Source of the DNA: Gammaproteobacteria bacterium
Lineage (GTDB): Bacteria > Pseudomonadota > Gammaproteobacteria > 21-64-14
NCBI GenBank assembly: GCA_027013145.1
Contig: JALUXX010000011.1
Span: forward strand, 124,001 to 188,000
Length of the DNA: 64,000 nt
Direction: 5' to 3'
Shown: piece after piece, positions 1 through 64,000 of the stretch
Numbering within the stretch: position 1 is the stretch's first letter
Layout: the number at the start of each line of letters is the position of its first letter
Notes under the pieces: generated by a model
What the model was told of the DNA's origin: nothing
The model's database searches: none
The model's input: the letters and a program-made list of their open reading frames with translations, nothing else
Translations under genes and position numbers: made by a program

Positions 1-98
1 TCCCGGTCCGCGACAAGGTAGCTCGCGGGACCGGGTACGCGCAGCCGGAAGATCCTGCGCCCGGGGATCTCGAGCAGCGGTTCCAGCGGGTCGGTCAT
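1..98 (-). CDS. Partial CDS (N-terminus MTDPLEPLLEIPGRRIFRLRVPGPASYLVADR...), hypothetical
   Basis: Open minus-strand frame from ATG at 98 running off the window edge. Confidence 0.4.
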   Translation of the reverse strand, partial: MTDPLEPLLEIPGRRIFRLRVPGPASYLVADR

Positions 99-207
99 CG
101 TGTCGCCCTCCTCCCGACGCCGGCCGCGGGCGGTCCTCCGCCGCTTGACCCGGGCGCCAAGGGATCTACTATTAGGGTTGGATCTGCAGGGCGCAAGCGG
201 GGCGGAC

Positions 208-459
208 GTGAAACTCGAGGACTACCTGGCGGGCTGCCGCGAGATCACCGCCTTCTGTACGCAGAACGGCTGGATCGACGGCGAGACCCTGCGCGTCGAC
301 GTGCTCGAACGCAGCGGGCCCTCGCTGCTCGCGGCGGTGACCTTCGAGGAAGTCCTCATGGAAGGCTCCGGTTGCGTCGCCGGGCGGGTCGGATGCTACG
401 GGCGCGTGCGCGTCACCGTCGACGAGAACGGCGACGTGCAGCGACTGGAGCCGCTCTGA
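208..459 (+). CDS. Small conserved hypothetical protein (83 aa, GTG start proposed)
   Basis: ORF 100..459; VKLEDYLAGCREITAFCTQNG is a more plausible N-terminus than the upstream Arg-rich extension. Confidence 0.5.
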   Translation: MKLEDYLAGCREITAFCTQNGWIDGETLRVDVLERSGPSLLAAVTFEEVLMEGSGCVAGRVGCYGRVRVTVDENGDVQRLEPL

Positions 460-526
460 GGCTCGGGGGGGTGCCGGATCGGGCGCCCCTCCCCTGCTGC
501 GGGCGCGGAACGGCGGAGGACGGAGG

Positions 527-1198
527 ATGGCGCAACGGCGGGACGCGGGTGACCGGATCCTGGACGCGGCCCTGGAGATCGCCGAAACGGCGGGCTGGGA
601 GGCGGTCCGGGTCGCCGACGCCGCGCGTGCCGCGGACGTCGCGCCGGCGGACATACCGCTGTGGTATCGCGAGAAGGAAGATCTCGTCGACGCCTGGTTC
701 GCGCGCGCCGACCGCGCGCTGCTCGCACTGTCGGGCCAGCCGGAGTTTCAGGATCTTCCGCCGCGCGCACGGCTCCATCGCGCGGTGATGACGTGGCTGC
801 GGACCCTCGCGCCGCACCGGCGCGTCACCCGCCAGATGGTCCTCACGCGGCTGGAGCCGGGGCACGTCCACATCCAGTACCGCGCCCTGCTCGGGGTGAG
901 CCGGACGGTGCAATGGCTGCGCGAGGCCACGCGCCGCGACGCACGTTATCTGCTGCGTGCGCTGGAAGAGACGGCGCTCACGGCGGTCTTCCTCACGACC
1001 TTCACCTTCTGGCTCTGGGACGACTCGGCGGATTCGGTGCGCACCTCGCGGCTGCTCGACCGCCTGCTCATCGGGTCCGGGGGCTGCACGCCCGGTGCCC
1101 GGCGCCGACGCGGCACCGGACAGACCCCGCCCGCGCCGGCTGCGGCGGCCGGTTCGGAATCCCCCCCGGCGCACGATTCGCCGGCGGGCCCCGGCTGA
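527..1198 (+). CDS. TetR/AcrR-family transcriptional regulator with low-complexity C-terminal tail
   Basis: N-terminal HTH-like GDRILDAALEIAETAGWEAVRVADAARAADVAPADIPLWYREKEDLV. Confidence 0.75.
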   Translation: MAQRRDAGDRILDAALEIAETAGWEAVRVADAARAADVAPADIPLWYREKEDLVDAWFARADRALLALSGQPEFQDLPPRARLHRAVMTWLRTLAPHRRVTRQMVLTRLEPGHVHIQYRALLGVSRTVQWLREATRRDARYLLRALEETALTAVFLTTFTFWLWDDSADSVRTSRLLDRLLIGSGGCTPGARRRRGTGQTPPAPAAAAGSESPPAHDSPAGPG

Positions 1199-1240
1199 AG
1201 AGCGACCCGTGGCCTTCAGCGCGCCCCCAGCACCGGCGCC

Positions 1241-1406
1241 AGGAGCCTGTCGGACTTAGGCGTTCGTAGCCAGGCGGCGGGAGATCGGGGACGGTCTTGC
1301 GATCGTTTGAGGCGAATAGTGGTCACTATTTAACGAGAACGATCGGGAAAAAAGGGACCGATCTTTTACCGCCGCAGCAGAAGGAGCCTAAATCCGACAG
1401 GCTCCT
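1241..1406. mobile_element. MITE-like non-autonomous element with 20-bp terminal inverted repeats
   Basis: AGGAGCCTGTCGGACTTAGG (1241-1260) versus the reverse complement of 1387-1406 (AGGAGCCTGTCGGATTTAGG), 19/20 identical; ~126 bp non-coding interior containing aatagtg-gt-cactatt. Confidence 0.65.
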
Positions 1407-2011
1407 AACCCGTTGAGGACGAACTGCACCGCCAGGGCGGCGAGCACCAGCCCCAGCAGCCGGCTGATCACGTTCGCACCCGTCTCCCCCAGCCAGCGCA
1501 TCAGACGATCGGCGGCGCGCAGCGCGGCGTAGGTCATCGCCAGCACCGCGGCCAGCACCCCGAAGACCACGGCGTAGGTCGCCGCGTCGACCCCGCTCCG
1601 GGTGAGCACCAGGAGCACCGTCGTCAACGCACCCGGGCCCGCGATCAGCGGGAAGGCAAGCGGGAAGACCGAGATGTCGGACCGTCGCGCCGCCTCGCGC
1701 TGTTCGGCGGGCGTGGCCGAACGCAGTCCGGACTGGCGCGCGAAGACCATGTCGATGGCGAGCAGGAACAGCAGCACGCCGCCCGCGATCTGAAACGCCG
1801 GCAGACCCACCCCGAGGGCGCCGAGCAGGCGCCGGCCGGCGACGGCGAACCCCACCAGGATGGCACCGGCCAGCAGCACCGCCCGACCGGCCACACGTGC
1901 GCGCTCGGGCGCGGACATGCCCTGCGAAAGGGCGCCGAACATCGGGGCGAGCCCGACCGGGTCGATCACCACGAGCAGCAGGATGAACGTATTGACCACC
2001 AGGCCCGACAT
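1388..2011 (-). CDS. MarC-family membrane protein
   Basis: MSGLVVNTFILLLVVIDPVGLAPMFGALSQGM... multi-TM, MarC-like; C-terminal GACRI* encoded by the right TIR of the flanking element. Confidence 0.85.
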   Translation of the reverse strand: MSGLVVNTFILLLVVIDPVGLAPMFGALSQGMSAPERARVAGRAVLLAGAILVGFAVAGRRLLGALGVGLPAFQIAGGVLLFLLAIDMVFARQSGLRSATPAEQREAARRSDISVFPLAFPLIAGPGALTTVLLVLTRSGVDAATYAVVFGVLAAVLAMTYAALRAADRLMRWLGETGANVISRLLGLVLAALAVQFVLNGLGACRI

Positions 2012-2149
2012 GGCGTGCCTTTCGCGAGCGGACGGAAAAACCCGGGTTGCCAACCCCCGGAGGAGGACCTATAACTTACCCTAGCCCGCGACGCCGTGAC
2101 ACCGGCGCCGGGCACCCTCCGACGAGCCAGCCCACGGAGAGCCGGCGCG

Positions 2150-2437
2150 ATGTCCGAGGATTTCGACCCGCGAGTGGGGGACTGGTACCGGACCCGGGAC
2201 GGGGCCGCGTTCGAGGTCGTGGCGGTCGACGAGGAAGACGGTACGGTGGAGATTCAGCACTTCGACGCCACCGTCGAGGAGGTCGACCTCGAGACTTGGT
2301 CCGATCTCGATCTCGAGCCCATCGAGCCGCCCGAGGACTGGTCGGGCCCCCTGGACATCGAGCGCGAGGACTACGGCGTCGATCTCGGCGCCGCCGGCCA
2401 CGACGAGTGGGCCAATCCCCTCGACGAGTTCGACTGA
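2150..2437 (+). CDS. DUF6763-like small acidic protein
   Basis: MSEDFDPRVGDWYRTRDGAAFEVVAVDEEDGTVEIQHFD... acidic; internal start at 2150. Confidence 0.65.
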   Translation: MSEDFDPRVGDWYRTRDGAAFEVVAVDEEDGTVEIQHFDATVEEVDLETWSDLDLEPIEPPEDWSGPLDIEREDYGVDLGAAGHDEWANPLDEFD

Positions 2438-2611
2438 AGGCACGCGCCCGGTCGCGGCGCCCCCAGGCCCGCGTACCACGATCCACCATAACATTCTGTA
2501 ATTTCTATATAAATATCGGCCGACCCCGTCGCCGCCGCTGCACTATACTTGCAAGAGGGGGGGGCGGCCCGGACGTGTCGCGCCCGGGGATGAGGACGGA
2601 AGGAGGTCGTT

Positions 2612-3124
2612 ATGCGCAGACGACTGTATTTCCTGTTGCCCGATACCGGCCACACCCGCGGTGTGGTCAATGATCTGCTCCTGGCACGCATCGAAGCGAG
2701 GCATATCCACGTGCTGGCGCGCGACGGCACGGCGCTGGACGACCTGCCGGAGGCGAGCCTGTTCCAGAAAAGCGACTTCGTCCACGGTGTGGAGCAGGGC
2801 CTCGCACTCGGCGGCCTTACCGGCGCCATCGTCGGTGTCATCATGATGGCGCTCGCGCCCCGCGGCGTCGACCTCAACGGTCTGGCGGTGCTCACCATGG
2901 CGCTGGCCGGCGCCGTGGTCGGCGGCTGGGCCTCGGGAATGATCGCCACCGACGTGCCCAACACCCGGCTCCGGCGCTTCAAGGCGGCGCTCGAGGAAGG
3001 GCGTGTGCTGCTGATGGTCGATGTGCCCAAGGGCCGCGTGGACGAGATCGATGCCCTCGTCCGCAGTCATCACCCCGAGGCCGGCATCCACGGCACGGAG
3101 CCGACGATCCCGGCCTTTCCATAA
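2612..3124 (+). CDS. DUF1269-like membrane protein
   Basis: [39 protein letters not shown] with central glycine-rich TM pair; SD aggaggt. Confidence 0.75.
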
Positions 3125-3267
3125 CCACGAAAGCGGCCGGCGCAGCCGGTCCGCGGGAGCCCTCCCGCGTTTCCCGCCCCCGGCGTCTTCCCCGGACGCC
3201 GGGGGCCTTCTCCCGCAACCGAAACCCGCAGGCGGTCCCGTGTGCGCCGCCGCGCTGCTACGATCGG

Positions 3268-3960
3268 GTGATGCCGCCGCGAAAGCCGGACAAACCGCAA
3301 GCACCGGACCTCGCACACCGCTGGGATGTGACCCCGCGCGAGGCGGTACTCATCCAGCGGCGCCTGCGCCGCCACGTCGAGATGCGGGACCGGCTCGACG
3401 GCCCGATCCGCTTCGTGGCCGGGATCGACGTCGGCTTCGAGAGCGGGGGGACGGTGACCCGGGCCGCGGTGGCCGTGCTGCGCTTTCCGGATCTCGACCC
3501 GTGGGAGCGCGCGGTGGCGCGTTGCCCGACGCGCTTCCCGTATGTGCCCGGGCTGCTGTCGTTCCGCGAGATCCCGGCGGTGCTCGACGCGCTCGGGCGC
3601 CTGCGCACGCGGCCCGACCTGATCCTGTGCGACGCGCACGGATACGCTCATCCGCGCCGCTTCGGGCTCGCCTGCCACCTCGGACTGCTCATCGACCGGC
3701 CGGTGATCGGGGTGGCGAAGTCGCGCCTGACCGGGCACCACGGGGAACCACCTGCGCCGCGCGGGTCGTGGGTCCCCCTGGAGGACGCCGGCGAGGTCAT
3801 CGGCGCCGTCGTGCGCACGCGCAGCGGCGTGCGTCCGGTCTATGTGTCGGTGGGTCATCGCGTCGCCCTGCCGACGGCCATCGAGTACACGCTGGCGTGC
3901 GCGCCCCGCTATCGCCTGCCGGAGACCACGCGTCAAGCCCATCGCCTGGCCTCCGGGTGA
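3268..3960 (+). CDS. nfi: Endonuclease V (deoxyinosine 3'-endonuclease)
   Basis: [27 protein letters not shown] ... [15 protein letters not shown] ... [18 protein letters not shown] ... [10 protein letters not shown] match EndoV motifs. Confidence 0.95.
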
Positions 3961-4010
3961 GCGCCCGCGCCGCCGGCCGCCGCACGGCGCCATCCCGTAA
4001 GCGCCGCGGG

Positions 4011-4826
4011 TCATTCGCCCATCTGCAGGAGCAGGCCGCGCCGCCGGGCGACGCGGAAGGCGGCCAGGAACACTGCGGCACCGGCGGTGAGGTAGACGAC
4101 ATTGAGCAGCGCCGCGTGGACAAGCAGCGCACCGCGGAAGCTGTGCTCGAGGATCAGGGCGCGCATGCCCTCGAACACGTAGCTCGAGGGCAGCGCCAGG
4201 GCGATCGCCTGCAGCCAGTGCGGCAGCACCGCAATGGGATAGTAGACCCCGCTCACGGGCTGCACCGCGAAGATCGCCACCCACGCGAGACTCTCGGCCC
4301 CGAGCCCGTAGCGCAGCACGAGGCTCGCCACCACCAGCCCGATCCCCCAGGCCATGATCAGCAGGTTGGCGAAGAAGGCGATCAGGGGCAGCCCCAGCCC
4401 GAAGATCGAAAAGTGATAGAGCGGGATCGCCAGCAGCGCCGCGGTTCCGACGCCGATCAGGGTCCGGATCAGGCTGATGACCAGGAGCGCGCACACCAGT
4501 TCGTAGGGTCGCAGCGGACTGACGAACAGGTGCCCGAGGTTGCGCGAGTACATCTCCTCCATGAACGGCAGCGAGATCCCGAGCTGGCCGCGAAAGAGCA
4601 CATCCCAGAGGAGCACCGCCGAGAGCAGGATGCCGGAGGCCCGCGCGAGCCAGGTGCTGTGCGCGACGAAGAAGACGGTGATGAACCCCCACAGGATCAT
4701 CTGCACCGTGGGCCAGTAGGCGAGTTCCAGCACGCGCGGCCACGACCCGCGCAGCAGGTACACGTAGCGCATCACCATGGCGGCCACGCGCCCGGGCGAA
4801 AACGCGCGGCCTGCCGTCCCGCTCAC
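4011..4826 (-). CDS. ABC-2 type transporter permease
   Basis: Six TM-like segments, ABC2 permease-like; overlaps upstream ATPase gene by 4 nt. Confidence 0.85.
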   Translation of the reverse strand: MSGTAGRAFSPGRVAAMVMRYVYLLRGSWPRVLELAYWPTVQMILWGFITVFFVAHSTWLARASGILLSAVLLWDVLFRGQLGISLPFMEEMYSRNLGHLFVSPLRPYELVCALLVISLIRTLIGVGTAALLAIPLYHFSIFGLGLPLIAFFANLLIMAWGIGLVVASLVLRYGLGAESLAWVAIFAVQPVSGVYYPIAVLPHWLQAIALALPSSYVFEGMRALILEHSFRGALLVHAALLNVVYLTAGAAVFLAAFRVARRRGLLLQMGE

Positions 4827-5584
4827 GACAGCGCCCGCTGCACCGGCCCGGGGGCACCGGTGCCGCGCGCCATGTCGAGAAAGACCTGTTCGAGGTCCGC
4901 GCGCCCGTAGCGGGCCATCAGGTCGCGGGGGGCGCCCTCCCCCACGATGCGGCCGGCGCGCATCATCAGGACGTGATCACAGATCCGCTCCACCTCGACC
5001 ATGTTGTGCGAGGCCAGCAGCACGGTCGCACCGCTGTGCCGCCGGTACTCGAGCAGATAGCGGCGCACACGATCGGCGGTGTCGGGGTCGAGCGATGCGG
5101 TCGGCTCGTCGAGCAGCAGGACCCGGGGGCGGTTGAGCAGCGCCTTGGCGAGCGCGACCCGCGTGCGCTGTCCGGCGGATAGGCTCCGGTAGGGGCGTTT
5201 CAGGAAGGGCTCGAAATCGAGGTCGCGGGCGAGTTCCGCGATGCGCTCCGTCCGTCTCCGCAGGCCGTAGAGGCGCGCGTACACCGAGAGGTTCTCCGCG
5301 ACCGTGAGCCGTTGCGGCAGGTCGACATAGGGCGAGGAGAAGTTCATGAACGGGAGGACGCGGTAGCGGTGGCGGAGCAGGTCCACGCCGAGGATGCGGA
5401 TCGCGCCCGCGGTCGGGGTGAGCAGGCCGAGCAGCATCGACAGGGTTGTGGTCTTGCCGGCCCCGTTACCGCCGAGCAGCCCGCACAAGGCGCCCGCCCC
5501 GACGGCGAAACTCACCGCATCGACGGCCAGGACCTCCCCGAAACGACGGCTCACCGCCTGCGCCTCGATCACCGGTCCACCCAT
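4823..5584 (-). CDS. ABC transporter ATP-binding protein
   Basis: Walker A GGNGAGKTTT, signature LSAGQRTRVALAKALL, Walker B VLLLDEPTASLD; start MGGPVIEAQAVSRRFG. Confidence 0.93.
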   Translation of the reverse strand: MGGPVIEAQAVSRRFGEVLAVDAVSFAVGAGALCGLLGGNGAGKTTTLSMLLGLLTPTAGAIRILGVDLLRHRYRVLPFMNFSSPYVDLPQRLTVAENLSVYARLYGLRRRTERIAELARDLDFEPFLKRPYRSLSAGQRTRVALAKALLNRPRVLLLDEPTASLDPDTADRVRRYLLEYRRHSGATVLLASHNMVEVERICDHVLMMRAGRIVGEGAPRDLMARYGRADLEQVFLDMARGTGAPGPVQRALS

Positions 5585-5771
5585 CCGCCGCACCGCCCAC
5601 CGCCGAACCGGGCCCAGAATACCATGGCGCGCGGCGCGGCCCCGGGCGCGGGGGACGCCGCGCCCAGGTGTCACGGGGATGGGGGAAATGCGGGTTAGGG
5701 AGCGCTCGCGCCCGGGGACCAGCGGGCGCGGGACATCGCGGACGGCCGTGCGGGCGCAGAGGTCCGCCCGA

Positions 5772-6296
5772 TCACGACTCCCGCGCGGCGTCCTCGGCCG
5801 CGGCCCGCGAATACACGGCCAGGACCTCCCAGAACCCCGCCTGCGCCGGGTCCTTGCGCATCCCCAGCAGGCCCTCGCGGGAGGCCTTGGCGAGGAACTC
5901 CTGGGCGTCCGGGTTGCCGCCTTCGGCGGCGCGCTCGTACCAGCGCAGCGCCTCGGCGTCGTCCTGCGGCAGCCCGCGACCTTCGGCGTAGAGGGTGCCG
6001 AGATTGGCCTGTGCACCGGTATGCCCGCGGCTCGCGGCACTCATGAACCAGCGCGCGGCGAGCACTTCGTTGCGTGCCACGCCGTGACCGGTGGCATAGA
6101 GAAACCCGAGCGCGTTCTGGGCGTCTGGGTGGCCGAGCATGGCCGCGCGCCGGTAGCGCTGGTAGGCCGCACCCGGATCGGCGCATACGCCGATGCCCAA
6201 CTCGTAGCGCCGCCCTTCCTGGTAGTGCATCTGCGCCCGGTCCGGCGCGCCCGCCTCCTCCTCGTGCCGCAGTTGCGGTCCGCCGTTGGTCTGCAT
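5772..6296 (-). CDS. Sel1-repeat (SLR/TPR-like) protein
   Basis: Repeated AAxxGHxDAQNxLGxLYxxGxGVxxNxxxAxxWF units; SD gggagga 8 nt upstream. Confidence 0.9.
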   Translation of the reverse strand: MQTNGGPQLRHEEEAGAPDRAQMHYQEGRRYELGIGVCADPGAAYQRYRRAAMLGHPDAQNALGFLYATGHGVARNEVLAARWFMSAASRGHTGAQANLGTLYAEGRGLPQDDAEALRWYERAAEGGNPDAQEFLAKASREGLLGMRKDPAQAGFWEVLAVYSRAAAEDAARES

Positions 6297-6487
6297 GGCC
6301 CTCGGTCCTCCCGTGACTTCCCCGACCGAGGAGGCCTCTCCCGGGCCCCGCTACGGCGGAATTCGGTTGACGGTCTCGGGCGCTCCCTGCCGCCACCGCA
6401 TAACGCCACTTTTTCGGAGGTTCCCTGTGGAACGGCGCACGCGGACTTCGTGTCCCAGGTCACATTTTGCGTACGCGCCCTGGTTGA

Positions 6488-6503
6488 AGCATTTCCCGTG
6501 CCA
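6488..6503 (-). promoter_or_regulatory. Sigma-54 (RpoN) -24/-12 promoter upstream of Sel1-repeat gene
   Basis: Minus strand TGGCACGGGAAATGCT; GG-to-GC spacing correct; one mismatch to TGGCACGNNNNTTGCT. Confidence 0.6.
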
Positions 6504-6594
6504 AACAGGATGAAGGCTTGCGCAACAGACAGTTAAGCGAATCCGGGGACCAGGGCCGCGGGCGAAGGTGACGGGGCGCGTCAGGTTCTGCCCG

Positions 6595-6969
6595 TCACCG
6601 GCCACCGGGGGCGTCAGCGGGGGGCCCGGAGGGGTCAAGGAAGAGGACGCCGGCGCGGAGCACGACGCGCACCGGGGTCAGGGGGCGGCCGGCGCAGGGC
6701 CCGCGGACACACAGCCCGTCGCCGATCCGGAACAGGGCGTCGTGATTGGCGCACTGGATCAGGGAGCCGTCAACGGACAGGAAGCGATCGGGGACCCAGT
6801 CCAGCGGCGCGCCGGTGTGCGGACAGCGGTTGAGGTAGCCGTGCACGCCGCCCGCGTGCAAGACGACGAACAGATCGACCTCTCGCCCGCCGACGCTTGC
6901 GCGGAATCCCTTGGCGCCGCCGCTCGCGACGACCTCCTCGAGATCCCCGAGCCGCACGCGCCCGCTCAC
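6595..6969 (-). CDS. Rieske-type [2Fe-2S] ferredoxin domain protein
   Basis: CPHTGAPLD ... QCANHDALF Rieske ligands; GTG start overlaps upstream stop (GTGA). Confidence 0.85.
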   Translation of the reverse strand: MSGRVRLGDLEEVVASGGAKGFRASVGGREVDLFVVLHAGGVHGYLNRCPHTGAPLDWVPDRFLSVDGSLIQCANHDALFRIGDGLCVRGPCAGRPLTPVRVVLRAGVLFLDPSGPPADAPGGR

Positions 6970-7853
6970 GGCCGGTCGCACGCGCGGGCCAGTCCTTCGA
7001 TCCCCTCCCGGCCGCACTTGGCGCCGGCGAGCCGGCATCCCCACGCCAGCGTGTCCCGGAGCCCGAGGCCGCGCAGACCGGCGTCGATCACCCCCGCGTT
7101 GAAAACGTCACCGGCGCCGAGGGTGTCCACGGCGCGGGGCACCGCCGCGGCCGGGACCCGTACCGCCCGGCCGTCGGGCGCGAGCCCCGCCGCGCCCTGC
7201 GCCCCCCACGCGCACACGAGATGCGCACGCGGGGCCAGGGGGCGCACCGTACGCAGGAACTCCGCCGGATCCTCCTGGCCGCAGGCGCGCGCGTAGGCGC
7301 GCGAGAACAACAGCCAGTCGGCGCGCCCGTAGGCGGCCTCGATGCCGGGGCGCGGCTTCTCGATCTCCACCGAGCGGACGGCGCGGGGATTGCGCGCGTG
7401 CGCGCGATCGAGCATCGGGACCAGCTCCGCGACGTTGCGGCCCTCGAAGTGCAGCCAGTCGTACGCGGCCGGATCGAGGCGCTCGAAATCGGCGCACCCG
7501 AATTCGGGCAGGCTGCGGTGATGGACGATCGTCCGCGTACCCGCCCCGGGATGCACCAGCACGCAGGATGTCGGCGGCGGGACACCGGCACACCGGCGGC
7601 TGGGGCCCGTATCGACCGCGTGGCGCTCCAGGGCCCGCTCGATCGGGGTCGCCTCCGGCGCGTCCGCGAGGACGGCGGCGAGCGCGCAGCGGTGGCCGAG
7701 CTGGCTCAGGACCATGAGCGTGGTGGCGGCGTTGCCGCCGCAGCGCACGGAATACGCCGCGGCGCGCATTTCGACGTCCTCCCCCGGGTATTCGTCGACG
7801 ACGAACACGTGATCCACCACCGCCACACCGACCGCAAGCACTTGCGCCATCAT
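6966..7853 (-). CDS. PfkB-family carbohydrate kinase (ketohexokinase-like)
   Basis: CGGNAATTLMVLSQLG and DTLGAGDVFNAGVIDAGL signatures. Confidence 0.9.
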   Translation of the reverse strand: MMAQVLAVGVAVVDHVFVVDEYPGEDVEMRAAAYSVRCGGNAATTLMVLSQLGHRCALAAVLADAPEATPIERALERHAVDTGPSRRCAGVPPPTSCVLVHPGAGTRTIVHHRSLPEFGCADFERLDPAAYDWLHFEGRNVAELVPMLDRAHARNPRAVRSVEIEKPRPGIEAAYGRADWLLFSRAYARACGQEDPAEFLRTVRPLAPRAHLVCAWGAQGAAGLAPDGRAVRVPAAAVPRAVDTLGAGDVFNAGVIDAGLRGLGLRDTLAWGCRLAGAKCGREGIEGLARACDRP

Positions 7854-7978
7854 TCGCCCCCGAACCGCCGGCCCATGGCTGCGCCTGGCGCCGGTCGCGC
7901 CGGCCACGTGGCTGGCGCATCCATCCACGCTTCCGTACCATACGCCCAACCGCGGCCCCGAGCCCGGACGGACCCCCG

Positions 7979-8401
7979 ATGGCCGATATCGAATTCGCGA
8001 CCCCTAGGGAGGCCGAGCAGGCCTTCTATGATGCCTTCGAGCACGCCGATCTGCGCGCGATGATGGCGGTCTGGGCCGAGTCCGACAGCGTCGTCTGCAT
8101 CCACCCCCTCGGCGCACGGCTGCGCGGGCGGGCGGCCGTCGAGGCCGGCTGGAAGGACCTCTTCGGCGGCGGGCCGCGGCTGCAGTTCAGCCTCACCGAG
8201 GCACTCTACACGCAGGACGCCCTGCTTGCCGTACACCTCCTTCAGGAGAACATCCGCATCGCGGGCGAACGGGCCCTGCGACCTCCGGTCGTGACCACCA
8301 ATATCTATCAGCTCACCGATCGCGGATGGCGCATGATCCTCCACCACGCCTCACCCGCCGCGCGCCCCGCCGAAGCGCCGCTCCCCACGACCCTGCATTG
8401 A
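7979..8401 (+). CDS. SnoaL/NTF2-like family protein
   Basis: AEQAFYDAFEHADLRAMMAVWAESDSVVCIHPLGARLRGRAAV typical of NTF2-like fold. Confidence 0.8.
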   Translation: MADIEFATPREAEQAFYDAFEHADLRAMMAVWAESDSVVCIHPLGARLRGRAAVEAGWKDLFGGGPRLQFSLTEALYTQDALLAVHLLQENIRIAGERALRPPVVTTNIYQLTDRGWRMILHHASPAARPAEAPLPTTLH

Positions 8402-8517
8402 GCGCAGCAATCCGCACCCGCGCGTTGCCGACCGCATCGCTTCGCGGCGGCATACGGCACTGCGCAGGTGCGCCCGCCCGTGGCCGGCGAGGGCGCCGAT
8501 CCACTGCATTTTTCGGC

Positions 8518-8545
8518 TTTACGTGCACGGTACATGTGCTATCTT
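8518..8545 (+). promoter_or_regulatory. Putative extended -10 sigma-70 promoter for the HU-family gene
   Basis: TTTACG - 16 bp - TATCTT preceded by TGC (extended -10). Confidence 0.4.
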
Positions 8546-8591
8546 TATGGCGCCTGTTCTGCCCACCATGACCTGATAAAGGAGTGTGTCA

Positions 8592-8945
8592 ATGGCCGCG
8601 AAGAAGAAGTCCGCCGCTCGAAGCACGAAGAGGGCCGCAGCCCCGAAGAAGCCCGCCACCAAGACCGAAGTCTTTTCCTACCTTTCCGATCGCACCGGCC
8701 TGACGAAGAAAGACGTGGGCTCGGTGTTCGATGCCATGTCGACGATGATCAAGCGCGATCTCAAGAAGGGCCCCGGGGTGTTCACCGTTCCCGGCCTGAT
8801 GAAGATCAAGGTCGTGCGCAAGCCTGCGACCAAGGCGCGCAAGGGCATCAATCCGTTCACCGGGGAAGAGACCGTATTCAAGGCGAAGCCGGCGCGCAAC
8901 GTCGTGAAGATTCAGCCCCTGAAGAACCTCAAGGACATGGTGTAG
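8592..8945 (+). CDS. HU-family DNA-binding protein with Lys/Ala-rich N-terminal tail
   Basis: MAAKKKSAARSTKRAAAPKKPATKTEVFSYLSDRTGLTKKDVGSVFDAM... GINPFTGEETVFKAKPARNVVKIQPLKNLK. Confidence 0.93.
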   Translation: MAAKKKSAARSTKRAAAPKKPATKTEVFSYLSDRTGLTKKDVGSVFDAMSTMIKRDLKKGPGVFTVPGLMKIKVVRKPATKARKGINPFTGEETVFKAKPARNVVKIQPLKNLKDMV

Positions 8946-9060
8946 GGCGTCTGCGCCCCGCCTCGGCGCACGGACGCGCGCATGGGCTCCGGGCGGGCGC
9001 GGCGGATCGCCCGCCCGGCGGCCTGGCAACCGACTCCGCAACGGCGAAGAACTCCACCCC

Positions 9061-9477
9061 TCAAGGCGCCAGCGGCTGCCCGTAACTGAACTCCACCGCA
9101 CGACCGTCCGGATCGCGCACGCCGCAGTAGTATCCGACCGGATACGGCTCATCCCTCGGCGCCCACAGCAGGATCCCCGCGGCCGCCGCGCGCGCGGCGA
9201 GTGCGTCGACCGCCTCGCGGCTCGCGAGGGCGAAGCCGAGGTGGCTGAAGTCGTGTTCCGGCTGCGGCGCGGGCCGCCCGCCGGCGATCAGCACGAGGAC
9301 GAACGCGGGGGTCGCGTCCGCACCCGCAAGCCACACCACGCGCGTGCCGTCACCGTCGCGCGCGTGGACCACCCTCAAGCCGCACCAATCGCGATAGAAG
9401 TCGCAAACCGCGTCCACGTCCCCCGTGTGCAGCGCCAGATGGGTCCATACCGGGTCGCCCGTCCGTCGTCGATTCAT
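9061..9477 (-). CDS. VOC-family (glyoxalase-like) protein
   Basis: VWTHLALHTGDVDAVCDFYRDWCGLRVVHARDGDGTRVVWL ... YYCGVRDPDGRAVEFSYGQ. Confidence 0.88.
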   Translation of the reverse strand: MNRRRTGDPVWTHLALHTGDVDAVCDFYRDWCGLRVVHARDGDGTRVVWLAGADATPAFVLVLIAGGRPAPQPEHDFSHLGFALASREAVDALAARAAAAGILLWAPRDEPYPVGYYCGVRDPDGRAVEFSYGQPLAP

Positions 9478-9489
9478 GTTCCCACCGGG

Positions 9490-9960
9490 TCAGCCGGTCG
9501 ACGGACCCCGGGCCCGCTCCTGCGCGGCGAGCTTGGCGCGGATGAACGCCGTGTGCGGAACGTGCAGGAGATCGGCGACCTTGCGTACGAGGTGCTCTTC
9601 GTACTTGTCGATGCGCGCGTCGGCGAAGGCCACCTCCCACATCAGCCGTACCACCTGTTCCTTCTGGCCGGCGGAGAAATGCTCGTTGATGAGGTGGGTG
9701 AATTCGTGCAGGGAGACCGAATCGCGCGCCGCCCGCTCGCCGAGCGCGACCAGTTCGGCGGTCTCGCGGTCGGAGAGATCGAAGGTGCGCTTGAGCAGTT
9801 GCGCCGCCTCCTCTCGCTCGGCCTCGGCGACGGAGAAGTCGGCGCGCGCCATCTCCATGAGCAGCGCGGCGGTGGCCAGCCGCACACCGCGATCACCGTC
9901 GGGATCGTCGTGCGTCGCACGCACCCGCTCCTCGAAGAATCTGTGCAATGCCTGGAACAT
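9490..9960 (-). CDS. TerB-family tellurite-resistance-like protein
   Basis: LATAALLMEMARADFSVAEAEREEAAQLLKRTFDLSDRE ... LMWEVAFADARIDKYEEHLVRKVADLLHV. Confidence 0.88.
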   Translation of the reverse strand: MFQALHRFFEERVRATHDDPDGDRGVRLATAALLMEMARADFSVAEAEREEAAQLLKRTFDLSDRETAELVALGERAARDSVSLHEFTHLINEHFSAGQKEQVVRLMWEVAFADARIDKYEEHLVRKVADLLHVPHTAFIRAKLAAQERARGPSTG

Positions 9961-10063
9961 CGACGCGACCGGTCGTGGGGGGTAAGGTATCGGCGTGCAC
10001 CCATTATAGGATGCCCGCCGCGCCGCGGCGACCGGATCGGGCCGGCGGCGGACGGATGCGGAA

Positions 10064-10705
10064 ATGAATGCGGATCGGTCCAGGACCGCCGTCGTCCTGA
10101 TCAGCGGCGGTGTCGAGAGTTCCACCCTGCTGCGGTGGGAGGGACGCACGCGCGCGGTCGTCGCGCTGTTCGTGGACTACGGACAGAAAGCGGCCGCCGC
10201 CGAACGCCGGGCGGTGGATGCGCAATGCCGGCGGGTCGGGTGCGAACCGGTGGCGCTCGATTTGCGCCGCGTCGGTGCGGCCTTTCAGGGCTCCGGCACC
10301 TGGCGGGCGCACGTGCCGCTCCCGCACCGGAACCTCGTCCTGCTCGCGCTCGGCCTGAGCTACGCCGAACGCATCGGCGCCGGGCGCGTGTGCCTGGCCC
10401 TCAACCGCGAGGACACGCACGCCTATCCGGCGGCCGGGGCCGCGTTTCTGCAACGGTTCCGGTCCATGGCCGCAACGCTCGCCGGGGACATCGCCGTCGC
10501 CGCGCCGTTCGTCGACCTCGACAAGTCCGCCGTCGCGCAGCTCGGGCGCGACCTCGGCGTGGACTTCGCCACGACCTACTCCTGTCTGCTCGGCCACCGG
10601 CGCCATTGCGGCGCGTGTCCGCAGTGCCGCCACCGGCGCGCCGCGCTCGCCCGCGCCGGAATCGGGGAACCCGCCGGCTTCTACCGCCGCGAGCCGCCGG
10701 GCTGA
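10064..10705 (+). CDS. QueC-like 7-cyano-7-deazaguanine synthase family protein (PP-loop SGGVES variant)
   Basis: VVLISGGVESSTLL PP-loop; C-terminal CLLGHRRHCGACPQCRHRRAAL Zn motif. Confidence 0.82.
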   Translation: MNADRSRTAVVLISGGVESSTLLRWEGRTRAVVALFVDYGQKAAAAERRAVDAQCRRVGCEPVALDLRRVGAAFQGSGTWRAHVPLPHRNLVLLALGLSYAERIGAGRVCLALNREDTHAYPAAGAAFLQRFRSMAATLAGDIAVAAPFVDLDKSAVAQLGRDLGVDFATTYSCLLGHRRHCGACPQCRHRRAALARAGIGEPAGFYRREPPG

Positions 10706-11034
10706 CGGCCACGCCGGGCGGCTGTGCGCGCCTGGACGCCCCCCGCGGAGGCGGGCCGGGGCGGACCGGAGGGCCCCATTCCGGTCTTTTTCGACGAACT
10801 GTTAAAGGGATCGCGCAGCCGGCCGCTATCCCGATCGTTCACGGGGCCTTGCAGCCATGATCCGGCGGCCCCGGGGCACGGCCAGCCCGCGACGCCGGCC
10901 GGCGTCGCACAGGACCTCACCCGCACAGGAAGGCACCGAAACGCCGGTCGCGGCGCGCCCGCGAGCGGCGTTGCCGTACACGACGCGGCGCCCGGGCGAG
11001 GCCCGGTCCCGTGCCAACGCCTGGGGGGCGGACG

Positions 11035-11412
11035 ATGTTGAACGCACAAACCGAAAAACGCGCGCTGCCGAGGGCGGACGTGTCGATCGAGGTGGAACTG
11101 GAATGCGCCGGCGGGATCGTACGCGGCGGGCGCGCGCGCAACCTCAGCGCGGAAGGCGTGCTCGTCGAGCTCGGTCACCACGGCGGACCGCAAGCCGGTA
11201 CCGAGCTGCTCCTCACCTTCCGCATCCGCACCGGCGGCGAGCACCTCTCGCGGCGCGTGCGCGCGCGCGTCGTACGCCGCGACGGGGGCACGCTCGCCCT
11301 GGTCTTCACCGAGCGCGGCCTGGTCGCGAGCGCGGTCGTCGCCGACCTGTGTCACTACGAGAGCCGCGGTGCGGCGCGGTGCGGCTGCGGCGCGGGGGCG
11401 GTCGCCCCCTGA
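11035..11412 (+). CDS. PilZ domain protein
   Basis: MLNAQTEKRALPRADVSIEVELECAGGIVRGGRARNLSAEGVLVEL (RxxxR...NLSxxG pattern). Confidence 0.8.
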   Translation: MLNAQTEKRALPRADVSIEVELECAGGIVRGGRARNLSAEGVLVELGHHGGPQAGTELLLTFRIRTGGEHLSRRVRARVVRRDGGTLALVFTERGLVASAVVADLCHYESRGAARCGCGAGAVAP

Positions 11413-11439
11413 GCGGGCGCGCCGCGCCCGCCGGGGACC

Positions 11440-12117
11440 CTATCCGGCTCCGGCGTTGCGGGCGACAAAGCCGCCCTTGGCGCGCAGCCAGCTCGCGAGC
11501 TTGGTCTCGAACTGCGGCGGAAGCGAGGCGGCGACGCTTGGGCGCGCGCGCAACGCCTCGCCCCAACGCCGCAGGCGCGGCCACTCACCGCCGGGCAGGG
11601 GCGTGCCCAGCAGGGCTTCGACGACCGCGAGGCGCTGGAAAAACGGGGCCAGTGCGGTATCCACCAGCGAGAACGCTGCACCATTGAACCACGGCAGGGC
11701 AACCTCCGGTTCGAGGCGATCGAGCAGCGTGCGCAGTTCCGCCGAACGTGCCTCGAAGGCGTCGGCGTCGGGCGCGGTCATCTGCCTGTAGCCGGCGGCG
11801 AGGAGCCCGGAACCGAACTCGATCCACGCCCGGTTGCGCGCGCGCTGCAGCGGATCGGCCGGATGCAGGGGGGGCGGGTGGGTCTCGTCCAGATACTCGT
11901 TGATCACCGCGGATTCGAACAGCACCTCCCCGTCCACCTGCAGGAGCGGCACCTTCCCCAACGGCGAGAGGCTCCGGAACCACTCCGGCGGGTCGTCGAG
12001 ATCGATATAGCGCAGCTCGTAGTCGACGCCCTTTTCGTTCAGCGTGATCACCGCGCGCTGAACGAAAGGACACAGCTCGAAGCTGACCAGGATCGGCTTT
12101 TGTACGGATGAGGTCAT
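11440..12117 (-). CDS. Glutathione S-transferase family protein
   Basis: MTSSVQKPILVSFELCPFVQRAVITLNEKGVDYELRYIDLDDPPEWF ... GKVPLLQVDGEVLFESAVINEYLDE. Confidence 0.93.
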   Translation of the reverse strand: MTSSVQKPILVSFELCPFVQRAVITLNEKGVDYELRYIDLDDPPEWFRSLSPLGKVPLLQVDGEVLFESAVINEYLDETHPPPLHPADPLQRARNRAWIEFGSGLLAAGYRQMTAPDADAFEARSAELRTLLDRLEPEVALPWFNGAAFSLVDTALAPFFQRLAVVEALLGTPLPGGEWPRLRRWGEALRARPSVAASLPPQFETKLASWLRAKGGFVARNAGAG

Positions 12118-12257
12118 GGCGGGCACCGGGTGCGCGGGGCAAGGGCGCACGGACCGGCGCCGGGGGCGGCGCATACGCATCGTGCGCGTACCGCCGCAGG
12201 ATACCACGATCGGCCCGCCGCCCGAGGCGCGCGCGGGATCTGTTAGAATCGCCGTCC

Positions 12258-14438
12258 ATGGACGTCAGCCGTCTCCTCGATCCCCTGAACGACGCGCAGC
12301 GCGAGGCGGTGAGCGCACCGCCCGGTCACCTGCTGGTGCTCGCCGGCGCCGGCAGCGGCAAGACCCGGGTGCTGACCCACCGCATCGCCTGGCTGATCCA
12401 GGTCGAAGGCGCCTCGCCGTACGCGATCCTGGCCGTCACCTTCACCAACAAGGCCGCCGGGGAGATGCGCGGGCGTACCGCCGACCTCCTCGGCGCGCCC
12501 GTGGGCGGCATGTGGATCGGGACCTTCCACGGGCTCGCCCACCGCCTGCTGCGCGCGCACTGGGCCGAGGCCGGGCTGCCGCAGGCGTTCCAGATCCTCG
12601 ACGCCGAAGACCAGTACCGCCTGATCCGCCGCGTCCTCAAGGCGCTGGCCCTGGACGAGTCCCAGTGGCCGCCCAAGCAGGTGCAGTGGTTCATCAACGC
12701 GCGCAAGGACGAAGGCAAGCGCCCGCAGCAGATCGACGCCCGCGGCGATCCGCATCTCGGGCAGATGCTGCGCATCTACGAGGCCTACGAGCAGCACTGC
12801 CGCCGCGGGGGGCTGGTGGATTTCGCCGAACTCCTGCTGCGCTCGCACGAGCTGTTGCGGGGAAACCCGCAGGTACTGGAGCACTATCGCGCGCGCTTCC
12901 GTCACATCCTCGTCGACGAGTTTCAGGACACCAACGGCATTCAGTACGAATGGCTGCGCCAGCTGGCGGGCGCGAGCGCGCACGTGTTCATCGTCGGCGA
13001 CGACGACCAGTCGATCTACGGCTGGCGCGGGGCGCGCGTGGAGAACATCCAGCGCTTCCCGAAGGACTTTCCCGGTGCGCGCCTGGTGCGCCTGGAGCAG
13101 AACTACCGCTCGACCGCCACCATCCTCAACGCCGCCAACCGCCTCATCGCCCGCAACCAGGGCCGGATGGGCAAGAACCTGTGGACCCAGGGGGCGCAGG
13201 GCGAGCCGATCCTGCTCTACGCCGCCTTCAACGAGGTCGACGAGGCCCGCTTCGTGGTCGACCGGATCCGCGGCTGGACCGAGGAGGGGAACGCGCGCGG
13301 CGACGCGGCGATCCTCTACCGCTCCAACGCGCAGTCGCGGGCGTTCGAGGAGGCACTGCTCGCCGCGGGAATCCCGTACCGCGTCTACGGCGGGCTGCGC
13401 TTCTTCGAGCGCGCGGAGATCAAGGACGCGCTCGCCTACCTGCGCCTGATGGCCAACCGCGACGACGACGCCGGTTTCGAGCGCGTGGTCAACATGCCCA
13501 CGCGCGGGATCGGCGAGCGCACGCTCGCGGCCGTGCGCGAGGAGGCCCGCGCCGGGGGCGTCTCTCTCTGGCGCGCCGCCCATCGCGTGCTCGAAGGCGG
13601 CGCCCTGGGGGCGCGCGCCGCCAACGCCCTGCGCGGATTCCTGGTGCTGGTCGATCGGCTGGCGGAGGAGAGCGCGGGACTGGCCGTCCACGAATGTGTG
13701 GACCGCGCGATCACGGCCAGCGGCCTGCTCGAACATTTCCGCAACGACAAGGGCGAGAAGGCGCGCGCACGGGTCGAGAACCTTGAGGAGCTGGTCAGCG
13801 CCGCGCGCTACTTCGAGCCGCAGGCCGAGGACGAGACCGCGGCGGCCGACCCGCTGTCGGCCTTCCTCGCGCATGCCGCGCTCGAGGCGGGCGAGGGCCA
13901 GGCCGACCCCTCCGAGGACTGCGTGCAACTGATGACGCTGCACTCGGCCAAGGGGCTGGAGTTCCCGCTGGTGTTCCTGTGCGGCCTGGAGGAAGGGCTC
14001 TTCCCCCACCAGCGCTCGGTCGCGGAGACCGGGCGCCTGGAGGAGGAGCGGCGCCTGTGCTACGTCGGGATCACGCGCGCGCGCCGCAGGCTGTATCTCT
14101 CGTACGCCGAGAGCCGGCGGCTGCACGGCTCGGACACCTATTCGCGGCCCTCGCGCTTCATCGCCGAACTCCCGCCGGAGCTGATCGAGGAGGTCCGGCC
14201 GCGGGCCGGGCTGTCGCAGCCCCTGGCGACGCCCGCGCCGCGGCTGCGGCGGGGGACCGCAGGCGCCGATCCGGGGCACGGCCTGGCGCTGGGCCGGCGC
14301 GTGCGCCACGCCAAGTTCGGCGACGGCGTCGTGCTGCAGTACGAGGGCGACGGCGGACACGCGCGCGTGCAGGTCAACTTCGAGCGCGCCGGCAGCAAAT
14401 GGCTGGTCCTCGCCTACGCCAACCTGGAGATGTTGTAG
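12258..14438 (+). CDS. uvrD: DNA helicase II (UvrD/Rep superfamily 1 helicase)
   Basis: LVLAGAGSGKTRVLTHRIAWL, VDEFQDTN, GDDDQSIYGWRGA, LMTLHSAKGLEFPLVFLCGLEEGLFPH, EEERRLCYVGITRARRRLYLSYA. Confidence 0.95.
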   Translation: MDVSRLLDPLNDAQREAVSAPPGHLLVLAGAGSGKTRVLTHRIAWLIQVEGASPYAILAVTFTNKAAGEMRGRTADLLGAPVGGMWIGTFHGLAHRLLRAHWAEAGLPQAFQILDAEDQYRLIRRVLKALALDESQWPPKQVQWFINARKDEGKRPQQIDARGDPHLGQMLRIYEAYEQHCRRGGLVDFAELLLRSHELLRGNPQVLEHYRARFRHILVDEFQDTNGIQYEWLRQLAGASAHVFIVGDDDQSIYGWRGARVENIQRFPKDFPGARLVRLEQNYRSTATILNAANRLIARNQGRMGKNLWTQGAQGEPILLYAAFNEVDEARFVVDRIRGWTEEGNARGDAAILYRSNAQSRAFEEALLAAGIPYRVYGGLRFFERAEIKDALAYLRLMANRDDDAGFERVVNMPTRGIGERTLAAVREEARAGGVSLWRAAHRVLEGGALGARAANALRGFLVLVDRLAEESAGLAVHECVDRAITASGLLEHFRNDKGEKARARVENLEELVSAARYFEPQAEDETAAADPLSAFLAHAALEAGEGQADPSEDCVQLMTLHSAKGLEFPLVFLCGLEEGLFPHQRSVAETGRLEEERRLCYVGITRARRRLYLSYAESRRLHGSDTYSRPSRFIAELPPELIEEVRPRAGLSQPLATPAPRLRRGTAGADPGHGLALGRRVRHAKFGDGVVLQYEGDGGHARVQVNFERAGSKWLVLAYANLEML

Positions 14439-14463
14439 GGCCGCGGCGCGCGCTCCGGGCCGA

Positions 14464-17310
14464 CTACGCGATGGCCTGACGCGCGATCTCCGCCTCGGGG
14501 CGACCCAGGTAGAATCCCTGCGCGTAGTCGACGCCGTATTCCTGCAGCAGGCGCAGCGTTCGGGCGTCCTCCACGTACTCGGCGATGGTGAGCTTGCCGA
14601 GGGCGTGTGCGACCTCGTTCAGGGAGCGCACCATGGCCTGATCGACCGGCGTCGCCGCCAGCCCCTGGACGAAGGATCCGTCGATCTTGAGTTTGTCCAC
14701 CGGCAGGTGCTTCAGGTAGGTGAAGGAGCAGAATCCCGCGCCGAAGTCGTCGAGGGCGAAGTGGCAGCCGATGTCCTTGAGCGCACCGATGAACCGTACC
14801 GCGGCGGCGAGGTTGGCGATGGCCGCCGTCTCGGTGATCTCGAAGGTGAGCCACGCCGGATCGAGTCCGGTCTCCTCCAGCAGCCGGCGGATCATGGGCA
14901 GCAGTGCGGCATCCTCGAAGGCGCGCCCGGACAGATTGACGGAGAAGCGCACCGGCTCCCCCGCGGCCCGGAGCTGGGCGAGGTGGCCGATCGCCTGGCG
15001 CACGGTCCAGCGGTCGACGCTGTGAATGAGGCCGAAGCGCTCCGCGGCCGGCATGAAGCCGCCCGGAAGGATGACCTTGCCGTCGCTGCACGGCATACGC
15101 ATGAGCACCTCGTAGTCGTGCACGCGCCCGTCGGCCACCGCGACGATCGGCTGGAAGACGAGCTGGAAGCGATCCTGTTCGAGCATCTCGCGCACCCGCG
15201 CCGCCCAGCCCATGTCCTCGGCCATACCGGCCCGGTCCCGGTCCTCGGGGTTGTATAGGTTGACGCGGTTGCGCCCGCGCGCCTTGGCGATGTTGCAGGC
15301 GATGTCGGCATGCGCCAGCACCTCGTCGGCGGACTGCGCGCGTTCGTCGACCGCCGCCACGCCGATGCTGCAGGTCACGTTGAAGGCATTGCCGGCCTCG
15401 AGAAAGCGGTACTTGCCGACGAGGGCGCGGATATCCTCGGCCGCACGCACGGCCCGTTCGCCGTCGATGTTGTCGAGCAGGAGCGTGAATTCATCCCCGC
15501 CGAAGCGCGCCAGGAGGTCCCCGTCGCGCACGCGCGAGGAGATCAAGGTGGCGATCTCCACCAGGAGACGGTCGCCGGCCGCGTGGCCGAGGGTGTCGTT
15601 GATGTACTTGAACTGATCCAGATCGATGTAGGCGACCGCGCAGGTGGCCCCGCTACGGGCGACCCTTGCGACCAGCAGTTCGAGTTCCTGCTGGAAGGCG
15701 TGGCGGTTGCGCAGCCCGGTGAGCGAATCGTGTTCGGCCTGATAGGTCAGGCGGCGCTCGAAGGCCTTCTGTTCGGTGATGTCGCGCGCCGTTCCGGTGA
15801 TCCGGACCACCCGGCCGTGCTCGTCGAAGAGCGGTTTGGCGTTGAAGCTGAGGTGGTGCGGGCGCCCCTCGCGATCCAGGTGCACGGTCTCGTAACGCAC
15901 CCATTCGCGCCCCTGGAGGATCTCCTGGAACGCGGCGGCGTCGCGCTCGGTGCGCTCCGGCGCCTGGAACTCCCGCACCGGGCGCAGCTGCATCTCCTCC
16001 GGGGCGTAACCGTAGATCGTGCGGGCCGCGGCGTTGAGGTAGGTCCAGCGCCCCTGCGGGTCCATGCTCCAGACGAGGTCGTGGGCGGTCTCGACGAGAT
16101 CGCGGTAGCGCGCCTCGGCGGCCAGGCGCTCGCGCTCCGCCGCCTTGCGCTTGGAGATGTCGGCCACGAGGCAGGTGTACATGGGCGAGCCGCTGCGCTC
16201 GACGCGACTCACACGGACCGACATCGGCCGCCGGGAACCGTCCCGGTGCCGTCCCTCCAGCTCCTGTTCCGCCGCGTTGGGCCGGGGGGCGGTGCCCTCC
16301 GCCGCAAGCCCCGGAAGCAGCTCGTGCAGGGATCGCCCGCGCGCCTCCTGGGCGCGCAGGCCGAACAGCCGTTCGGCGGCCCGATTGAAGGTGTCGATGC
16401 GTCCGCCCGCGTCGACGACGATGATGCCTTCGGCGGCGGTGTCGACCACCGCGCGCACGTGCGACTCCTGATCGCCCAGGCGCCGGAACAGGCTCCCGAG
16501 CATCTGCGTCATGTAGCCGATCTCGTCGCTGGAGCGCGGGCGCACCGCGGCGAGTTCGGCGTGCGAGGAGGCCCCGCTGCGCCGCAGCACCTCCCGGACC
16601 GGGGACAGCGCGCGGGTCATTCCGCGCACCGAGAGCAGGGCCACGCCTATGGTCACCAGCGCCAGGACGCCCCAGACGATCGCGTCCTCGGGGGTGGTGC
16701 GCCCGGCGATATGGGCGTGGTACTGGAGCAGGAGCGCGTAGGAGAGCAGCGGGACGAGGGCGGCGACGAGCAGCAGCTTGGACCGCACGCTGATGTGTAC
16801 CCCGCGCAGACCCAGGGCGGCGACCGTCAGGTCCAGGCGCTCCTGCGCGAAGAGAAAGATCGGCAGACCCACCAGCATCGCGGCGGCGAGCAGGGCGGCC
16901 TCGAGTTTCTCCAGCGCGAGGAAACGTGCGGGCACCGGGTCGGGGGCCACGGTCATGCGCCAGACCGCCGCCAGCAGGAGGGCGTAGACGAGAAGTGCGC
17001 CCCAGAAATGGCGCTGGAACCGCCGCACGCGCCGCTCGAGCGATTCCGGCGCCGCCCGCCCCGAGGGGTTCGCGCGCATCCAGTCGTCGAGCGGTTTCAG
17101 GAAGCGGCGAAAGTGCACCCCCGCCCAGATCGTCATCAGAACGATGAATCCGATGAGCCGCGGATCGCGGAAGGCGCGTTGCAGTCCGACCGGGGCGGTC
17201 AAGCCGAGCGTGACCGCGATGCCGAGGCCGGCGGCCGGGAGGAGCAGAAACGCGACGAGCACCGCGCGCGTGACGCGGCGACCCAGCGCGGACTGCGCCT
17301 CAGCGGGCAT
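14464..17310 (-). CDS. Membrane sensor PAS-PAS-GGDEF-EAL diguanylate cyclase/phosphodiesterase
   Basis: ARFGGDEFTLLL; EAL domain with YEVLMR, NLS, ITET, ALDDFGAGF, DKLKIDGSFV, AEYVED; two PAS blocks; N-terminal TMs. Confidence 0.93.
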   Translation of the reverse strand: MPAEAQSALGRRVTRAVLVAFLLLPAAGLGIAVTLGLTAPVGLQRAFRDPRLIGFIVLMTIWAGVHFRRFLKPLDDWMRANPSGRAAPESLERRVRRFQRHFWGALLVYALLLAAVWRMTVAPDPVPARFLALEKLEAALLAAAMLVGLPIFLFAQERLDLTVAALGLRGVHISVRSKLLLVAALVPLLSYALLLQYHAHIAGRTTPEDAIVWGVLALVTIGVALLSVRGMTRALSPVREVLRRSGASSHAELAAVRPRSSDEIGYMTQMLGSLFRRLGDQESHVRAVVDTAAEGIIVVDAGGRIDTFNRAAERLFGLRAQEARGRSLHELLPGLAAEGTAPRPNAAEQELEGRHRDGSRRPMSVRVSRVERSGSPMYTCLVADISKRKAAERERLAAEARYRDLVETAHDLVWSMDPQGRWTYLNAAARTIYGYAPEEMQLRPVREFQAPERTERDAAAFQEILQGREWVRYETVHLDREGRPHHLSFNAKPLFDEHGRVVRITGTARDITEQKAFERRLTYQAEHDSLTGLRNRHAFQQELELLVARVARSGATCAVAYIDLDQFKYINDTLGHAAGDRLLVEIATLISSRVRDGDLLARFGGDEFTLLLDNIDGERAVRAAEDIRALVGKYRFLEAGNAFNVTCSIGVAAVDERAQSADEVLAHADIACNIAKARGRNRVNLYNPEDRDRAGMAEDMGWAARVREMLEQDRFQLVFQPIVAVADGRVHDYEVLMRMPCSDGKVILPGGFMPAAERFGLIHSVDRWTVRQAIGHLAQLRAAGEPVRFSVNLSGRAFEDAALLPMIRRLLEETGLDPAWLTFEITETAAIANLAAAVRFIGALKDIGCHFALDDFGAGFCSFTYLKHLPVDKLKIDGSFVQGLAATPVDQAMVRSLNEVAHALGKLTIAEYVEDARTLRLLQEYGVDYAQGFYLGRPEAEIARQAIA

Positions 17311-17456
17311 CGCCCCGAGACCCGGCCGCGGGCTTCGCCGCCGCCGGGGGCGGCTGTGGCTGGCACCCGATCATCGCAAGGTATGATTGCAGAAGGCGCC
17401 AGGCAATACCAGCGCATGCGGCGGAGTGCGGAAGCGGTGTGCTCCCGGGCGGACCC

Positions 17457-17831
17457 CTACCAGCGGAACAGCACCCACTGCGGCACCATGATCCGCGGGT
17501 TGAGCTGACTCATCCGGGCGTTCAGGTGCCCATCCCCGTTGGTGTCCACGAGGTAGTAGGGCGGGCCGAACTTGGGCGTGACCTTGACCATGTAGACCTG
17601 GCCGTGGACGCTGTACTCCTCGATGGTCTTGTTCTTCTCGTGGCGGATGGTGATTTTCGGCTCGAGGTCGCGGCGCTCGGCGTTGGGATTGGGCACGCCG
17701 GGCATCGCCGCCGGCGGGACCTTGGCCGGGAGCGGCGGGGGCGCCGGCGTCTGTGCGGCCCACACGGGCGGCGCCAGCGCCGGCCCCGAGAGCAGCAGCG
17801 CGGCGGCCGCTACGGCGGCGGCGACTCGCAT
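17457..17831 (-). CDS. DUF2782-like periplasmic protein
   Basis: Signal peptide; EPKITIRHEKNKTIEEYSVHGQVYMVKVTPKFGPPYYLVDTNGDGHL; next to polA. Confidence 0.85.
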   Translation of the reverse strand: MRVAAAVAAAALLLSGPALAPPVWAAQTPAPPPLPAKVPPAAMPGVPNPNAERRDLEPKITIRHEKNKTIEEYSVHGQVYMVKVTPKFGPPYYLVDTNGDGHLNARMSQLNPRIMVPQWVLFRW

Positions 17832-17916
17832 GGAAGCCTCCTGTGGAGAGACCTTTCCGGTGCCCGGTCCGGGGGCACCACCGGTATCGCATTGGACCCC
17901 AGCGAAGGGCATCCGT

Positions 17917-18642
17917 TCAAAGCTCCAGCAGCACTTCCTGCTCGCGCGCCGAAGGCTCGAAACCACGGTGTTCGTAGTGCTGGAAGATCGCATCCACGAC
18001 CTCCTGCGGCTCGTCGACGACGCGAAAGAGCTTGAGGTCGTCGGCACTGACGGTGTTCTCGGCGACCAGCGTGTCCTCGAACCAGCGCAGCAGGCCCGCC
18101 CAGAACGGCCGGTGTACGAGGATGATCGGAATCCGACGCGTCTTGCCGGTCTGTACCAGGGTCAGGATCTCCGCCAACTCGTCGAGCGTACCGAAACCGC
18201 CGGGCAGCACCACGTAGGCCGACGCGTACTTGACGAACATCACCTTGCGCGAAAAGAAGTGGCGGAAATGCAGCGAGATATCCTGGTACCCGTTCGACTT
18301 CTGCTCGTGCGGGAGCTGGATGTTGAGCCCGATGCTGGGCGAGCGCCCGGCGTAGGCGCCTTTGTTGGCGGCCTCCATGACCCCGGGCCCACCGCCGCTC
18401 ACCACCGAAAATCCGGCATCGGACAGGACGCGGGAGATGGCCTCCGCGAGGCGGTAATAGGGATGCTCCGGCGGCGTGCGCGAGGAACCGAAGATGCTCA
18501 CCGAGGGCTTGATACGCGCCAGGCGCTCGAAGCCTTCCACGAATTCCGCCATGATCTGGAAGATCTTCCAGGACTCGCGGGTCAGCAACGTATCGTCGAT
18601 CGGCATCAAGCCGGGGTGTGCAGCCTTGCTGTGTTCGTCCAT
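17917..18642 (-). CDS. TIGR00730/LOG-like Rossmann-fold protein
   Basis: SIFGSSRTP ... VVSGGGPGVMEAANKGAY ... VVLPGGFGTLDELAEILTLVQTGK (PGGxGTxxE motif). Confidence 0.92.
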   Translation of the reverse strand: MDEHSKAAHPGLMPIDDTLLTRESWKIFQIMAEFVEGFERLARIKPSVSIFGSSRTPPEHPYYRLAEAISRVLSDAGFSVVSGGGPGVMEAANKGAYAGRSPSIGLNIQLPHEQKSNGYQDISLHFRHFFSRKVMFVKYASAYVVLPGGFGTLDELAEILTLVQTGKTRRIPIILVHRPFWAGLLRWFEDTLVAENTVSADDLKLFRVVDEPQEVVDAIFQHYEHRGFEPSAREQEVLLEL

Positions 18643-18814
18643 AATCCGTGTCATGCGAGGGGCGTTCCGTTGAAAACCCGCGTCCCGAATCGCGGGCCGA
18701 CGCTTCCTTGTATCACAATCCGGCGTCGGAAACACCCGGGCGGGAAAGGCATTTTTCCGCAACTGCGGATCGCCACAACCGGTTTTCGGCCACTCGACGG
18801 GGCGACTTGAGCCG

Positions 18815-21523
18815 ATGGACGACCTCCAGCCGCTGATTCTGGTCGACGGCTCATCCTACCTCTACCGCGCCTTCCATGCGCTGCCCCCGTTGAGCAATTC
18901 ACGCGGGGAGCCGACGGGGGCGGTCTACGGCGTCGCCAACATGCTGCGCCGGCTCCTGGCCGAGCATAACCCGGAACGGATCGGCGTGGTCTTCGACGCC
19001 AAGGGACCCACGTTCCGCGACGAGCTGTTCGCGGCGTACAAGGCCAACCGTCCGCCGATGCCCGACGAGCTTCAGGCCCAGATCGAACCGCTGCACGAAC
19101 TCGTCCGGGCCATGGGCCTGCCGCTGCTGAGCGTCCCCGGCGTCGAGGCCGACGACGTCATCGGCACCCTCGCGGTACGCGCGGCGGCTGCCGGCACGCC
19201 GGTCCTCATCTCCACGGGGGACAAGGACATGGCGCAGCTCGTCTCCGACCGCGTCACGCTCGTCAACACCATGACCGGTTCGATCCTGGACCCGCAGGGC
19301 GTGCAGGACAAGTTCGGTGTACCTCCGGAGCGGATCGTGGAGCTGCTGGCGCTCATGGGCGACGCCTCCGACAACATCCCGGGGATCCCGCGCGTCGGCC
19401 CGAAGACGGCGGCGAAGTGGCTCGCACAGTACGGGTCGCTCGCGGCGCTGCTGGCGCACGCCGACGAGATCAAGGGCAAGGTCGGCGAGAGCCTGCGCGA
19501 GCATCGCGACCGCCTGCCGCTGGCGCTCGAGCTGGCCACGATCCGCACGGACGTCGACCTGGACGTCGACCCCGAGACGCTGCGGCGGCGGTCCCCCGAC
19601 ACCGATGCCCTGCGCCGGTTGCTCGCGCGCCTGGAGTTCACGCGCTGGCTGGAGGAGGTCGCGGGCGCGGACCCGGCGGGCGGCGTCGCGACCGCCGGCG
19701 CCCGCGCGCGGGCGGAGGTGCGTTACGAGGCGGTGTTCACGGAGGCGGCCCTCGAGGGGTGGATCGCACGCCTGGAGCGCGCCGGGGCCTTCGCCTTCGA
19801 CAGCGAGACCACGAGCCTCGACTACATGAGCGCCGAGATCGTCGGCGTCTCGTTCGCGACCGAGGCGGGGGAGGCCGCCTACGTCCCGCTCGCCCACCGC
19901 TACCCCGGGGCGCCGGCGCAGCTCGATCGGGACGCGGTGCTCGGGCGCCTGCGCCCCCTGCTCGAATCGGCCGAGCGGCCCAAGATCGGGCAGAACCTCA
20001 AATACGACATGAGCGTGCTCGCCCGCCACGGCGTGACGCTGCGCGGCGCGTGCTTCGACACCATGCTCGAGTCCTACGTTCTCGACAGCACCCACCCGGG
20101 GCACGATCTCGACACGCTCGCGCTCAAGCTGCTCGGCCACCGCACCATCCGCTACGAGGACGTGGCCGGGAAGGGCGCACGCCAGATCGGATTCGAGGCG
20201 GTGCCGATCGAACAGGCGACGCCGTACGCGGCCGAGGACGCCGACGTCGCGTTGCGCCTCCACCGCGCGCTCTGGCCCCGCCTGGAGGCCGAGCCGACCC
20301 TGCGCAGCCTGTTCGAGGAGATCGAGATGCCGCTGGTGCCGGTGCTCTCGCGCATGGAACGCACCGGCGTACTGGTGGACCGGGACATGCTGCAGGCGCA
20401 GAGCGCCGAGCTGGCGCAGCGTCTGGAGGAGCTCGAGCGCGAGGTCTATGAGGTCGCCGGCGAGCGCTTCAACCTCGGGTCGCCGAAGCAGCTCCAGGCG
20501 GTGCTGTTCGAGAAGCAGGGTCTGCCGGTCCTGCAAAAGACCCCGGGGGGGCAGCCCTCGACGGCGGAATCGGTCCTGCAGGAACTCGCGGCCGACTATC
20601 CGCTCCCGCGCCTGATCCTGGCCTACCGCAGCCTGAGCAAGCTCAAGTCGACCTACACCGACCGCCTCCCGGAGCAGATACACCCCGCGACCGGCCGAGT
20701 GCACACCTCCTACCACCAGGCCGTGGCCGCCACCGGCCGGCTCTCGTCATCCGATCCGAATCTCCAGAACATCCCCGTACGCACGCCCGAGGGGCGCCGC
20801 ATCCGCCGCGCGTTCGTCGCCCCGCCCGGGCGCCGGATCCTGGCCGCCGACTATTCGCAGATCGAGCTGCGTATCATGGCGCACCTCTCCGGCGACGAGG
20901 GCCTGTTGCGGGCGTTCGGCGAGGGCGCCGACGTCCACCGCGCGACGGCGGCGGAGGTCTTCGCCGTGGCGCCGGCCGAGGTGACCGACGAGCAGCGCCG
21001 CTCGGCCAAGGCGATCAACTTCGGGCTGATCTACGGGATGTCGGCGTTCGGGCTCGCGCGCCAGCTCGGCATCGACCGCAATGCGGCCCAAGCGTACGTC
21101 GACCGGTATTTCGCCCGCTACCCCGGCGTGAAGGCATTCATGGACCGCACGCGGGCCGAGGCGCACGAGCGCGGCTTCGTCGAGACCCTCTTCGGGCGGC
21201 GCCTTCAGCTTCCCGAGATCCGCTCACGCAATCAGCAGCGCCGGCGCGCCGCCGAGCGTACCGCAATCAACGCCCCGATGCAGGGGACCGCGGCCGACAT
21301 CATCAAGCGCGCGATGATCGCGGTCGACGCCTGGCTGCGCACGAGCGGGATCGACGCGCTGATGATCATGCAGGTGCACGACGAACTGGTGTTCGAGGTT
21401 CACGCCGATCAGGTCGAGCGGGCGCGCACGGCGATCCGCGAGCACATGGCCGGGGCGGCGCGCCTGGCGGTGCCGCTGGTCGTCGACATCGGGGTGGGCG
21501 ACAACTGGGACGAGGCGCACTGA
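18815..21523 (+). CDS. polA: DNA polymerase I
   Basis: 5'-3' exo, 3'-5' exo and polymerase domains; ADYSQIELRIMAHLSGD, RRSAKAINFGLIYGMSAFGLARQLG, QVHDELVFEV, C-terminus GVGDNWDEAH. Confidence 0.98.
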   Translation: MDDLQPLILVDGSSYLYRAFHALPPLSNSRGEPTGAVYGVANMLRRLLAEHNPERIGVVFDAKGPTFRDELFAAYKANRPPMPDELQAQIEPLHELVRAMGLPLLSVPGVEADDVIGTLAVRAAAAGTPVLISTGDKDMAQLVSDRVTLVNTMTGSILDPQGVQDKFGVPPERIVELLALMGDASDNIPGIPRVGPKTAAKWLAQYGSLAALLAHADEIKGKVGESLREHRDRLPLALELATIRTDVDLDVDPETLRRRSPDTDALRRLLARLEFTRWLEEVAGADPAGGVATAGARARAEVRYEAVFTEAALEGWIARLERAGAFAFDSETTSLDYMSAEIVGVSFATEAGEAAYVPLAHRYPGAPAQLDRDAVLGRLRPLLESAERPKIGQNLKYDMSVLARHGVTLRGACFDTMLESYVLDSTHPGHDLDTLALKLLGHRTIRYEDVAGKGARQIGFEAVPIEQATPYAAEDADVALRLHRALWPRLEAEPTLRSLFEEIEMPLVPVLSRMERTGVLVDRDMLQAQSAELAQRLEELEREVYEVAGERFNLGSPKQLQAVLFEKQGLPVLQKTPGGQPSTAESVLQELAADYPLPRLILAYRSLSKLKSTYTDRLPEQIHPATGRVHTSYHQAVAATGRLSSSDPNLQNIPVRTPEGRRIRRAFVAPPGRRILAADYSQIELRIMAHLSGDEGLLRAFGEGADVHRATAAEVFAVAPAEVTDEQRRSAKAINFGLIYGMSAFGLARQLGIDRNAAQAYVDRYFARYPGVKAFMDRTRAEAHERGFVETLFGRRLQLPEIRSRNQQRRRAAERTAINAPMQGTAADIIKRAMIAVDAWLRTSGIDALMIMQVHDELVFEVHADQVERARTAIREHMAGAARLAVPLVVDIGVGDNWDEAH

Positions 21524-21543
21524 GCGGACGAGGCGCACTGAAC
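21508..21543 (+). repeat. 18-bp tandem duplication spanning the polA stop codon
   Basis: GGACGAGGCGCACTGAGC followed by GGACGAGGCGCACTGAAC (17/18). Confidence 0.9.
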
Positions 21544-21626
21544 GCCGTCGCGGCCGTGACAGGGGGCACCGGACGCCGGACACGATCCGTACGGCGGCGA
21601 GCCTGCGGAGCCCGGCCGGCCCCTGC

Positions 21627-21653
21627 AAAAAAACAGGGCGCGCACGCGCCCTG
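21627..21653 (-). terminator. Rho-independent terminator downstream of dsrE2-like gene
   Basis: Minus strand CAGGGCGCG-TG-CGCGCCCTG followed by TTTTTTT. Confidence 0.85.
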
Positions 21654-21825
21654 CCATGGAGAACGGATCGAAACCGGCCCTCTCGGCCCTCCCTGGGAGC
21701 CCGCCCACCTATCGAACGACCACCCCGCAGGCCGCCGCGCCCGACGGCCGCGGGATCGGGCCGCCGCCCAGACGGGGCGACGGCCCGATGAAGGTCCCGG
21801 TGACGGCCCCGCGGCCGTGCCCGGA

Positions 21826-22461
21826 TCAGATGAACAGCGTGACGTCCGCCTTCTGCGCCGTCGGCAGGAAGGATGCCGCGCCGACGTAGTCCTGAACCTC
21901 GGGGATGAACTGTTCGCGCTTGTAGCCGAACAGCTCCACCGTCATCTGGCAGGCGATCATCTTCACGTCCGCCTCCAGACACAGGTCGCGCAGCTCGGTG
22001 ACGGAGGCCACGCCGCAGTTCTTGATCGTCTTCTTCATCAGGCCGGTGGCGACCGTCTCGAAGCCCGGGATGTTGGCCATCAACAGGTTCGGCATGTTCC
22101 AGTTGATGTTCTTGAACCACTTCGGACCGAAGGGCATCTTCATCGGCATGGCGGGGTTGCCCAGCGGGCTGACGTGGCCGTTGTAGTCCTTGAGCAGCAG
22201 GCTCAGGCCGTAGAACGTGAAGAAGATCGACACGTCCCAGCCCAGCGCGGCCGCCGTCGAGGCGAGGATGAAGGGGGGATAGGCCCAGTCGAGCGTTCCC
22301 TTCGTCGCGACGATGGCCATCGACGGGGTCTTGTTGGCCTCGATCTCCTGGAGTTTCTTCGGAAGCATCTCGTCGAGACGCTTGCCGATGAGTTCGTCGA
22401 GCCGGCCGTTCAGCTTCTCGACCAGCTGGTCGGCCTGCATGTTCTCTGCGGTCGTGGACAT
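21826..22461 (-). CDS. DsrE/DsrF/DrsH-like family protein (DsrE2-like)
   Basis: KTPSMAIVATKGTLDWAYPPFILASTAAALGWDVSIFFTFYGLSLLLKD ... CLEADVKMIACQMTVELFGYKREQFIPEVQDYVGAASFL. Confidence 0.9.
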   Translation of the reverse strand: MSTTAENMQADQLVEKLNGRLDELIGKRLDEMLPKKLQEIEANKTPSMAIVATKGTLDWAYPPFILASTAAALGWDVSIFFTFYGLSLLLKDYNGHVSPLGNPAMPMKMPFGPKWFKNINWNMPNLLMANIPGFETVATGLMKKTIKNCGVASVTELRDLCLEADVKMIACQMTVELFGYKREQFIPEVQDYVGAASFLPTAQKADVTLFI

Positions 22462-22653
22462 GGCGCTCCTCCTTCTCAGGGCTGGTTTCGGTTGCCGTAT
22501 ATTCGGGTACCGCTTCCCCCAGGCCGGAATTTTTGCTGTCTGAAACGGGACCGACGGCCACGCCGCATGGCCGCCCCACGGGCGGTGGTCGCGACGGGCC
22601 GCAATCGGACTTCGCCGACGCAACCTCCGTCTGAGCGAATTCCGACTTTTCGC

Positions 22654-22682
22654 ATTATAGGGTGCCGTTCTCAGTAGGTCAA
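22654..22682 (-). promoter_or_regulatory. Near-consensus sigma-70 promoter for dsrE2-like gene
   Basis: Minus strand TTGACC - 17 bp - TATAAT. Confidence 0.75.
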
Positions 22683-22815
22683 CTAAAAACGGTGGTGGAT
22701 CCGCCCGGCGGCAGACCCGGAACCCCTTGTCTGCCTGTCAGTTTTGGCACTTAAAGTGTGCATTTCGGCCCCGCGGGGCGAATCGCGGCCGGTCGGCGGC
22801 CCGCCAGCCCGTATT

Positions 22816-23856
22816 TCACCGTGGCCCGGGGTGGGCGCCGGGGTCGCGGCCGAAAGCGACCAGCCGCTCGAGCACCTGCGCGGCGCGGCCGGCGCGGAGC
22901 GCTGCGCGGGCCCGTTCCACCCCTGCGGCGAGCGTGTCGGCGACCCCGGCGACGTAGAGCGCAGCCCCGGCGTTGAGGACCGTGATCTCGCGCGCCGGGC
23001 CGGGACGATCGGCCAGCACTTCGCGGATCCGCGCCAGGCTCTCGTCGCGATCGCGCACCCGCAAGGCATCCAGCGGTGCGGGCTCGATGCCCAGGTCGGC
23101 CGGGTTCAATCGATAGGTCTCCACGCGGCCCTCGCGCAGCTCCGCGACCCGCGTCGGGGCGCCGATGCTGATCTCGTCGAGCCCGTCCTCGGCGTGCACC
23201 ACCAGGACGTGACGGCTGCCCATCCGCGCCAGGACCCGGGCCAGCGGCTCCACCCATTCGGGCGCGAACACGCCGATCACTTGGTTCGGCGCCGCCGCCG
23301 GGTTGGTCAGCGGCCCGAGGAGATTGAACAGAGTACGCACCCCGATCTCGCGCCGGGGGCCGATCGCGTGGCGCATCGCGCCGTGGTGACGCGGGGCGAA
23401 GAGGAAGCCCACCCCGACCTCGCGGATGCAGCGCGCCACCGCGGCGGCGTCCATTTCGAGGTTGACGCCGGCCGCCTCGAGCACGTCCGCGCTGCCCGAG
23501 CGGCTGGAGACGGAGCGGTTGCCGTGTTTGGCCACGTGCGCGCCGGCGGCGGCGGCGACCAGCGCGCCGGCGGTGGAGATGTTGAAGGTACCGGCGGCGT
23601 CGCCGCCGGTCCCGCAGGTATCGACCAGGTGCGGCAGCTCCACCGGCACGCGCACGGCCAGCGAGCGCATCACCGCGGCGGCGGCGGCGATCTCCTCGAC
23701 GGTCTCGCCCTTGAGCCGCAGCGCCACCAGGAAGGCGCCGATCTGCGCCGGCGTCGCCGCCCCGGACATGATCGCGCGCATCACCGCGGTCATCCGCGCA
23801 GCGTCGAGGTCGCGTCCCCGGACGACGTCCGCGATGGCCGCCTGCATTTCGTCCAC
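22816..23856 (-). CDS. trpD: Anthranilate phosphoribosyltransferase
   Basis: [56 protein letters not shown]. Confidence 0.97.
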
Positions 23857-23928
23857 CGTGCCTCCCCGGAGGAGCTGCGCCGCGTCAGCCGCCCGCGCCG
23901 CGAGTCGCCCCGCGCGCCCGCGCCGGGT

Positions 23929-24525
<597 letters not shown>

Positions 24526-24643
24526 CGTGAGCCACTCCGCAGACGGCGCCCGGATAAATGGACCTCCGCGCCCGCCCCGATTCTCCACCCGGCGGCGCCG
24601 GAACGAAAGCCCGCCCCCGCAGGCACGGCACGCGGGACCGGAA

Positions 24644-25504
24644 TCAACCCGCCCAGCCGGCCAGGGTCAGCAGCGCCAGTACGGTGAGCCACGCCCACAT
24701 CGCGCGGTGCACGAGGCGCAAGCCCTCCGCCAGCGGCACCCGCTCCGGGCCCTCGGGCGCCAGATGCAGGGCACCGAAACCGGCGTGGACGAGGAGCCCG
24801 GGGGAACCCTCCGGGACGCCTTCGCGGCGCTCCTCGCGCGCTTGGCGCCAGCCCTCCCAGGCCCCGTCGAAGCTGCCGGCGAGTGCGAAGCCGAGCGCCA
24901 GCAGCCGCGCCGGGATCCACGCCATGACCTCGTGGAAGAGCCGCGCCGCAGCCGCGAAGCCGCCGCCGTAGCGTTCTTCGGGCACCGCGCTCAGCGCCAC
25001 CGCCATCCGGTACAGGGCCGCGCCCACCGCGCCCAGGAGCACGAACCATACGAACACTCCGAACAGGCGTTCATTGGCCTGTTGCAGGAGCGCGGCGAGC
25101 ACCGCGCGGTCGCGCGCCACCGCGCCGTCCGGCACCTCCTCGCCGAGGAGGTGGCGGGCGGCGCGCCGTGCACGCGCCTCGTCCCCGGCATCGCGCGCCT
25201 CGACATAGGCATTGAGGTCCGCGGCGAGGTCGCGCGGGCCGATGCAGTAGAGCAGGACCGCGATGGCGAACAGGAATCCCGGAAAACCGAACAGGAACGC
25301 CCCGAACAGGCCCTGAAGGAGCGCCACGATCAACGCCGCCGGGACGACCACCAGCGCCACGGCCGCCGGGCCCTCCCAACCGGCGGCGAAGCGCTCGTGC
25401 ATCCACGCGGCGTAACGCTCGAAGCGGTCGTTCTCGCGCAGATCCTGCAGGTGCCCGAGAAAATACTCCAGCAGGAGGACGACGAGGATGACGATCAGTT
25501 TCAT
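24644..25504 (-). CDS. ampE: AmpE-like regulatory membrane protein
   Basis: Multi-TM; adjacent to amp[40 protein letters not shown]. Confidence 0.8.
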
Positions 25505-25628
25505 GCGGACAGGTCCACGGCGGCCCCGGACCGGACACCGGCACGCGACCCCGGCGGCCGGCGCGCATCCGTGGCCGCATTGTGCCAAGTCGACGGCGCG
25601 AATACCACGCCCGCCCCGCGCCGTGCGC

Positions 25629-26207
25629 TCAGCGCCCCGTCCCCCCGCCGGCCGCGAGCAGCGCACGCAGCCGCCCCCAGTCGAAGGCCGGTCCCGGATC
25701 CGTCTTGCGGCCCGGTGCGATGTCGCAGTGGCCGACGACCGCCTCCGGCGGGATCGTCGGGTAGGCCGAGCGCAGCGCGCGCACGACGTCCGCGAGGCGG
25801 CGGTACTGGATTTCCTCGTACGGGGTATGGTCGTCGCCCTCGAGTTCGATGCCCACGGAGAAGTCGTTGCAGCGGGTGCGCCCGCCGTACGCGGATGCGC
25901 CGGCGTGCCAGGCGCGGCGGTGAAAAGGGACGTATTGCACGATCTCCCCATCGCGCCGCACGAGCACGTGCGCCGAGACCGGAATGGCGGCGATGTCGCG
26001 AAAGAAGGGGTGGGCATCGGGCGGAAGGCGGTTGTGGAACAACGCCTCGATCCACGGGCCGCCGAACTCGCCCGGCGGCAAGCTGATCCCGTGCACGACC
26101 ACCAGCTCGATCGGCGTGTCCGGCGGACGCTCGTCGCAATTCGGGGAAGGCGCGCGGCGCACGCCCCGGAGCCAGCCGCCGCGCCGGTCGACGCTGAGGT
26201 CGGTCAT
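25629..26207 (-). CDS. ampD: 1,6-anhydro-N-acetylmuramyl-L-alanine amidase
   Basis: ELVVVHGISLPPGEFGG ... VSAHVLVRRDGEIVQYVPFHRRAWHAGAS ... FSVGIELEGDDHTPYEEIQY ... VVGHCDIAPGRKTDPGPAFDW. Confidence 0.95.
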   Translation of the reverse strand: MTDLSVDRRGGWLRGVRRAPSPNCDERPPDTPIELVVVHGISLPPGEFGGPWIEALFHNRLPPDAHPFFRDIAAIPVSAHVLVRRDGEIVQYVPFHRRAWHAGASAYGGRTRCNDFSVGIELEGDDHTPYEEIQYRRLADVVRALRSAYPTIPPEAVVGHCDIAPGRKTDPGPAFDWGRLRALLAAGGGTGR

Positions 26208-26241
26208 TGCCCCGGACACGCCCGGGCCGCGGCACCCGGCC

Positions 26242-27243
26242 TCACTGCGGGCGCGCCAGGACCAGGGAGAAAGCGCCGTCCGGCGGCGCATAGTGGGCGT
26301 CGAGGGCGAGACCCGCGGCGGCGAGCAGTGCGGCGAGCGCGTCCGGGGTGAACTTGCAGCTGATCTCGGTGAGGATGCGTTCGCCCTCGGCCAGCCCGAT
26401 GCAGGCGTCCAGGGCACGCAGGCGCACCGTCTGCGCGCGCGTGGAGACCAGGTACATCTCGATGCGCCGCAGGTCCTGCCGATAGAGGGCCTCGTGGCGA
26501 TAGGCATCGACCGCGAAATCGGCGTCCAGTTCGCGGTTGAGCACATGCAGCAGGTTGCGGTTGAACTCCGCGGTCACGCCGCCGGCGTCGTTGTAGGCGG
26601 CGTGGAGCACAACCGGATCCTTGACGCGGTCCGCCCCCAGCAACAGGAAATCCCCGGGGCCCATGAGCGCGCGCAGCTCGCCCAGCAGTGCGGCGGCCTG
26701 CGTCGGCTCGAAATTGCCGATGGTCCCGCCGAGGAAGACGAACAGTCGGCGTCCCGCGGGCAGCGGGAGGTGGCTCAGGCCCGCGCAGTAGTCGCCGAGC
26801 AGCGGGCGCACCGTCAGCCAGTCGTAGCGCCGCGCCAGCTCGGCCCCGGCGGCGAGCAGCATCTCCTCGCAGACGTCGAAGGGCCAGTAGGTCGGCGCCG
26901 TCGCGCCGCCTTCGCAGGCGGCGAGCAGGTGGCGGGTCTTGCGCGAGGTGCCGCTGCCGAGTTCGAGGATGTGCCCGGGGCGGGCGCGGGCGATGATCGC
27001 CGCCGCATGACGGGCGAGCAGCGCGTCTTCGGCACGGGTCGGGTAGTACTCCGGGGTCGCGCAGATCGCGTCGAACAGCCGCGAGCCGCGCTCGTCGTAG
27101 AAGTACTTCGGCGGGAGGCTGCGCGGGCGGCGCAGCAGCCCGCGGCGCGCGTCTTCGGCCAGGTCCGCGACCGGGCGCGCCGGCGGTACCACCCGGCAGT
27201 TCAGTGCGTCCGGGGCACGGGCCGCCCCGCTGTCTGTCCCCAT
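26242..27243 (-). CDS. egtD: L-histidine N-alpha-methyltransferase (ergothioneine biosynthesis)
   Basis: LPPKYFYDERGSRLFDAICATPEYYPTRAE ... ILELGSGTSRKTRHLL ... FLGGTIGNFEP ... LLLGADRVKDPVVLHAAYND. Confidence 0.95.
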   Translation of the reverse strand: MGTDSGAARAPDALNCRVVPPARPVADLAEDARRGLLRRPRSLPPKYFYDERGSRLFDAICATPEYYPTRAEDALLARHAAAIIARARPGHILELGSGTSRKTRHLLAACEGGATAPTYWPFDVCEEMLLAAGAELARRYDWLTVRPLLGDYCAGLSHLPLPAGRRLFVFLGGTIGNFEPTQAAALLGELRALMGPGDFLLLGADRVKDPVVLHAAYNDAGGVTAEFNRNLLHVLNRELDADFAVDAYRHEALYRQDLRRIEMYLVSTRAQTVRLRALDACIGLAEGERILTEISCKFTPDALAALLAAAGLALDAHYAPPDGAFSLVLARPQ

Positions 27244-27333
27244 CGCGATCCCTCCCGCGGATGCCATTTCCCGGTGCGTTAGGCTACCATCGCCCGGGGA
27301 GGCAGGATACCGGGCGCCGCCCGGGGAGTGTCC

Positions 27334-28113
27334 ATGTGTCGGATCGCCGCCTACGTGGGGCCGGAAATCGCCCTGCAGCGCTTCATCCGCGAGCCCTCGC
27401 ACAGTCTCGTCGAGCAGGCCTGGAAACCGCGCGAACTGCTCTACGGCAGTGCCAACGCCGACGGCTACGGGGTCGGCTGGTACGATCCGCAGGGCCGCCC
27501 GGCCGTGTACACGAACCCCCTGCCGATCTGGTCCGATGTCAACCTGCCCCATCTCGCGCGCAGCCTCTACCGCCCGCTGTGGCTGGGGATCGTGCGCAGC
27601 GCCACGGCGGGTTTTCCCGTCAACCAGTCCAATACCCCTCCCTTCGCCGACGAGCGGCTGCTGTACGCGCACAACGGCTTCGTGCGCGAATTCGGCACGC
27701 GCCTGCGCCCGACGATCTGTCAGTACGTGGCCCCGGAGATCGGCGCCGACATCCGCGGCAACACCGATTCCGAGCACCTGTTCGCGCTGATCCGTCACCT
27801 CGCCGCCGGCGAGCCGGGCATGCCCCTGGAGGAAGTGCTGGGCGAATTCTTCGCGCTGCTCGAGGACTGGACCGGGGACCGGCCGGCGCTGCTCAATGTC
27901 GCCCTGAGCGACGGGCGGCGCATCTACGCCGCGCGTCACGCCTTCAACCACGCCTGTCCGTCGCTGTATTACACCGCCGATGACGACCTTTTTCCCGAGG
28001 GCCAGGTCGTGGCCTCCGAGCCCCTCACCGAGGGCGGCTTCTGGCAGCCGGTTCCGGAACACCATCTGCTGATCCTGGACCCGGACCAGCCGCCGCAGTT
28101 GCTCGGACTATGA
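27334..28113 (+). CDS. egtC: Class II glutamine amidotransferase, EgtC-like
   Basis: MCRIAAYVGPEIALQRFIREPSHSLVEQAWKPRELLYGSANADGYGVGWYDPQG; catalytic Cys2; overlaps egtB-like gene by 4 nt. Confidence 0.92.
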   Translation: MCRIAAYVGPEIALQRFIREPSHSLVEQAWKPRELLYGSANADGYGVGWYDPQGRPAVYTNPLPIWSDVNLPHLARSLYRPLWLGIVRSATAGFPVNQSNTPPFADERLLYAHNGFVREFGTRLRPTICQYVAPEIGADIRGNTDSEHLFALIRHLAAGEPGMPLEEVLGEFFALLEDWTGDRPALLNVALSDGRRIYAARHAFNHACPSLYYTADDDLFPEGQVVASEPLTEGGFWQPVPEHHLLILDPDQPPQLLGL

Positions 28114-29270
28114 TCCGCGAGACGACCCTCGCGGCGTTGCAGGAGGCGCAGGAGTCGACCTGCGCCATCGTCGAAGCCCTCGACGACGCCGACTACCGCA
28201 GCCAGTTCCACGCCGACCTCAGTCCGCTGGGCTGGCACGCCGGGCACTGCGCGTTCATCGAGACCTACTGGGTCCGCGAGGTGCTGTGCGGCGACGATCG
28301 GGAGACGCGCGCCCTGCACGCGCTGTACGTACCCGAAAACCTCCCCAAGCCGCAACGCGGGCCGGCCCTGCCGCCGGCGCCCGAACTGCTCGCATGGGCA
28401 CGCGCGCGGCAGGCGGAGAACCGGGCGCGCCTGTGCGACCCGCCGCGGGCCGCCGCCGGGCGACGCCTGCTGCGCGGCGAGTATCTCCCCCGGTTCCTCA
28501 TTCAGCATTACGCGCAGCACTACGAGACGATGCAGATGGTGCTCGCGCAGCGCCAGCTGCGGCGGCCGCCGCCGCGGCTGGCGCCGGGGCGGCCCGAGCC
28601 GCGCGCACCCGCGCGCGCGTGCGTGCACCTGGCGGCCGATACCGTCGAGATCGGCTCCGGCGGCACCCCGGCGGCCTACGACAACGAGCTGCCCGCGCAC
28701 CGCGTGCGGGTCGGGCCGGTGCGCCTGGCGCGGCGGCCGGCGACCAACGCCGAGTTCCTCGGCTTCATGGAGGACGGCGGGTATCGCCGCGCCGAGCTGT
28801 GGGAACCGGAAGGCCGGCGGATGTGCGCGCAGGCGGGGCTCGCGCATCCAGGCCACTGGCGCGCCGCCCCCGACGGCGGCTGGTACGAAATAGTCGGTGC
28901 CGGCGAGCGGGCGCTGGAGGCCGACGCGCCGGTGCGCGGCCTCAGCCGCTACGAGGCGCACGCGTTCGCGGTCTGGGCCGGCGGGCGGCTGCCGCACGAG
29001 TACGAGTGGGAGGCGGCGACGCGCGCGGGGCTGCTGGAGGGCGTCGGCGGCGCCTGGGAGTGGTGCGCCAATCCCTTCCACCCGTATCCGGGGTTTCGCG
29101 CGTTCCCCTACGAGCGCTACTCGACGCCGTGGTTCGACGGCCGCCATTACACCCTGCGCGGGGCCGGACCGCATACCCGCAACGCGGTCCGCCGGCCGGG
29201 CTTTCGTAACTTCTATGTCCCCGGGACCCGCTACCTCTTCGCCGGGGTGCGCCCGGCGTACGACGAGTGA
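28110..29270 (+). CDS. egtB: EgtB-like sulfoxide synthase (DinB + FGE-sulfatase domains)
   Basis: HxxH region LGWHAGHCAFIE, iron motif LIQHYAQHYETMQMVL (HX3HXE), C-terminal FGE domain GAWEWCANPFHPYPGFRAFPYERYSTPWFDGRHYTLRGAG; operonic with egtC. Confidence 0.88.
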   Translation: MIRETTLAALQEAQESTCAIVEALDDADYRSQFHADLSPLGWHAGHCAFIETYWVREVLCGDDRETRALHALYVPENLPKPQRGPALPPAPELLAWARARQAENRARLCDPPRAAAGRRLLRGEYLPRFLIQHYAQHYETMQMVLAQRQLRRPPPRLAPGRPEPRAPARACVHLAADTVEIGSGGTPAAYDNELPAHRVRVGPVRLARRPATNAEFLGFMEDGGYRRAELWEPEGRRMCAQAGLAHPGHWRAAPDGGWYEIVGAGERALEADAPVRGLSRYEAHAFAVWAGGRLPHEYEWEAATRAGLLEGVGGAWEWCANPFHPYPGFRAFPYERYSTPWFDGRHYTLRGAGPHTRNAVRRPGFRNFYVPGTRYLFAGVRPAYDE

Positions 29271-29280
29271 ATCGCGCGCC

Positions 29281-31656
29281 TCAACCGCGCGCACGCCGCA
29301 GGTTCGAGATCACCGCCTCCAACGCCTTGTCGAAGAGCAGCCCGTCGTCGACGATCGCGGCCGCGCCGCGGCGCATCTCCGTCGCGAGACCGTGAATCGT
29401 CTTCTCGGCGACCTTGAAGCCGGCGCGATTGACGAACACGAATTTCCCGGCGCGCTCCAGGCGCGCGGAGAGCTTCGCGCGCAGGCGACCGCCGTCGGGC
29501 GTGTCGAACTCGAACCAGGTACCGACCGCGACCGCCCGCAACCGCGCGACGTGCTCGTCGTCCCCGGCCGCGTCCGCACCTGCGTCGGCATCCGGCTCCC
29601 CGACCAGCACGATCTCCTCGACGGCGTCTTCGGGTTCCGCGGCCGGCTCGCCGCGGTCCTCGGGCTCGGGTTCCGACTCTGCCGCCGCCGCGGGCGTCTG
29701 CGGGGACTCGGGCTCGGGCGCCGGGATCACGGACTCCGCGGCGGGGTCGCGGGGCGCGGCCGCTACGGGGTCGGATCCGGGCTCGCGGACCTCCGCCGCC
29801 GGCTCCGCCGTGACCGGCACCCGCCCCGAGGCCTCGGGCCCCTTGATGCACTCGATGTGCAGCTCCTGCAGGGCCTGAAAATACGCGCTGAGCTGGCGCG
29901 AAGGCACCGACACCCGCGCCAGACCCTGACGCAGGTCGCGCAGCAGAGCCGGGATGGCGTCGATCAGGCGCTTGCGCTCCTCGAATCCCGATTTGGGCTC
30001 GATACTCCACAGCACCCGGTCGACGACCTCCACGCCACGCTCCCAGGCGCCGGGCGCGGCCGCGTCGTCTTCGAGCCCGATCTCCGTAAGCACCTCCACC
30101 CAGGCATCGGAGAGCATGGCGGCCACTGCATCGGGGAGTCGTCGGCCGCGAAGCCGTTCGGTGACTGCGGCGCGGGCCCGCTCGCGCGCGGCGACGACCG
30201 GATCCACAGGCTCGGCCTCGGGTTCGGCCTCGTCCGGGGTGTCCGACGCCGGCGCGACGGCGCGGCGGAACGCCTCGAGGACGTCGGCGAACACCGCGAC
30301 GTCGTCCTCGAACTCCTGCAGGATCCGCTCCACCGCCGCGGCCGCGTGCCGGTAGAGCGCCTCGGCCTCCGCGCCGGCGTCGGCACCGGCGTTCGCCGCC
30401 GTTTGCGCCAACTCGTTGAGCAACTGCCGCGCCGGGTGCTGACGGCTGCCGAAAAAGGAGCGGTCCAGCATCGCCACCTTCAGCATCGGAATCTGCAGAC
30501 GCGCCAGCACCGCCTTGATGCGGTCGGGAAGCGCGGCGTCGTCGAGGATGAAATCGAACAGCATGCTGACGATATCGATGACGTCCTCATCACTGCGCCC
30601 GAGCTGCTTGCCGGGGCCCGCCCCGGGGACCTGCGCGAGCGCGCCGCCGAGCGCCGTGCGCAGCTCGGCCGCCTCCAGCACCCGACTCTCCCCGTCCGGC
30701 AAGGGGAGCTGGTGTCCGCCGGACTGAAGCAGGTTCAGGGCCTCCAGTACGTCGTGCGCGGCGTAAACGGCGGCGGTACCGGAACCGACGCCTCCGCCCC
30801 CGGCCGCAACCGGCGCACCGGTACCGCGCCGGTCGGCGAGCAGTTCCTGGAGCGTGCCGAAGACCTCGACCTCGTCGTCACCCGCCGGGCCCCCGCCCTG
30901 CGCGGGGAGCCCGGGGCGACGCGAAAGGGGGGAACGGGCGGCGGGGACCTTGAGTTTGATGTGCGGGAGCACCCCGGCGTTGATCAGCATGTGATTGAGG
31001 TGCGTGTACAGATCGCCGAGCGCTTCCATGACCGATTTGTCGAACAGCTTGTAGACGACGAGTTTGGCCCGCACCTCCAGTTCCAGGGCCTGGGCCGCGC
31101 GCCGGAACGCGGTACAGACGCGCTTCGGATCGGTCGGGTTGGTGTCCTCGTCGAGCCTGACGCCGGGCAGCAGGTGGGCGAGGCGCGCGCGCAGATGCTC
31201 GATCGCCTGGGCGTGGCGCGAACGCGCCTTGCCGACCATTCCGTCCACGGCGAGCGACTCCTCCAGGTCGTCGTGACCTACCAGGGAAAGCTCCTCCGAG
31301 GACCAGTCGGCCTCCGACCCGTCGGCGGCGCCCGCAGCCTGGGGCTGCTCGCGGCGCAGGGCACGGAACCCGTCGAGCACCTCGGCCCGGAAGCGGCTCT
31401 CGATCTCGCTGCGCTTGAGCCGCACCTCGCGCATCGAGTCGAAGTACATGCTCTGGACGCTGTTGTTCTCGGCCTTGTCGGCGAGCGCGAACAGCGCGTC
31501 GTCGGTGTTGTCGAGCATGGACGCGAACAGCTCGGTCACGCGCCGGACGAACTGGTCCTGGAGATCGTGCAGCGGGCGCGAGACCTTGCCGTCGGCCCCG
31601 GTCGCGGCCGACTTGCCGGGTTCCGAAAAGTAGACGATGTTCGGGTCGGTGCTCAT
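29281..31656 (-). CDS. DUF1631-like protein with C-terminal PilZ-like region
   Basis: LHDLQDQFVRRVTELFASMLDNTDDALFALADKAENNSVQSMYFDSMREVRLKR; C-terminal GTWFEFDTPDGGRLRAKLSARLERAGKFVFVNRAGFKV. Confidence 0.85.
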   Translation of the reverse strand: MSTDPNIVYFSEPGKSAATGADGKVSRPLHDLQDQFVRRVTELFASMLDNTDDALFALADKAENNSVQSMYFDSMREVRLKRSEIESRFRAEVLDGFRALRREQPQAAGAADGSEADWSSEELSLVGHDDLEESLAVDGMVGKARSRHAQAIEHLRARLAHLLPGVRLDEDTNPTDPKRVCTAFRRAAQALELEVRAKLVVYKLFDKSVMEALGDLYTHLNHMLINAGVLPHIKLKVPAARSPLSRRPGLPAQGGGPAGDDEVEVFGTLQELLADRRGTGAPVAAGGGGVGSGTAAVYAAHDVLEALNLLQSGGHQLPLPDGESRVLEAAELRTALGGALAQVPGAGPGKQLGRSDEDVIDIVSMLFDFILDDAALPDRIKAVLARLQIPMLKVAMLDRSFFGSRQHPARQLLNELAQTAANAGADAGAEAEALYRHAAAAVERILQEFEDDVAVFADVLEAFRRAVAPASDTPDEAEPEAEPVDPVVAARERARAAVTERLRGRRLPDAVAAMLSDAWVEVLTEIGLEDDAAAPGAWERGVEVVDRVLWSIEPKSGFEERKRLIDAIPALLRDLRQGLARVSVPSRQLSAYFQALQELHIECIKGPEASGRVPVTAEPAAEVREPGSDPVAAAPRDPAAESVIPAPEPESPQTPAAAAESEPEPEDRGEPAAEPEDAVEEIVLVGEPDADAGADAAGDDEHVARLRAVAVGTWFEFDTPDGGRLRAKLSARLERAGKFVFVNRAGFKVAEKTIHGLATEMRRGAAAIVDDGLLFDKALEAVISNLRRARG

Positions 31657-31939
31657 GGCGTTCACCATCGCTGCGCTGCGTGGGATTCGGGGGCGGACCG
31701 GCACCCGCGCGGCGGTGCCGATCCCGTCCTGCCTCTGCGCACAGGTTAGCGACGCGGCCGGCCCCGGCGTTGATAGCGCCCGGTGTGACCGGGTTGGCAA
31801 AACCGGCGCCCGATGCCCCTTGACCGGCACCGCCGATGTTGATCCACCGCGCGGAAGCGATCCCCGTCCCCGGACGCGGGCGACGGCTGCTATGATGAGC
31901 GCCTGAGCCGCCGCCGACCCCGTCGGGAGAAGCACACCC

Positions 31940-33346
31940 TTGCATCAGGACCAGGATCCGGCCCCGGAACACCCCAACAAGGCCCCGTGGGAGCGCGCCT
32001 TCAACCGGCTGTTGACGCCGATGGAGGAGTTCATCCGCCACGAGGCGACCAGCGGCGTGATCCTGATGGTCTGCGCCGCGGTCGCGCTGATCCTGGCGAA
32101 CTCGCCGGCCGCGGAGGCCTACCGCCACATCCTGCACACCCCCATCGGCTTCCGGATCGGCGACTGGCGGCTGGAGAAGTCGCTGCATCATTGGATCAAC
32201 GACGGCCTGATGACCCTGTTCTTCTTCGTGGTCGGGCTGGAGATCAAACGCGAGATCCTGGTAGGCGAGCTGGCGAGCCCGCGCCAGGCGGCGCTGCCGG
32301 TCGCCGCCGCCGTGGGCGGAATGGTGGTGCCGGCGCTGATCTATCTGGCGTTCAACCCCGGCGGGCCCTATGTCGCGGGCTGGGGGGTGCCGATGGCGAC
32401 GGACATCGCGTTCGCCGTGGGGATACTGGTGCTGCTGGGGCGGCGCATCCCGGAGGGGCTGATCACCTTTCTGCTCGCGCTGGCGATCGTCGACGACCTC
32501 GGCGCCGTACTCGTCATCGCCGTCTTCTACACGAGCCACATCGCGCCGCTCCCGCTGGCCGCGGCGGCGGCGCTGCTGGTGATCCTGGTGGTCTTCAACC
32601 GCAGCGGCATCCGCCACCCGCTGCCGTATTTCATCACCGGCACGCTGCTGTGGCTCATGCTGCTGTACTCGGGGATTCACGCGACCATCGCCGGGGTGGT
32701 GCTGGCCCTGGCGATCCCGGCGCGCGCGCAATACGATCCGCGCCGTTTCAGCGGCTACGTGCGCGGGCTGCTCGATCGCTACGACCGCGCCGGCGGCGAC
32801 GAGACGACCCTGCTCGGGAACATCGCCCGATCCTCGCTGGTGCACACGCTCGAGCAGGGTGCGCAGCGCGTGAAGACGCCGCTACAGCGCCTGGAGCACG
32901 CGCTGCACCTGCCGGTCGCGCTCCTGGTCATGCCGCTGTTCGCGCTCGCCAACGCGGGCATCCCGGTCGACGCCCAGGCGTTGCGCGCGGCGCTCTCGCA
33001 TCCGGCCACGCTGGGAGTGTTCCTGGGACTGGTCGCGGGCAAGTTCGTGGGTATCGCGGGCGTGACCTGGGTCGGCGTCCGCCTGGGACTGGGGCGGCTG
33101 CCGGCGGGGACCGGGATGCGGCACATCGTCGGGATCGCGCTCATCGGCGGCGTCGGATTCACCATGTCGATCTTCATTGCGGAGCTGGCGTTCCCGAGTA
33201 CCGGCGGCGGACTCGTCATGGCCAAGACGGGGGTCCTGCTGGCGTCGGTGTGCGCCGGCCTCGCCGGATACCTGTGGCTGCTCGTGGTGACCCGGCGGGC
33301 GCCGCAGGATCGGGATCCGCCGCCGGCGCAGGACGCGACATCATGA
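31940..33346 (+). CDS. nhaA: Na+/H+ antiporter NhaA (TTG start)
   Basis: [27 protein letters not shown] ... [52 protein letters not shown]. Confidence 0.96.
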
Positions 33347-34302
33347 AAGAGGCGGCCGGGTCGGGGACCGCCGCAGAGGGCCCCGGGTGCGGCGCCCCTG
33401 TCATGGCGAGCGCCCCGGAGGGACCCCCGCCCCCGGATCCCGCGGCGGTGGCCGATGACGTGCGGCGCGCGCTTGGCGAGGATCTCGGGGACGGCGACCG
33501 CACGGCGCGGCTGATCCCGGCCGCCACCGTGGCGGGCGCCGTGGTGATCACCCGCGAGCCCTGCGTGCTCAGCGGGCGCCCCTGGTTCGACGAAGTCTAC
33601 GCGCAGATCGATCCGCGGGTGCGGATCGTCTGGGCGGTGCCGGAGGGCGGGTGGGCCGCGGCCGGAACCGTCCTGTGCACCCTGCGGGGGGCGGCGCGCG
33701 CGCTCGTGAGCGGCGAGCGCTGCGCGCTGAACTTCCTGCAGTTGTTGTCCGGCGTCGCGACGCGCACACGCGCCTTCGTCGACGCGGTCGCCGGCACCGG
33801 CGTGCGCATCCTCGACACCCGCAAGACCCTTCCCGGCCTGCGCGCGGCGCAGAAGTATGCCGTACGCTGCGGCGGCGGTCACAACCACCGGATGGGTCTC
33901 TATGACGCGCTCCTCGTCAAGGAGAACCACATCGCCACATGCGGATCCGTCGCCGCGGCAATCGCCGCGGCGCGACGCAGCTCGCCGGGGATGCCGGTGG
34001 AGATCGAAGTCGAGGATCTCGACCAACTGACCTCGGCCCTGGAGGCGGGCGCCGAGCGTATCCTGCTGGACAACTTCGACACCGGGGCGATGCGCCGTGC
34101 CGTCGCACTCACCGCGGGGCGCGCACGGCTCGAGGCCTCGGGCGGCATCGACCTCGCACGCGCAGCGGCGATCGCCGCCACCGGGGTCGACGATATCTCC
34201 GTCGGCGCCCTGACGAAGGACGTCCGCGCCGTGGACCTCTCGATGCGCTTCGACGATCCGCGCGGCGGACCGGCGCCGGACGGTGCGCCGGCGCGGGACT
34301 GA
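33343..34302 (+). CDS. nadC: Nicotinate-nucleotide pyrophosphorylase (carboxylating)
   Basis: [19 protein letters not shown] ... [42 protein letters not shown] ... [30 protein letters not shown]. Confidence 0.96.
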
Positions 34303-34378
34303 AACACCCGCGGGTCGAATTCGTTCCGCCACCCGGCGGGCGGTGGAACGTTGCAACCTACGGGGAGGGCCGGTGACA

Positions 34379-34966
34379 ATGGACCCGGGCGCACATCGAA
34401 GCCGGATACGGCGCCGGCGCCGAGACCTCGACGCGGCGAAGCGCGCCGCGTGCGCGGAACAGGTCGCGCGCCGGGTCGCCGGCAGCGGATGGTTCCGCCG
34501 CAGCCGGCGCGTGGCGGCCTACCTCGCGGTCGGCGGGGAACTCGATCCCGGGCCGTTGATCGAGCGGGCGTGGGCGCTCGGAAAGACCGTCTACCTGCCG
34601 GTGCTCGATCCGCTGCAGCCGCGGCTTTGGTTCGCGCGTTACCGGCCGGGCGATGCGCTTGCGTACAACCGATTCGGGATCCCGGAGCCGACCGCCGGGG
34701 ACCGCAGGCGGCTGCCGCCGTGGGCGCTCGATCTGGTTCTCGCGCCGCTGGTCGCATTCGATGCCGCCGGCACCCGCCTCGGAATGGGAGGCGGCTACTA
34801 CGACCGGACCTTCGGCTACCTGCGCGCGCGCAGGCGCTGGCGGAAACCGCACCTGGTCGGGCTGGCCTATGAATTCCAGCGCGTGCCCGAGCTTCCGAGG
34901 CGGCCCTGGGACGTCGCATTGGACGGATGCGCCACCGAGCACGCGCTGTATTGGTGGACCCCGTGA
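34379..34966 (+). CDS. 5-formyltetrahydrofolate cyclo-ligase
   Basis: VAAYLAVGGELDPGPLIERAWALGKTVYLPVLDP ... DLVLAPLVAFDAAGTRLGMGGGYYDRTFGYL. Confidence 0.93.
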   Translation: MDPGAHRSRIRRRRRDLDAAKRAACAEQVARRVAGSGWFRRSRRVAAYLAVGGELDPGPLIERAWALGKTVYLPVLDPLQPRLWFARYRPGDALAYNRFGIPEPTAGDRRRLPPWALDLVLAPLVAFDAAGTRLGMGGGYYDRTFGYLRARRRWRKPHLVGLAYEFQRVPELPRRPWDVALDGCATEHALYWWTP

Positions 34967-35054
34967 AGGCGCGGCGCACCGAAGCGGCGGTGCGGCCACG
35001 ACGGATAGTGCCGCCGCCGGCGCCCCCCCGGCGCGGCGGAGGACGAAGGTAGCG

Positions 35055-35516
35055 ATGCAGTACTGGCTGATGAAATCCGAACCGGCGACGTTCTCACTGG
35101 AGGACCTGCGCCGGGCCCCGCGAGGTACCGAGCCCTGGGACGGAGTGCGCAATTATCAGGCGCGCAACTTCATCCGCGACATGCGGCGCGGTGATCTGGC
35201 TTTCTTCTACCACTCCAACTGCCCGCAGCCGGCCGTCGTCGGCATCATGGAGATCGTGCGCGAGGCCTACCCCGACCACACCGCGCTGGATCCGAGCAGT
35301 GACCACTACGACCCCAAGGCCACGGCCGCAAACCCACGCTGGTACATGGTGGACGTGCGCTATCGCCGGGCCTTGCGCCGCCCGGTGACCCTGGAGGCAC
35401 TCAAGGACCGGCCGGAGCTGGCGGGCATGCCCCTCGTACGCCGCGGCAACCGCCTCTCGGTCATGCCGGTGACGCGGTCGCAGTGGGACTGCATCCTGCG
35501 GCTGGGCGGCGAGTAA
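35055..35516 (+). CDS. EVE domain protein
   Basis: MQYWLMKSEPATFSLEDLRR ... WDGVRNYQARNFIRDMRRGDLAFFYHSNCPQPAVVGIMEIVREAYPDHTALD. Confidence 0.93.
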   Translation: MQYWLMKSEPATFSLEDLRRAPRGTEPWDGVRNYQARNFIRDMRRGDLAFFYHSNCPQPAVVGIMEIVREAYPDHTALDPSSDHYDPKATAANPRWYMVDVRYRRALRRPVTLEALKDRPELAGMPLVRRGNRLSVMPVTRSQWDCILRLGGE

Positions 35517-35517
35517 G

Positions 35518-36210
35518 GTGGTGCGAGTCTATCATTTCCGCTGGGTACCCGAGGCGCAGCGGCTGCGCCTGGCGCTGGCGGGCAAGGGTATCGAATGGGA
35601 AGATCACCCCCTCGACTATCAGGACGACGCCACCTTCTTCGAGCTCGGGATCGCACGCCGGGTCCCGGCGCTGCAGATCGGTGCCGACTCCGGACCGCTT
35701 ACCGATGTGAACGAGATTCTGTGGCGGATCGACGAATGGTTCCCCGACACCCCGCCGCTGGTGACCGGTCGCCTCGCCGAAGACGCGTGGCGCGCGCTGT
35801 TGGACTGGCGGTCACGCGCCGACGCGATCCTGCAGCGCCTCTACGCCCCGCTCGCCCCGGCCTGGCGGGGCTTGGGCGACGACCCTGCCGCCCTGGCCGC
35901 CTACCGCTCCGAGGTCGAGGGGCGCTTCGGCGCGAGTCTCGAGGCGCTGGCCAACGACCGCTACGCCGGCTACGCGCAGTTCGCGCGCATGAGCCGCCTG
36001 CCGCAACTGGCCGCGATGCTGGCGCGCGAACGCTTCTATGCGGGGCGCCCGAGCATCGCCGACGCCGTGCTCTGCGCGGACCTTTTCCCCCTGCAGTTCC
36101 TGGACGGCGTCGCCCTTCCGATCGACCTCCTCTACTACCTCGAGCGCGTCACGGAATCCTTCGGGCTCGATCTGCGCCAGGGCCTGCTCTCCGGGGAGAC
36201 GGGCCCGTAG
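35518..36210 (+). CDS. Glutathione S-transferase family protein
   Basis: VRVYHFRWVPEAQRLRLALAGKGIEWEDHPLDYQDD; thioredoxin-like N-domain and helical C-domain. Confidence 0.85.
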   Translation: MVRVYHFRWVPEAQRLRLALAGKGIEWEDHPLDYQDDATFFELGIARRVPALQIGADSGPLTDVNEILWRIDEWFPDTPPLVTGRLAEDAWRALLDWRSRADAILQRLYAPLAPAWRGLGDDPAALAAYRSEVEGRFGASLEALANDRYAGYAQFARMSRLPQLAAMLARERFYAGRPSIADAVLCADLFPLQFLDGVALPIDLLYYLERVTESFGLDLRQGLLSGETGP

Positions 36211-36270
36211 CACCCACGGGACCGGCGGCTGCGGCGTAGCGGAACGACCACAAATGCGGAGGCATGAGCA

Positions 36271-36600
36271 ATGACCCTGACCGAACTCCTGGAGTTTCTC
36301 GACCGCAACACCGGCTGCGGCCTCTGCGACGGCAGTCCCGCAGAGAGCGTGGCCAAGGCCCTCGGCGCCACCCATCGCGATCCCTTGATGGGCGAAGTGA
36401 TCGCGGCCCTCGCCGCACACGCCGGCGGCGGCGCGGACGGCGTGGTGGAGCGCGCCGAGATGGTGAAGGCGCTGGGTCCGATACGCCTGAAGTACATGGC
36501 CGACGACGCGCCGGTCGACGCGTTCCGCACCGTGCAACAACTGGTCGACGCGATCGACGCCGCGTTCGACGAGGAGGCATTGCGGGCGCGAGGGAAGTGA
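36271..36600 (+). CDS. Hypothetical protein (109 aa)
   Basis: Intact ORF MTLTELLEFLDRNTGCGLCDGSPAESVAKALGATHRD..., in series with flanking genes. Confidence 0.55.
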   Translation: MTLTELLEFLDRNTGCGLCDGSPAESVAKALGATHRDPLMGEVIAALAAHAGGGADGVVERAEMVKALGPIRLKYMADDAPVDAFRTVQQLVDAIDAAFDEEALRARGK

Positions 36601-36740
36601 GCGCGCGCAACCCGGCTATCGTCGACCGACCACAGGAGGGTGGCGCGACGGATCGTCGGCGCCGGGTCGGCGCCCGCGCCCATATCAAAAATCACTAGCA
36701 TTTTGAAGCGGGTTGTATATACTCGGGAGCGGGCAACTGA

Positions 36741-36761
36741 TAGTAACTCGGGAGGTTACTA
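36741..36761 (+). promoter_or_regulatory. RBS-containing hairpin upstream of the K/R-rich gene
   Basis: TAGTAAC-TCGGGAG-GTTACTA(TGG): perfect 7-bp stem; SD GGGAGG split over loop and stem; last stem base is the A of the ATG. Confidence 0.6.
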
Positions 36762-36997
36762 TGGCAAAGAAGAGAGCGACAGCGAAACGGAAGACGAAGA
36801 AGAAGGCCGCGACCAAGAGAAAGGTCGCGAAGAAGAAGACGGCAAAGAAGAAGACTGCGAAGCGCAAGACGGCAAAGCGCAAGACGGCAAAGAAGAAGAC
36901 CACTGCCAAGAGGAAGACCGCGAAGAAGAAGACGGCAAAGCGCAAGACCGCAAAGCGCAAGACCGCGAAGAAGAAGACCGCGAAGAAGAAGAGATAG
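36761..36997 (+). CDS. Histone H1-like Lys/Arg/Ala/Thr-repeat protein (78 aa)
   Basis: MAKKRATAKRKTKKKAATKRKVAKKKTAKKKTAKRKTAKRKTAKKKTTAKRKTAKKKTAKRKTAKRKTAKKKTAKKKR; SD, start and downstream terminator. Confidence 0.85.
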   Translation: MAKKRATAKRKTKKKAATKRKVAKKKTAKKKTAKRKTAKRKTAKKKTTAKRKTAKKKTAKRKTAKRKTAKKKTAKKKR

Positions 36998-37066
36998 CGG
37001 TCGCCGCGAAGCGGTCCCCCGCCGCGCGCTCGATACGGTGGCGGGACGCTTGCAGCAACCAATCGA

Positions 37067-37092
37067 AAGGCCCGCGAAATGCGGGCCTTTTT
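37067..37092 (+). terminator. Rho-independent terminator after the K/R-rich gene
   Basis: AAGGCCCGC-GAAAT-GCGGGCCTTTTTT. Confidence 0.9.
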
Positions 37093-37105
37093 TATTAAAA
37101 AACAA

Positions 37106-38644
37106 TTAGATATTCGCTTGCGGCGGCGCCAGGAAGAGTTCGTAGACGGGGTTGTCGCTCTCTTCGCGATAGGGGTAACCGACGCCCTCGAGGAACTCCA
37201 CGAAGCGTTCGCGATCCGCACTCGGCACCTGGATTCCGACCAGGACGCGGCCGTAATCGGCGCCGTGGTTGCGGTAGTGAAACATGCTGATGTTCCAACG
37301 ATGGCCGATGCGCGTGAGGAAACGCAGCAGGGCCCCCGGTCGTTCCGGAAACTCGAAGCGGTAGATGCGCTCGTCGCGAATCTCCGGTGCATGCCCGCCG
37401 ACCATGTAGCGGACGTGGAGCTTGGCGGTCTCGTTCTCGCTCAGGTCGGTGACGGGGTAGCCCCGGGCCCGGAGCCCGGCGATCAGCCGCTCACGCCCCT
37501 CGTCGCCGTCGTCCAGCTTGACCCCCGCGAACACCCGGGCGGCGGCCGGGTCGGCGTAACGGTAGTTGAACTCCGTGATGCTGCGGTGGCCGATGGCGCG
37601 GCAGAAGGCCCGGAAACTGCCGGGGCGCTCGGGGATCGTCACCGCCAGCAGGGCCTCGCGCCGCTCACCGAGTTCGGCCCGCTCGGCGACGTGGCGCAGT
37701 CCGTCGAAGTTGATGTTGGCGCCGCTGTTGATCGCCACCAGGGACGCATCCCGCAGGCCGGTGCGCTCGACGTAGCGCTTGATCCCGGCTACCGCCAGCG
37801 CACCGGCCGGTTCGACGATCGAACGCGTATCGTCGAATACGTCCTTGATGGCCGCGCAGATCTCGTCCGAGGTGGTCAGCACCACCTCGTCGACGAGGCG
37901 GCGGGCGATGCGGAACGGTTCACGGCCCACTTGGCGCACGGCCACGCCGTCGGCGAAGATGCCGACCTGTTTCAGGGCCACCCGCCGGCCGCGCTCCAGC
38001 GCCCGGTGCAGGGTCGGCGCGTCGTCGGGCTCGACGCCGATCACCCGGGTCTCCGGTCGCAGGGCCTTCACGTAGGCCGCGATGCCCGCGATCAGCCCCC
38101 CGCCGCCCACGGGCACGAAGATCGCGTGGAGTGCGCCGGAATGCTGACGCAGGACCTCCATGGCGACGGTACCCTGTCCGGCGATGACCTCGGGGTCGTC
38201 GTAGGGGTGAATGAAGGTCATGCCCCGCTCGCGGGCCAGCCCCACGGCGTGACGGTACGCCTCGTCATAGGTGTCGCCGTGCAACACGGTGCGCGCGCCG
38301 CGGGCACGCACCGCTTCGACCTTGATCGACGGGGTCGTGCGCGGCATGACGATCAGCGCCCGCAATCCCAGGCGTTGCGCCGCGAGCGCGACCCCCTGGG
38401 CGTGATTGCCGGCGGAGGCGGCGACGACGCCGTGCGCGGCGGACTCGGGCGCGAGGCGCGCCATCTTGTTGTAGGCGCCCCGCAGCTTGAACGAGAACAC
38501 CGGCTGGAGATCCTCGCGTTTGAGGAGCACGCGGTTGCCGAGTCGGGCGGAGAGCAGGGGTGCTTCGCTCAGCGGCGTCTCGACGGCGACATCGTAGACC
38601 CGCGCGTTCAGGATCCGCTCGAGGTAGTTTCGGGGCATCGGCAT
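37106..38644 (-). CDS. ilvA: Threonine ammonia-lyase, biosynthetic
   Basis: LLKREDLQPVFSFKLRGAYNKMA ... ASAGNHAQGVALAAQRLG ... PVGGGGLIAGIAAYVKALRP; two C-terminal ACT-like regulatory repeats. Confidence 0.97.
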   Translation of the reverse strand: MPMPRNYLERILNARVYDVAVETPLSEAPLLSARLGNRVLLKREDLQPVFSFKLRGAYNKMARLAPESAAHGVVAASAGNHAQGVALAAQRLGLRALIVMPRTTPSIKVEAVRARGARTVLHGDTYDEAYRHAVGLARERGMTFIHPYDDPEVIAGQGTVAMEVLRQHSGALHAIFVPVGGGGLIAGIAAYVKALRPETRVIGVEPDDAPTLHRALERGRRVALKQVGIFADGVAVRQVGREPFRIARRLVDEVVLTTSDEICAAIKDVFDDTRSIVEPAGALAVAGIKRYVERTGLRDASLVAINSGANINFDGLRHVAERAELGERREALLAVTIPERPGSFRAFCRAIGHRSITEFNYRYADPAAARVFAGVKLDDGDEGRERLIAGLRARGYPVTDLSENETAKLHVRYMVGGHAPEIRDERIYRFEFPERPGALLRFLTRIGHRWNISMFHYRNHGADYGRVLVGIQVPSADRERFVEFLEGVGYPYREESDNPVYELFLAPPQANI

Positions 38645-38866
38645 ACGTTATCAGGGGGAGAAGACGCGCGCCATATGGGCGCGGGGGGGGAGCGCCCGGC
38701 GTTCGTTTCCGGTGCGGGCGGTCGCAACGCGCACCGGCCTGCGAAGCCGCAGGGGATGTTCAGACGCAGGAACCCGTCCCCCGGGGTCGGGTTTGCAGCG
38801 CGGGCGGCGCGGGTTATGATCGGGGGCGCCAAGGGCGCCGCGTAAGAGGGCGTCGCGGGAGACACG

Positions 38867-39523
38867 ATGGGCGACACCGATCAGAAGCAACGCGCGGCCG
38901 AGGCCGCGCTCGAGCAGGTCGAGGCGGGCACCGTGATCGGAGTCGGCACCGGGTCGACCGCCGATTTCTTCATCGATGCACTGGCGCGGATCAAATCCAA
39001 GATCGACGGTGCGGTGGCGAGTTCGGAGGCGTCGGCGCAGCGCCTGCGCGGGCACGGAATCCCGGTGCTGGATCTCAACGATGTCGGCGAACTGCCCCTG
39101 TATGTGGACGGCGCCGACGAGGCCAACCGCCACCTGCAACTCATCAAGGGCGGGGGCGGGGCGCTCACGCGCGAGAAGATCGTCGCCGCGGCGAGCCGGC
39201 GTTTCGTATGCATCGCCCACGAGGCCAAGCTGGTGGACGTGCTCGGCGCCTTCCCGCTCCCGGTCGAAGTCATTCCGATGGCGCGCAGCTACGTGGCGCG
39301 CGAGCTGGTCCGGCGCGGCGGACAGCCGGTGCTGCGCGAGGGCTTCGTGACCGACAACGGGAACGCGATCCTGGATGTGCGCGGGTTGCGGATCGCCGAG
39401 CCCGCGAAGCTGGAAGCCGACCTGAACAACATCCCCGGCGTCGTCACCAACGGGATCTTCGCGCTGCGCCCGGCGGACCTGCTGATCCTCGGCACCGCCG
39501 ACGGGACGCGCACGCTCGACTGA
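38867..39523 (+). CDS. rpiA: Ribose-5-phosphate isomerase A
   Basis: [19 protein letters not shown] ... [50 protein letters not shown]. Confidence 0.97.
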
Positions 39524-39554
39524 GGAGTCCGCCGCAGGGCGGGGGAGGAGACGA

Positions 39555-39755
39555 ATCGCCAGGGCGCTCGTCATCCTCGGTGCGGTACTGGTCGCGATCG
39601 GCCTGCTCTGGCCGTGGCTCGCGCGCCTCGGCCTCGGCCGCCTGCCGGGCGATTTCGTGTTCGGCAGGGGAAACTTCCGCGTCTATTTCCCGCTCACCAC
39701 CTCGATCATCGTCAGCCTGGTCTTGACGTTCATCCTCTGGCTGTTTCGCCGCTGA
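39555..39755 (+). CDS. DUF2905-like small membrane protein with apparent ATC start codon
   Basis: Frame (I/M)[65 protein letters not shown]; in-frame stop at 39483 and no ATG/GTG/TTG before 39657; SD GGAGGAG at 39544-39550. Confidence 0.8.
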   Translation: MARALVILGAVLVAIGLLWPWLARLGLGRLPGDFVFGRGNFRVYFPLTTSIIVSLVLTFILWLFRR

Positions 39756-39838
39756 CCCGAACGACGTCGGTCCGCCGACGACGCCCCGCATTGCGATTTC
39801 CGTCCGGGGGCCGGGCGACCTTCGAAAAGGACAAAGGC

Positions 39839-39903
39839 GCCACGGAATCCACCGAATCCACGGACCGGTTTGATTCATTCCGTATGTTCCGTGGATTCCG
39901 TGG
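39839..39903. repeat. Imperfect ~25-bp inverted repeat (CCACGGAATCC... / ...GGATTCCGTGG)
   Basis: CCACGGAATCCACCGAATCCACGGA versus TCCGTATGTTCCGTGGATTCCGTGG, 21/25 complementary, short loop. Confidence 0.75.
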
Positions 39904-39920
39904 CCTATTCCTACAGCGTC

Positions 39921-39942
39921 GGCCGGGCAAGCCCGGCCCTAC
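39921..39942 (-). repeat. REP-like hairpin with GTAG tetranucleotide (minus orientation)
   Basis: Minus strand GTAG-GGCCGGGCTTGCCCGGCC. Confidence 0.65.
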
Positions 39943-39971
39943 CCCCATCCCCCACGCCGATCCCGACACCC

Positions 39972-39993
39972 GTAGGGCGGGCCTCGGCCCGCC
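39972..39993 (+). repeat. REP-like hairpin with GTAG tetranucleotide
   Basis: GTAG-GGCGGGCCTCGGCCCGCC. Confidence 0.65.
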
Positions 39994-40041
39994 GGCGACA
40001 CCTGATCGAAACGACATCACGCCGCCCCACGTCGTCGGCCG

Positions 40042-40066
40042 GTAGGTCGGGCAAGCCCGACCCTAC
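40042..40066 (+). repeat. REP-like hairpin with GTAG tetranucleotide
   Basis: GTAG-GTCGGGCAAGCCCGAC-CCTAC; GTAG reads from both strands. Confidence 0.65.
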
Positions 40067-40093
40067 GGTACCCCCATGCCGACCCGGGCGCCC

Positions 40094-40115
40094 GTAGGGC
40101 GGGGCTCGCCCCGCC
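40094..40115 (+). repeat. REP-like hairpin with GTAG tetranucleotide
   Basis: GTAG-GGCGGGGCTCGCCCCGCC. Confidence 0.65.
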
Positions 40116-40134
40116 GACGACGCCGGGGTCGCAG

Positions 40135-40164
40135 AAAAAAGAACGGGGCCCGAAGGCCCCGTTC
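40135..40164 (-). terminator. Rho-independent terminator of porin gene (UUCG tetraloop)
   Basis: Minus strand GAACGGGGCC-TTCG-GGCCCCGTTC-TTTTTT. Confidence 0.93.
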
Positions 40165-40187
40165 GTTCTTCGCGACCCGCGCCCGGA

Positions 40188-41342
40188 TCAGAAGCTGTGG
40201 CTCATTCCGATCGTGAGCACATCCTGGTGCTTGAAGCCGATCGCCTCGGTGTTGGCCGCGACGCGCGCCCACCCGCCGTACACATAGGTCCGGCGGCTGA
40301 AGGCGTACTTGCCGGCGACGAGATAGGCGGTCTGGTCGTTCATGCCGACCGCGACGCCCTTCACGTTGGTGGTCGAGTGCGACAGACCGCCCTGGCCGTA
40401 CTCGGCGATGAGCATCGCGCGCCCCATCTTGTAGGAGCCGCCGAGGAACCAGGTGTTGGCGCCGCCGGCGTTGGCGTTCACCTGCGTGTAGCCGTTGGTG
40501 CCGCCGAAGCTGCGGGTGATCAGGCCGTTGTCCTTCTCGAACTGGCCGAACAGCGCGGCGCCGGCATAGCTGAACTTGCCGCCGATCTTCCACGCCGAAT
40601 CGTTGCCGCCGTGATTGTTGGTGATATAGCTGGCGAAGCCGAGGATCGGGCCCTGGTGGTACACGAGCGCGACGCTGTACGGGTTCTGGCCGGAGTTCAC
40701 GGTGTTCGAGTGCATCGTGTAGGTGCCGATCACCTTGGCACCCATGATCGACGGAGAGTCGTAGCGGATGGTGCGGTTGGCGCGGCCCTGTCCGTCCTCA
40801 CCGGCGCCCTTCTGCAGGGGCGACTCGAGCCCGAGGTTGCGCGCCTGCAGCGAGGTACGCCACAGCGGATCGACCATCTTGCCGGTCTGCTTGTACGAGG
40901 TCGTGACGGTGCCGAAGCGGATCGTGCCCATGCCGGGGCTCTGCAGGCCGAGCCACATGTCGCGGCCCTTCCACACGTCCTTGGAACCGCCGCCGTTGCC
41001 GATGTAGCCGCCCGCCGTCGCCGAGCTGCCACCGCCGGCGACCGTCGGATCGAGCTGCCACTCCAACTGATAGATGGCCTTCAGTCCGCCGCCGAGCGCC
41101 TCGGAGCCCTTCACGCCGACCGCAGTCTGGTTGCTGTCGAGGTCGATGTTGTGGCCGCGGTTAACGGTCGCGCCGCGGAACTTCACCTTGCTGCCCGAAA
41201 AGTTCTGAGACGAGGTCTGGGTATCCCACGCATCGGCGCTGAGATTGATTTTCCCATAGACCACGGTTGCCGCATGCGCGGCGCCGAGCGGCGCCGCGGC
41301 GGCCGCAGCCACCGACACCGCGAGCAGGAGCTTCTTGTTCAT
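40188..41342 (-). CDS. Gram-negative general porin
   Basis: Signal peptide MNKKLLLAVSVAAAAAAPLGAAHA; beta-barrel repeats; C-terminal ...LTIGMSHSF. Confidence 0.92.
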   Translation of the reverse strand: MNKKLLLAVSVAAAAAAPLGAAHAATVVYGKINLSADAWDTQTSSQNFSGSKVKFRGATVNRGHNIDLDSNQTAVGVKGSEALGGGLKAIYQLEWQLDPTVAGGGSSATAGGYIGNGGGSKDVWKGRDMWLGLQSPGMGTIRFGTVTTSYKQTGKMVDPLWRTSLQARNLGLESPLQKGAGEDGQGRANRTIRYDSPSIMGAKVIGTYTMHSNTVNSGQNPYSVALVYHQGPILGFASYITNNHGGNDSAWKIGGKFSYAGAALFGQFEKDNGLITRSFGGTNGYTQVNANAGGANTWFLGGSYKMGRAMLIAEYGQGGLSHSTTNVKGVAVGMNDQTAYLVAGKYAFSRRTYVYGGWARVAANTEAIGFKHQDVLTIGMSHSF

Positions 41343-41388
41343 CGGATGATCTCCCTCTCCAGGATTACTAAGTGGTTGGACGCCGATT

Positions 41389-41417
41389 ACTGTACGAATC
41401 CATGCACTAAAATGCAA
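41389..41417 (-). promoter_or_regulatory. Sigma-70 promoter of porin gene
   Basis: Minus strand TTGCAT - 17 bp - TACAGT. Confidence 0.6.
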
Positions 41418-41530
41418 CATTTTTCTAGGAGCTAGCGACTCTCTTTCAAGTGATGCAGGAATACCGGGGCGCGCCGGCTCGGGGGTCGGAACGGCCCCGC
41501 ACCCACCGCCGGGGGCGGCGGGCGGGAATT

Positions 41531-41604
41531 TGGCTGGGGGACTAGGATTCGAACCTAGGTTGACGGAGTCAGAGTCCGCTGTCCTACCACTAGACGATCC
41601 CCCA
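41531..41604 (-). tRNA. tRNA-Gln (anticodon CUG), CCA encoded
   Basis: Reverse complement TGGGGGATCGTCTAGTGGTAGGACAGCGGACTCTGACTCCGTCAACCTAGGTTCGAATCCTAGTCCCCCAGCCA; T-loop GGTTCGAATCC, loop CTCTGAC, G73. Confidence 0.96.
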
Positions 41605-41648
41605 GTGAAGGGTCGCCGCCCGACCCCCCCGCAAGGGGCCGGGGAGGC

Positions 41649-42041
41649 TCAGCGCTTGGAGTACTGCGGCGCCTTGCGGGCCTTGTGGCGCCCGACCTTC
41701 TTGCGTTCCACTTCGCGCGCGTCGCGCGTCAGGAATCCGGACTTGCGCAACGGTCCGCGCAGGGATTCGTCGTACGCGACCAGCGCGCGCGCCAGGGCGT
41801 GGCGGATCGCGCCGGCCTGTCCGGTGCCGCCGCCGCCGCGCACGCGCGCGTGGACGTCGAACCGGGCCGCGAGATCGGCCGTGTCGAGCGGCTGGCGCAC
41901 GACCATGCGCGCGGTCTCGCGCCCGAAATACTGCTCCAGCGGGCGCCGGTTGACGAGGATCCGGCCGCTGCCGGGGGTGAGGTACACGCGCGCGGTGGCG
42001 GTCTTGCGCCGTCCGGTGTTGTATGCGGCCTGTTGCGCCAT
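41649..42041 (-). CDS. rpsI: 30S ribosomal protein S9
   Basis: [36 protein letters not shown] ... [24 protein letters not shown] ... [25 protein letters not shown]. Confidence 0.98.
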
Positions 42042-42092
42042 GGTGGTTTCCGATCCTCGCCTTGCGGAATGGTCCTGGATTCTGAAATCCGA

Positions 42093-42521
42093 TTACAGTT
42101 CAAGTGCCTGCGGCTGCTGCGCGGCGTGACGATGGTCGGGGCCGGGATAGACCTTGAGCTTGCGGATCATCGCCCGCCCGAGACGGTTCTTCGGCAACAT
42201 CCCACGCACGGCGTGCTCGATGGCGCGCTCGGGCGCCTTGTCCAGCAGCTTGCCGAGCGTGATGGACTTGAGGTTGCCGATATAACCGGTATGGTGGTGG
42301 TAGACCTTATCGGTGCGCTTCTTGCCCGTCGCATGGATCTTCGCGGCGTTGATCACCACGATATAGTCCCCGGTGTCCACGTGCGGGGTATACTCGGGCT
42401 TGTGCTTGCCGCGCAGGCGCCGGGCGACCTCCGAGGCGAGCCGGCCGAGGGTCTTGCCGGCGGCATCGACCACGTACCAGTCGCGGACCACGCTCTCGGG
42501 CTTCGCTGTGAACGTCTTCAT
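42093..42521 (-). CDS. rplM: 50S ribosomal protein L13
   Basis: [68 protein letters not shown]. Confidence 0.98.
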
Positions 42522-42578
42522 CCGTCGGTCTCCGGGGCGCCACGCAACGAGGCAAGCGCGCGGCGCGGAAAGGCGTGC

Positions 42579-42607
42579 ATGGTACAAAATCGTCCGGCCG
42601 CTTACAA
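42579..42607 (-). promoter_or_regulatory. Putative sigma-70 promoter of rplM-rpsI
   Basis: Minus strand TTGTAA - 17 bp - TACCAT, downstream of the 42645-42676 terminator. Confidence 0.5.
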
Positions 42608-42644
42608 GGGACGTGGAGGGGCGCAGAAGCGCCCACGCGCGGGC

Positions 42645-42676
42645 AAAAAAATGGCGCGGCATGTGGGGGCCGCGCC
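42645..42676 (-). terminator. Rho-independent terminator between ferredoxin gene and rplM
   Basis: Minus strand GGCGCGGC-CCCCACAT-GCCGCGCC-ATTTTTTT. Confidence 0.85.
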
Positions 42677-42745
42677 GAATACCACCAAAGGAGGATGGAG
42701 GAGTCGCATGAGTCCGGATTGCGGGATCCGGAATCAGCGTATGAG
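42645..42745 (-). ncRNA. Candidate small RNA / 3'UTR RNA with anti-Shine-Dalgarno motifs
   Basis: 5' hairpin TCCGGAT-CCCGCA-ATCCGGA, linker ACTCCTCCATCCTCCTTTGG, terminator hairpin; TTGACA at 42770-42775; 5' end not determined. Confidence 0.4.
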
Positions 42746-42839
42746 AATCTTCTAATATTTTGGTGGACGTGTCAACCTCCAGGGCCGGCCCTGGCCCGCG
42801 CCCGGGCACGATCACAAAACAGTCTTGTAAAACAGCTTG

Positions 42840-43148
42840 TTAAATGCGTAGACGGTCGACCACCCGGCCGTGGACCAGGTGCTCGTCGATGATCTCGTCG
42901 ATGTCGTGGGCATCGACGTAGGTGTACCAGACGCCTTCCGGATAGACGACCAGGACCGGACCCTCCTCGCAGCGGTCCATGCAGCCCGCGCGGTTGATGC
43001 GCACGCCGCCCGGGCCGCTCAGGCCGAGCGCCTTCACGCGCGCCTTGGCGTGCTCGCGCATCGCGGCCGCATCGTGGTTCGCGCAGCAGGTGGCCCCCGG
43101 TTCCCGCTGGTTGGTGCAGAAAAAGACGTGATGACGATAGTACGGCAT
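42840..43148 (-). CDS. (2Fe-2S) thioredoxin-like ferredoxin
   Basis: HHVFFCTNQREPGATCCANHDA ... INRAGCMDRCEEGPVLVVYPEGVWYTYVDAHDIDEIIDEHLVHG. Confidence 0.92.
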   Translation of the reverse strand: MPYYRHHVFFCTNQREPGATCCANHDAAAMREHAKARVKALGLSGPGGVRINRAGCMDRCEEGPVLVVYPEGVWYTYVDAHDIDEIIDEHLVHGRVVDRLRI

Positions 43149-43213
43149 GGGGCGGCATTATTCCCGATCGCCCCCATACCCGCAATCGCGCCCCGGCGCC
43201 CGACCGATCGGAA

Positions 43214-43912
43214 TCAGAAACTGTAGACGAGGTTCACCGAGGTCAGCAGGTCGGTGTTCTTGGTGCCGGCGGGGACGCTGGTGTTGTATTTGACGGTCTC
43301 GGAGAGCTTGAGCGCGAGGGCGCCGATGACCGTGCTCTGCAGCGAGGAGACCGATTCGATCGACGTATTGGCGCGACCGCTGTCGAGACGTACCCGCTGC
43401 TGGAACTTTGCGTTGGGCGTCAACTGCCACACCAGCCTGCCCGCGGCGCGGAAGATCGCCTCGTTGGTCGAGGAGCCGGTGGTCTCGCGGCTCTGGCGCA
43501 GGCCGGGACCGGCCTCGAGTTCCGCCTTCAGCGCCGGCAGGGGCCGGAACCTGCGCCCGTATCCGGCCGCCTCCGCGGCCTGGTACGAATAGCCGCTGAA
43601 GCGATCCGATTCGTAGCGCACGTTGCCGAAGAGGTAGGAGACGGCGGACAGGTCGTAGTGATTGGTCAGGTCCCCGACGTAGCGCTCCGCCGTGGTCGTG
43701 CCGCGATCGGAGGCGTGCAGGGCCTCGACACGCACGGCGTGGCGCCAGGCGCCGTACCTGACCTGCAGATCGAGGGCACCGTTGAGGGTGCTGGTGTTCG
43801 TGTTGCCCTGGGTGGCGACGAAGCCCAGGTCCACCTCCCCCTTCCAGGTCAGGGCCGCCGCCGCCGGGGCCCACGCGACCAGGAGCAGCAACGCCCATGT
43901 GTGCTGTCGCAC
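43214..43912 (-). CDS. DUF481-like outer-membrane protein (GTG start)
   Basis: Signal peptide; WKGEVDLGFVATQGNTNTSTLNGALDLQVRYGAWRHAV ... C-terminal TSVNLVYSF; SD ggagg. Confidence 0.85.
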   Translation of the reverse strand: MRQHTWALLLLVAWAPAAAALTWKGEVDLGFVATQGNTNTSTLNGALDLQVRYGAWRHAVRVEALHASDRGTTTAERYVGDLTNHYDLSAVSYLFGNVRYESDRFSGYSYQAAEAAGYGRRFRPLPALKAELEAGPGLRQSRETTGSSTNEAIFRAAGRLVWQLTPNAKFQQRVRLDSGRANTSIESVSSLQSTVIGALALKLSETVKYNTSVPAGTKNTDLLTSVNLVYSF

Positions 43913-44052
43913 TTTCACCTCCCGTCTCCGCGTCGGACTGGGCCCCGCCGCGCGCGGCGCGACGCGAACGCCGTATACTACCGGACGCGACTCGCGCCGC
44001 AACCGTCGCGGCGCTGCCATCGGACGCCGGCCTCCCGGCGGGTTCCCCCGTA

Positions 44053-45339
44053 ATGAACGCGGAATACGACCATCGAGTGCCGTTGGACGAACGGGCGCTG
44101 CTGCGGATGACGGACCGATGCGTGCAGTGCGGGCTGTGCGCGCCCGCGTGTCCGACCTACGCGCTCTCCCGCGAGGAGGCCGAGTCGCCGCGCGGGCGCA
44201 TCGCCGTGATCCAGGGCATCGCCTGCGGGGAATTGGCGCCGGACGCGCACGCGCTGGCGCACCTCGACCGCTGCCTCGAGTGTCTCGCGTGCGAAGACGT
44301 CTGCCCGTCGCGGGTGCCGTTCGCAACGCTGATGGACGCAGCCCGCGCGCTGCTGGAGCGCTCCCGACACCGGCCGCTGCGCGAGCGTGTACTGCGTGCG
44401 GCCCTGCTCGACGGCGTCGCCCGCCCCGCGGCGCTGCGTCTGGCCGGGCGCGCCCTGCGGCTCTATCAACGCAGCGGTCTGCGCACGGCGCTGCGCCGCA
44501 GCGGCATACTCCGCGGCCTCGGCCTCGACGCGCCGGAGGCGCTGCTGCCCGATGTCGCCCCGCTCCGCCGCTGGCACGGACGGATCCCGGCGCAGGGGCC
44601 GCGGCGCGGAACGGTGGCGCTGTTCACGGGCTGCATCGCCGCGGTCCTCGACCGGCCCACTTTGGAGGCCGCCGTCCGCGTCCTCACGCGCCTGGGTTTC
44701 GAGGTGCACATCCCGTCCGACCAGGCCTGCTGCGGTGCGCTCCACCAGCACGAGGGCGCACCGCGCACCGCGGCGCGCCTGGCGCGCCGCAACCTCGCCG
44801 CCTTCGCCGATCCAGAGGTCCCGATCGTGACGCTGGCGAGCGGCTGCGGTGCGCATCTCGCACGCTACGGGACGGTGTGTGCGGACGACAGGGCCGCGGC
44901 GTTCGCCGCGCGCGTGCGCGATATCCACGCGTTCCTCGTCGAAGTCCCGTGGCCGCAGGACGTCGGCGTCGCACCGCTCGCGGCCCGCGTCGCGGTTCAC
45001 GTGCCGTGCACCCTCGCCAACGTCCTGCACCAGGCGGATGCACCGCGACGCGTACTCTCCCGCATCCCCGGCCTGGAGATCCTGCCGCTGGGCGGGGGAA
45101 CGCACTGCTGCGGCGCGGCCGGGGCCTACGTCCTGCACCACCCGGACGAGGCGCGGCGGCTGCGGGAACCGAAAGTCGCGGCGGTGCGCGCGCTGCGTGC
45201 CGATTACCTGGCCACGGCCAACATCGGCTGCGCGCTGCACCTCGCGGCCGGACTGCGCGGCGAACGCGGTGCCGCGGAGGTGGTACACCCCGTCGTGCTC
45301 CTGGACCGCCAGCTCGCCGCAGGCGCCCCAGGGGGGTGA
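44053..45339 (+). CDS. glcF: GlcF-like (Fe-S)-binding protein (glycolate oxidase iron-sulfur subunit)
   Basis: [14 protein letters not shown] ... [20 protein letters not shown]-type motifs [11 protein letters not shown] and HCCGAAGAY. Confidence 0.85.
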
Positions 45340-45385
45340 TCGGGCGCACTCGACAGGCGGCGGCGAAGACCGCTATCGTGTAGCG

Positions 45386-46030
45386 ATGGAGATTCGCGAG
45401 GAGACGTCGATCGACCGCATGCTCGCGGGCTTCGACCAGGCCCTGCGCACGCTGTTCGGCCGCCCGGCGGGGACCGGCCGGGCGGATCCGGCGGAAGACA
45501 TCGAGGAAGCCGCGCTTTCGCCCGCGGAACGGCGGCGGGCGGGGGGGCTCGTGCGAGTCGACCACGCCGGCGAGGTGTGCGCCCAGGCCCTGTATCAGGG
45601 CCAGGCGCTGGCCGCACGCAGCCCTGCGGTCGGCGCGGCGCTGCAGCGCGCGGCGCAGGAGGAGAACGATCACCTCGAATGGTGCGCGCGCCGTCTCGAG
45701 GCGCTGGGCACACACCCGAGCCGACTCAACCCCCTGTGGTATGCCGGCTCCTTCGCCATCGGCGCGCTCGCAGGCGCGGCCGGGGACCGCTGGAGCCTCG
45801 GCTTCGTGGCCGAGACGGAGCGCCAGGTCGGCGCCCATCTCGACGGACACCTGCAGCGCCTGCCCGAGGCGGACCGCCGCAGCCGCGCCCTCCTGGAACA
45901 GATGCGTCGGGACGAGGCGCACCACGCCACCGTCGCGGTCGAATCCGGCGCCGCCCCGCTGCCGGCCCCGGTGCGGACCCTGATGGCGCTGGCCTCGCGC
46001 GTGATGACGACCACGGCCTATTGGGTCTGA
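45386..46030 (+). CDS. coq7: Ubiquinone biosynthesis di-iron monooxygenase Coq7
   Basis: [18 protein letters not shown] ... [17 protein letters not shown] ... [16 protein letters not shown] (EXXH motifs). Confidence 0.96.
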
Positions 46031-46062
46031 GCGCCGTCCCCTTCGGCGCGCCGGCGACGACT

Positions 46063-46875
46063 TCAGCGCCGCAGGTTGCGCCCGTAGAACATCTCCATCA
46101 TCTCGCGCTGGAGCAGGCCGCGGATGCGCTTCTCCTCGCGCGGCGAGAGGTCCTCGCGGTCGATCCCGAACAGGTAGTTGTCCAGATCGAACTCCTTGAG
46201 CGTCATCTTGGTGTGGAACAGGTTTTCCTGGTAGACGTTGACGTCCACCATCTGGTAGCGCTCGCGGGTGTCCTTGGAGATGAAGTTCTGGATGGAATGG
46301 ATCTTGTGATCGATGAAGTGCTTGCGCCCGTTGACGTCGCGCGTGAAACCGCGCACGCGATAATCGATGATCACGATGTCCGATTCGAAGCTGTGAATGA
46401 GATAGTTGAGCGCGCGCAGGGGCGAGATGCGCCCGCAGGTCGAGACGTCGATGTCGGCGCGGAAGGTGCTGATGCCGTTGTCGGGATTCGGATGACTCTC
46501 GGGGTAGGTGTGGACGGTGATGTGGCTCTTGTCGAGATGGGCGACGACCGCCTCGGGCAGCGGGCCCGGCGTGGCGGAATTCGACAGGCGATCGGACGCC
46601 ACCGCCTCTTCGGCGATCAGCATGGTGACGCTGGCCCCCTGGGGTTCGTAGTCCTGGCGCGCGATATTGAGGATGTTGGCGCCGATGATATCGGTCACGC
46701 CGGTGAGGATCTGCGTCAGGCGCTCGGCGTTGTAGGCCTCGTCGATGTATTCGATATATTCGCGCCGCTGCGCCTCGGTCTTGGCGTAGCAGATATCGTA
46801 GATGTTGAAGCTCAGGCTCTTGGTAAGGTTGTTGAAACCGTGCAGCCGCAGACGCGGGTTCGACCTGGCCACCAT
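46063..46875 (-). CDS. speD: S-adenosylmethionine decarboxylase (E. coli-type SpeD)
   Basis: [24 protein letters not shown] ... [49 protein letters not shown]. Confidence 0.97.
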
Positions 46876-47001
46876 GCTGCCCTCCCGTACCCCTGCCGGA
46901 ACGCCGCGAAGCCCCGCCGCGCGGCCGCACCGGGGGGGCGATTATGCCGCATGGCGTGAGCGTTGTGCAGGGCACGGGCCGTCGATGCCCCGCAACCGGG
47001 C

Positions 47002-47421
47002 TCAGGGCGGCGGCACGATCTCGAAATCATGGGTGATCTCGGCGCTGCGCCCGAGCATCACCGACACCGAACAGTACTTCTCCGCGGACAGGGACACCGC
47101 GCGGCGGACCTGGTGCTCGGCCAGGTCCTCGCCGCTCACCCGGTAATGGACGTGGATGCGGGTGAACACCTTCGGCGGCTTCTCGGCGCGCTCGGCCGAG
47201 ACCTCCACGACGCAGCCGCCGACGGCCTGGCGCGCCTTCCTCAGGATCTGGACGACGTCGAAGCCGGTGCAGCCGGCCAGCCCCAACAGGACCATCTCCA
47301 TCGGCCGCGCCCCGAGGTTGCGCCCGCCGGCCTCCGGCGCACCGTCCATCACGATCGCGTGCCCGCTGCCGGACTCGCCGACGAACATCACGTCCTGCAC
47401 CCAGCGCGCAACCGCCTTCAT
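47002..47421 (-). CDS. OsmC-family protein
   Basis: [45 protein letters not shown]; next to crp/vfr and speD. Confidence 0.92.
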
Positions 47422-47540
47422 CGTCCAACCTCCGCGCCCCCGGACCGGCGCCGGCGCCGTTCGACATCCCCGGGGGCTTTGCTTACACTTGCCACGGACA
47501 GCCTGCCGCCCTCGCGGCCGGCCCGCGCCGAGGGCGCCCC

Positions 47541-48176
47541 ATGCCGAAACCGTCGCCCCCCAAGGGCAACCCGACCATCGAGCGGTTCCTGGCCCACTGC
47601 CACCGCCGCCGCTATCCCGGCAAGAGCGTCATCATCTACGCCGGCGACCAGCCGGACGCCCTGTACTATATCATCGAGGGTTCCGTCACCGTATTGATCG
47701 AGGACGAGGACGGGCGCGAGATCGTCCTCGCCTACCTCAACCCCGGTGACTTCTTCGGCGAGATGGGGCTGTTCGACGAGCAGCAGAACCGCAGCGCCTG
47801 GGTGCGCGCACGCACGCGCTGCGAGTTGGGGGAGATCAGCTACGCGCGCTTCCGCCAGCTCGCCGAGGAGGACCCGAGCATCCTGTTCGCGCTCGCCTCG
47901 CAGATGGCCCTGCGTCTGCGCAAGACCAGCCGCAAGGTCGGCGACCTCGCCTTCCTGGACGTAACCGGCCGGGTCGCCCGCACGCTGCTCGAGTTGTGCA
48001 AGGAGCCCGACGCGCTCACGCACCCCGAAGGGATGCAGATCCGGATCACGCGCCAGGAGATCAGCCGCATCGTCGGTTGTTCGCGCGAGATGGCGGGGCG
48101 GGTGCTCAAGGCGCTCGAGGACCAGGGCCTGATCTCGGTCGCGGGCAAGACGATCGTGGTGCACGGTACCCGCTGA
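47541..48176 (+). CDS. crp: cAMP-activated global regulator CRP/Vfr
   Basis: [37 protein letters not shown] ... [43 protein letters not shown]. Confidence 0.96.
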
Positions 48177-48190
48177 CGGGGTCCCGCCGC

Positions 48191-48991
48191 TCACGCCCCG
48201 AACAGCGCCTCCAGCCGCACGCCGGGATCCTCGGCGCGCATGAAGGCCTCGCCGACCAGGAACGCGCCGACCCCGCCCGCACGCAGGCGGTCGACGTCGG
48301 CGCGCGTATGGATCCCGCTCTCGCTGACCAGCAGCCGCCCCGCGCCCACGCGCGGGGCGAGGCGCAGCGTCGTCGCGAGATCGGTCTCGAAGCTGCGCAG
48401 GTCGCGGTTGTTGACGCCGATCAGCGCCTCCGCGAGCCCCGCGGCGCGCTCGAGTTCGGCCTCGTCGTGCACCTCCACGAGCACGTCCATTCCCAGTTCC
48501 CGGGCAAGCGAGTAGAGTTCATGCAACGATGGATCCCCAAGTGCGGAGACGATCAACAGGATGCAGTCGGCCCCGAGTACGCGCGCCTCGTAGACCTGGT
48601 AGGGATCGATGATGAAGTCCTTGCGCAGCACGGGCAGCGCGCAGGCCGCGCGCGCCGCGACCAGGTGCTGCGGCTCGCCCCGGAAGAAATCCCGGTCGGT
48701 CAACACCGACAGACACGCGGCGCCGTGGGCGGCGTAGGAGGCGGCGATCGCCGCCGGGTCGAAGGGGTCGCGCAACAGGCCGCGGCTGGGCGAGGCGCGC
48801 TTGATCTCGGCGATGACCGCCGCGCGCCCGGCCGCGGCCGCGGACTCCAGCGCCGCGACGAATCCGCGCGGCGGCGGCGCGGCCTCCACCCGCCGGCTCA
48901 GCTCGCGGATGCCGGTGACCGAGCTGGCACGCTCGATCTCGGCGGCCTTCGCCGCCAGGATCCGCACCAGGATGTCCGCCCGCGCCTCCAT
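48191..48991 (-). CDS. trpC: Indole-3-glycerol phosphate synthase
   Basis: [47 protein letters not shown] ... [27 protein letters not shown] ... [14 protein letters not shown]. Confidence 0.97.
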
Positions 48992-48993
48992 GC

Positions 48994-49422
48994 TCAGCAC
49001 TGCTCCCAGGGCAGTCCCTCATGGCGCCAGCCGCCGAGCGTGTTGCGGTGGTGGTCCGCGTCGAGCGGCCCCTCGAAGCCGTCGGTGACGTTGTAGACGT
49101 CGCTCAGGCCTTCGCGCAGCAGCAGCTCGCCCGCCTCGCGCGAGCGGTTGCCGCTGCGGCAGATGAGGATGACCGGGGCGCTGCCCTCGCTGTGGGCGGA
49201 CACGCCGCCGAGCATCACCTTGCGCACCAGCAGCGCGAAGTCGGGATTGATACGCCAGTCGGGCTCGTCGATCCAGGCGATGTGGACGGCGCCGCGCGGG
49301 TGGCCGACGAACAGGTACTCCATGGTCGAGCGCACGTCGATGAGGACCGCGCGCGGATTCTCCTCCAGGAGCTGCCAGGCCTCCCGGGCGCTGAGTCCGT
49401 GTACCTCGGTCTGGGTCGCCAT
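48994..49422 (-). CDS. Rhodanese-like domain protein
   Basis: [25 protein letters not shown] ... [27 protein letters not shown] active-site loop. Confidence 0.93.
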
Positions 49423-49538
49423 CCGCCGCTCCGCGCGCGATGGGGCCCCCATGGCGCGGGCCCCGTCCGTGGGAGTATACCGCGCGGGGCGTGCGCCGGT
49501 GCTTGCCGCGACCGCACCGCCGCCGTTATCTTGCCGCC

Positions 49539-50303
49539 ATGGCCGCCATTGCAGCCCCACCGCGAAACCTGCTGCGCCCGGTCGGACGGGCGATCGCCGA
49601 GCACGGGATGATCCGTGACGGCGACCGCGTGCTCCTCGCGCTCTCGGGGGGCAAGGACTCGCTCTCCCTGCTGCACATCCTGCGCCACCTGCGCACGCAC
49701 GCGCCGGTGCACTTCGATCTCGCCGCCGCCACCGTCGATCCGATGGTGGAGGGCTTCGACCCCTCCGCCCTCAAGCCCCACCTGGAGGCCGTCGGTGTGC
49801 CCTTCCACTACCGCGCCGAGCCGATCCTCGAGCGCGCCCGCGGGCACATGGGCAACCCATCCTTCTGCGCCTTCTGCGCGCGCATGAAGCGCGGGATCCT
49901 CTACGACATCGCCCGCCGCGGCGGCTACAACGTGCTCGCCCTGGGCCAGCACCTCGACGACGCCGCGGAGAGCTTCCTGATGTCGGCGTTCCACGGCGGG
50001 CGCCTCAAGACCATGAAGGCGCACTACGTGAACGATGCCGGCGACATCCGGGTCATCCGCCCGCTGATCTACGCGCGCGAGCGCCAGACCGCCGCCTACG
50101 CCCGGGCCGCCGGGCTCCCCGTGGTCCCCGAGAACTGCCCGGGCTGCTTCCAGGCGCCGACCGAGCGGATGCGGATCAAATCGCTGCTCGCGGATGAAGA
50201 ACGGCTCAACAAGGGGGTTTTCAAGAGCCTGAAAAGGGCGATGAGCCCACTGATTGCCGATCTTGGCCGAAGATCTATACTTGAAAGCCCACCTGCTGAC
50301 TGA
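49539..50303 (+). CDS. ttcA: TtcA-like tRNA 2-thiolation protein (PP-loop)
   Basis: VLLALSGGKDSLSLLHIL ... FCAFCARMKRGILYDIARRGGYNVLALGQHLDDAAESFLMSAFHGG ... ENCPGC. Confidence 0.9.
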   Translation: MAAIAAPPRNLLRPVGRAIAEHGMIRDGDRVLLALSGGKDSLSLLHILRHLRTHAPVHFDLAAATVDPMVEGFDPSALKPHLEAVGVPFHYRAEPILERARGHMGNPSFCAFCARMKRGILYDIARRGGYNVLALGQHLDDAAESFLMSAFHGGRLKTMKAHYVNDAGDIRVIRPLIYARERQTAAYARAAGLPVVPENCPGCFQAPTERMRIKSLLADEERLNKGVFKSLKRAMSPLIADLGRRSILESPPAD

Positions 50304-50422
50304 TTTACCATCTGTGGGAAATGGATCTACACCATTGGCTCTAGTTTAGGTTCTCGTGGGCTGATCCTGCGTAACGTCGCCCCGATTCCGGGGGCAAGGA
50401 TGGCGAACCGGGCGCTCCCCCC

Positions 50423-50773
50423 TCAGTCCCCGGCCTGCCCCCCCGGCGGTTCCCGTTCCAGCCGCCGCAGGAACACGCGCATCTCCTTCGCCGCCTGGAC
50501 GTCGCCGTGGGCCTCCGCGGCCCGGATCCCCTCCCGGTAGGCGGCCGCCGCCTCGGCACGCCGCCCGCACTCGGTGAGGGCGCGGCCGTAGAGCTTCCAG
50601 GCCGCCGAATGACCGGGGTCGAATTCGACCGCGCGCGCCAGATGCGCGGCGGCCCGCACCGGGTCACCCGCCGCGAGGTGGGCGCCGCCGAGCCCGAAGC
50701 GCAGCAGCGCCCCGTCCTGCCCGGCGGCGAGCAGCCGTTCGAGGTTCGCGACCCGCTCCGTTGCGTCCATCAC
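50423..50773 (-). CDS. Tetratricopeptide-repeat protein (116 aa)
   Basis: Repeated ALLRFGLGGAHLAAGDPVRAAAHLARAVEFDPGHSAAWKLYGRALTECGRRAEA pattern. Confidence 0.85.
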   Translation of the reverse strand: MMDATERVANLERLLAAGQDGALLRFGLGGAHLAAGDPVRAAAHLARAVEFDPGHSAAWKLYGRALTECGRRAEAAAAYREGIRAAEAHGDVQAAKEMRVFLRRLEREPPGGQAGD

Positions 50774-50788
50774 GCCTCCCGCCCGACC

Positions 50789-52237
50789 TCAGCGCCGCCA
50801 GAATGCCGGGCTGAACAGGACGAGCACGGTGAAGATCTCCAGCCGCCCCAGCAGCATGGCGAAGCTCAGGGCCCACTTGGCGACGTCGTTGACACCATTG
50901 TAGTTGGGGCCGACGAGCCCGAGCCCGGGGCCCATGTTGTTGATGCAGGCGGCCACCGCCGAGAACGCCGTCACCTGGTCGAGACCGGTGGCCATCAGGA
51001 GGAGCATGAGCAGGACGAAGGCGGCGACATAGGCGGCGAAGAACCCCCATACCGCGTCCACGACCCGGTCGGGCATCACCCGCCCGCCGACCTTGACCGG
51101 GATCCGCGCGCTGGGGTGCACGAGCCGGGCGACCTCGCGCACCCCCTGCTTGTAGAGAAGCAGGAAGCGGATCACCTTCATGCCGCCGCCGGTCGAGCCG
51201 GCGCAGCCGCCGATGAAGCTCACCATGATCAGCAGGACCGGCAGGAATCCGGGCCAGCGCTGGTACTCCGCGGTGGTGAACCCGGTGCTGGTCCCGATGG
51301 AGACGGCCTGTACGATGCCGTGGTGCAGGGCGGTGACGAAATCGAAGGTGTGGGTGATATAGAGGTAGGTCACGGTGATCAGGGCGGTCGTCCCGAGAAT
51401 GACCGTGTAGCCGCGCACCTCGGAGTCGAGCCGGTAGGGGCGCAGACTCGCCGAGCGCCACGCGGCGTAGTGGAGCGCGTGGTTGATCCCGGCGAGGTAC
51501 ATGAACACCACCGCGACGGCGTCGATGCGCGCGCTGTGGAAGTAGCCGAGGCTGGCGTCGTGGGTGGAGAAACCGCCCGTGGACACGGTCGCGAAGCTAT
51601 GCGCCAGCGCGTCGAAGGGCGTCATTCCGAAGCTCCAATAGGCGAGGGCGCAGGCCGTCGTGAGACCCAGGTAGATGAGCCACAGGGCCTTGGCCGTCTC
51701 CGCGATCCGCGGCGTGAGCTTCTGCTCCTTGATCGGCCCGGGGATCTCCGCCCGATAGAGCTGCATCCCGCCGATACCGAGCATCGGCAACACGGCCACG
51801 GCGAGCACCAGTATCCCCATCCCGCCGAGCCACTGGAGCTGACAGCGGTAATAGAGAATGCCGCGGGGCAGCGCGTCGATGCCCGTCATGACGGTCGCCC
51901 CGGTGGTGGTGATCCCGGAGAAGGATTCGAAGACTGCGTCCGCCAGGGAGAGGTGCGGGTGGCCGGCGAGCATCAGCGGCAGGGCGCTGGCGAGCCCGAG
52001 GAGCGCCCAGGCGAGCGCCACCACCGCGAAGCCGTCGCGCAGCGCCAGGTCGCGGCGCGTGCGCCGCCGGGGCGCCCAGAGCAGCGTACCGACCGCCAGC
52101 GTGATCAGCAGGGTGTACGCGAACGGCGTCCATGCGCCGTCGCGGTACCAGAGGGAGACGCCGATGGGGGGCAGCATGCTGACGCTGTAGAGCATCAGCA
52201 TCATGCCGAGGAACCGCTGGATGGTGGGATTGAACAT
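50789..52237 (-). CDS. trkH: Trk potassium uptake protein TrkH
   Basis: TTTGATVMTGIDALPRGILYYRCQLQWLGGMGILVLAVAVLPMLGIGGMQLYRAE ... MVSFIGGCAGSTGGGMKVIRFLLLYKQ. Confidence 0.97.
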   Translation of the reverse strand: MFNPTIQRFLGMMLMLYSVSMLPPIGVSLWYRDGAWTPFAYTLLITLAVGTLLWAPRRRTRRDLALRDGFAVVALAWALLGLASALPLMLAGHPHLSLADAVFESFSGITTTGATVMTGIDALPRGILYYRCQLQWLGGMGILVLAVAVLPMLGIGGMQLYRAEIPGPIKEQKLTPRIAETAKALWLIYLGLTTACALAYWSFGMTPFDALAHSFATVSTGGFSTHDASLGYFHSARIDAVAVVFMYLAGINHALHYAAWRSASLRPYRLDSEVRGYTVILGTTALITVTYLYITHTFDFVTALHHGIVQAVSIGTSTGFTTAEYQRWPGFLPVLLIMVSFIGGCAGSTGGGMKVIRFLLLYKQGVREVARLVHPSARIPVKVGGRVMPDRVVDAVWGFFAAYVAAFVLLMLLLMATGLDQVTAFSAVAACINNMGPGLGLVGPNYNGVNDVAKWALSFAMLLGRLEIFTVLVLFSPAFWRR

Positions 52238-52264
52238 GGGACCGGGCGACCCCCCATCGCGCGC

Positions 52265-53638
52265 TCAGAGGAAGGTGACGCCGACCTGGAACAGGCGCTC
52301 GACGTCGGCGATGTACTTCTTGTCGACCAGGAACAGGATGACGTGGTCCTCCGCCTCGATCACCGTGTCGTGATGGCAGATGATGACCTCCTCGCCGCGC
52401 ACGATCCCGCCGATCGTGGTACCCGGCGGGAGCTTGATCTCGCCGACCGCACGCCCGACGACCTTGGAGGTGCGCTCGTCGCCGTGGGCGACCGCCTCGA
52501 TCGCCTCCGCCGCGCCGCGGCGCAGCGAGTGCACGACGACGACGTCGCCGCGGCGCACGTGGGCGAGCAGCGTCCCGATGGTGACCTGCTGGGGCGAGAT
52601 GGCGACGTCGATCAGTCCGTCCTGCACCAGGTCGACGTAGGCCGCACGGTTGATCAGCGACATCACCTTGCCCGCGCCCAGCCGCCGCGCGAGCATCGCC
52701 GCGAGGATGTTGGCCTCGTCGTCGTTGGTCAGCGCGCAGAACACGTCCATGTTCTCGATGTTCTCCTCCAGCAGCAGTTCCTCGTCGGCGGCGTCTCCGT
52801 GCAGCACGATCGTGCGTTGGAGTTGCTCGGAGAGGAAGCGCGTGCGCTCGCCGTTGTGATCGACGATCTTGACCTGGTAGCGCGACTCCAGGGCCGTGGC
52901 CAGCCGCAGACCGATGTTCCCGCCGCCGACGAGCATGACGCGCTTCGTGGGTCGCTCCATGCGTCGCAGCTCACTCATCACGGCGCGGATGTTGCGCCGC
53001 GGCGCGATGAAGAACACCTCGTCGTCGGCCTCGATGACGGTGTCGCCCTCGGGCACCAGGGCGGTGCCGCGGCGGAAGATGGCCGCGACGGGCACCTCGA
53101 TGCCGGGCACGTGCCGACCGAGGGCGCGCAACTGCTGCCCCACCAGGGGCCCCCCGTAATAGGCGCGCACCGCCACGAGCTGCACCTTGCCGCCGGCGAA
53201 GTCCAGCACCTGCAGGGCCCCGGGGTGCTCGATCAGGCGCAGGACATAGTCGGTGACGATCTGCTCCGGACTGATGAGCACGTCGATCGGCAACGCCTCC
53301 TGCGCGAAGATCTGAGGGCAGGCGAGGTACTCGGACGCGCGCACGCGCGCAATCTTGGTCGGCGTGTGAAAGAGCGTATAGGCGATCTGGCAGGCGACCA
53401 TGTTGGTCTCGTCGCTGTTGGTGACGGCGATGACCATGTCCGCCTCCTCCGCCCCCGCGCGCCGCAGCACGTCCGGGTAGGCGGCGTTGCCGGCCACCGT
53501 GCGCAGGTCGAAGCGGTCCTGCAGCTCCGCCAGCAGGTCCGGGCGCACATCGACGACGGTGATATCGTTGGCTTCGCTGACCAGGTTGCGGGCGACCGAC
53601 GTCCCCACCTGCCCCGCACCCAGGATGATGATCTTCAT
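52265..53638 (-). CDS. trkA: Trk system K+ transporter regulatory NAD-binding protein TrkA
   Basis: [30 protein letters not shown] ... [29 protein letters not shown]. Confidence 0.97.
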
Positions 53639-53719
53639 GCGTAGCTCGCGCGGCGCCGCGCCGCCCCCCTCATGCCGCCCCGCCGGACCGCCCCGGCCGC
53701 GCCCGGAGTGGGCGCGGCG

Positions 53720-55084
53720 TCAGCATCGTTCCACGCGGGCGTAATAGAATCCGTCCATCCCGTCGTCGCCGGTAAGGATCTGGCGTCCGATCCCGCAGGC
53801 GCGTCCCCACGGGGCCTCGATGGCGCGCGCGCGGGCCTCGGGATGGCGCGTGAGGAACGCCTCCATGCGCCGTTCGTTCTCCTCGGCGAGCACCGAGCAG
53901 GTCGCGTACAGCAGCATACCCTGGGGGGCGAGCAGCGGCCACAGGGCGTCGAGCAGGCGGTCCTGTTCGCGTGCAAAGGCCGCGATGTCGGTGGGACGGC
54001 GCAGCAGCTTGATGTCCGGGTGCCGCCGCACGACACCGGTCCCGGAACAAGGGGCGTCGAGCAGGATGCGGTCGAAGGGGCGTCCGTCCCACCAGCGCCC
54101 GGGCGAGCCCGCGTCGGCATCCACGACACACGCATCGACGCCCAGGCGCGCGAGATTCTCGCGCAGGCGCGCCAGGCGCGCGCCGTCGCGGTCGACGGCG
54201 ACCAGGGCATCGAGCCGCGGCTCGAGTTCGCCGATATGGGTCGTCTTGCCCCCGGGAGCGGCGCAGGCATCGAGCACGCGCTGGCCGGGGGCGAGCCGCA
54301 GCAGCGGTCCGGCGAGCTGCGCAGCGGCGTCCTGAACGCTCACCTCCCCGGCGGCGAAGCCCGGCAGCCGCGCGACGGGCACCGGCGGCTCGACGACGAC
54401 CCCGGCGGCGGTATGCGCCAGGGCGCGCGCGCCGAGGCCGGCCGCCTCCAGGCGCGCGAGGTAATCGCCCCGTGACCGACGCGCGAGGTTCACGCGCAGG
54501 TGCAGCGGCGGGCGCGCGTTGCCCGCCGCCGCCACGGCGGCCCAGTCCTGCGGCCAGTCGCGGCGCAGGCGCTCCAGCAGCCAGGCCGGGTGCGCCCAGC
54601 GCGCCGCGTCCGTCTCCTCCTCCGTCGCCTTCGCCCCCTCCGGGCCCGCGCCGGCGGTGCGCAGCCAGTTGCGCAGGGTCGCGTTGACCAGTCCCGAGGC
54701 CCACTCCTTGCCCAGCGCCCGCGTCGCGCGCACCGTGGCGTCGACGGCCGCGTGGACCGGCAGGTCGAGTTCGGCGAGCTGGTAGAGCCCCACCAGGAGC
54801 AGTGCGTGCACGTCCGCGTCGCGGGCCCGCGGGGGTCGCTCCAGGAGGCGGGCGGCCCTCGCTTCCAGGCGCGGGTATCCGCGCAGGGTGCCGCAGGCCA
54901 GCTCCTGGATCAGGGCGCGGCGCTGCGGATCCCGGACCCGCTTCAGCCGCTGCGGCAGCACCGCCGCGAGCGAGCGGCCGCGGCGCGCCACCTGGCACAC
55001 CACACGCGCGGCCTCGGCGCGGGCGTCCGGATCGGCGGCGGGGCCGTGCGCGCGCGGCCGCGGGCGCGCGCGGGGGCCGCTCAT
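53720..55084 (-). CDS. rsmB: 16S rRNA (cytosine-967-C5)-methyltransferase RsmB
   Basis: VSVQDAAAQLAGPLLRLAPGQRVLDACAAPGGKTTHIGEL ... ILLDAPCSGTGVVRRHPDIKLLRRPTDI. Confidence 0.97.
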   Translation of the reverse strand: MSGPRARPRPRAHGPAADPDARAEAARVVCQVARRGRSLAAVLPQRLKRVRDPQRRALIQELACGTLRGYPRLEARAARLLERPPRARDADVHALLLVGLYQLAELDLPVHAAVDATVRATRALGKEWASGLVNATLRNWLRTAGAGPEGAKATEEETDAARWAHPAWLLERLRRDWPQDWAAVAAAGNARPPLHLRVNLARRSRGDYLARLEAAGLGARALAHTAAGVVVEPPVPVARLPGFAAGEVSVQDAAAQLAGPLLRLAPGQRVLDACAAPGGKTTHIGELEPRLDALVAVDRDGARLARLRENLARLGVDACVVDADAGSPGRWWDGRPFDRILLDAPCSGTGVVRRHPDIKLLRRPTDIAAFAREQDRLLDALWPLLAPQGMLLYATCSVLAEENERRMEAFLTRHPEARARAIEAPWGRACGIGRQILTGDDGMDGFYYARVERC

Positions 55085-56037
55085 CGCCCGAGGCGCACGC
55101 CGGCCACGGCGTGCCCGGCCGCAAACGCCCCGGCGGCCAGCCGGCGCCCGCCCGGGGCCTGCACCTCGAGCAGGCGCAGCACCCCCGAACCCGCGGCGAC
55201 ATCGATCCCCGCCGCGCCGGCCGCGAGCACGGTCCCGGGGGCGGCCGCGGACACCGCGCCGGAGGCGGCCGGCAGCGCCCGGGCACTCCAGATTCGCAGC
55301 GGCGCACCGTCCGGCAGCGGTGTCCACGCCACCGGCCAGGGGTCGAAGGCGCGGACGCGGCGCTCGAGTTCCGGCGCCGGGCGGGCCCAGTCCAGCTCCG
55401 CCTGCGCCTTGGAGAGCTTGGGCGCGCGGGTCGCCGCCGCGTCGTCCTGCCTCGCGGCCGCCAGGGGACCGGCCGCGAGGCGGTCGAGGGTCTCCACCAG
55501 CAGCGCGGCCCCGAGCGACGCGAGGCGTTCGCCGAGGCTCCCCGCGGTGTCGTCGGGGCGGATACGCTCGGGTGCGCACGCCAGCACCGGCCCCGTGTCC
55601 AGCCCCTTTTCCATCTGCATGATGCTGACCCCGGTCTCGGCATCACCGGCGAGGATCGCGTGCTGGATCGGGGCCGCACCGCGCCAGCGCGGCAGCAGCG
55701 AGGCGTGCACGTTCAGGCACCCGAGTCGGGGGATCGCCAGGACCGCCGGGGGGAGCAGGAGACCGTAGGCCACGACCACGAGCGCGTCGGCGCCGAGGGC
55801 ACGCAGGCGCTCCTGGACTTCGGGATCGCGCAGCGTGGCGGGCTGCTCCAGCGTCAGGCCGAGTTCGCGTGCGAGCGTCGCCACCGGTCCCGGGCGCGGG
55901 CGGCGTCCGCGCCCGGCGGCGCGATCCGGCTGGGTGAAGACCGCGCGCACGCGGTGGCGGGAGGCACACAGTGCGCGCAGGCTCGGTACGGCGAAGTCGG
56001 GGGTCCCGGCGAAGGCGAGGTCCAGGCCGTCGGCCAT
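55081..56037 (-). CDS. fmt: Methionyl-tRNA formyltransferase
   Basis: LAFAGTPDFAVPSLRALC ... VVAYGLLLPPAVLAIPRLGCLNVHASLLPRWRGAAPIQHAILAGDAETGVSIMQMEKGLDTGPV. Confidence 0.97.
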   Translation of the reverse strand: MADGLDLAFAGTPDFAVPSLRALCASRHRVRAVFTQPDRAAGRGRRPRPGPVATLARELGLTLEQPATLRDPEVQERLRALGADALVVVAYGLLLPPAVLAIPRLGCLNVHASLLPRWRGAAPIQHAILAGDAETGVSIMQMEKGLDTGPVLACAPERIRPDDTAGSLGERLASLGAALLVETLDRLAAGPLAAARQDDAAATRAPKLSKAQAELDWARPAPELERRVRAFDPWPVAWTPLPDGAPLRIWSARALPAASGAVSAAAPGTVLAAGAAGIDVAAGSGVLRLLEVQAPGGRRLAAGAFAAGHAVAGVRLGR

Positions 56038-56086
56038 CGATGCACACCTCACGCGACGCCGGGGGGGAAGGCGACGCGCGACGGGT

Positions 56087-56629
56087 TCAGATCAGGGTCC
56101 CCTCGCGCCGCCCCGGGCGTGGCGCCTCCGTACCCAGTCGCCGCTGTTTCTCCAGGCGCTTGCGGATACGCTGGCGCTTGAGTTCGGACAGGTAGTCGAC
56201 GAACAGGCGGCCCTCGAGATGGTCGCATTCGTGCTGGATGCACACCGCCAGCAGCCCCTCGGCGGCACCCTCGATCGGCGCCCCGTCGCGGTCCAGGGCC
56301 CGGTAGCGGATCCGCTCGGCACGCCGCACCGGTTCATAGACCCCGGGCACCGACAGGCATCCCTCCTGCATCTCCTCCTCGCCCTCGCGCTCGAGGATCT
56401 CGGGGTTCACGAGGGCCAGCGGGGCGCTCTTGTCCTCGGAGACGTCGACGACCACCACCCGCCGGTCCACCCCGACCTGGACCGCGGCGAGCCCGACCCC
56501 GGGCGCCGCGTACATGGTCTCGAACATGTCGTCGATCAGGCGGCGCACGGTCGCGTCGACGGCGGCGACGGGTTTTGCCCGCCGCCGGAGTCGCGGATCG
56601 GGATAGTGCAGTACCTCGAGCAGCGCCAT
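56087..56629 (-). CDS. def: Peptide deformylase
   Basis: [48 protein letters not shown]. Confidence 0.96.
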
Positions 56630-56786
56630 TGTGAAACCCGTCACGAAGTGGGGCCCCGCCGCCCTTCAATAATCGTCGGGGACGGACGCTAACCATGATA
56701 CGAATTCGCCAAGGTATTGACCACACTTCATGAGGTGGGGTTTTTGGGCTAGACTCCGGCGATCCGCCGGGCAAGGGGTTGCGAAC

Positions 56787-57836
56787 ATGGCTACAGCACG
56801 TTGGCTCGCCATCGGATTGGCGTTTCTGCTGTCCGGCGCCGCGCTCGCCGATACGGTCACCCTGCGGCCGGGACACCCGGACCGCTACGTGGTCGTCAAG
56901 GGCGACACCCTCTGGGGCATCTCCGCGCGTTTCCTGCGCGACCCCTGGCTGTGGCCGGAGGTCTGGTCGGTCAATCCCCAGATCCGCAATCCCCACCTGA
57001 TCTACCCGGGCGATGTGATCGTGCTCGCCTATGTCAACGGCAAGCCGCAACTGCATCTGGAGCGCCGGGCGAGGACACCGGGCGGGATGCGCACCGTGCG
57101 CCTGCAGCCGGAGGTCCGGCGCGAACCGCTTCCGCCGGCGATCCCGACCATTCCGCTCGACGCGATCCGCCCGTTTCTGACGCGCTCGGCGGTCGTCTCG
57201 CGTGGGGAACTCGCGGACGCCCCGTACGTGGTGGACATCGCCGGGGAACACCTCGCCGGTGCCGACGGGAACCGGATCTATGTGCGCCGCCTCGGCGATA
57301 CGACCCACCGGAGCTTCGCCGTCGTGCGCCGCGGCGACGTCTTCCGCAACCCCAGGACCGGCAAGGTCCTGGGCTACGCAGCGATCCACCTGGCCGACGC
57401 GGAGCTGATCCGGGGCGGTGACCCTGCGACCCTGCGCCTCTCCCACGTCGACCAGGAGGTGCTGATCGGCGACCGCCTGATCCCGTTGCCGGCGACCCGC
57501 CTCCCGGACGACTTCGTGCCGCAGGCACCGAAGGGCAAGGTCGACGGGCAGATCATCTCCGTGTTCCACGGCGTGTCGCAGATCGGCCAGGACCAGGTGG
57601 TGGTCCTCGACGTCGGCCGCGAGCAGGGCATCCGCGCCGGCGACGTACTCGCCGTCTACCAGGCCGGGCGCCGGATCCGCGACACCGTCGAGGGCGGGAT
57701 CGGACGCTCGGTACAGCTTCCCGCCACGCGGGCGGGCCTGGTCATGGTCTTCCGGCCGTTCCGGCAGGTGAGCTACGCGCTGGTGATGAGCGCTACGCGG
57801 GCCATCCATCTGGACGATTCGGTCCGCAATCCGTAG
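56787..57836 (+). CDS. LysM peptidoglycan-binding domain protein
   Basis: Signal peptide; DRYVVVKGDTLWGISARFLRDPWLWPEVWSVNPQIRNPHLIYPGDVIVLAYVNG; upstream of dprA. Confidence 0.92.
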   Translation: MATARWLAIGLAFLLSGAALADTVTLRPGHPDRYVVVKGDTLWGISARFLRDPWLWPEVWSVNPQIRNPHLIYPGDVIVLAYVNGKPQLHLERRARTPGGMRTVRLQPEVRREPLPPAIPTIPLDAIRPFLTRSAVVSRGELADAPYVVDIAGEHLAGADGNRIYVRRLGDTTHRSFAVVRRGDVFRNPRTGKVLGYAAIHLADAELIRGGDPATLRLSHVDQEVLIGDRLIPLPATRLPDDFVPQAPKGKVDGQIISVFHGVSQIGQDQVVVLDVGREQGIRAGDVLAVYQAGRRIRDTVEGGIGRSVQLPATRAGLVMVFRPFRQVSYALVMSATRAIHLDDSVRNP

Positions 57837-58008
57837 CGGGCGCCGCGCCGTCTTCGCCTGCGGGGGAGCCACGGCCCCGCGGCACAGTCGCCGTCACGGA
57901 GGACGATGACCGGAGACCCCCGACGGGCTGTCGCTCGGCGACCCGCTGGGGGCCGGTGGATAAGGATCCGCTCCGGTTTTTTTCGACCCACCCGTCGGAG
58001 GGGAGGTC

Positions 58009-59088
58009 ATGGACGACACCCGCCCCGCGACCGCCTGGGCCCTCGCCCTGTTGCGCGCACCCGGCGTCGGGCCGGTAACCTACCGGCTGCTGGTCGAACG
58101 CCTCGGGTCCGCGCGCAGCGCCCTCGATTGGTTGCGGGCGCGCGGCGGACCGTGCCCCGAGTGGCGCGGCGTCGATGCCGACCTCGCGTGGCTGGAACGG
58201 CCCGGACACCACCTGCTCACCCTCGCCGACCCCGGCTACCCCCCCGCTCTGCGTGAGATCCCGGATCCGCCGCCGCTGCTGTTCGTGGCGGGAGACCCGC
58301 AGACCCTGACGCGGCGGCAGATCGCCGTGGTCGGCAGCCGCAATCCGACCCCCGGCGGGCGCGAGCTGGCGGTAACGCTGGCGCGGGGGCTGGCGGGCGC
58401 GGGCGTGACCGTGACCAGCGGCCTGGCCCTGGGCATCGACGCGGCGGCGCATCGTGGGGCGCTCGCGGCCGGCGGGCGCAGCGTCGCGGTGGCCGGCACC
58501 GGCCCGGACCGGGTCTATCCGAGCGCCCATCGCGGCCTCGCCGGGGAGGTCGCGGCCGCCGGCGCCATGGTCTCGGAGTTTCCCACCGGAACGCCGCCGC
58601 TCCGCCACCACTTCCCACGGCGCAACCGCATCATCAGCGGCCTGAGTCTCGGGGTCGTGGTGGTGGAGGCGGCGCTGCGCTCCGGCTCGCGCATCACCGC
58701 GCGGCACGCGGCCGATCAGGGGCGGGAGGTGTTCGCGGTCCCGGGCGCCGTCGGCAACCCCCTCGCGCGCGGTTGCCACGCACTGCTGCGTGACGGGGCC
58801 AAGCTGGTCGAGAGCGTGGCCGATATCCTCGAGGAGATCGATCCCGCCGGCCGCCGCGACGCGGAGGCGCCGCGGAACGACACGCCGGAGCGGTGCGACG
58901 GCGTCGAACGACGGGTGCTGGCGGCGATGGGCCACGCGCCGGTCGCGGTCGATACGCTCGTGGAACGCAGCGGATTGACGGCGGATGCGGTTTCCGCCAT
59001 CCTCCTGACCCTGGAGCTGCGCGGTCTCGCCGCGCCCGTCCCCGGCGGGCGCTACGTACGCGCCGCCACGGGGTCCGGAGAGCGATGA
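58009..59088 (+). CDS. dprA: DNA-processing protein DprA
   Basis: IAVVGSRNPTPGGRELAVTLARGLAGAGVTVTSGLALGIDAAAHRGALAAGGRSVAVAGTGPDRVYP ... FPRRNRIISGLSLGVVVVEAALRSGSRITARHAADQGREVFAVPG. Confidence 0.97.
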   Translation: MDDTRPATAWALALLRAPGVGPVTYRLLVERLGSARSALDWLRARGGPCPEWRGVDADLAWLERPGHHLLTLADPGYPPALREIPDPPPLLFVAGDPQTLTRRQIAVVGSRNPTPGGRELAVTLARGLAGAGVTVTSGLALGIDAAAHRGALAAGGRSVAVAGTGPDRVYPSAHRGLAGEVAAAGAMVSEFPTGTPPLRHHFPRRNRIISGLSLGVVVVEAALRSGSRITARHAADQGREVFAVPGAVGNPLARGCHALLRDGAKLVESVADILEEIDPAGRRDAEAPRNDTPERCDGVERRVLAAMGHAPVAVDTLVERSGLTADAVSAILLTLELRGLAAPVPGGRYVRAATGSGER

Positions 59089-59567
59089 AAGAAAACGTGC
59101 TCGATGTTCTGATGTACCTGTTCGAGAACTACTATCTCGACACCGAAGGCGAGTGGCAACCGGAGCGTGCGGTCCTCCAGGGCAAGCTCCTGGAGGCGGG
59201 ATTTCCCACCGTGGAGGTGGAAAAGGCCTTCGAGTGGCTCGAGGACCTCGCCGCGCGGCGTGACGCCCGCGTCCACGGCGGCGCGCAGACGCCGGACGCC
59301 TTGCGCCTGTTCGACGATCGCGAAGTGCGCAAGCTCGATCTCGAAGCGCGCGGCTTCCTGCTGTTTCTCGAACAGATGGGCATCCTGACGCCGGACAACC
59401 GCGAGCTGGTGATCGACCGGGTCATGGCCCTCGAGACCGAGGAGATCGATCTGGAGCAGTTGAAGTGGGTCATCCTGATGGTCCTCTTCAACCAGCCGGG
59501 CCAGGAGGCCGCCTATGCATGGATGGAAGATCTCGTCTTCGATAACGCCGGCGGCTACCTCCACTGA
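59085..59567 (+). CDS. smg: Smg/DUF494-family protein
   Basis: MKENVLDVLMYLFENYYLDTEGEWQPERAVLQGKLLEAGF; between dprA and topA; 4-nt overlap with dprA. Confidence 0.95.
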   Translation: MKENVLDVLMYLFENYYLDTEGEWQPERAVLQGKLLEAGFPTVEVEKAFEWLEDLAARRDARVHGGAQTPDALRLFDDREVRKLDLEARGFLLFLEQMGILTPDNRELVIDRVMALETEEIDLEQLKWVILMVLFNQPGQEAAYAWMEDLVFDNAGGYLH

Positions 59568-59785
59568 CCGTACCGGGCCCCGGCCCGACCCGCGCCTCCC
59601 TGCAGATCTCGTTGTTTCCGGAGCATTAATCCACATCCACACCGAGGGTGCCCCGGGACGTCCCGGCGCCGTGTTCAACCCCCCATGGGGGCGGCCGATA
59701 CGGCCCAGGACGGGCGCCGAGGTGGCGCCCGGGCGCCGGTGCCGGTAAAGTCCGGCGCGTTGCCGTCGCCAATCGCGGACCGTTC

Positions 59786-62128
59786 ATGGGCAAGAATCTC
59801 GTCATCGTCGAATCGCCGGCCAAGGCCAAGACCATCAAGAAGTACCTCGGGAAGGGCTTCGAGGTGCTGGCCTCCTACGGCCACGTCCGCGACCTGGTCC
59901 CCAAGGGCGGTGCGGTGGACCCCGACCACGACTTCGCCATGCAATACCAGGTGATCGACAAGAACGAGCGCCACGTGGCGACGATCGCCAAGGCGATGAA
60001 GGGGGCCGACGCACTTTTCCTGGCGACCGACCCCGATCGCGAGGGGGAGGCGATCTCCTGGCACCTCTACGAGCTGTTGCGCGCGCGCAAGGTGCTCGGG
60101 GACAAACCGGTCCGGCGCGTGGTCTTCCATGAGATCACGCAGCGCGCCATCAACGACGCGGTTGCGCACCCGCGCGAACTGTCCACCGATCTGGTCAACG
60201 CCCAGCAGGCACGGCGGGCGCTCGACTACCTGGTCGGCTTCAACCTCTCGCCGCTGTTGTGGAAGAAGATCCGCCACGGCCTTTCCGCGGGCCGGGTCCA
60301 GAGTCCGGCGCTGCGCCTGATCGTGGAGCGCGAGGAGGAGATCGAGCGCTTCGAGCCGCGCGAGTACTGGACCATCGAAGCCGACGCCGAGAAGGACGAG
60401 CAGAAATTCGTCGCCCGCCTGACTCACTTCGGCGGCGAGAAACTCACGCAGTTCTCCATCACCGACGCCGACAGGGCCCATGCCGTGCGGGCGGAGCTGC
60501 GCCGGCGCGGCGACGGAAAATTGGTGGTCGTCAAGGTCGAGAAGAAGCAGCGCCGGCGCAATCCCGCGGCGCCCTTCATCACCTCGACGCTGCAGCAGGA
60601 GGCCTCGCGCAAGCTCGGCTTCTCCGCCCAGCGCACGATGCGCGTCGCACAGCAGCTCTACGAAGGGATCGAGGTCGACGGCAGCGCCGTGGGCCTCATT
60701 ACTTACATGCGCACCGATTCGGTGAACCTGGCGCGCGAAGCGCTCGACGAGATCCGCGCGCTGATCGCCGAGCGCTATGGGGAACACAACCTCCCCAAGA
60801 AGCCGCATACGTACAAGACGCGCGCGAAGAACGCCCAGGAGGCGCACGAGGCCATCCGGCCGACGGCGGCCGCGCGCACCCCCGAGTCCCTGCGTCCCGC
60901 GCTGAGTGCCGAACAGTTCAAGCTCTATGAGCTGATCTGGAAACGCGCGATCGCCTGCCAGATGATCCACGCCACCATCGACACGGTGTCGGTGGATTTT
61001 TCCTGCGGCGAAGGCAACCTCCTGCGTGCGACCGGATCGACCATCGTCGACCCCGGTTTCATGACCGTCTACCAGGAAGGGGTGGACGACGCCAAGGCGG
61101 ACAGCGAGGATCGGCTCCTGCCCCCGCTCGAGGTCGGCGACACGGTCGCGGTGACGCGCATCCGCACCGACCAGCATTTCACCGAGCCGCCGCCGCGCTA
61201 CACCGAGGCGAGCCTGGTACGCGCGCTGGAGGAGTACGGCATCGGGCGCCCTTCCACCTACGCCTCCATCCTCTCGACGCTGGTGCAGCGCGAGTATGCG
61301 GTCCTCGAGAAGCGACGCTTCCGGCCGACCGACGTCGGGCGCATCGTTGCACGCTTCCTCAGCCAGCACTTCACGCGCTACGTCGACTACGATTTCACCG
61401 CGCGTCTGGAGGATGAACTCGACGCGGTCGCGCGCGGCGAGAAGAACTGGATTCCGCTGATGCGCGAGTTCTGGGGGCCGTTCAAGGAACTCCTCGACGA
61501 CAAGGCGGAGAACGTTTCGCGCGCCGACGCCACCACCGAGGCCATCGACGAGAACTGCCCCAAGTGCGGCAAGCCGCTGGCGATCCGGCTCGGGCGGCGC
61601 GGGCGCTTCATCGGCTGCAGCGGCTATCCCGACTGCGATTACACGCGCGACGTCGACGCGGGGGCGGAGGAGGCCGACAGCGCGGCGGTGGAGGGCCGCT
61701 CGTGCCCGGATTGCGGGGCGCCGCTCGTGGTACGGCGCGGGCGCTACGGGAAGTTCATCGGCTGCAGCGCCTACCCCAAGTGCCGGCATATCGAGCCGCT
61801 GGAGAAACCTTCCGACACCGGGGTGAGCTGCCCCCAGTGCGCCAAGGGCACGATGCTCAAGCGCAAGTCGCGCTACGGCAAGATCTTCTATTCGTGCTCC
61901 ACCTACCCGGCCTGCGACTACGCGGTCTGGAACGAACCCCTGGACGAGCCGTGTCCGCGCTGCGGCTGGCCCATGCTGACTCTGAAGACCACCAAGCGTC
62001 GCGGGACCGAAAAGGTGTGCCCGCGCAAGGAGTGCGGCTTCGCCGAGCCGTTCGAAGGCGGCGCCGAAGGCGCGGCCGAGTCGGGCCAGGCGGGCGAGCC
62101 GCGGCGCAGCAAGGCGGCCGCGCGCTGA
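59786..62128 (+). CDS. topA: DNA topoisomerase I
   Basis: MGKNLVIVESPAKAKTIKKYLGKGFEVLASYGHVRDLVPK ... ATDPDREGEAISWHLYELL ... ITYMRTDSVNLAREAL; C-terminal 4-Cys zinc ribbons. Confidence 0.98.
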   Translation: MGKNLVIVESPAKAKTIKKYLGKGFEVLASYGHVRDLVPKGGAVDPDHDFAMQYQVIDKNERHVATIAKAMKGADALFLATDPDREGEAISWHLYELLRARKVLGDKPVRRVVFHEITQRAINDAVAHPRELSTDLVNAQQARRALDYLVGFNLSPLLWKKIRHGLSAGRVQSPALRLIVEREEEIERFEPREYWTIEADAEKDEQKFVARLTHFGGEKLTQFSITDADRAHAVRAELRRRGDGKLVVVKVEKKQRRRNPAAPFITSTLQQEASRKLGFSAQRTMRVAQQLYEGIEVDGSAVGLITYMRTDSVNLAREALDEIRALIAERYGEHNLPKKPHTYKTRAKNAQEAHEAIRPTAAARTPESLRPALSAEQFKLYELIWKRAIACQMIHATIDTVSVDFSCGEGNLLRATGSTIVDPGFMTVYQEGVDDAKADSEDRLLPPLEVGDTVAVTRIRTDQHFTEPPPRYTEASLVRALEEYGIGRPSTYASILSTLVQREYAVLEKRRFRPTDVGRIVARFLSQHFTRYVDYDFTARLEDELDAVARGEKNWIPLMREFWGPFKELLDDKAENVSRADATTEAIDENCPKCGKPLAIRLGRRGRFIGCSGYPDCDYTRDVDAGAEEADSAAVEGRSCPDCGAPLVVRRGRYGKFIGCSAYPKCRHIEPLEKPSDTGVSCPQCAKGTMLKRKSRYGKIFYSCSTYPACDYAVWNEPLDEPCPRCGWPMLTLKTTKRRGTEKVCPRKECGFAEPFEGGAEGAAESGQAGEPRRSKAAAR

Positions 62129-62144
62129 TCGGCAGCGCCGGCGG

Positions 62145-62759
62145 ATGCGCACCGCGACCCCGACGCCGCCGGCCGCCCGGGCGCCGACCCCGGCTCCCGT
62201 TCCCCACCCCTGGCAGCTGCGGCGCGCGCGCACGGTCATCCATGGCGGCGGGGTGCTGGCCTACCCCACCGAGGCGGTCTTCGGCCTGGGTTGCGACCCC
62301 CTCAATCCGGCGGCGGTGCGACGCGTGCTCGCCCTCAAGGGCCGCGCACCGGCCAAGGGGCTCATCCTGATCGCCGCCGACTTCTCCCAGCTCGCGCCGT
62401 TTCTGCAGCCCATCGGGCGCGCCCTGCAGGCGCGCGTGGGGGCAACCTGGCCGGGGCCGGTCACGTGGCTGCTGCCGGCGCGTCCGTGGGTGCCGGGGCT
62501 GCTGCGCGGCGCGCACGACTGCCTCGCGGTGCGCGTCACCGCGCATCCCGCGGCGCGGGCGTTGTGCCTGGCCGCCGGCGGGGCGCTGGTGTCCACCAGC
62601 GCCAACCCGGCGGGGCGGCCGCCGGCGCGCACCGCCCTTGCGGTGCGCCGGTGGTTCGGCGCGGAAGTCGACTACGTCCTGGCCGGGCGTTGCGGCGGGC
62701 GCGCACGCCCGACCGAGATCCGCGACGGTCGCAGCGGCCGCGTGGTGCGCCCAGGCTGA
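62145..62759 (+). CDS. tsaC: L-threonylcarbamoyladenylate synthase (Sua5/YciO/YrdC family)
   Basis: GGGVLAYPTEAVFGLGCDPLNPAAVRRVLALKGRAPAKGLILIAADFSQL ... LVSTSANPAGRPPA. Confidence 0.95.
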   Translation: MRTATPTPPAARAPTPAPVPHPWQLRRARTVIHGGGVLAYPTEAVFGLGCDPLNPAAVRRVLALKGRAPAKGLILIAADFSQLAPFLQPIGRALQARVGATWPGPVTWLLPARPWVPGLLRGAHDCLAVRVTAHPAARALCLAAGGALVSTSANPAGRPPARTALAVRRWFGAEVDYVLAGRCGGRARPTEIRDGRSGRVVRPG

Positions 62760-62812
62760 GGGCGGCCGCGCCGCGGCGGATTCATCCTCGGCCGGACGGG
62801 CGGTTACACTAA

Positions 62813-63775
<963 letters not shown>

Positions 63776-63785
63776 GGTTTTCCGC

Positions 63786-63816
63786 AAAAAAAAAGAACCC
63801 TGCCAAACGGCAGGGT
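63786..63816 (-). terminator. Rho-independent terminator (minus strand), for a gene entering from the right edge
   Basis: Minus strand ACCCTGCC-GTTT-GGCAGGGT-TC-TTTTTTTTT. Confidence 0.75.
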
Positions 63817-64000
63817 AAGCGCTACATGGCGCAGGAGGAGTAACTCGACACCACCCCGAACGATACAGTGGGCCGGACTGCGTGCAGGGGCCGGATTCTG
63901 AACGTGATCCCCTCACGATTCGGGGCCGCGCGGTGTATCAGGATCCCCGCTCGCGCGGGTCTTCGCACCAACACCGACAGCGGTTCCCGGCCACTCGACT

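Follow-up and report, generated by a model that had tools for sequence, protein, structure and literature searches.

Alphaproteobacterial small RNAs (sRNAs) such as NfeR1/alpha-r14 have CUCCUCC anti-Shine-Dalgarno loops, and the so-called toxic RNAs were reportedly named by Kimelman in 2012. Growth is slowed by NcS27, one of the Burkholderia double-hairpin RNAs, a group whose predicted targets are concentrated at ribosome-binding sites (PMC5688073); transport and metabolic genes are affected by NcS27 (PMC10987360). The Bordetella S17 gene adjoins coq7, and BP2158 is directly repressed by S17 (PMC11722255). Neisseria NmsRA and NmsRB repress genes of the tricarboxylic acid cycle at the Shine-Dalgarno site via two anti-Shine-Dalgarno motifs (PMC5362039), and the gonococcal siblings bind Hfq and repress at ribosome-binding sites (PMC9973317). 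Finally, Xanthomonas sX13 uses C-rich loops to repress mRNAs that have G-rich motifs close to where translation begins (PMC3771888).

Here we describe a locus on the minus strand of a 64-kb window, the whole stretch of gammaproteobacterial DNA that was analysed. We consider it highly likely that this locus encodes a trans-acting sRNA of ~97 nt that is orthologous to RF02278, represses at ribosome-binding sites, and has a dedicated sigma-70-type promoter as well as an intrinsic terminator. It is very probably a real sRNA gene that is unannotated, widespread and ordinary in mechanism.

Layout of the candidate sRNA gene

Read along the minus strand from 42775 to 42645, the locus presents in order TTGACA, a 17-nt spacer, GAAGAT, a 5′ hairpin, CUCCUCC, a small hairpin with a C/U loop, and a terminator (Table 1). 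The first-pass annotation had given the sequence, strand and coordinates of the element correctly, and its strong terminator with a 7-T run was recovered by prediction. The two linker motifs it had pointed out, CUCCUCC and AUCCUCCUUU, are present and start at 42703 and 42696, the latter being unique within the window. Other details needed revision. The 5′ hairpin exists, but its stem is longer than the 7 bp first described, extending to CGCUGAU...AUGCG in the fold. The linker had been described as apparently unpaired and instead holds a small conserved hairpin, SL2; because CUCCUCC runs into SL2, motif 2 is largely a hairpin loop. A 16-bp palindrome upstream (42779-42794) had also seemed worthy of attention. 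It was rejected as an operator, being near chance level in a GC-rich window (8 such palindromes against 3.25 expected from shuffles) and missing from the only congeneric genome.

Table 1. Coordinates of the sRNA locus and neighbouring features in the 64-kb window
Feature	Position	Strand	Basis or remark
-35 box TTGACA	42770-42775	-	read from sequence
-10 box GAAGAT	42747-42752	-	17-nt spacer; ATATTA just before; block consensus ATATTAGAaAAT from an anchored alignment of 49 loci, picked partly for the ATATTAGAaAAT-type promoter pattern
Predicted sRNA, ~96-98 nt	42645-42740	-	~42740-42742 taken as the start by reference to the -10 box; 3′ end set by the T run
SL1, 5′ stem-loop CGCTGATTCCGGAT-CCCGCA-ATCCGGACTCATGCG	42705-42739	-	fold prediction and homologue hairpins
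Anti-Shine-Dalgarno motif 1, CUCCUCC	42697-42703	-	nearly invariant among homologues
SL2, CCAuCC-UCCUUU-GGUGG; loop side is anti-Shine-Dalgarno motif 2, UCCUCCUUU	42682-42698	-	homologue pairing
SL3, intrinsic terminator stem-loop	42653-42676	-	terminator prediction and covariation; followed by T7 at 42645-42651
Separate promoter of rplM, TTGTAA-17 nt-TACCAT	42579-42607	-	downstream of the sRNA terminator; homologous loci
2Fe-2S ferredoxin-like gene	42840-43148	-	upstream of the sRNA; ORF and homologues
rplM (ribosomal protein L13)	42093-42521	-	ORF and homologues
rpsI	41649-42041		after rplM; ORF
tRNA-Gln (CTG)	41531-41604	-	downstream of rpsI
coq7	~45.4-46.0 kb		identified from its sequence

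The predicted fold of the RNA has a free energy of -41.3 kcal/mol (z = -5.25), and none of 200 shuffles was equally stable. In the ensemble of the window RNA the motif 2 loop is mostly unpaired (0.86), and CUCCUCC is half paired in the predicted fold (mean unpaired 0.50). Mean unpaired values over 108 homologues were 0.77 for the loop motif, 0.47 for CUCCUCC and 0.47 for the whole RNA. Unlike many Hfq-dependent RNAs, this one has no AU-rich single-stranded stretch before the terminator.

Distribution of the sRNA core

Ferredoxin loci of public genomes and rplM upstream regions contained the same element in distant Gammaproteobacteria, with a core, ACTCCTCCATCCTCCTTTGGTGGT, that is nearly unchanged among relatives, and 5′ hairpin and terminator sequences that diverge. 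A covariance model built on the sRNA core, which we call R1, was run against a 369-genome sample of the class and at E<=1e-3 found matches in 143, the weaker tail of these being uncertain because of cross-matches to PrrF. At E<=1e-6, counted from the best E-value per genome, 120 of the 369 genomes from about 65 families were matched. Named carriers are Alkalilimnicola ehrlichii and metagenome-assembled genomes of Thiohalomonas denitrificans, Sulfuricaulis, Sulfuriflexus and Acidiferrobacteraceae, and in a phylum-wide sample all convincing R1 matches fell in the same class.

The specificity of R1 is supported by a search of 361 kb of other ferredoxin loci, which returned no match at E<=0.1. Two apparent homologues in large genomes (L246 and L248) proved to be PrrF and were rejected, so R1 matches weaker than ~1e-5 were not trusted. 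PrrF, an iron-responsive RNA, lies at L246:3001-3148 and L248:2909-3058 and scores weakly with R1 because its 3′ part has TCTCCTCATC and a similar terminator end. Two candidates outside the class (L235 and L236) were discarded as weak and unlike the family. The source genome has one copy of the sRNA; a putative second copy (L085, 26.5 bits) lies in the terminator region of a porin-like gene and was judged a chance match.

The betaproteobacterial ferredoxin loci examined held no sRNA copy. Eight gammaproteobacterial loci (L004, L006, L007, L009, L010, L012, L022 and L058) lack the sRNA between the ferredoxin gene and rplM; in the same place they have an insert of ~1.8 kb with an apparent ABC-transporter permease gene. 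Elsewhere the sRNA occurs in two or three tandem copies (L185:3001-3278, L192:1131-1337, L191:3001-3188 and L245:3001-3441), an arrangement that recalls the sibling RNAs of Neisseria. Three further loci (L072:3557-3624, L181:2811-2878 and L189:2761-2829) have a diverged second copy upstream of the main one, at 31 bits, in which ATTCCTCCACGAAT...GTGG replaces the C/U loop; this copy is a paralogue with an altered loop.

Covariation and promoter conservation

Standard pairs fill 97.8% of cells in the 108 aligned matches and two-sided changes occur in 9 of 13 pairs, counts that lean towards the model because the alignments were fitted to its structure. The observed covariation was reached by none of 500 shuffles and was lost when the partners were slid; an alignment with beta members included gave a similar outcome. 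Compensatory changes had been proposed as a check on the hairpins, and all 8 pairs of the terminator helix show them on both sides. Covariation is strong in this helix and weak in SL2, where about 94-99% of cells are paired across homologues and two-sided changes are few (1 pair in the first set, 2 pairs with beta members compared), partly because the letters of SL2, most of which show little variation, belong to the conserved motif. The anti-Shine-Dalgarno letters themselves stay nearly fixed across homologues. The 5′ hairpin persists despite sequence change, with a hairpin of dissimilar sequence present in all 46 promoter-anchored homologues (mean z -4.0).

The promoter is conserved as well. 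TTGACA is where the first-pass annotation had placed it, and GAAGAT is indeed weak alone, yet its position is conserved in relatives. A promoter with at least 10 of 12 matches was found within 110 nt upstream of the core in 56% of 107 homologues, compared to 1.7% of shuffled copies, and the conserved block ATATTAGAaAAT reaches past a plain -10 box. Just before the -10 box, ATATTA (42753-42758 of the window) is conserved in many homologues beyond plain promoter needs; it may extend the promoter or serve as a site for a regulator. Comparison across relatives supports the original proposal of an sRNA that carries anti-Shine-Dalgarno motifs and has both a promoter and a terminator of its own.

Genomic neighbours and alternative readings

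Neighbours were counted over 108 matches from two locus collections, in which some loci may be one genome. A same-strand rplM lies downstream of the element in 80 of them and a ferredoxin gene upstream in 68, and coq7 is found within about 3 kb in about half of the gamma loci. None of the four marker genes is nearby in 19 of the 108, for part of which short contigs account.

The frequent position ahead of rplM is what one would expect if the element were a transcription attenuator or an rplM leader, for example one that responds to L13, and not a free sRNA; in other bacteria, expression of the L13 operon is known to be controlled by L13 itself. Such a leader would always lie within the rplM transcript, whereas copies occur with none of the four neighbours, several loci have tandem copies, and rplM has a promoter of its own between the sRNA terminator and the gene. 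This separate promoter had been noticed at the outset, and of 76 homologous regions upstream of rplM, 52 have a similar one. The distance from the element to rplM varies from ~90 to ~690 nt and is 1.4 kb once, the gammaproteobacterial ferredoxin-rplM loci L039, L057 and L070 are without the element, and RF02278 members that adjoin coq7 are free sRNAs in the literature (PMC11722255). We regard an attenuator or leader as very improbable.

Another possibility is that the element belongs to the ferredoxin mRNA as its 3′ untranslated region, with an sRNA arising by processing at best: the ferredoxin gene, on the same strand, stops ~98 nt before the element, and terminator prediction showed no other in the gap. 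We think this improbable too, given the strong conserved promoter immediately before the RNA and the loci that keep the RNA with no ferredoxin gene found nearby (L103, L107, L109, L195 and others). Both alternatives are weakened by the occurrence of the element without rplM or ferredoxin nearby and by the separate promoter of rplM. By analogy with Bordetella, where the short form of S17 arises by processing (PMC11722255), the ferredoxin mRNA and the dedicated promoter of the sRNA might both supply the same RNA.

A small protein encoded on the plus strand from ATG 42708, with an incidental structure on the minus strand, has practically no likelihood. The reading frame is real, and the congeneric genome retains it as MIPDCGVQNQRMSIF, but the ATG is there in only 15 of 102 homologues, peptides outside the genus are unrelated, and the polarity of the terminator, the polarity of the promoter and the covariation all point to the minus strand. 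Conservation confined to the plus-strand frame, which would have spoken against an sRNA, was therefore not what we found, and the mini-ORF was rejected as a gene. A sense ORF inside the RNA was likewise discarded (17 of 102 homologues, not conserved).

Relation to RF02278

An Rfam scan at curated thresholds reported no family for the element. Its best Rfam match by far was RF02278, over the full length of the model (1-64), at 42.4 bits (E=1.7e-7) and thus under the gathering score of 50 bits; the match takes in both hairpins, CUCCUCC and the C/U-rich loop. Across the 369 genomes the RF02278 model matched 77 at E<=1e-4, among the matches listed mostly at R1 positions. Its gathering score was passed by only 2 of the 369 genomes, compared to the 120 detected by R1 at E<=1e-6, so that nearly all carriers are missed at the curated score of Rfam.

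The two groups are connected by intermediates and by synteny. One bridging sequence, L237, scored 63.2 bits with R1 and 65.6 bits with RF02278. In one family, two genomes have an RF02278-type copy ~275-300 nt ahead of rplM-rpsI (L238, which exceeds the gathering score, and L244, placed by model match and synteny); in a second family such copies are ~600-750 nt away from coq7 (L221, L226 and L240-L243). Since RF02278 copies lie near rplM or coq7 and many gamma loci near both, the gamma RNAs are, judging from sequence and gene order, probably orthologues of RF02278 that fall outside the formal boundary drawn by Rfam.

The likeness to RF02278 might instead reflect convergence of unrelated sRNAs with C/U-rich anti-Shine-Dalgarno loops, since C-rich loops have evolved repeatedly (Xanthomonas sX13) and R1 also picks up PrrF, an unrelated RNA, with E-values of about 4e-5 to 6e-4. 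Convergence would leave the strong matches of L237 to both models unaccounted for and would make the common neighbours rplM and coq7 a coincidence, and it strikes us as unlikely.

Discussion

Gene anatomy, conservation, covariation, family relationship and synteny are established for the element. Judging from its relatives, it probably represses at ribosome-binding sites with help from Hfq, on metabolic and transport targets. In the mechanism we propose, the 5′ hairpin would probably shield the RNA end, while CUCCUCC and the UCCUCCUUU loop would mimic the anti-Shine-Dalgarno tail of 16S rRNA and pair with a set of mRNAs at their ribosome-binding sites. Pairing would block 30S loading and so repress these mRNAs, probably with Hfq; hfq is encoded in the source genome. 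Target prediction by Shine-Dalgarno complementarity alone is unspecific, and metabolic and transport mRNAs are named as likely targets by analogy with the studied relatives. Pairing of the linker and SL2 with an ideal Shine-Dalgarno sequence was calculated at -12.0 kcal/mol, compared to -18 to -19.5 kcal/mol for the 16S tail. Because it is the weaker of the two, regulation of selected mRNAs fits better than wholesale competition for ribosomes. The 16S 3′ end was sought in the source genome by pattern and not found, being either absent from the assembly or poorly captured by the pattern.

What had been studied as an oddity of Betaproteobacteria now looks like a single branch of an RNA present in about a third of the sampled genomes of the class, and this is informative on how old the "toxic small RNA" family is. 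A bolder reading is that one ancestral sRNA predates the split of Beta- and Gammaproteobacteria, was kept next to rplM-rpsI, and acts as a general brake on translation initiation through mimicry of the 16S tail, so that ribosome production would be linked to growth arrest in much of the class; we consider this speculative and rather doubtful. The frequent position beside rplM offers a simple handle for locating the sRNA, and the proposed mechanism can be tested in cultured hosts, Alkalilimnicola ehrlichii among them.

Among known systems, NfeR1/alpha-r14 likewise carries a CUCCUCC motif in a small RNA but belongs to a different class, Alphaproteobacteria, and no match to it was detected. Xanthomonas sX13 has three stem-loops, as the element does, together with its known C-rich loops; its loops, however, are C4/C5 and not CCUCC, it is reported to be Hfq-independent, and it was not among the Rfam matches listed for the element. 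The architecture of Neisseria NmsRA/NmsRB (NgncR_162/163, RF02877) comes closer, with three stem-loops, anti-Shine-Dalgarno motif 1 between SL1 and SL2, and motif 2 in the SL2 loop (PMC5362039). Fold and comparison gave the same order here: SL1, motif 1, SL2 with motif 2, and terminator. Unlike NmsR, however, the element scores 20.3 bits (E=0.5) with RF02877, whose cut-off is 52 bits, and an RF02877 search found no match in 338 genomes of the class or in controls, though such a search does not show absence. Compared to RF02278, the element has a shorter, bulged SL2, a score under the 50-bit cut-off, and a separate 5′ hairpin and conserved dedicated promoter near the core; it is found in Gammaproteobacteria, as a single copy in the source genome, whereas RF02278 is betaproteobacterial. 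With the members of RF02278, namely the Burkholderia "double-hairpin RNAs" NcS27, ncS03, ncS05 and ncS62 and Bordetella S17, it shares CUCCUCC, the C/U-loop hairpin, the terminator hairpin, and positions upstream of rplM or near coq7.
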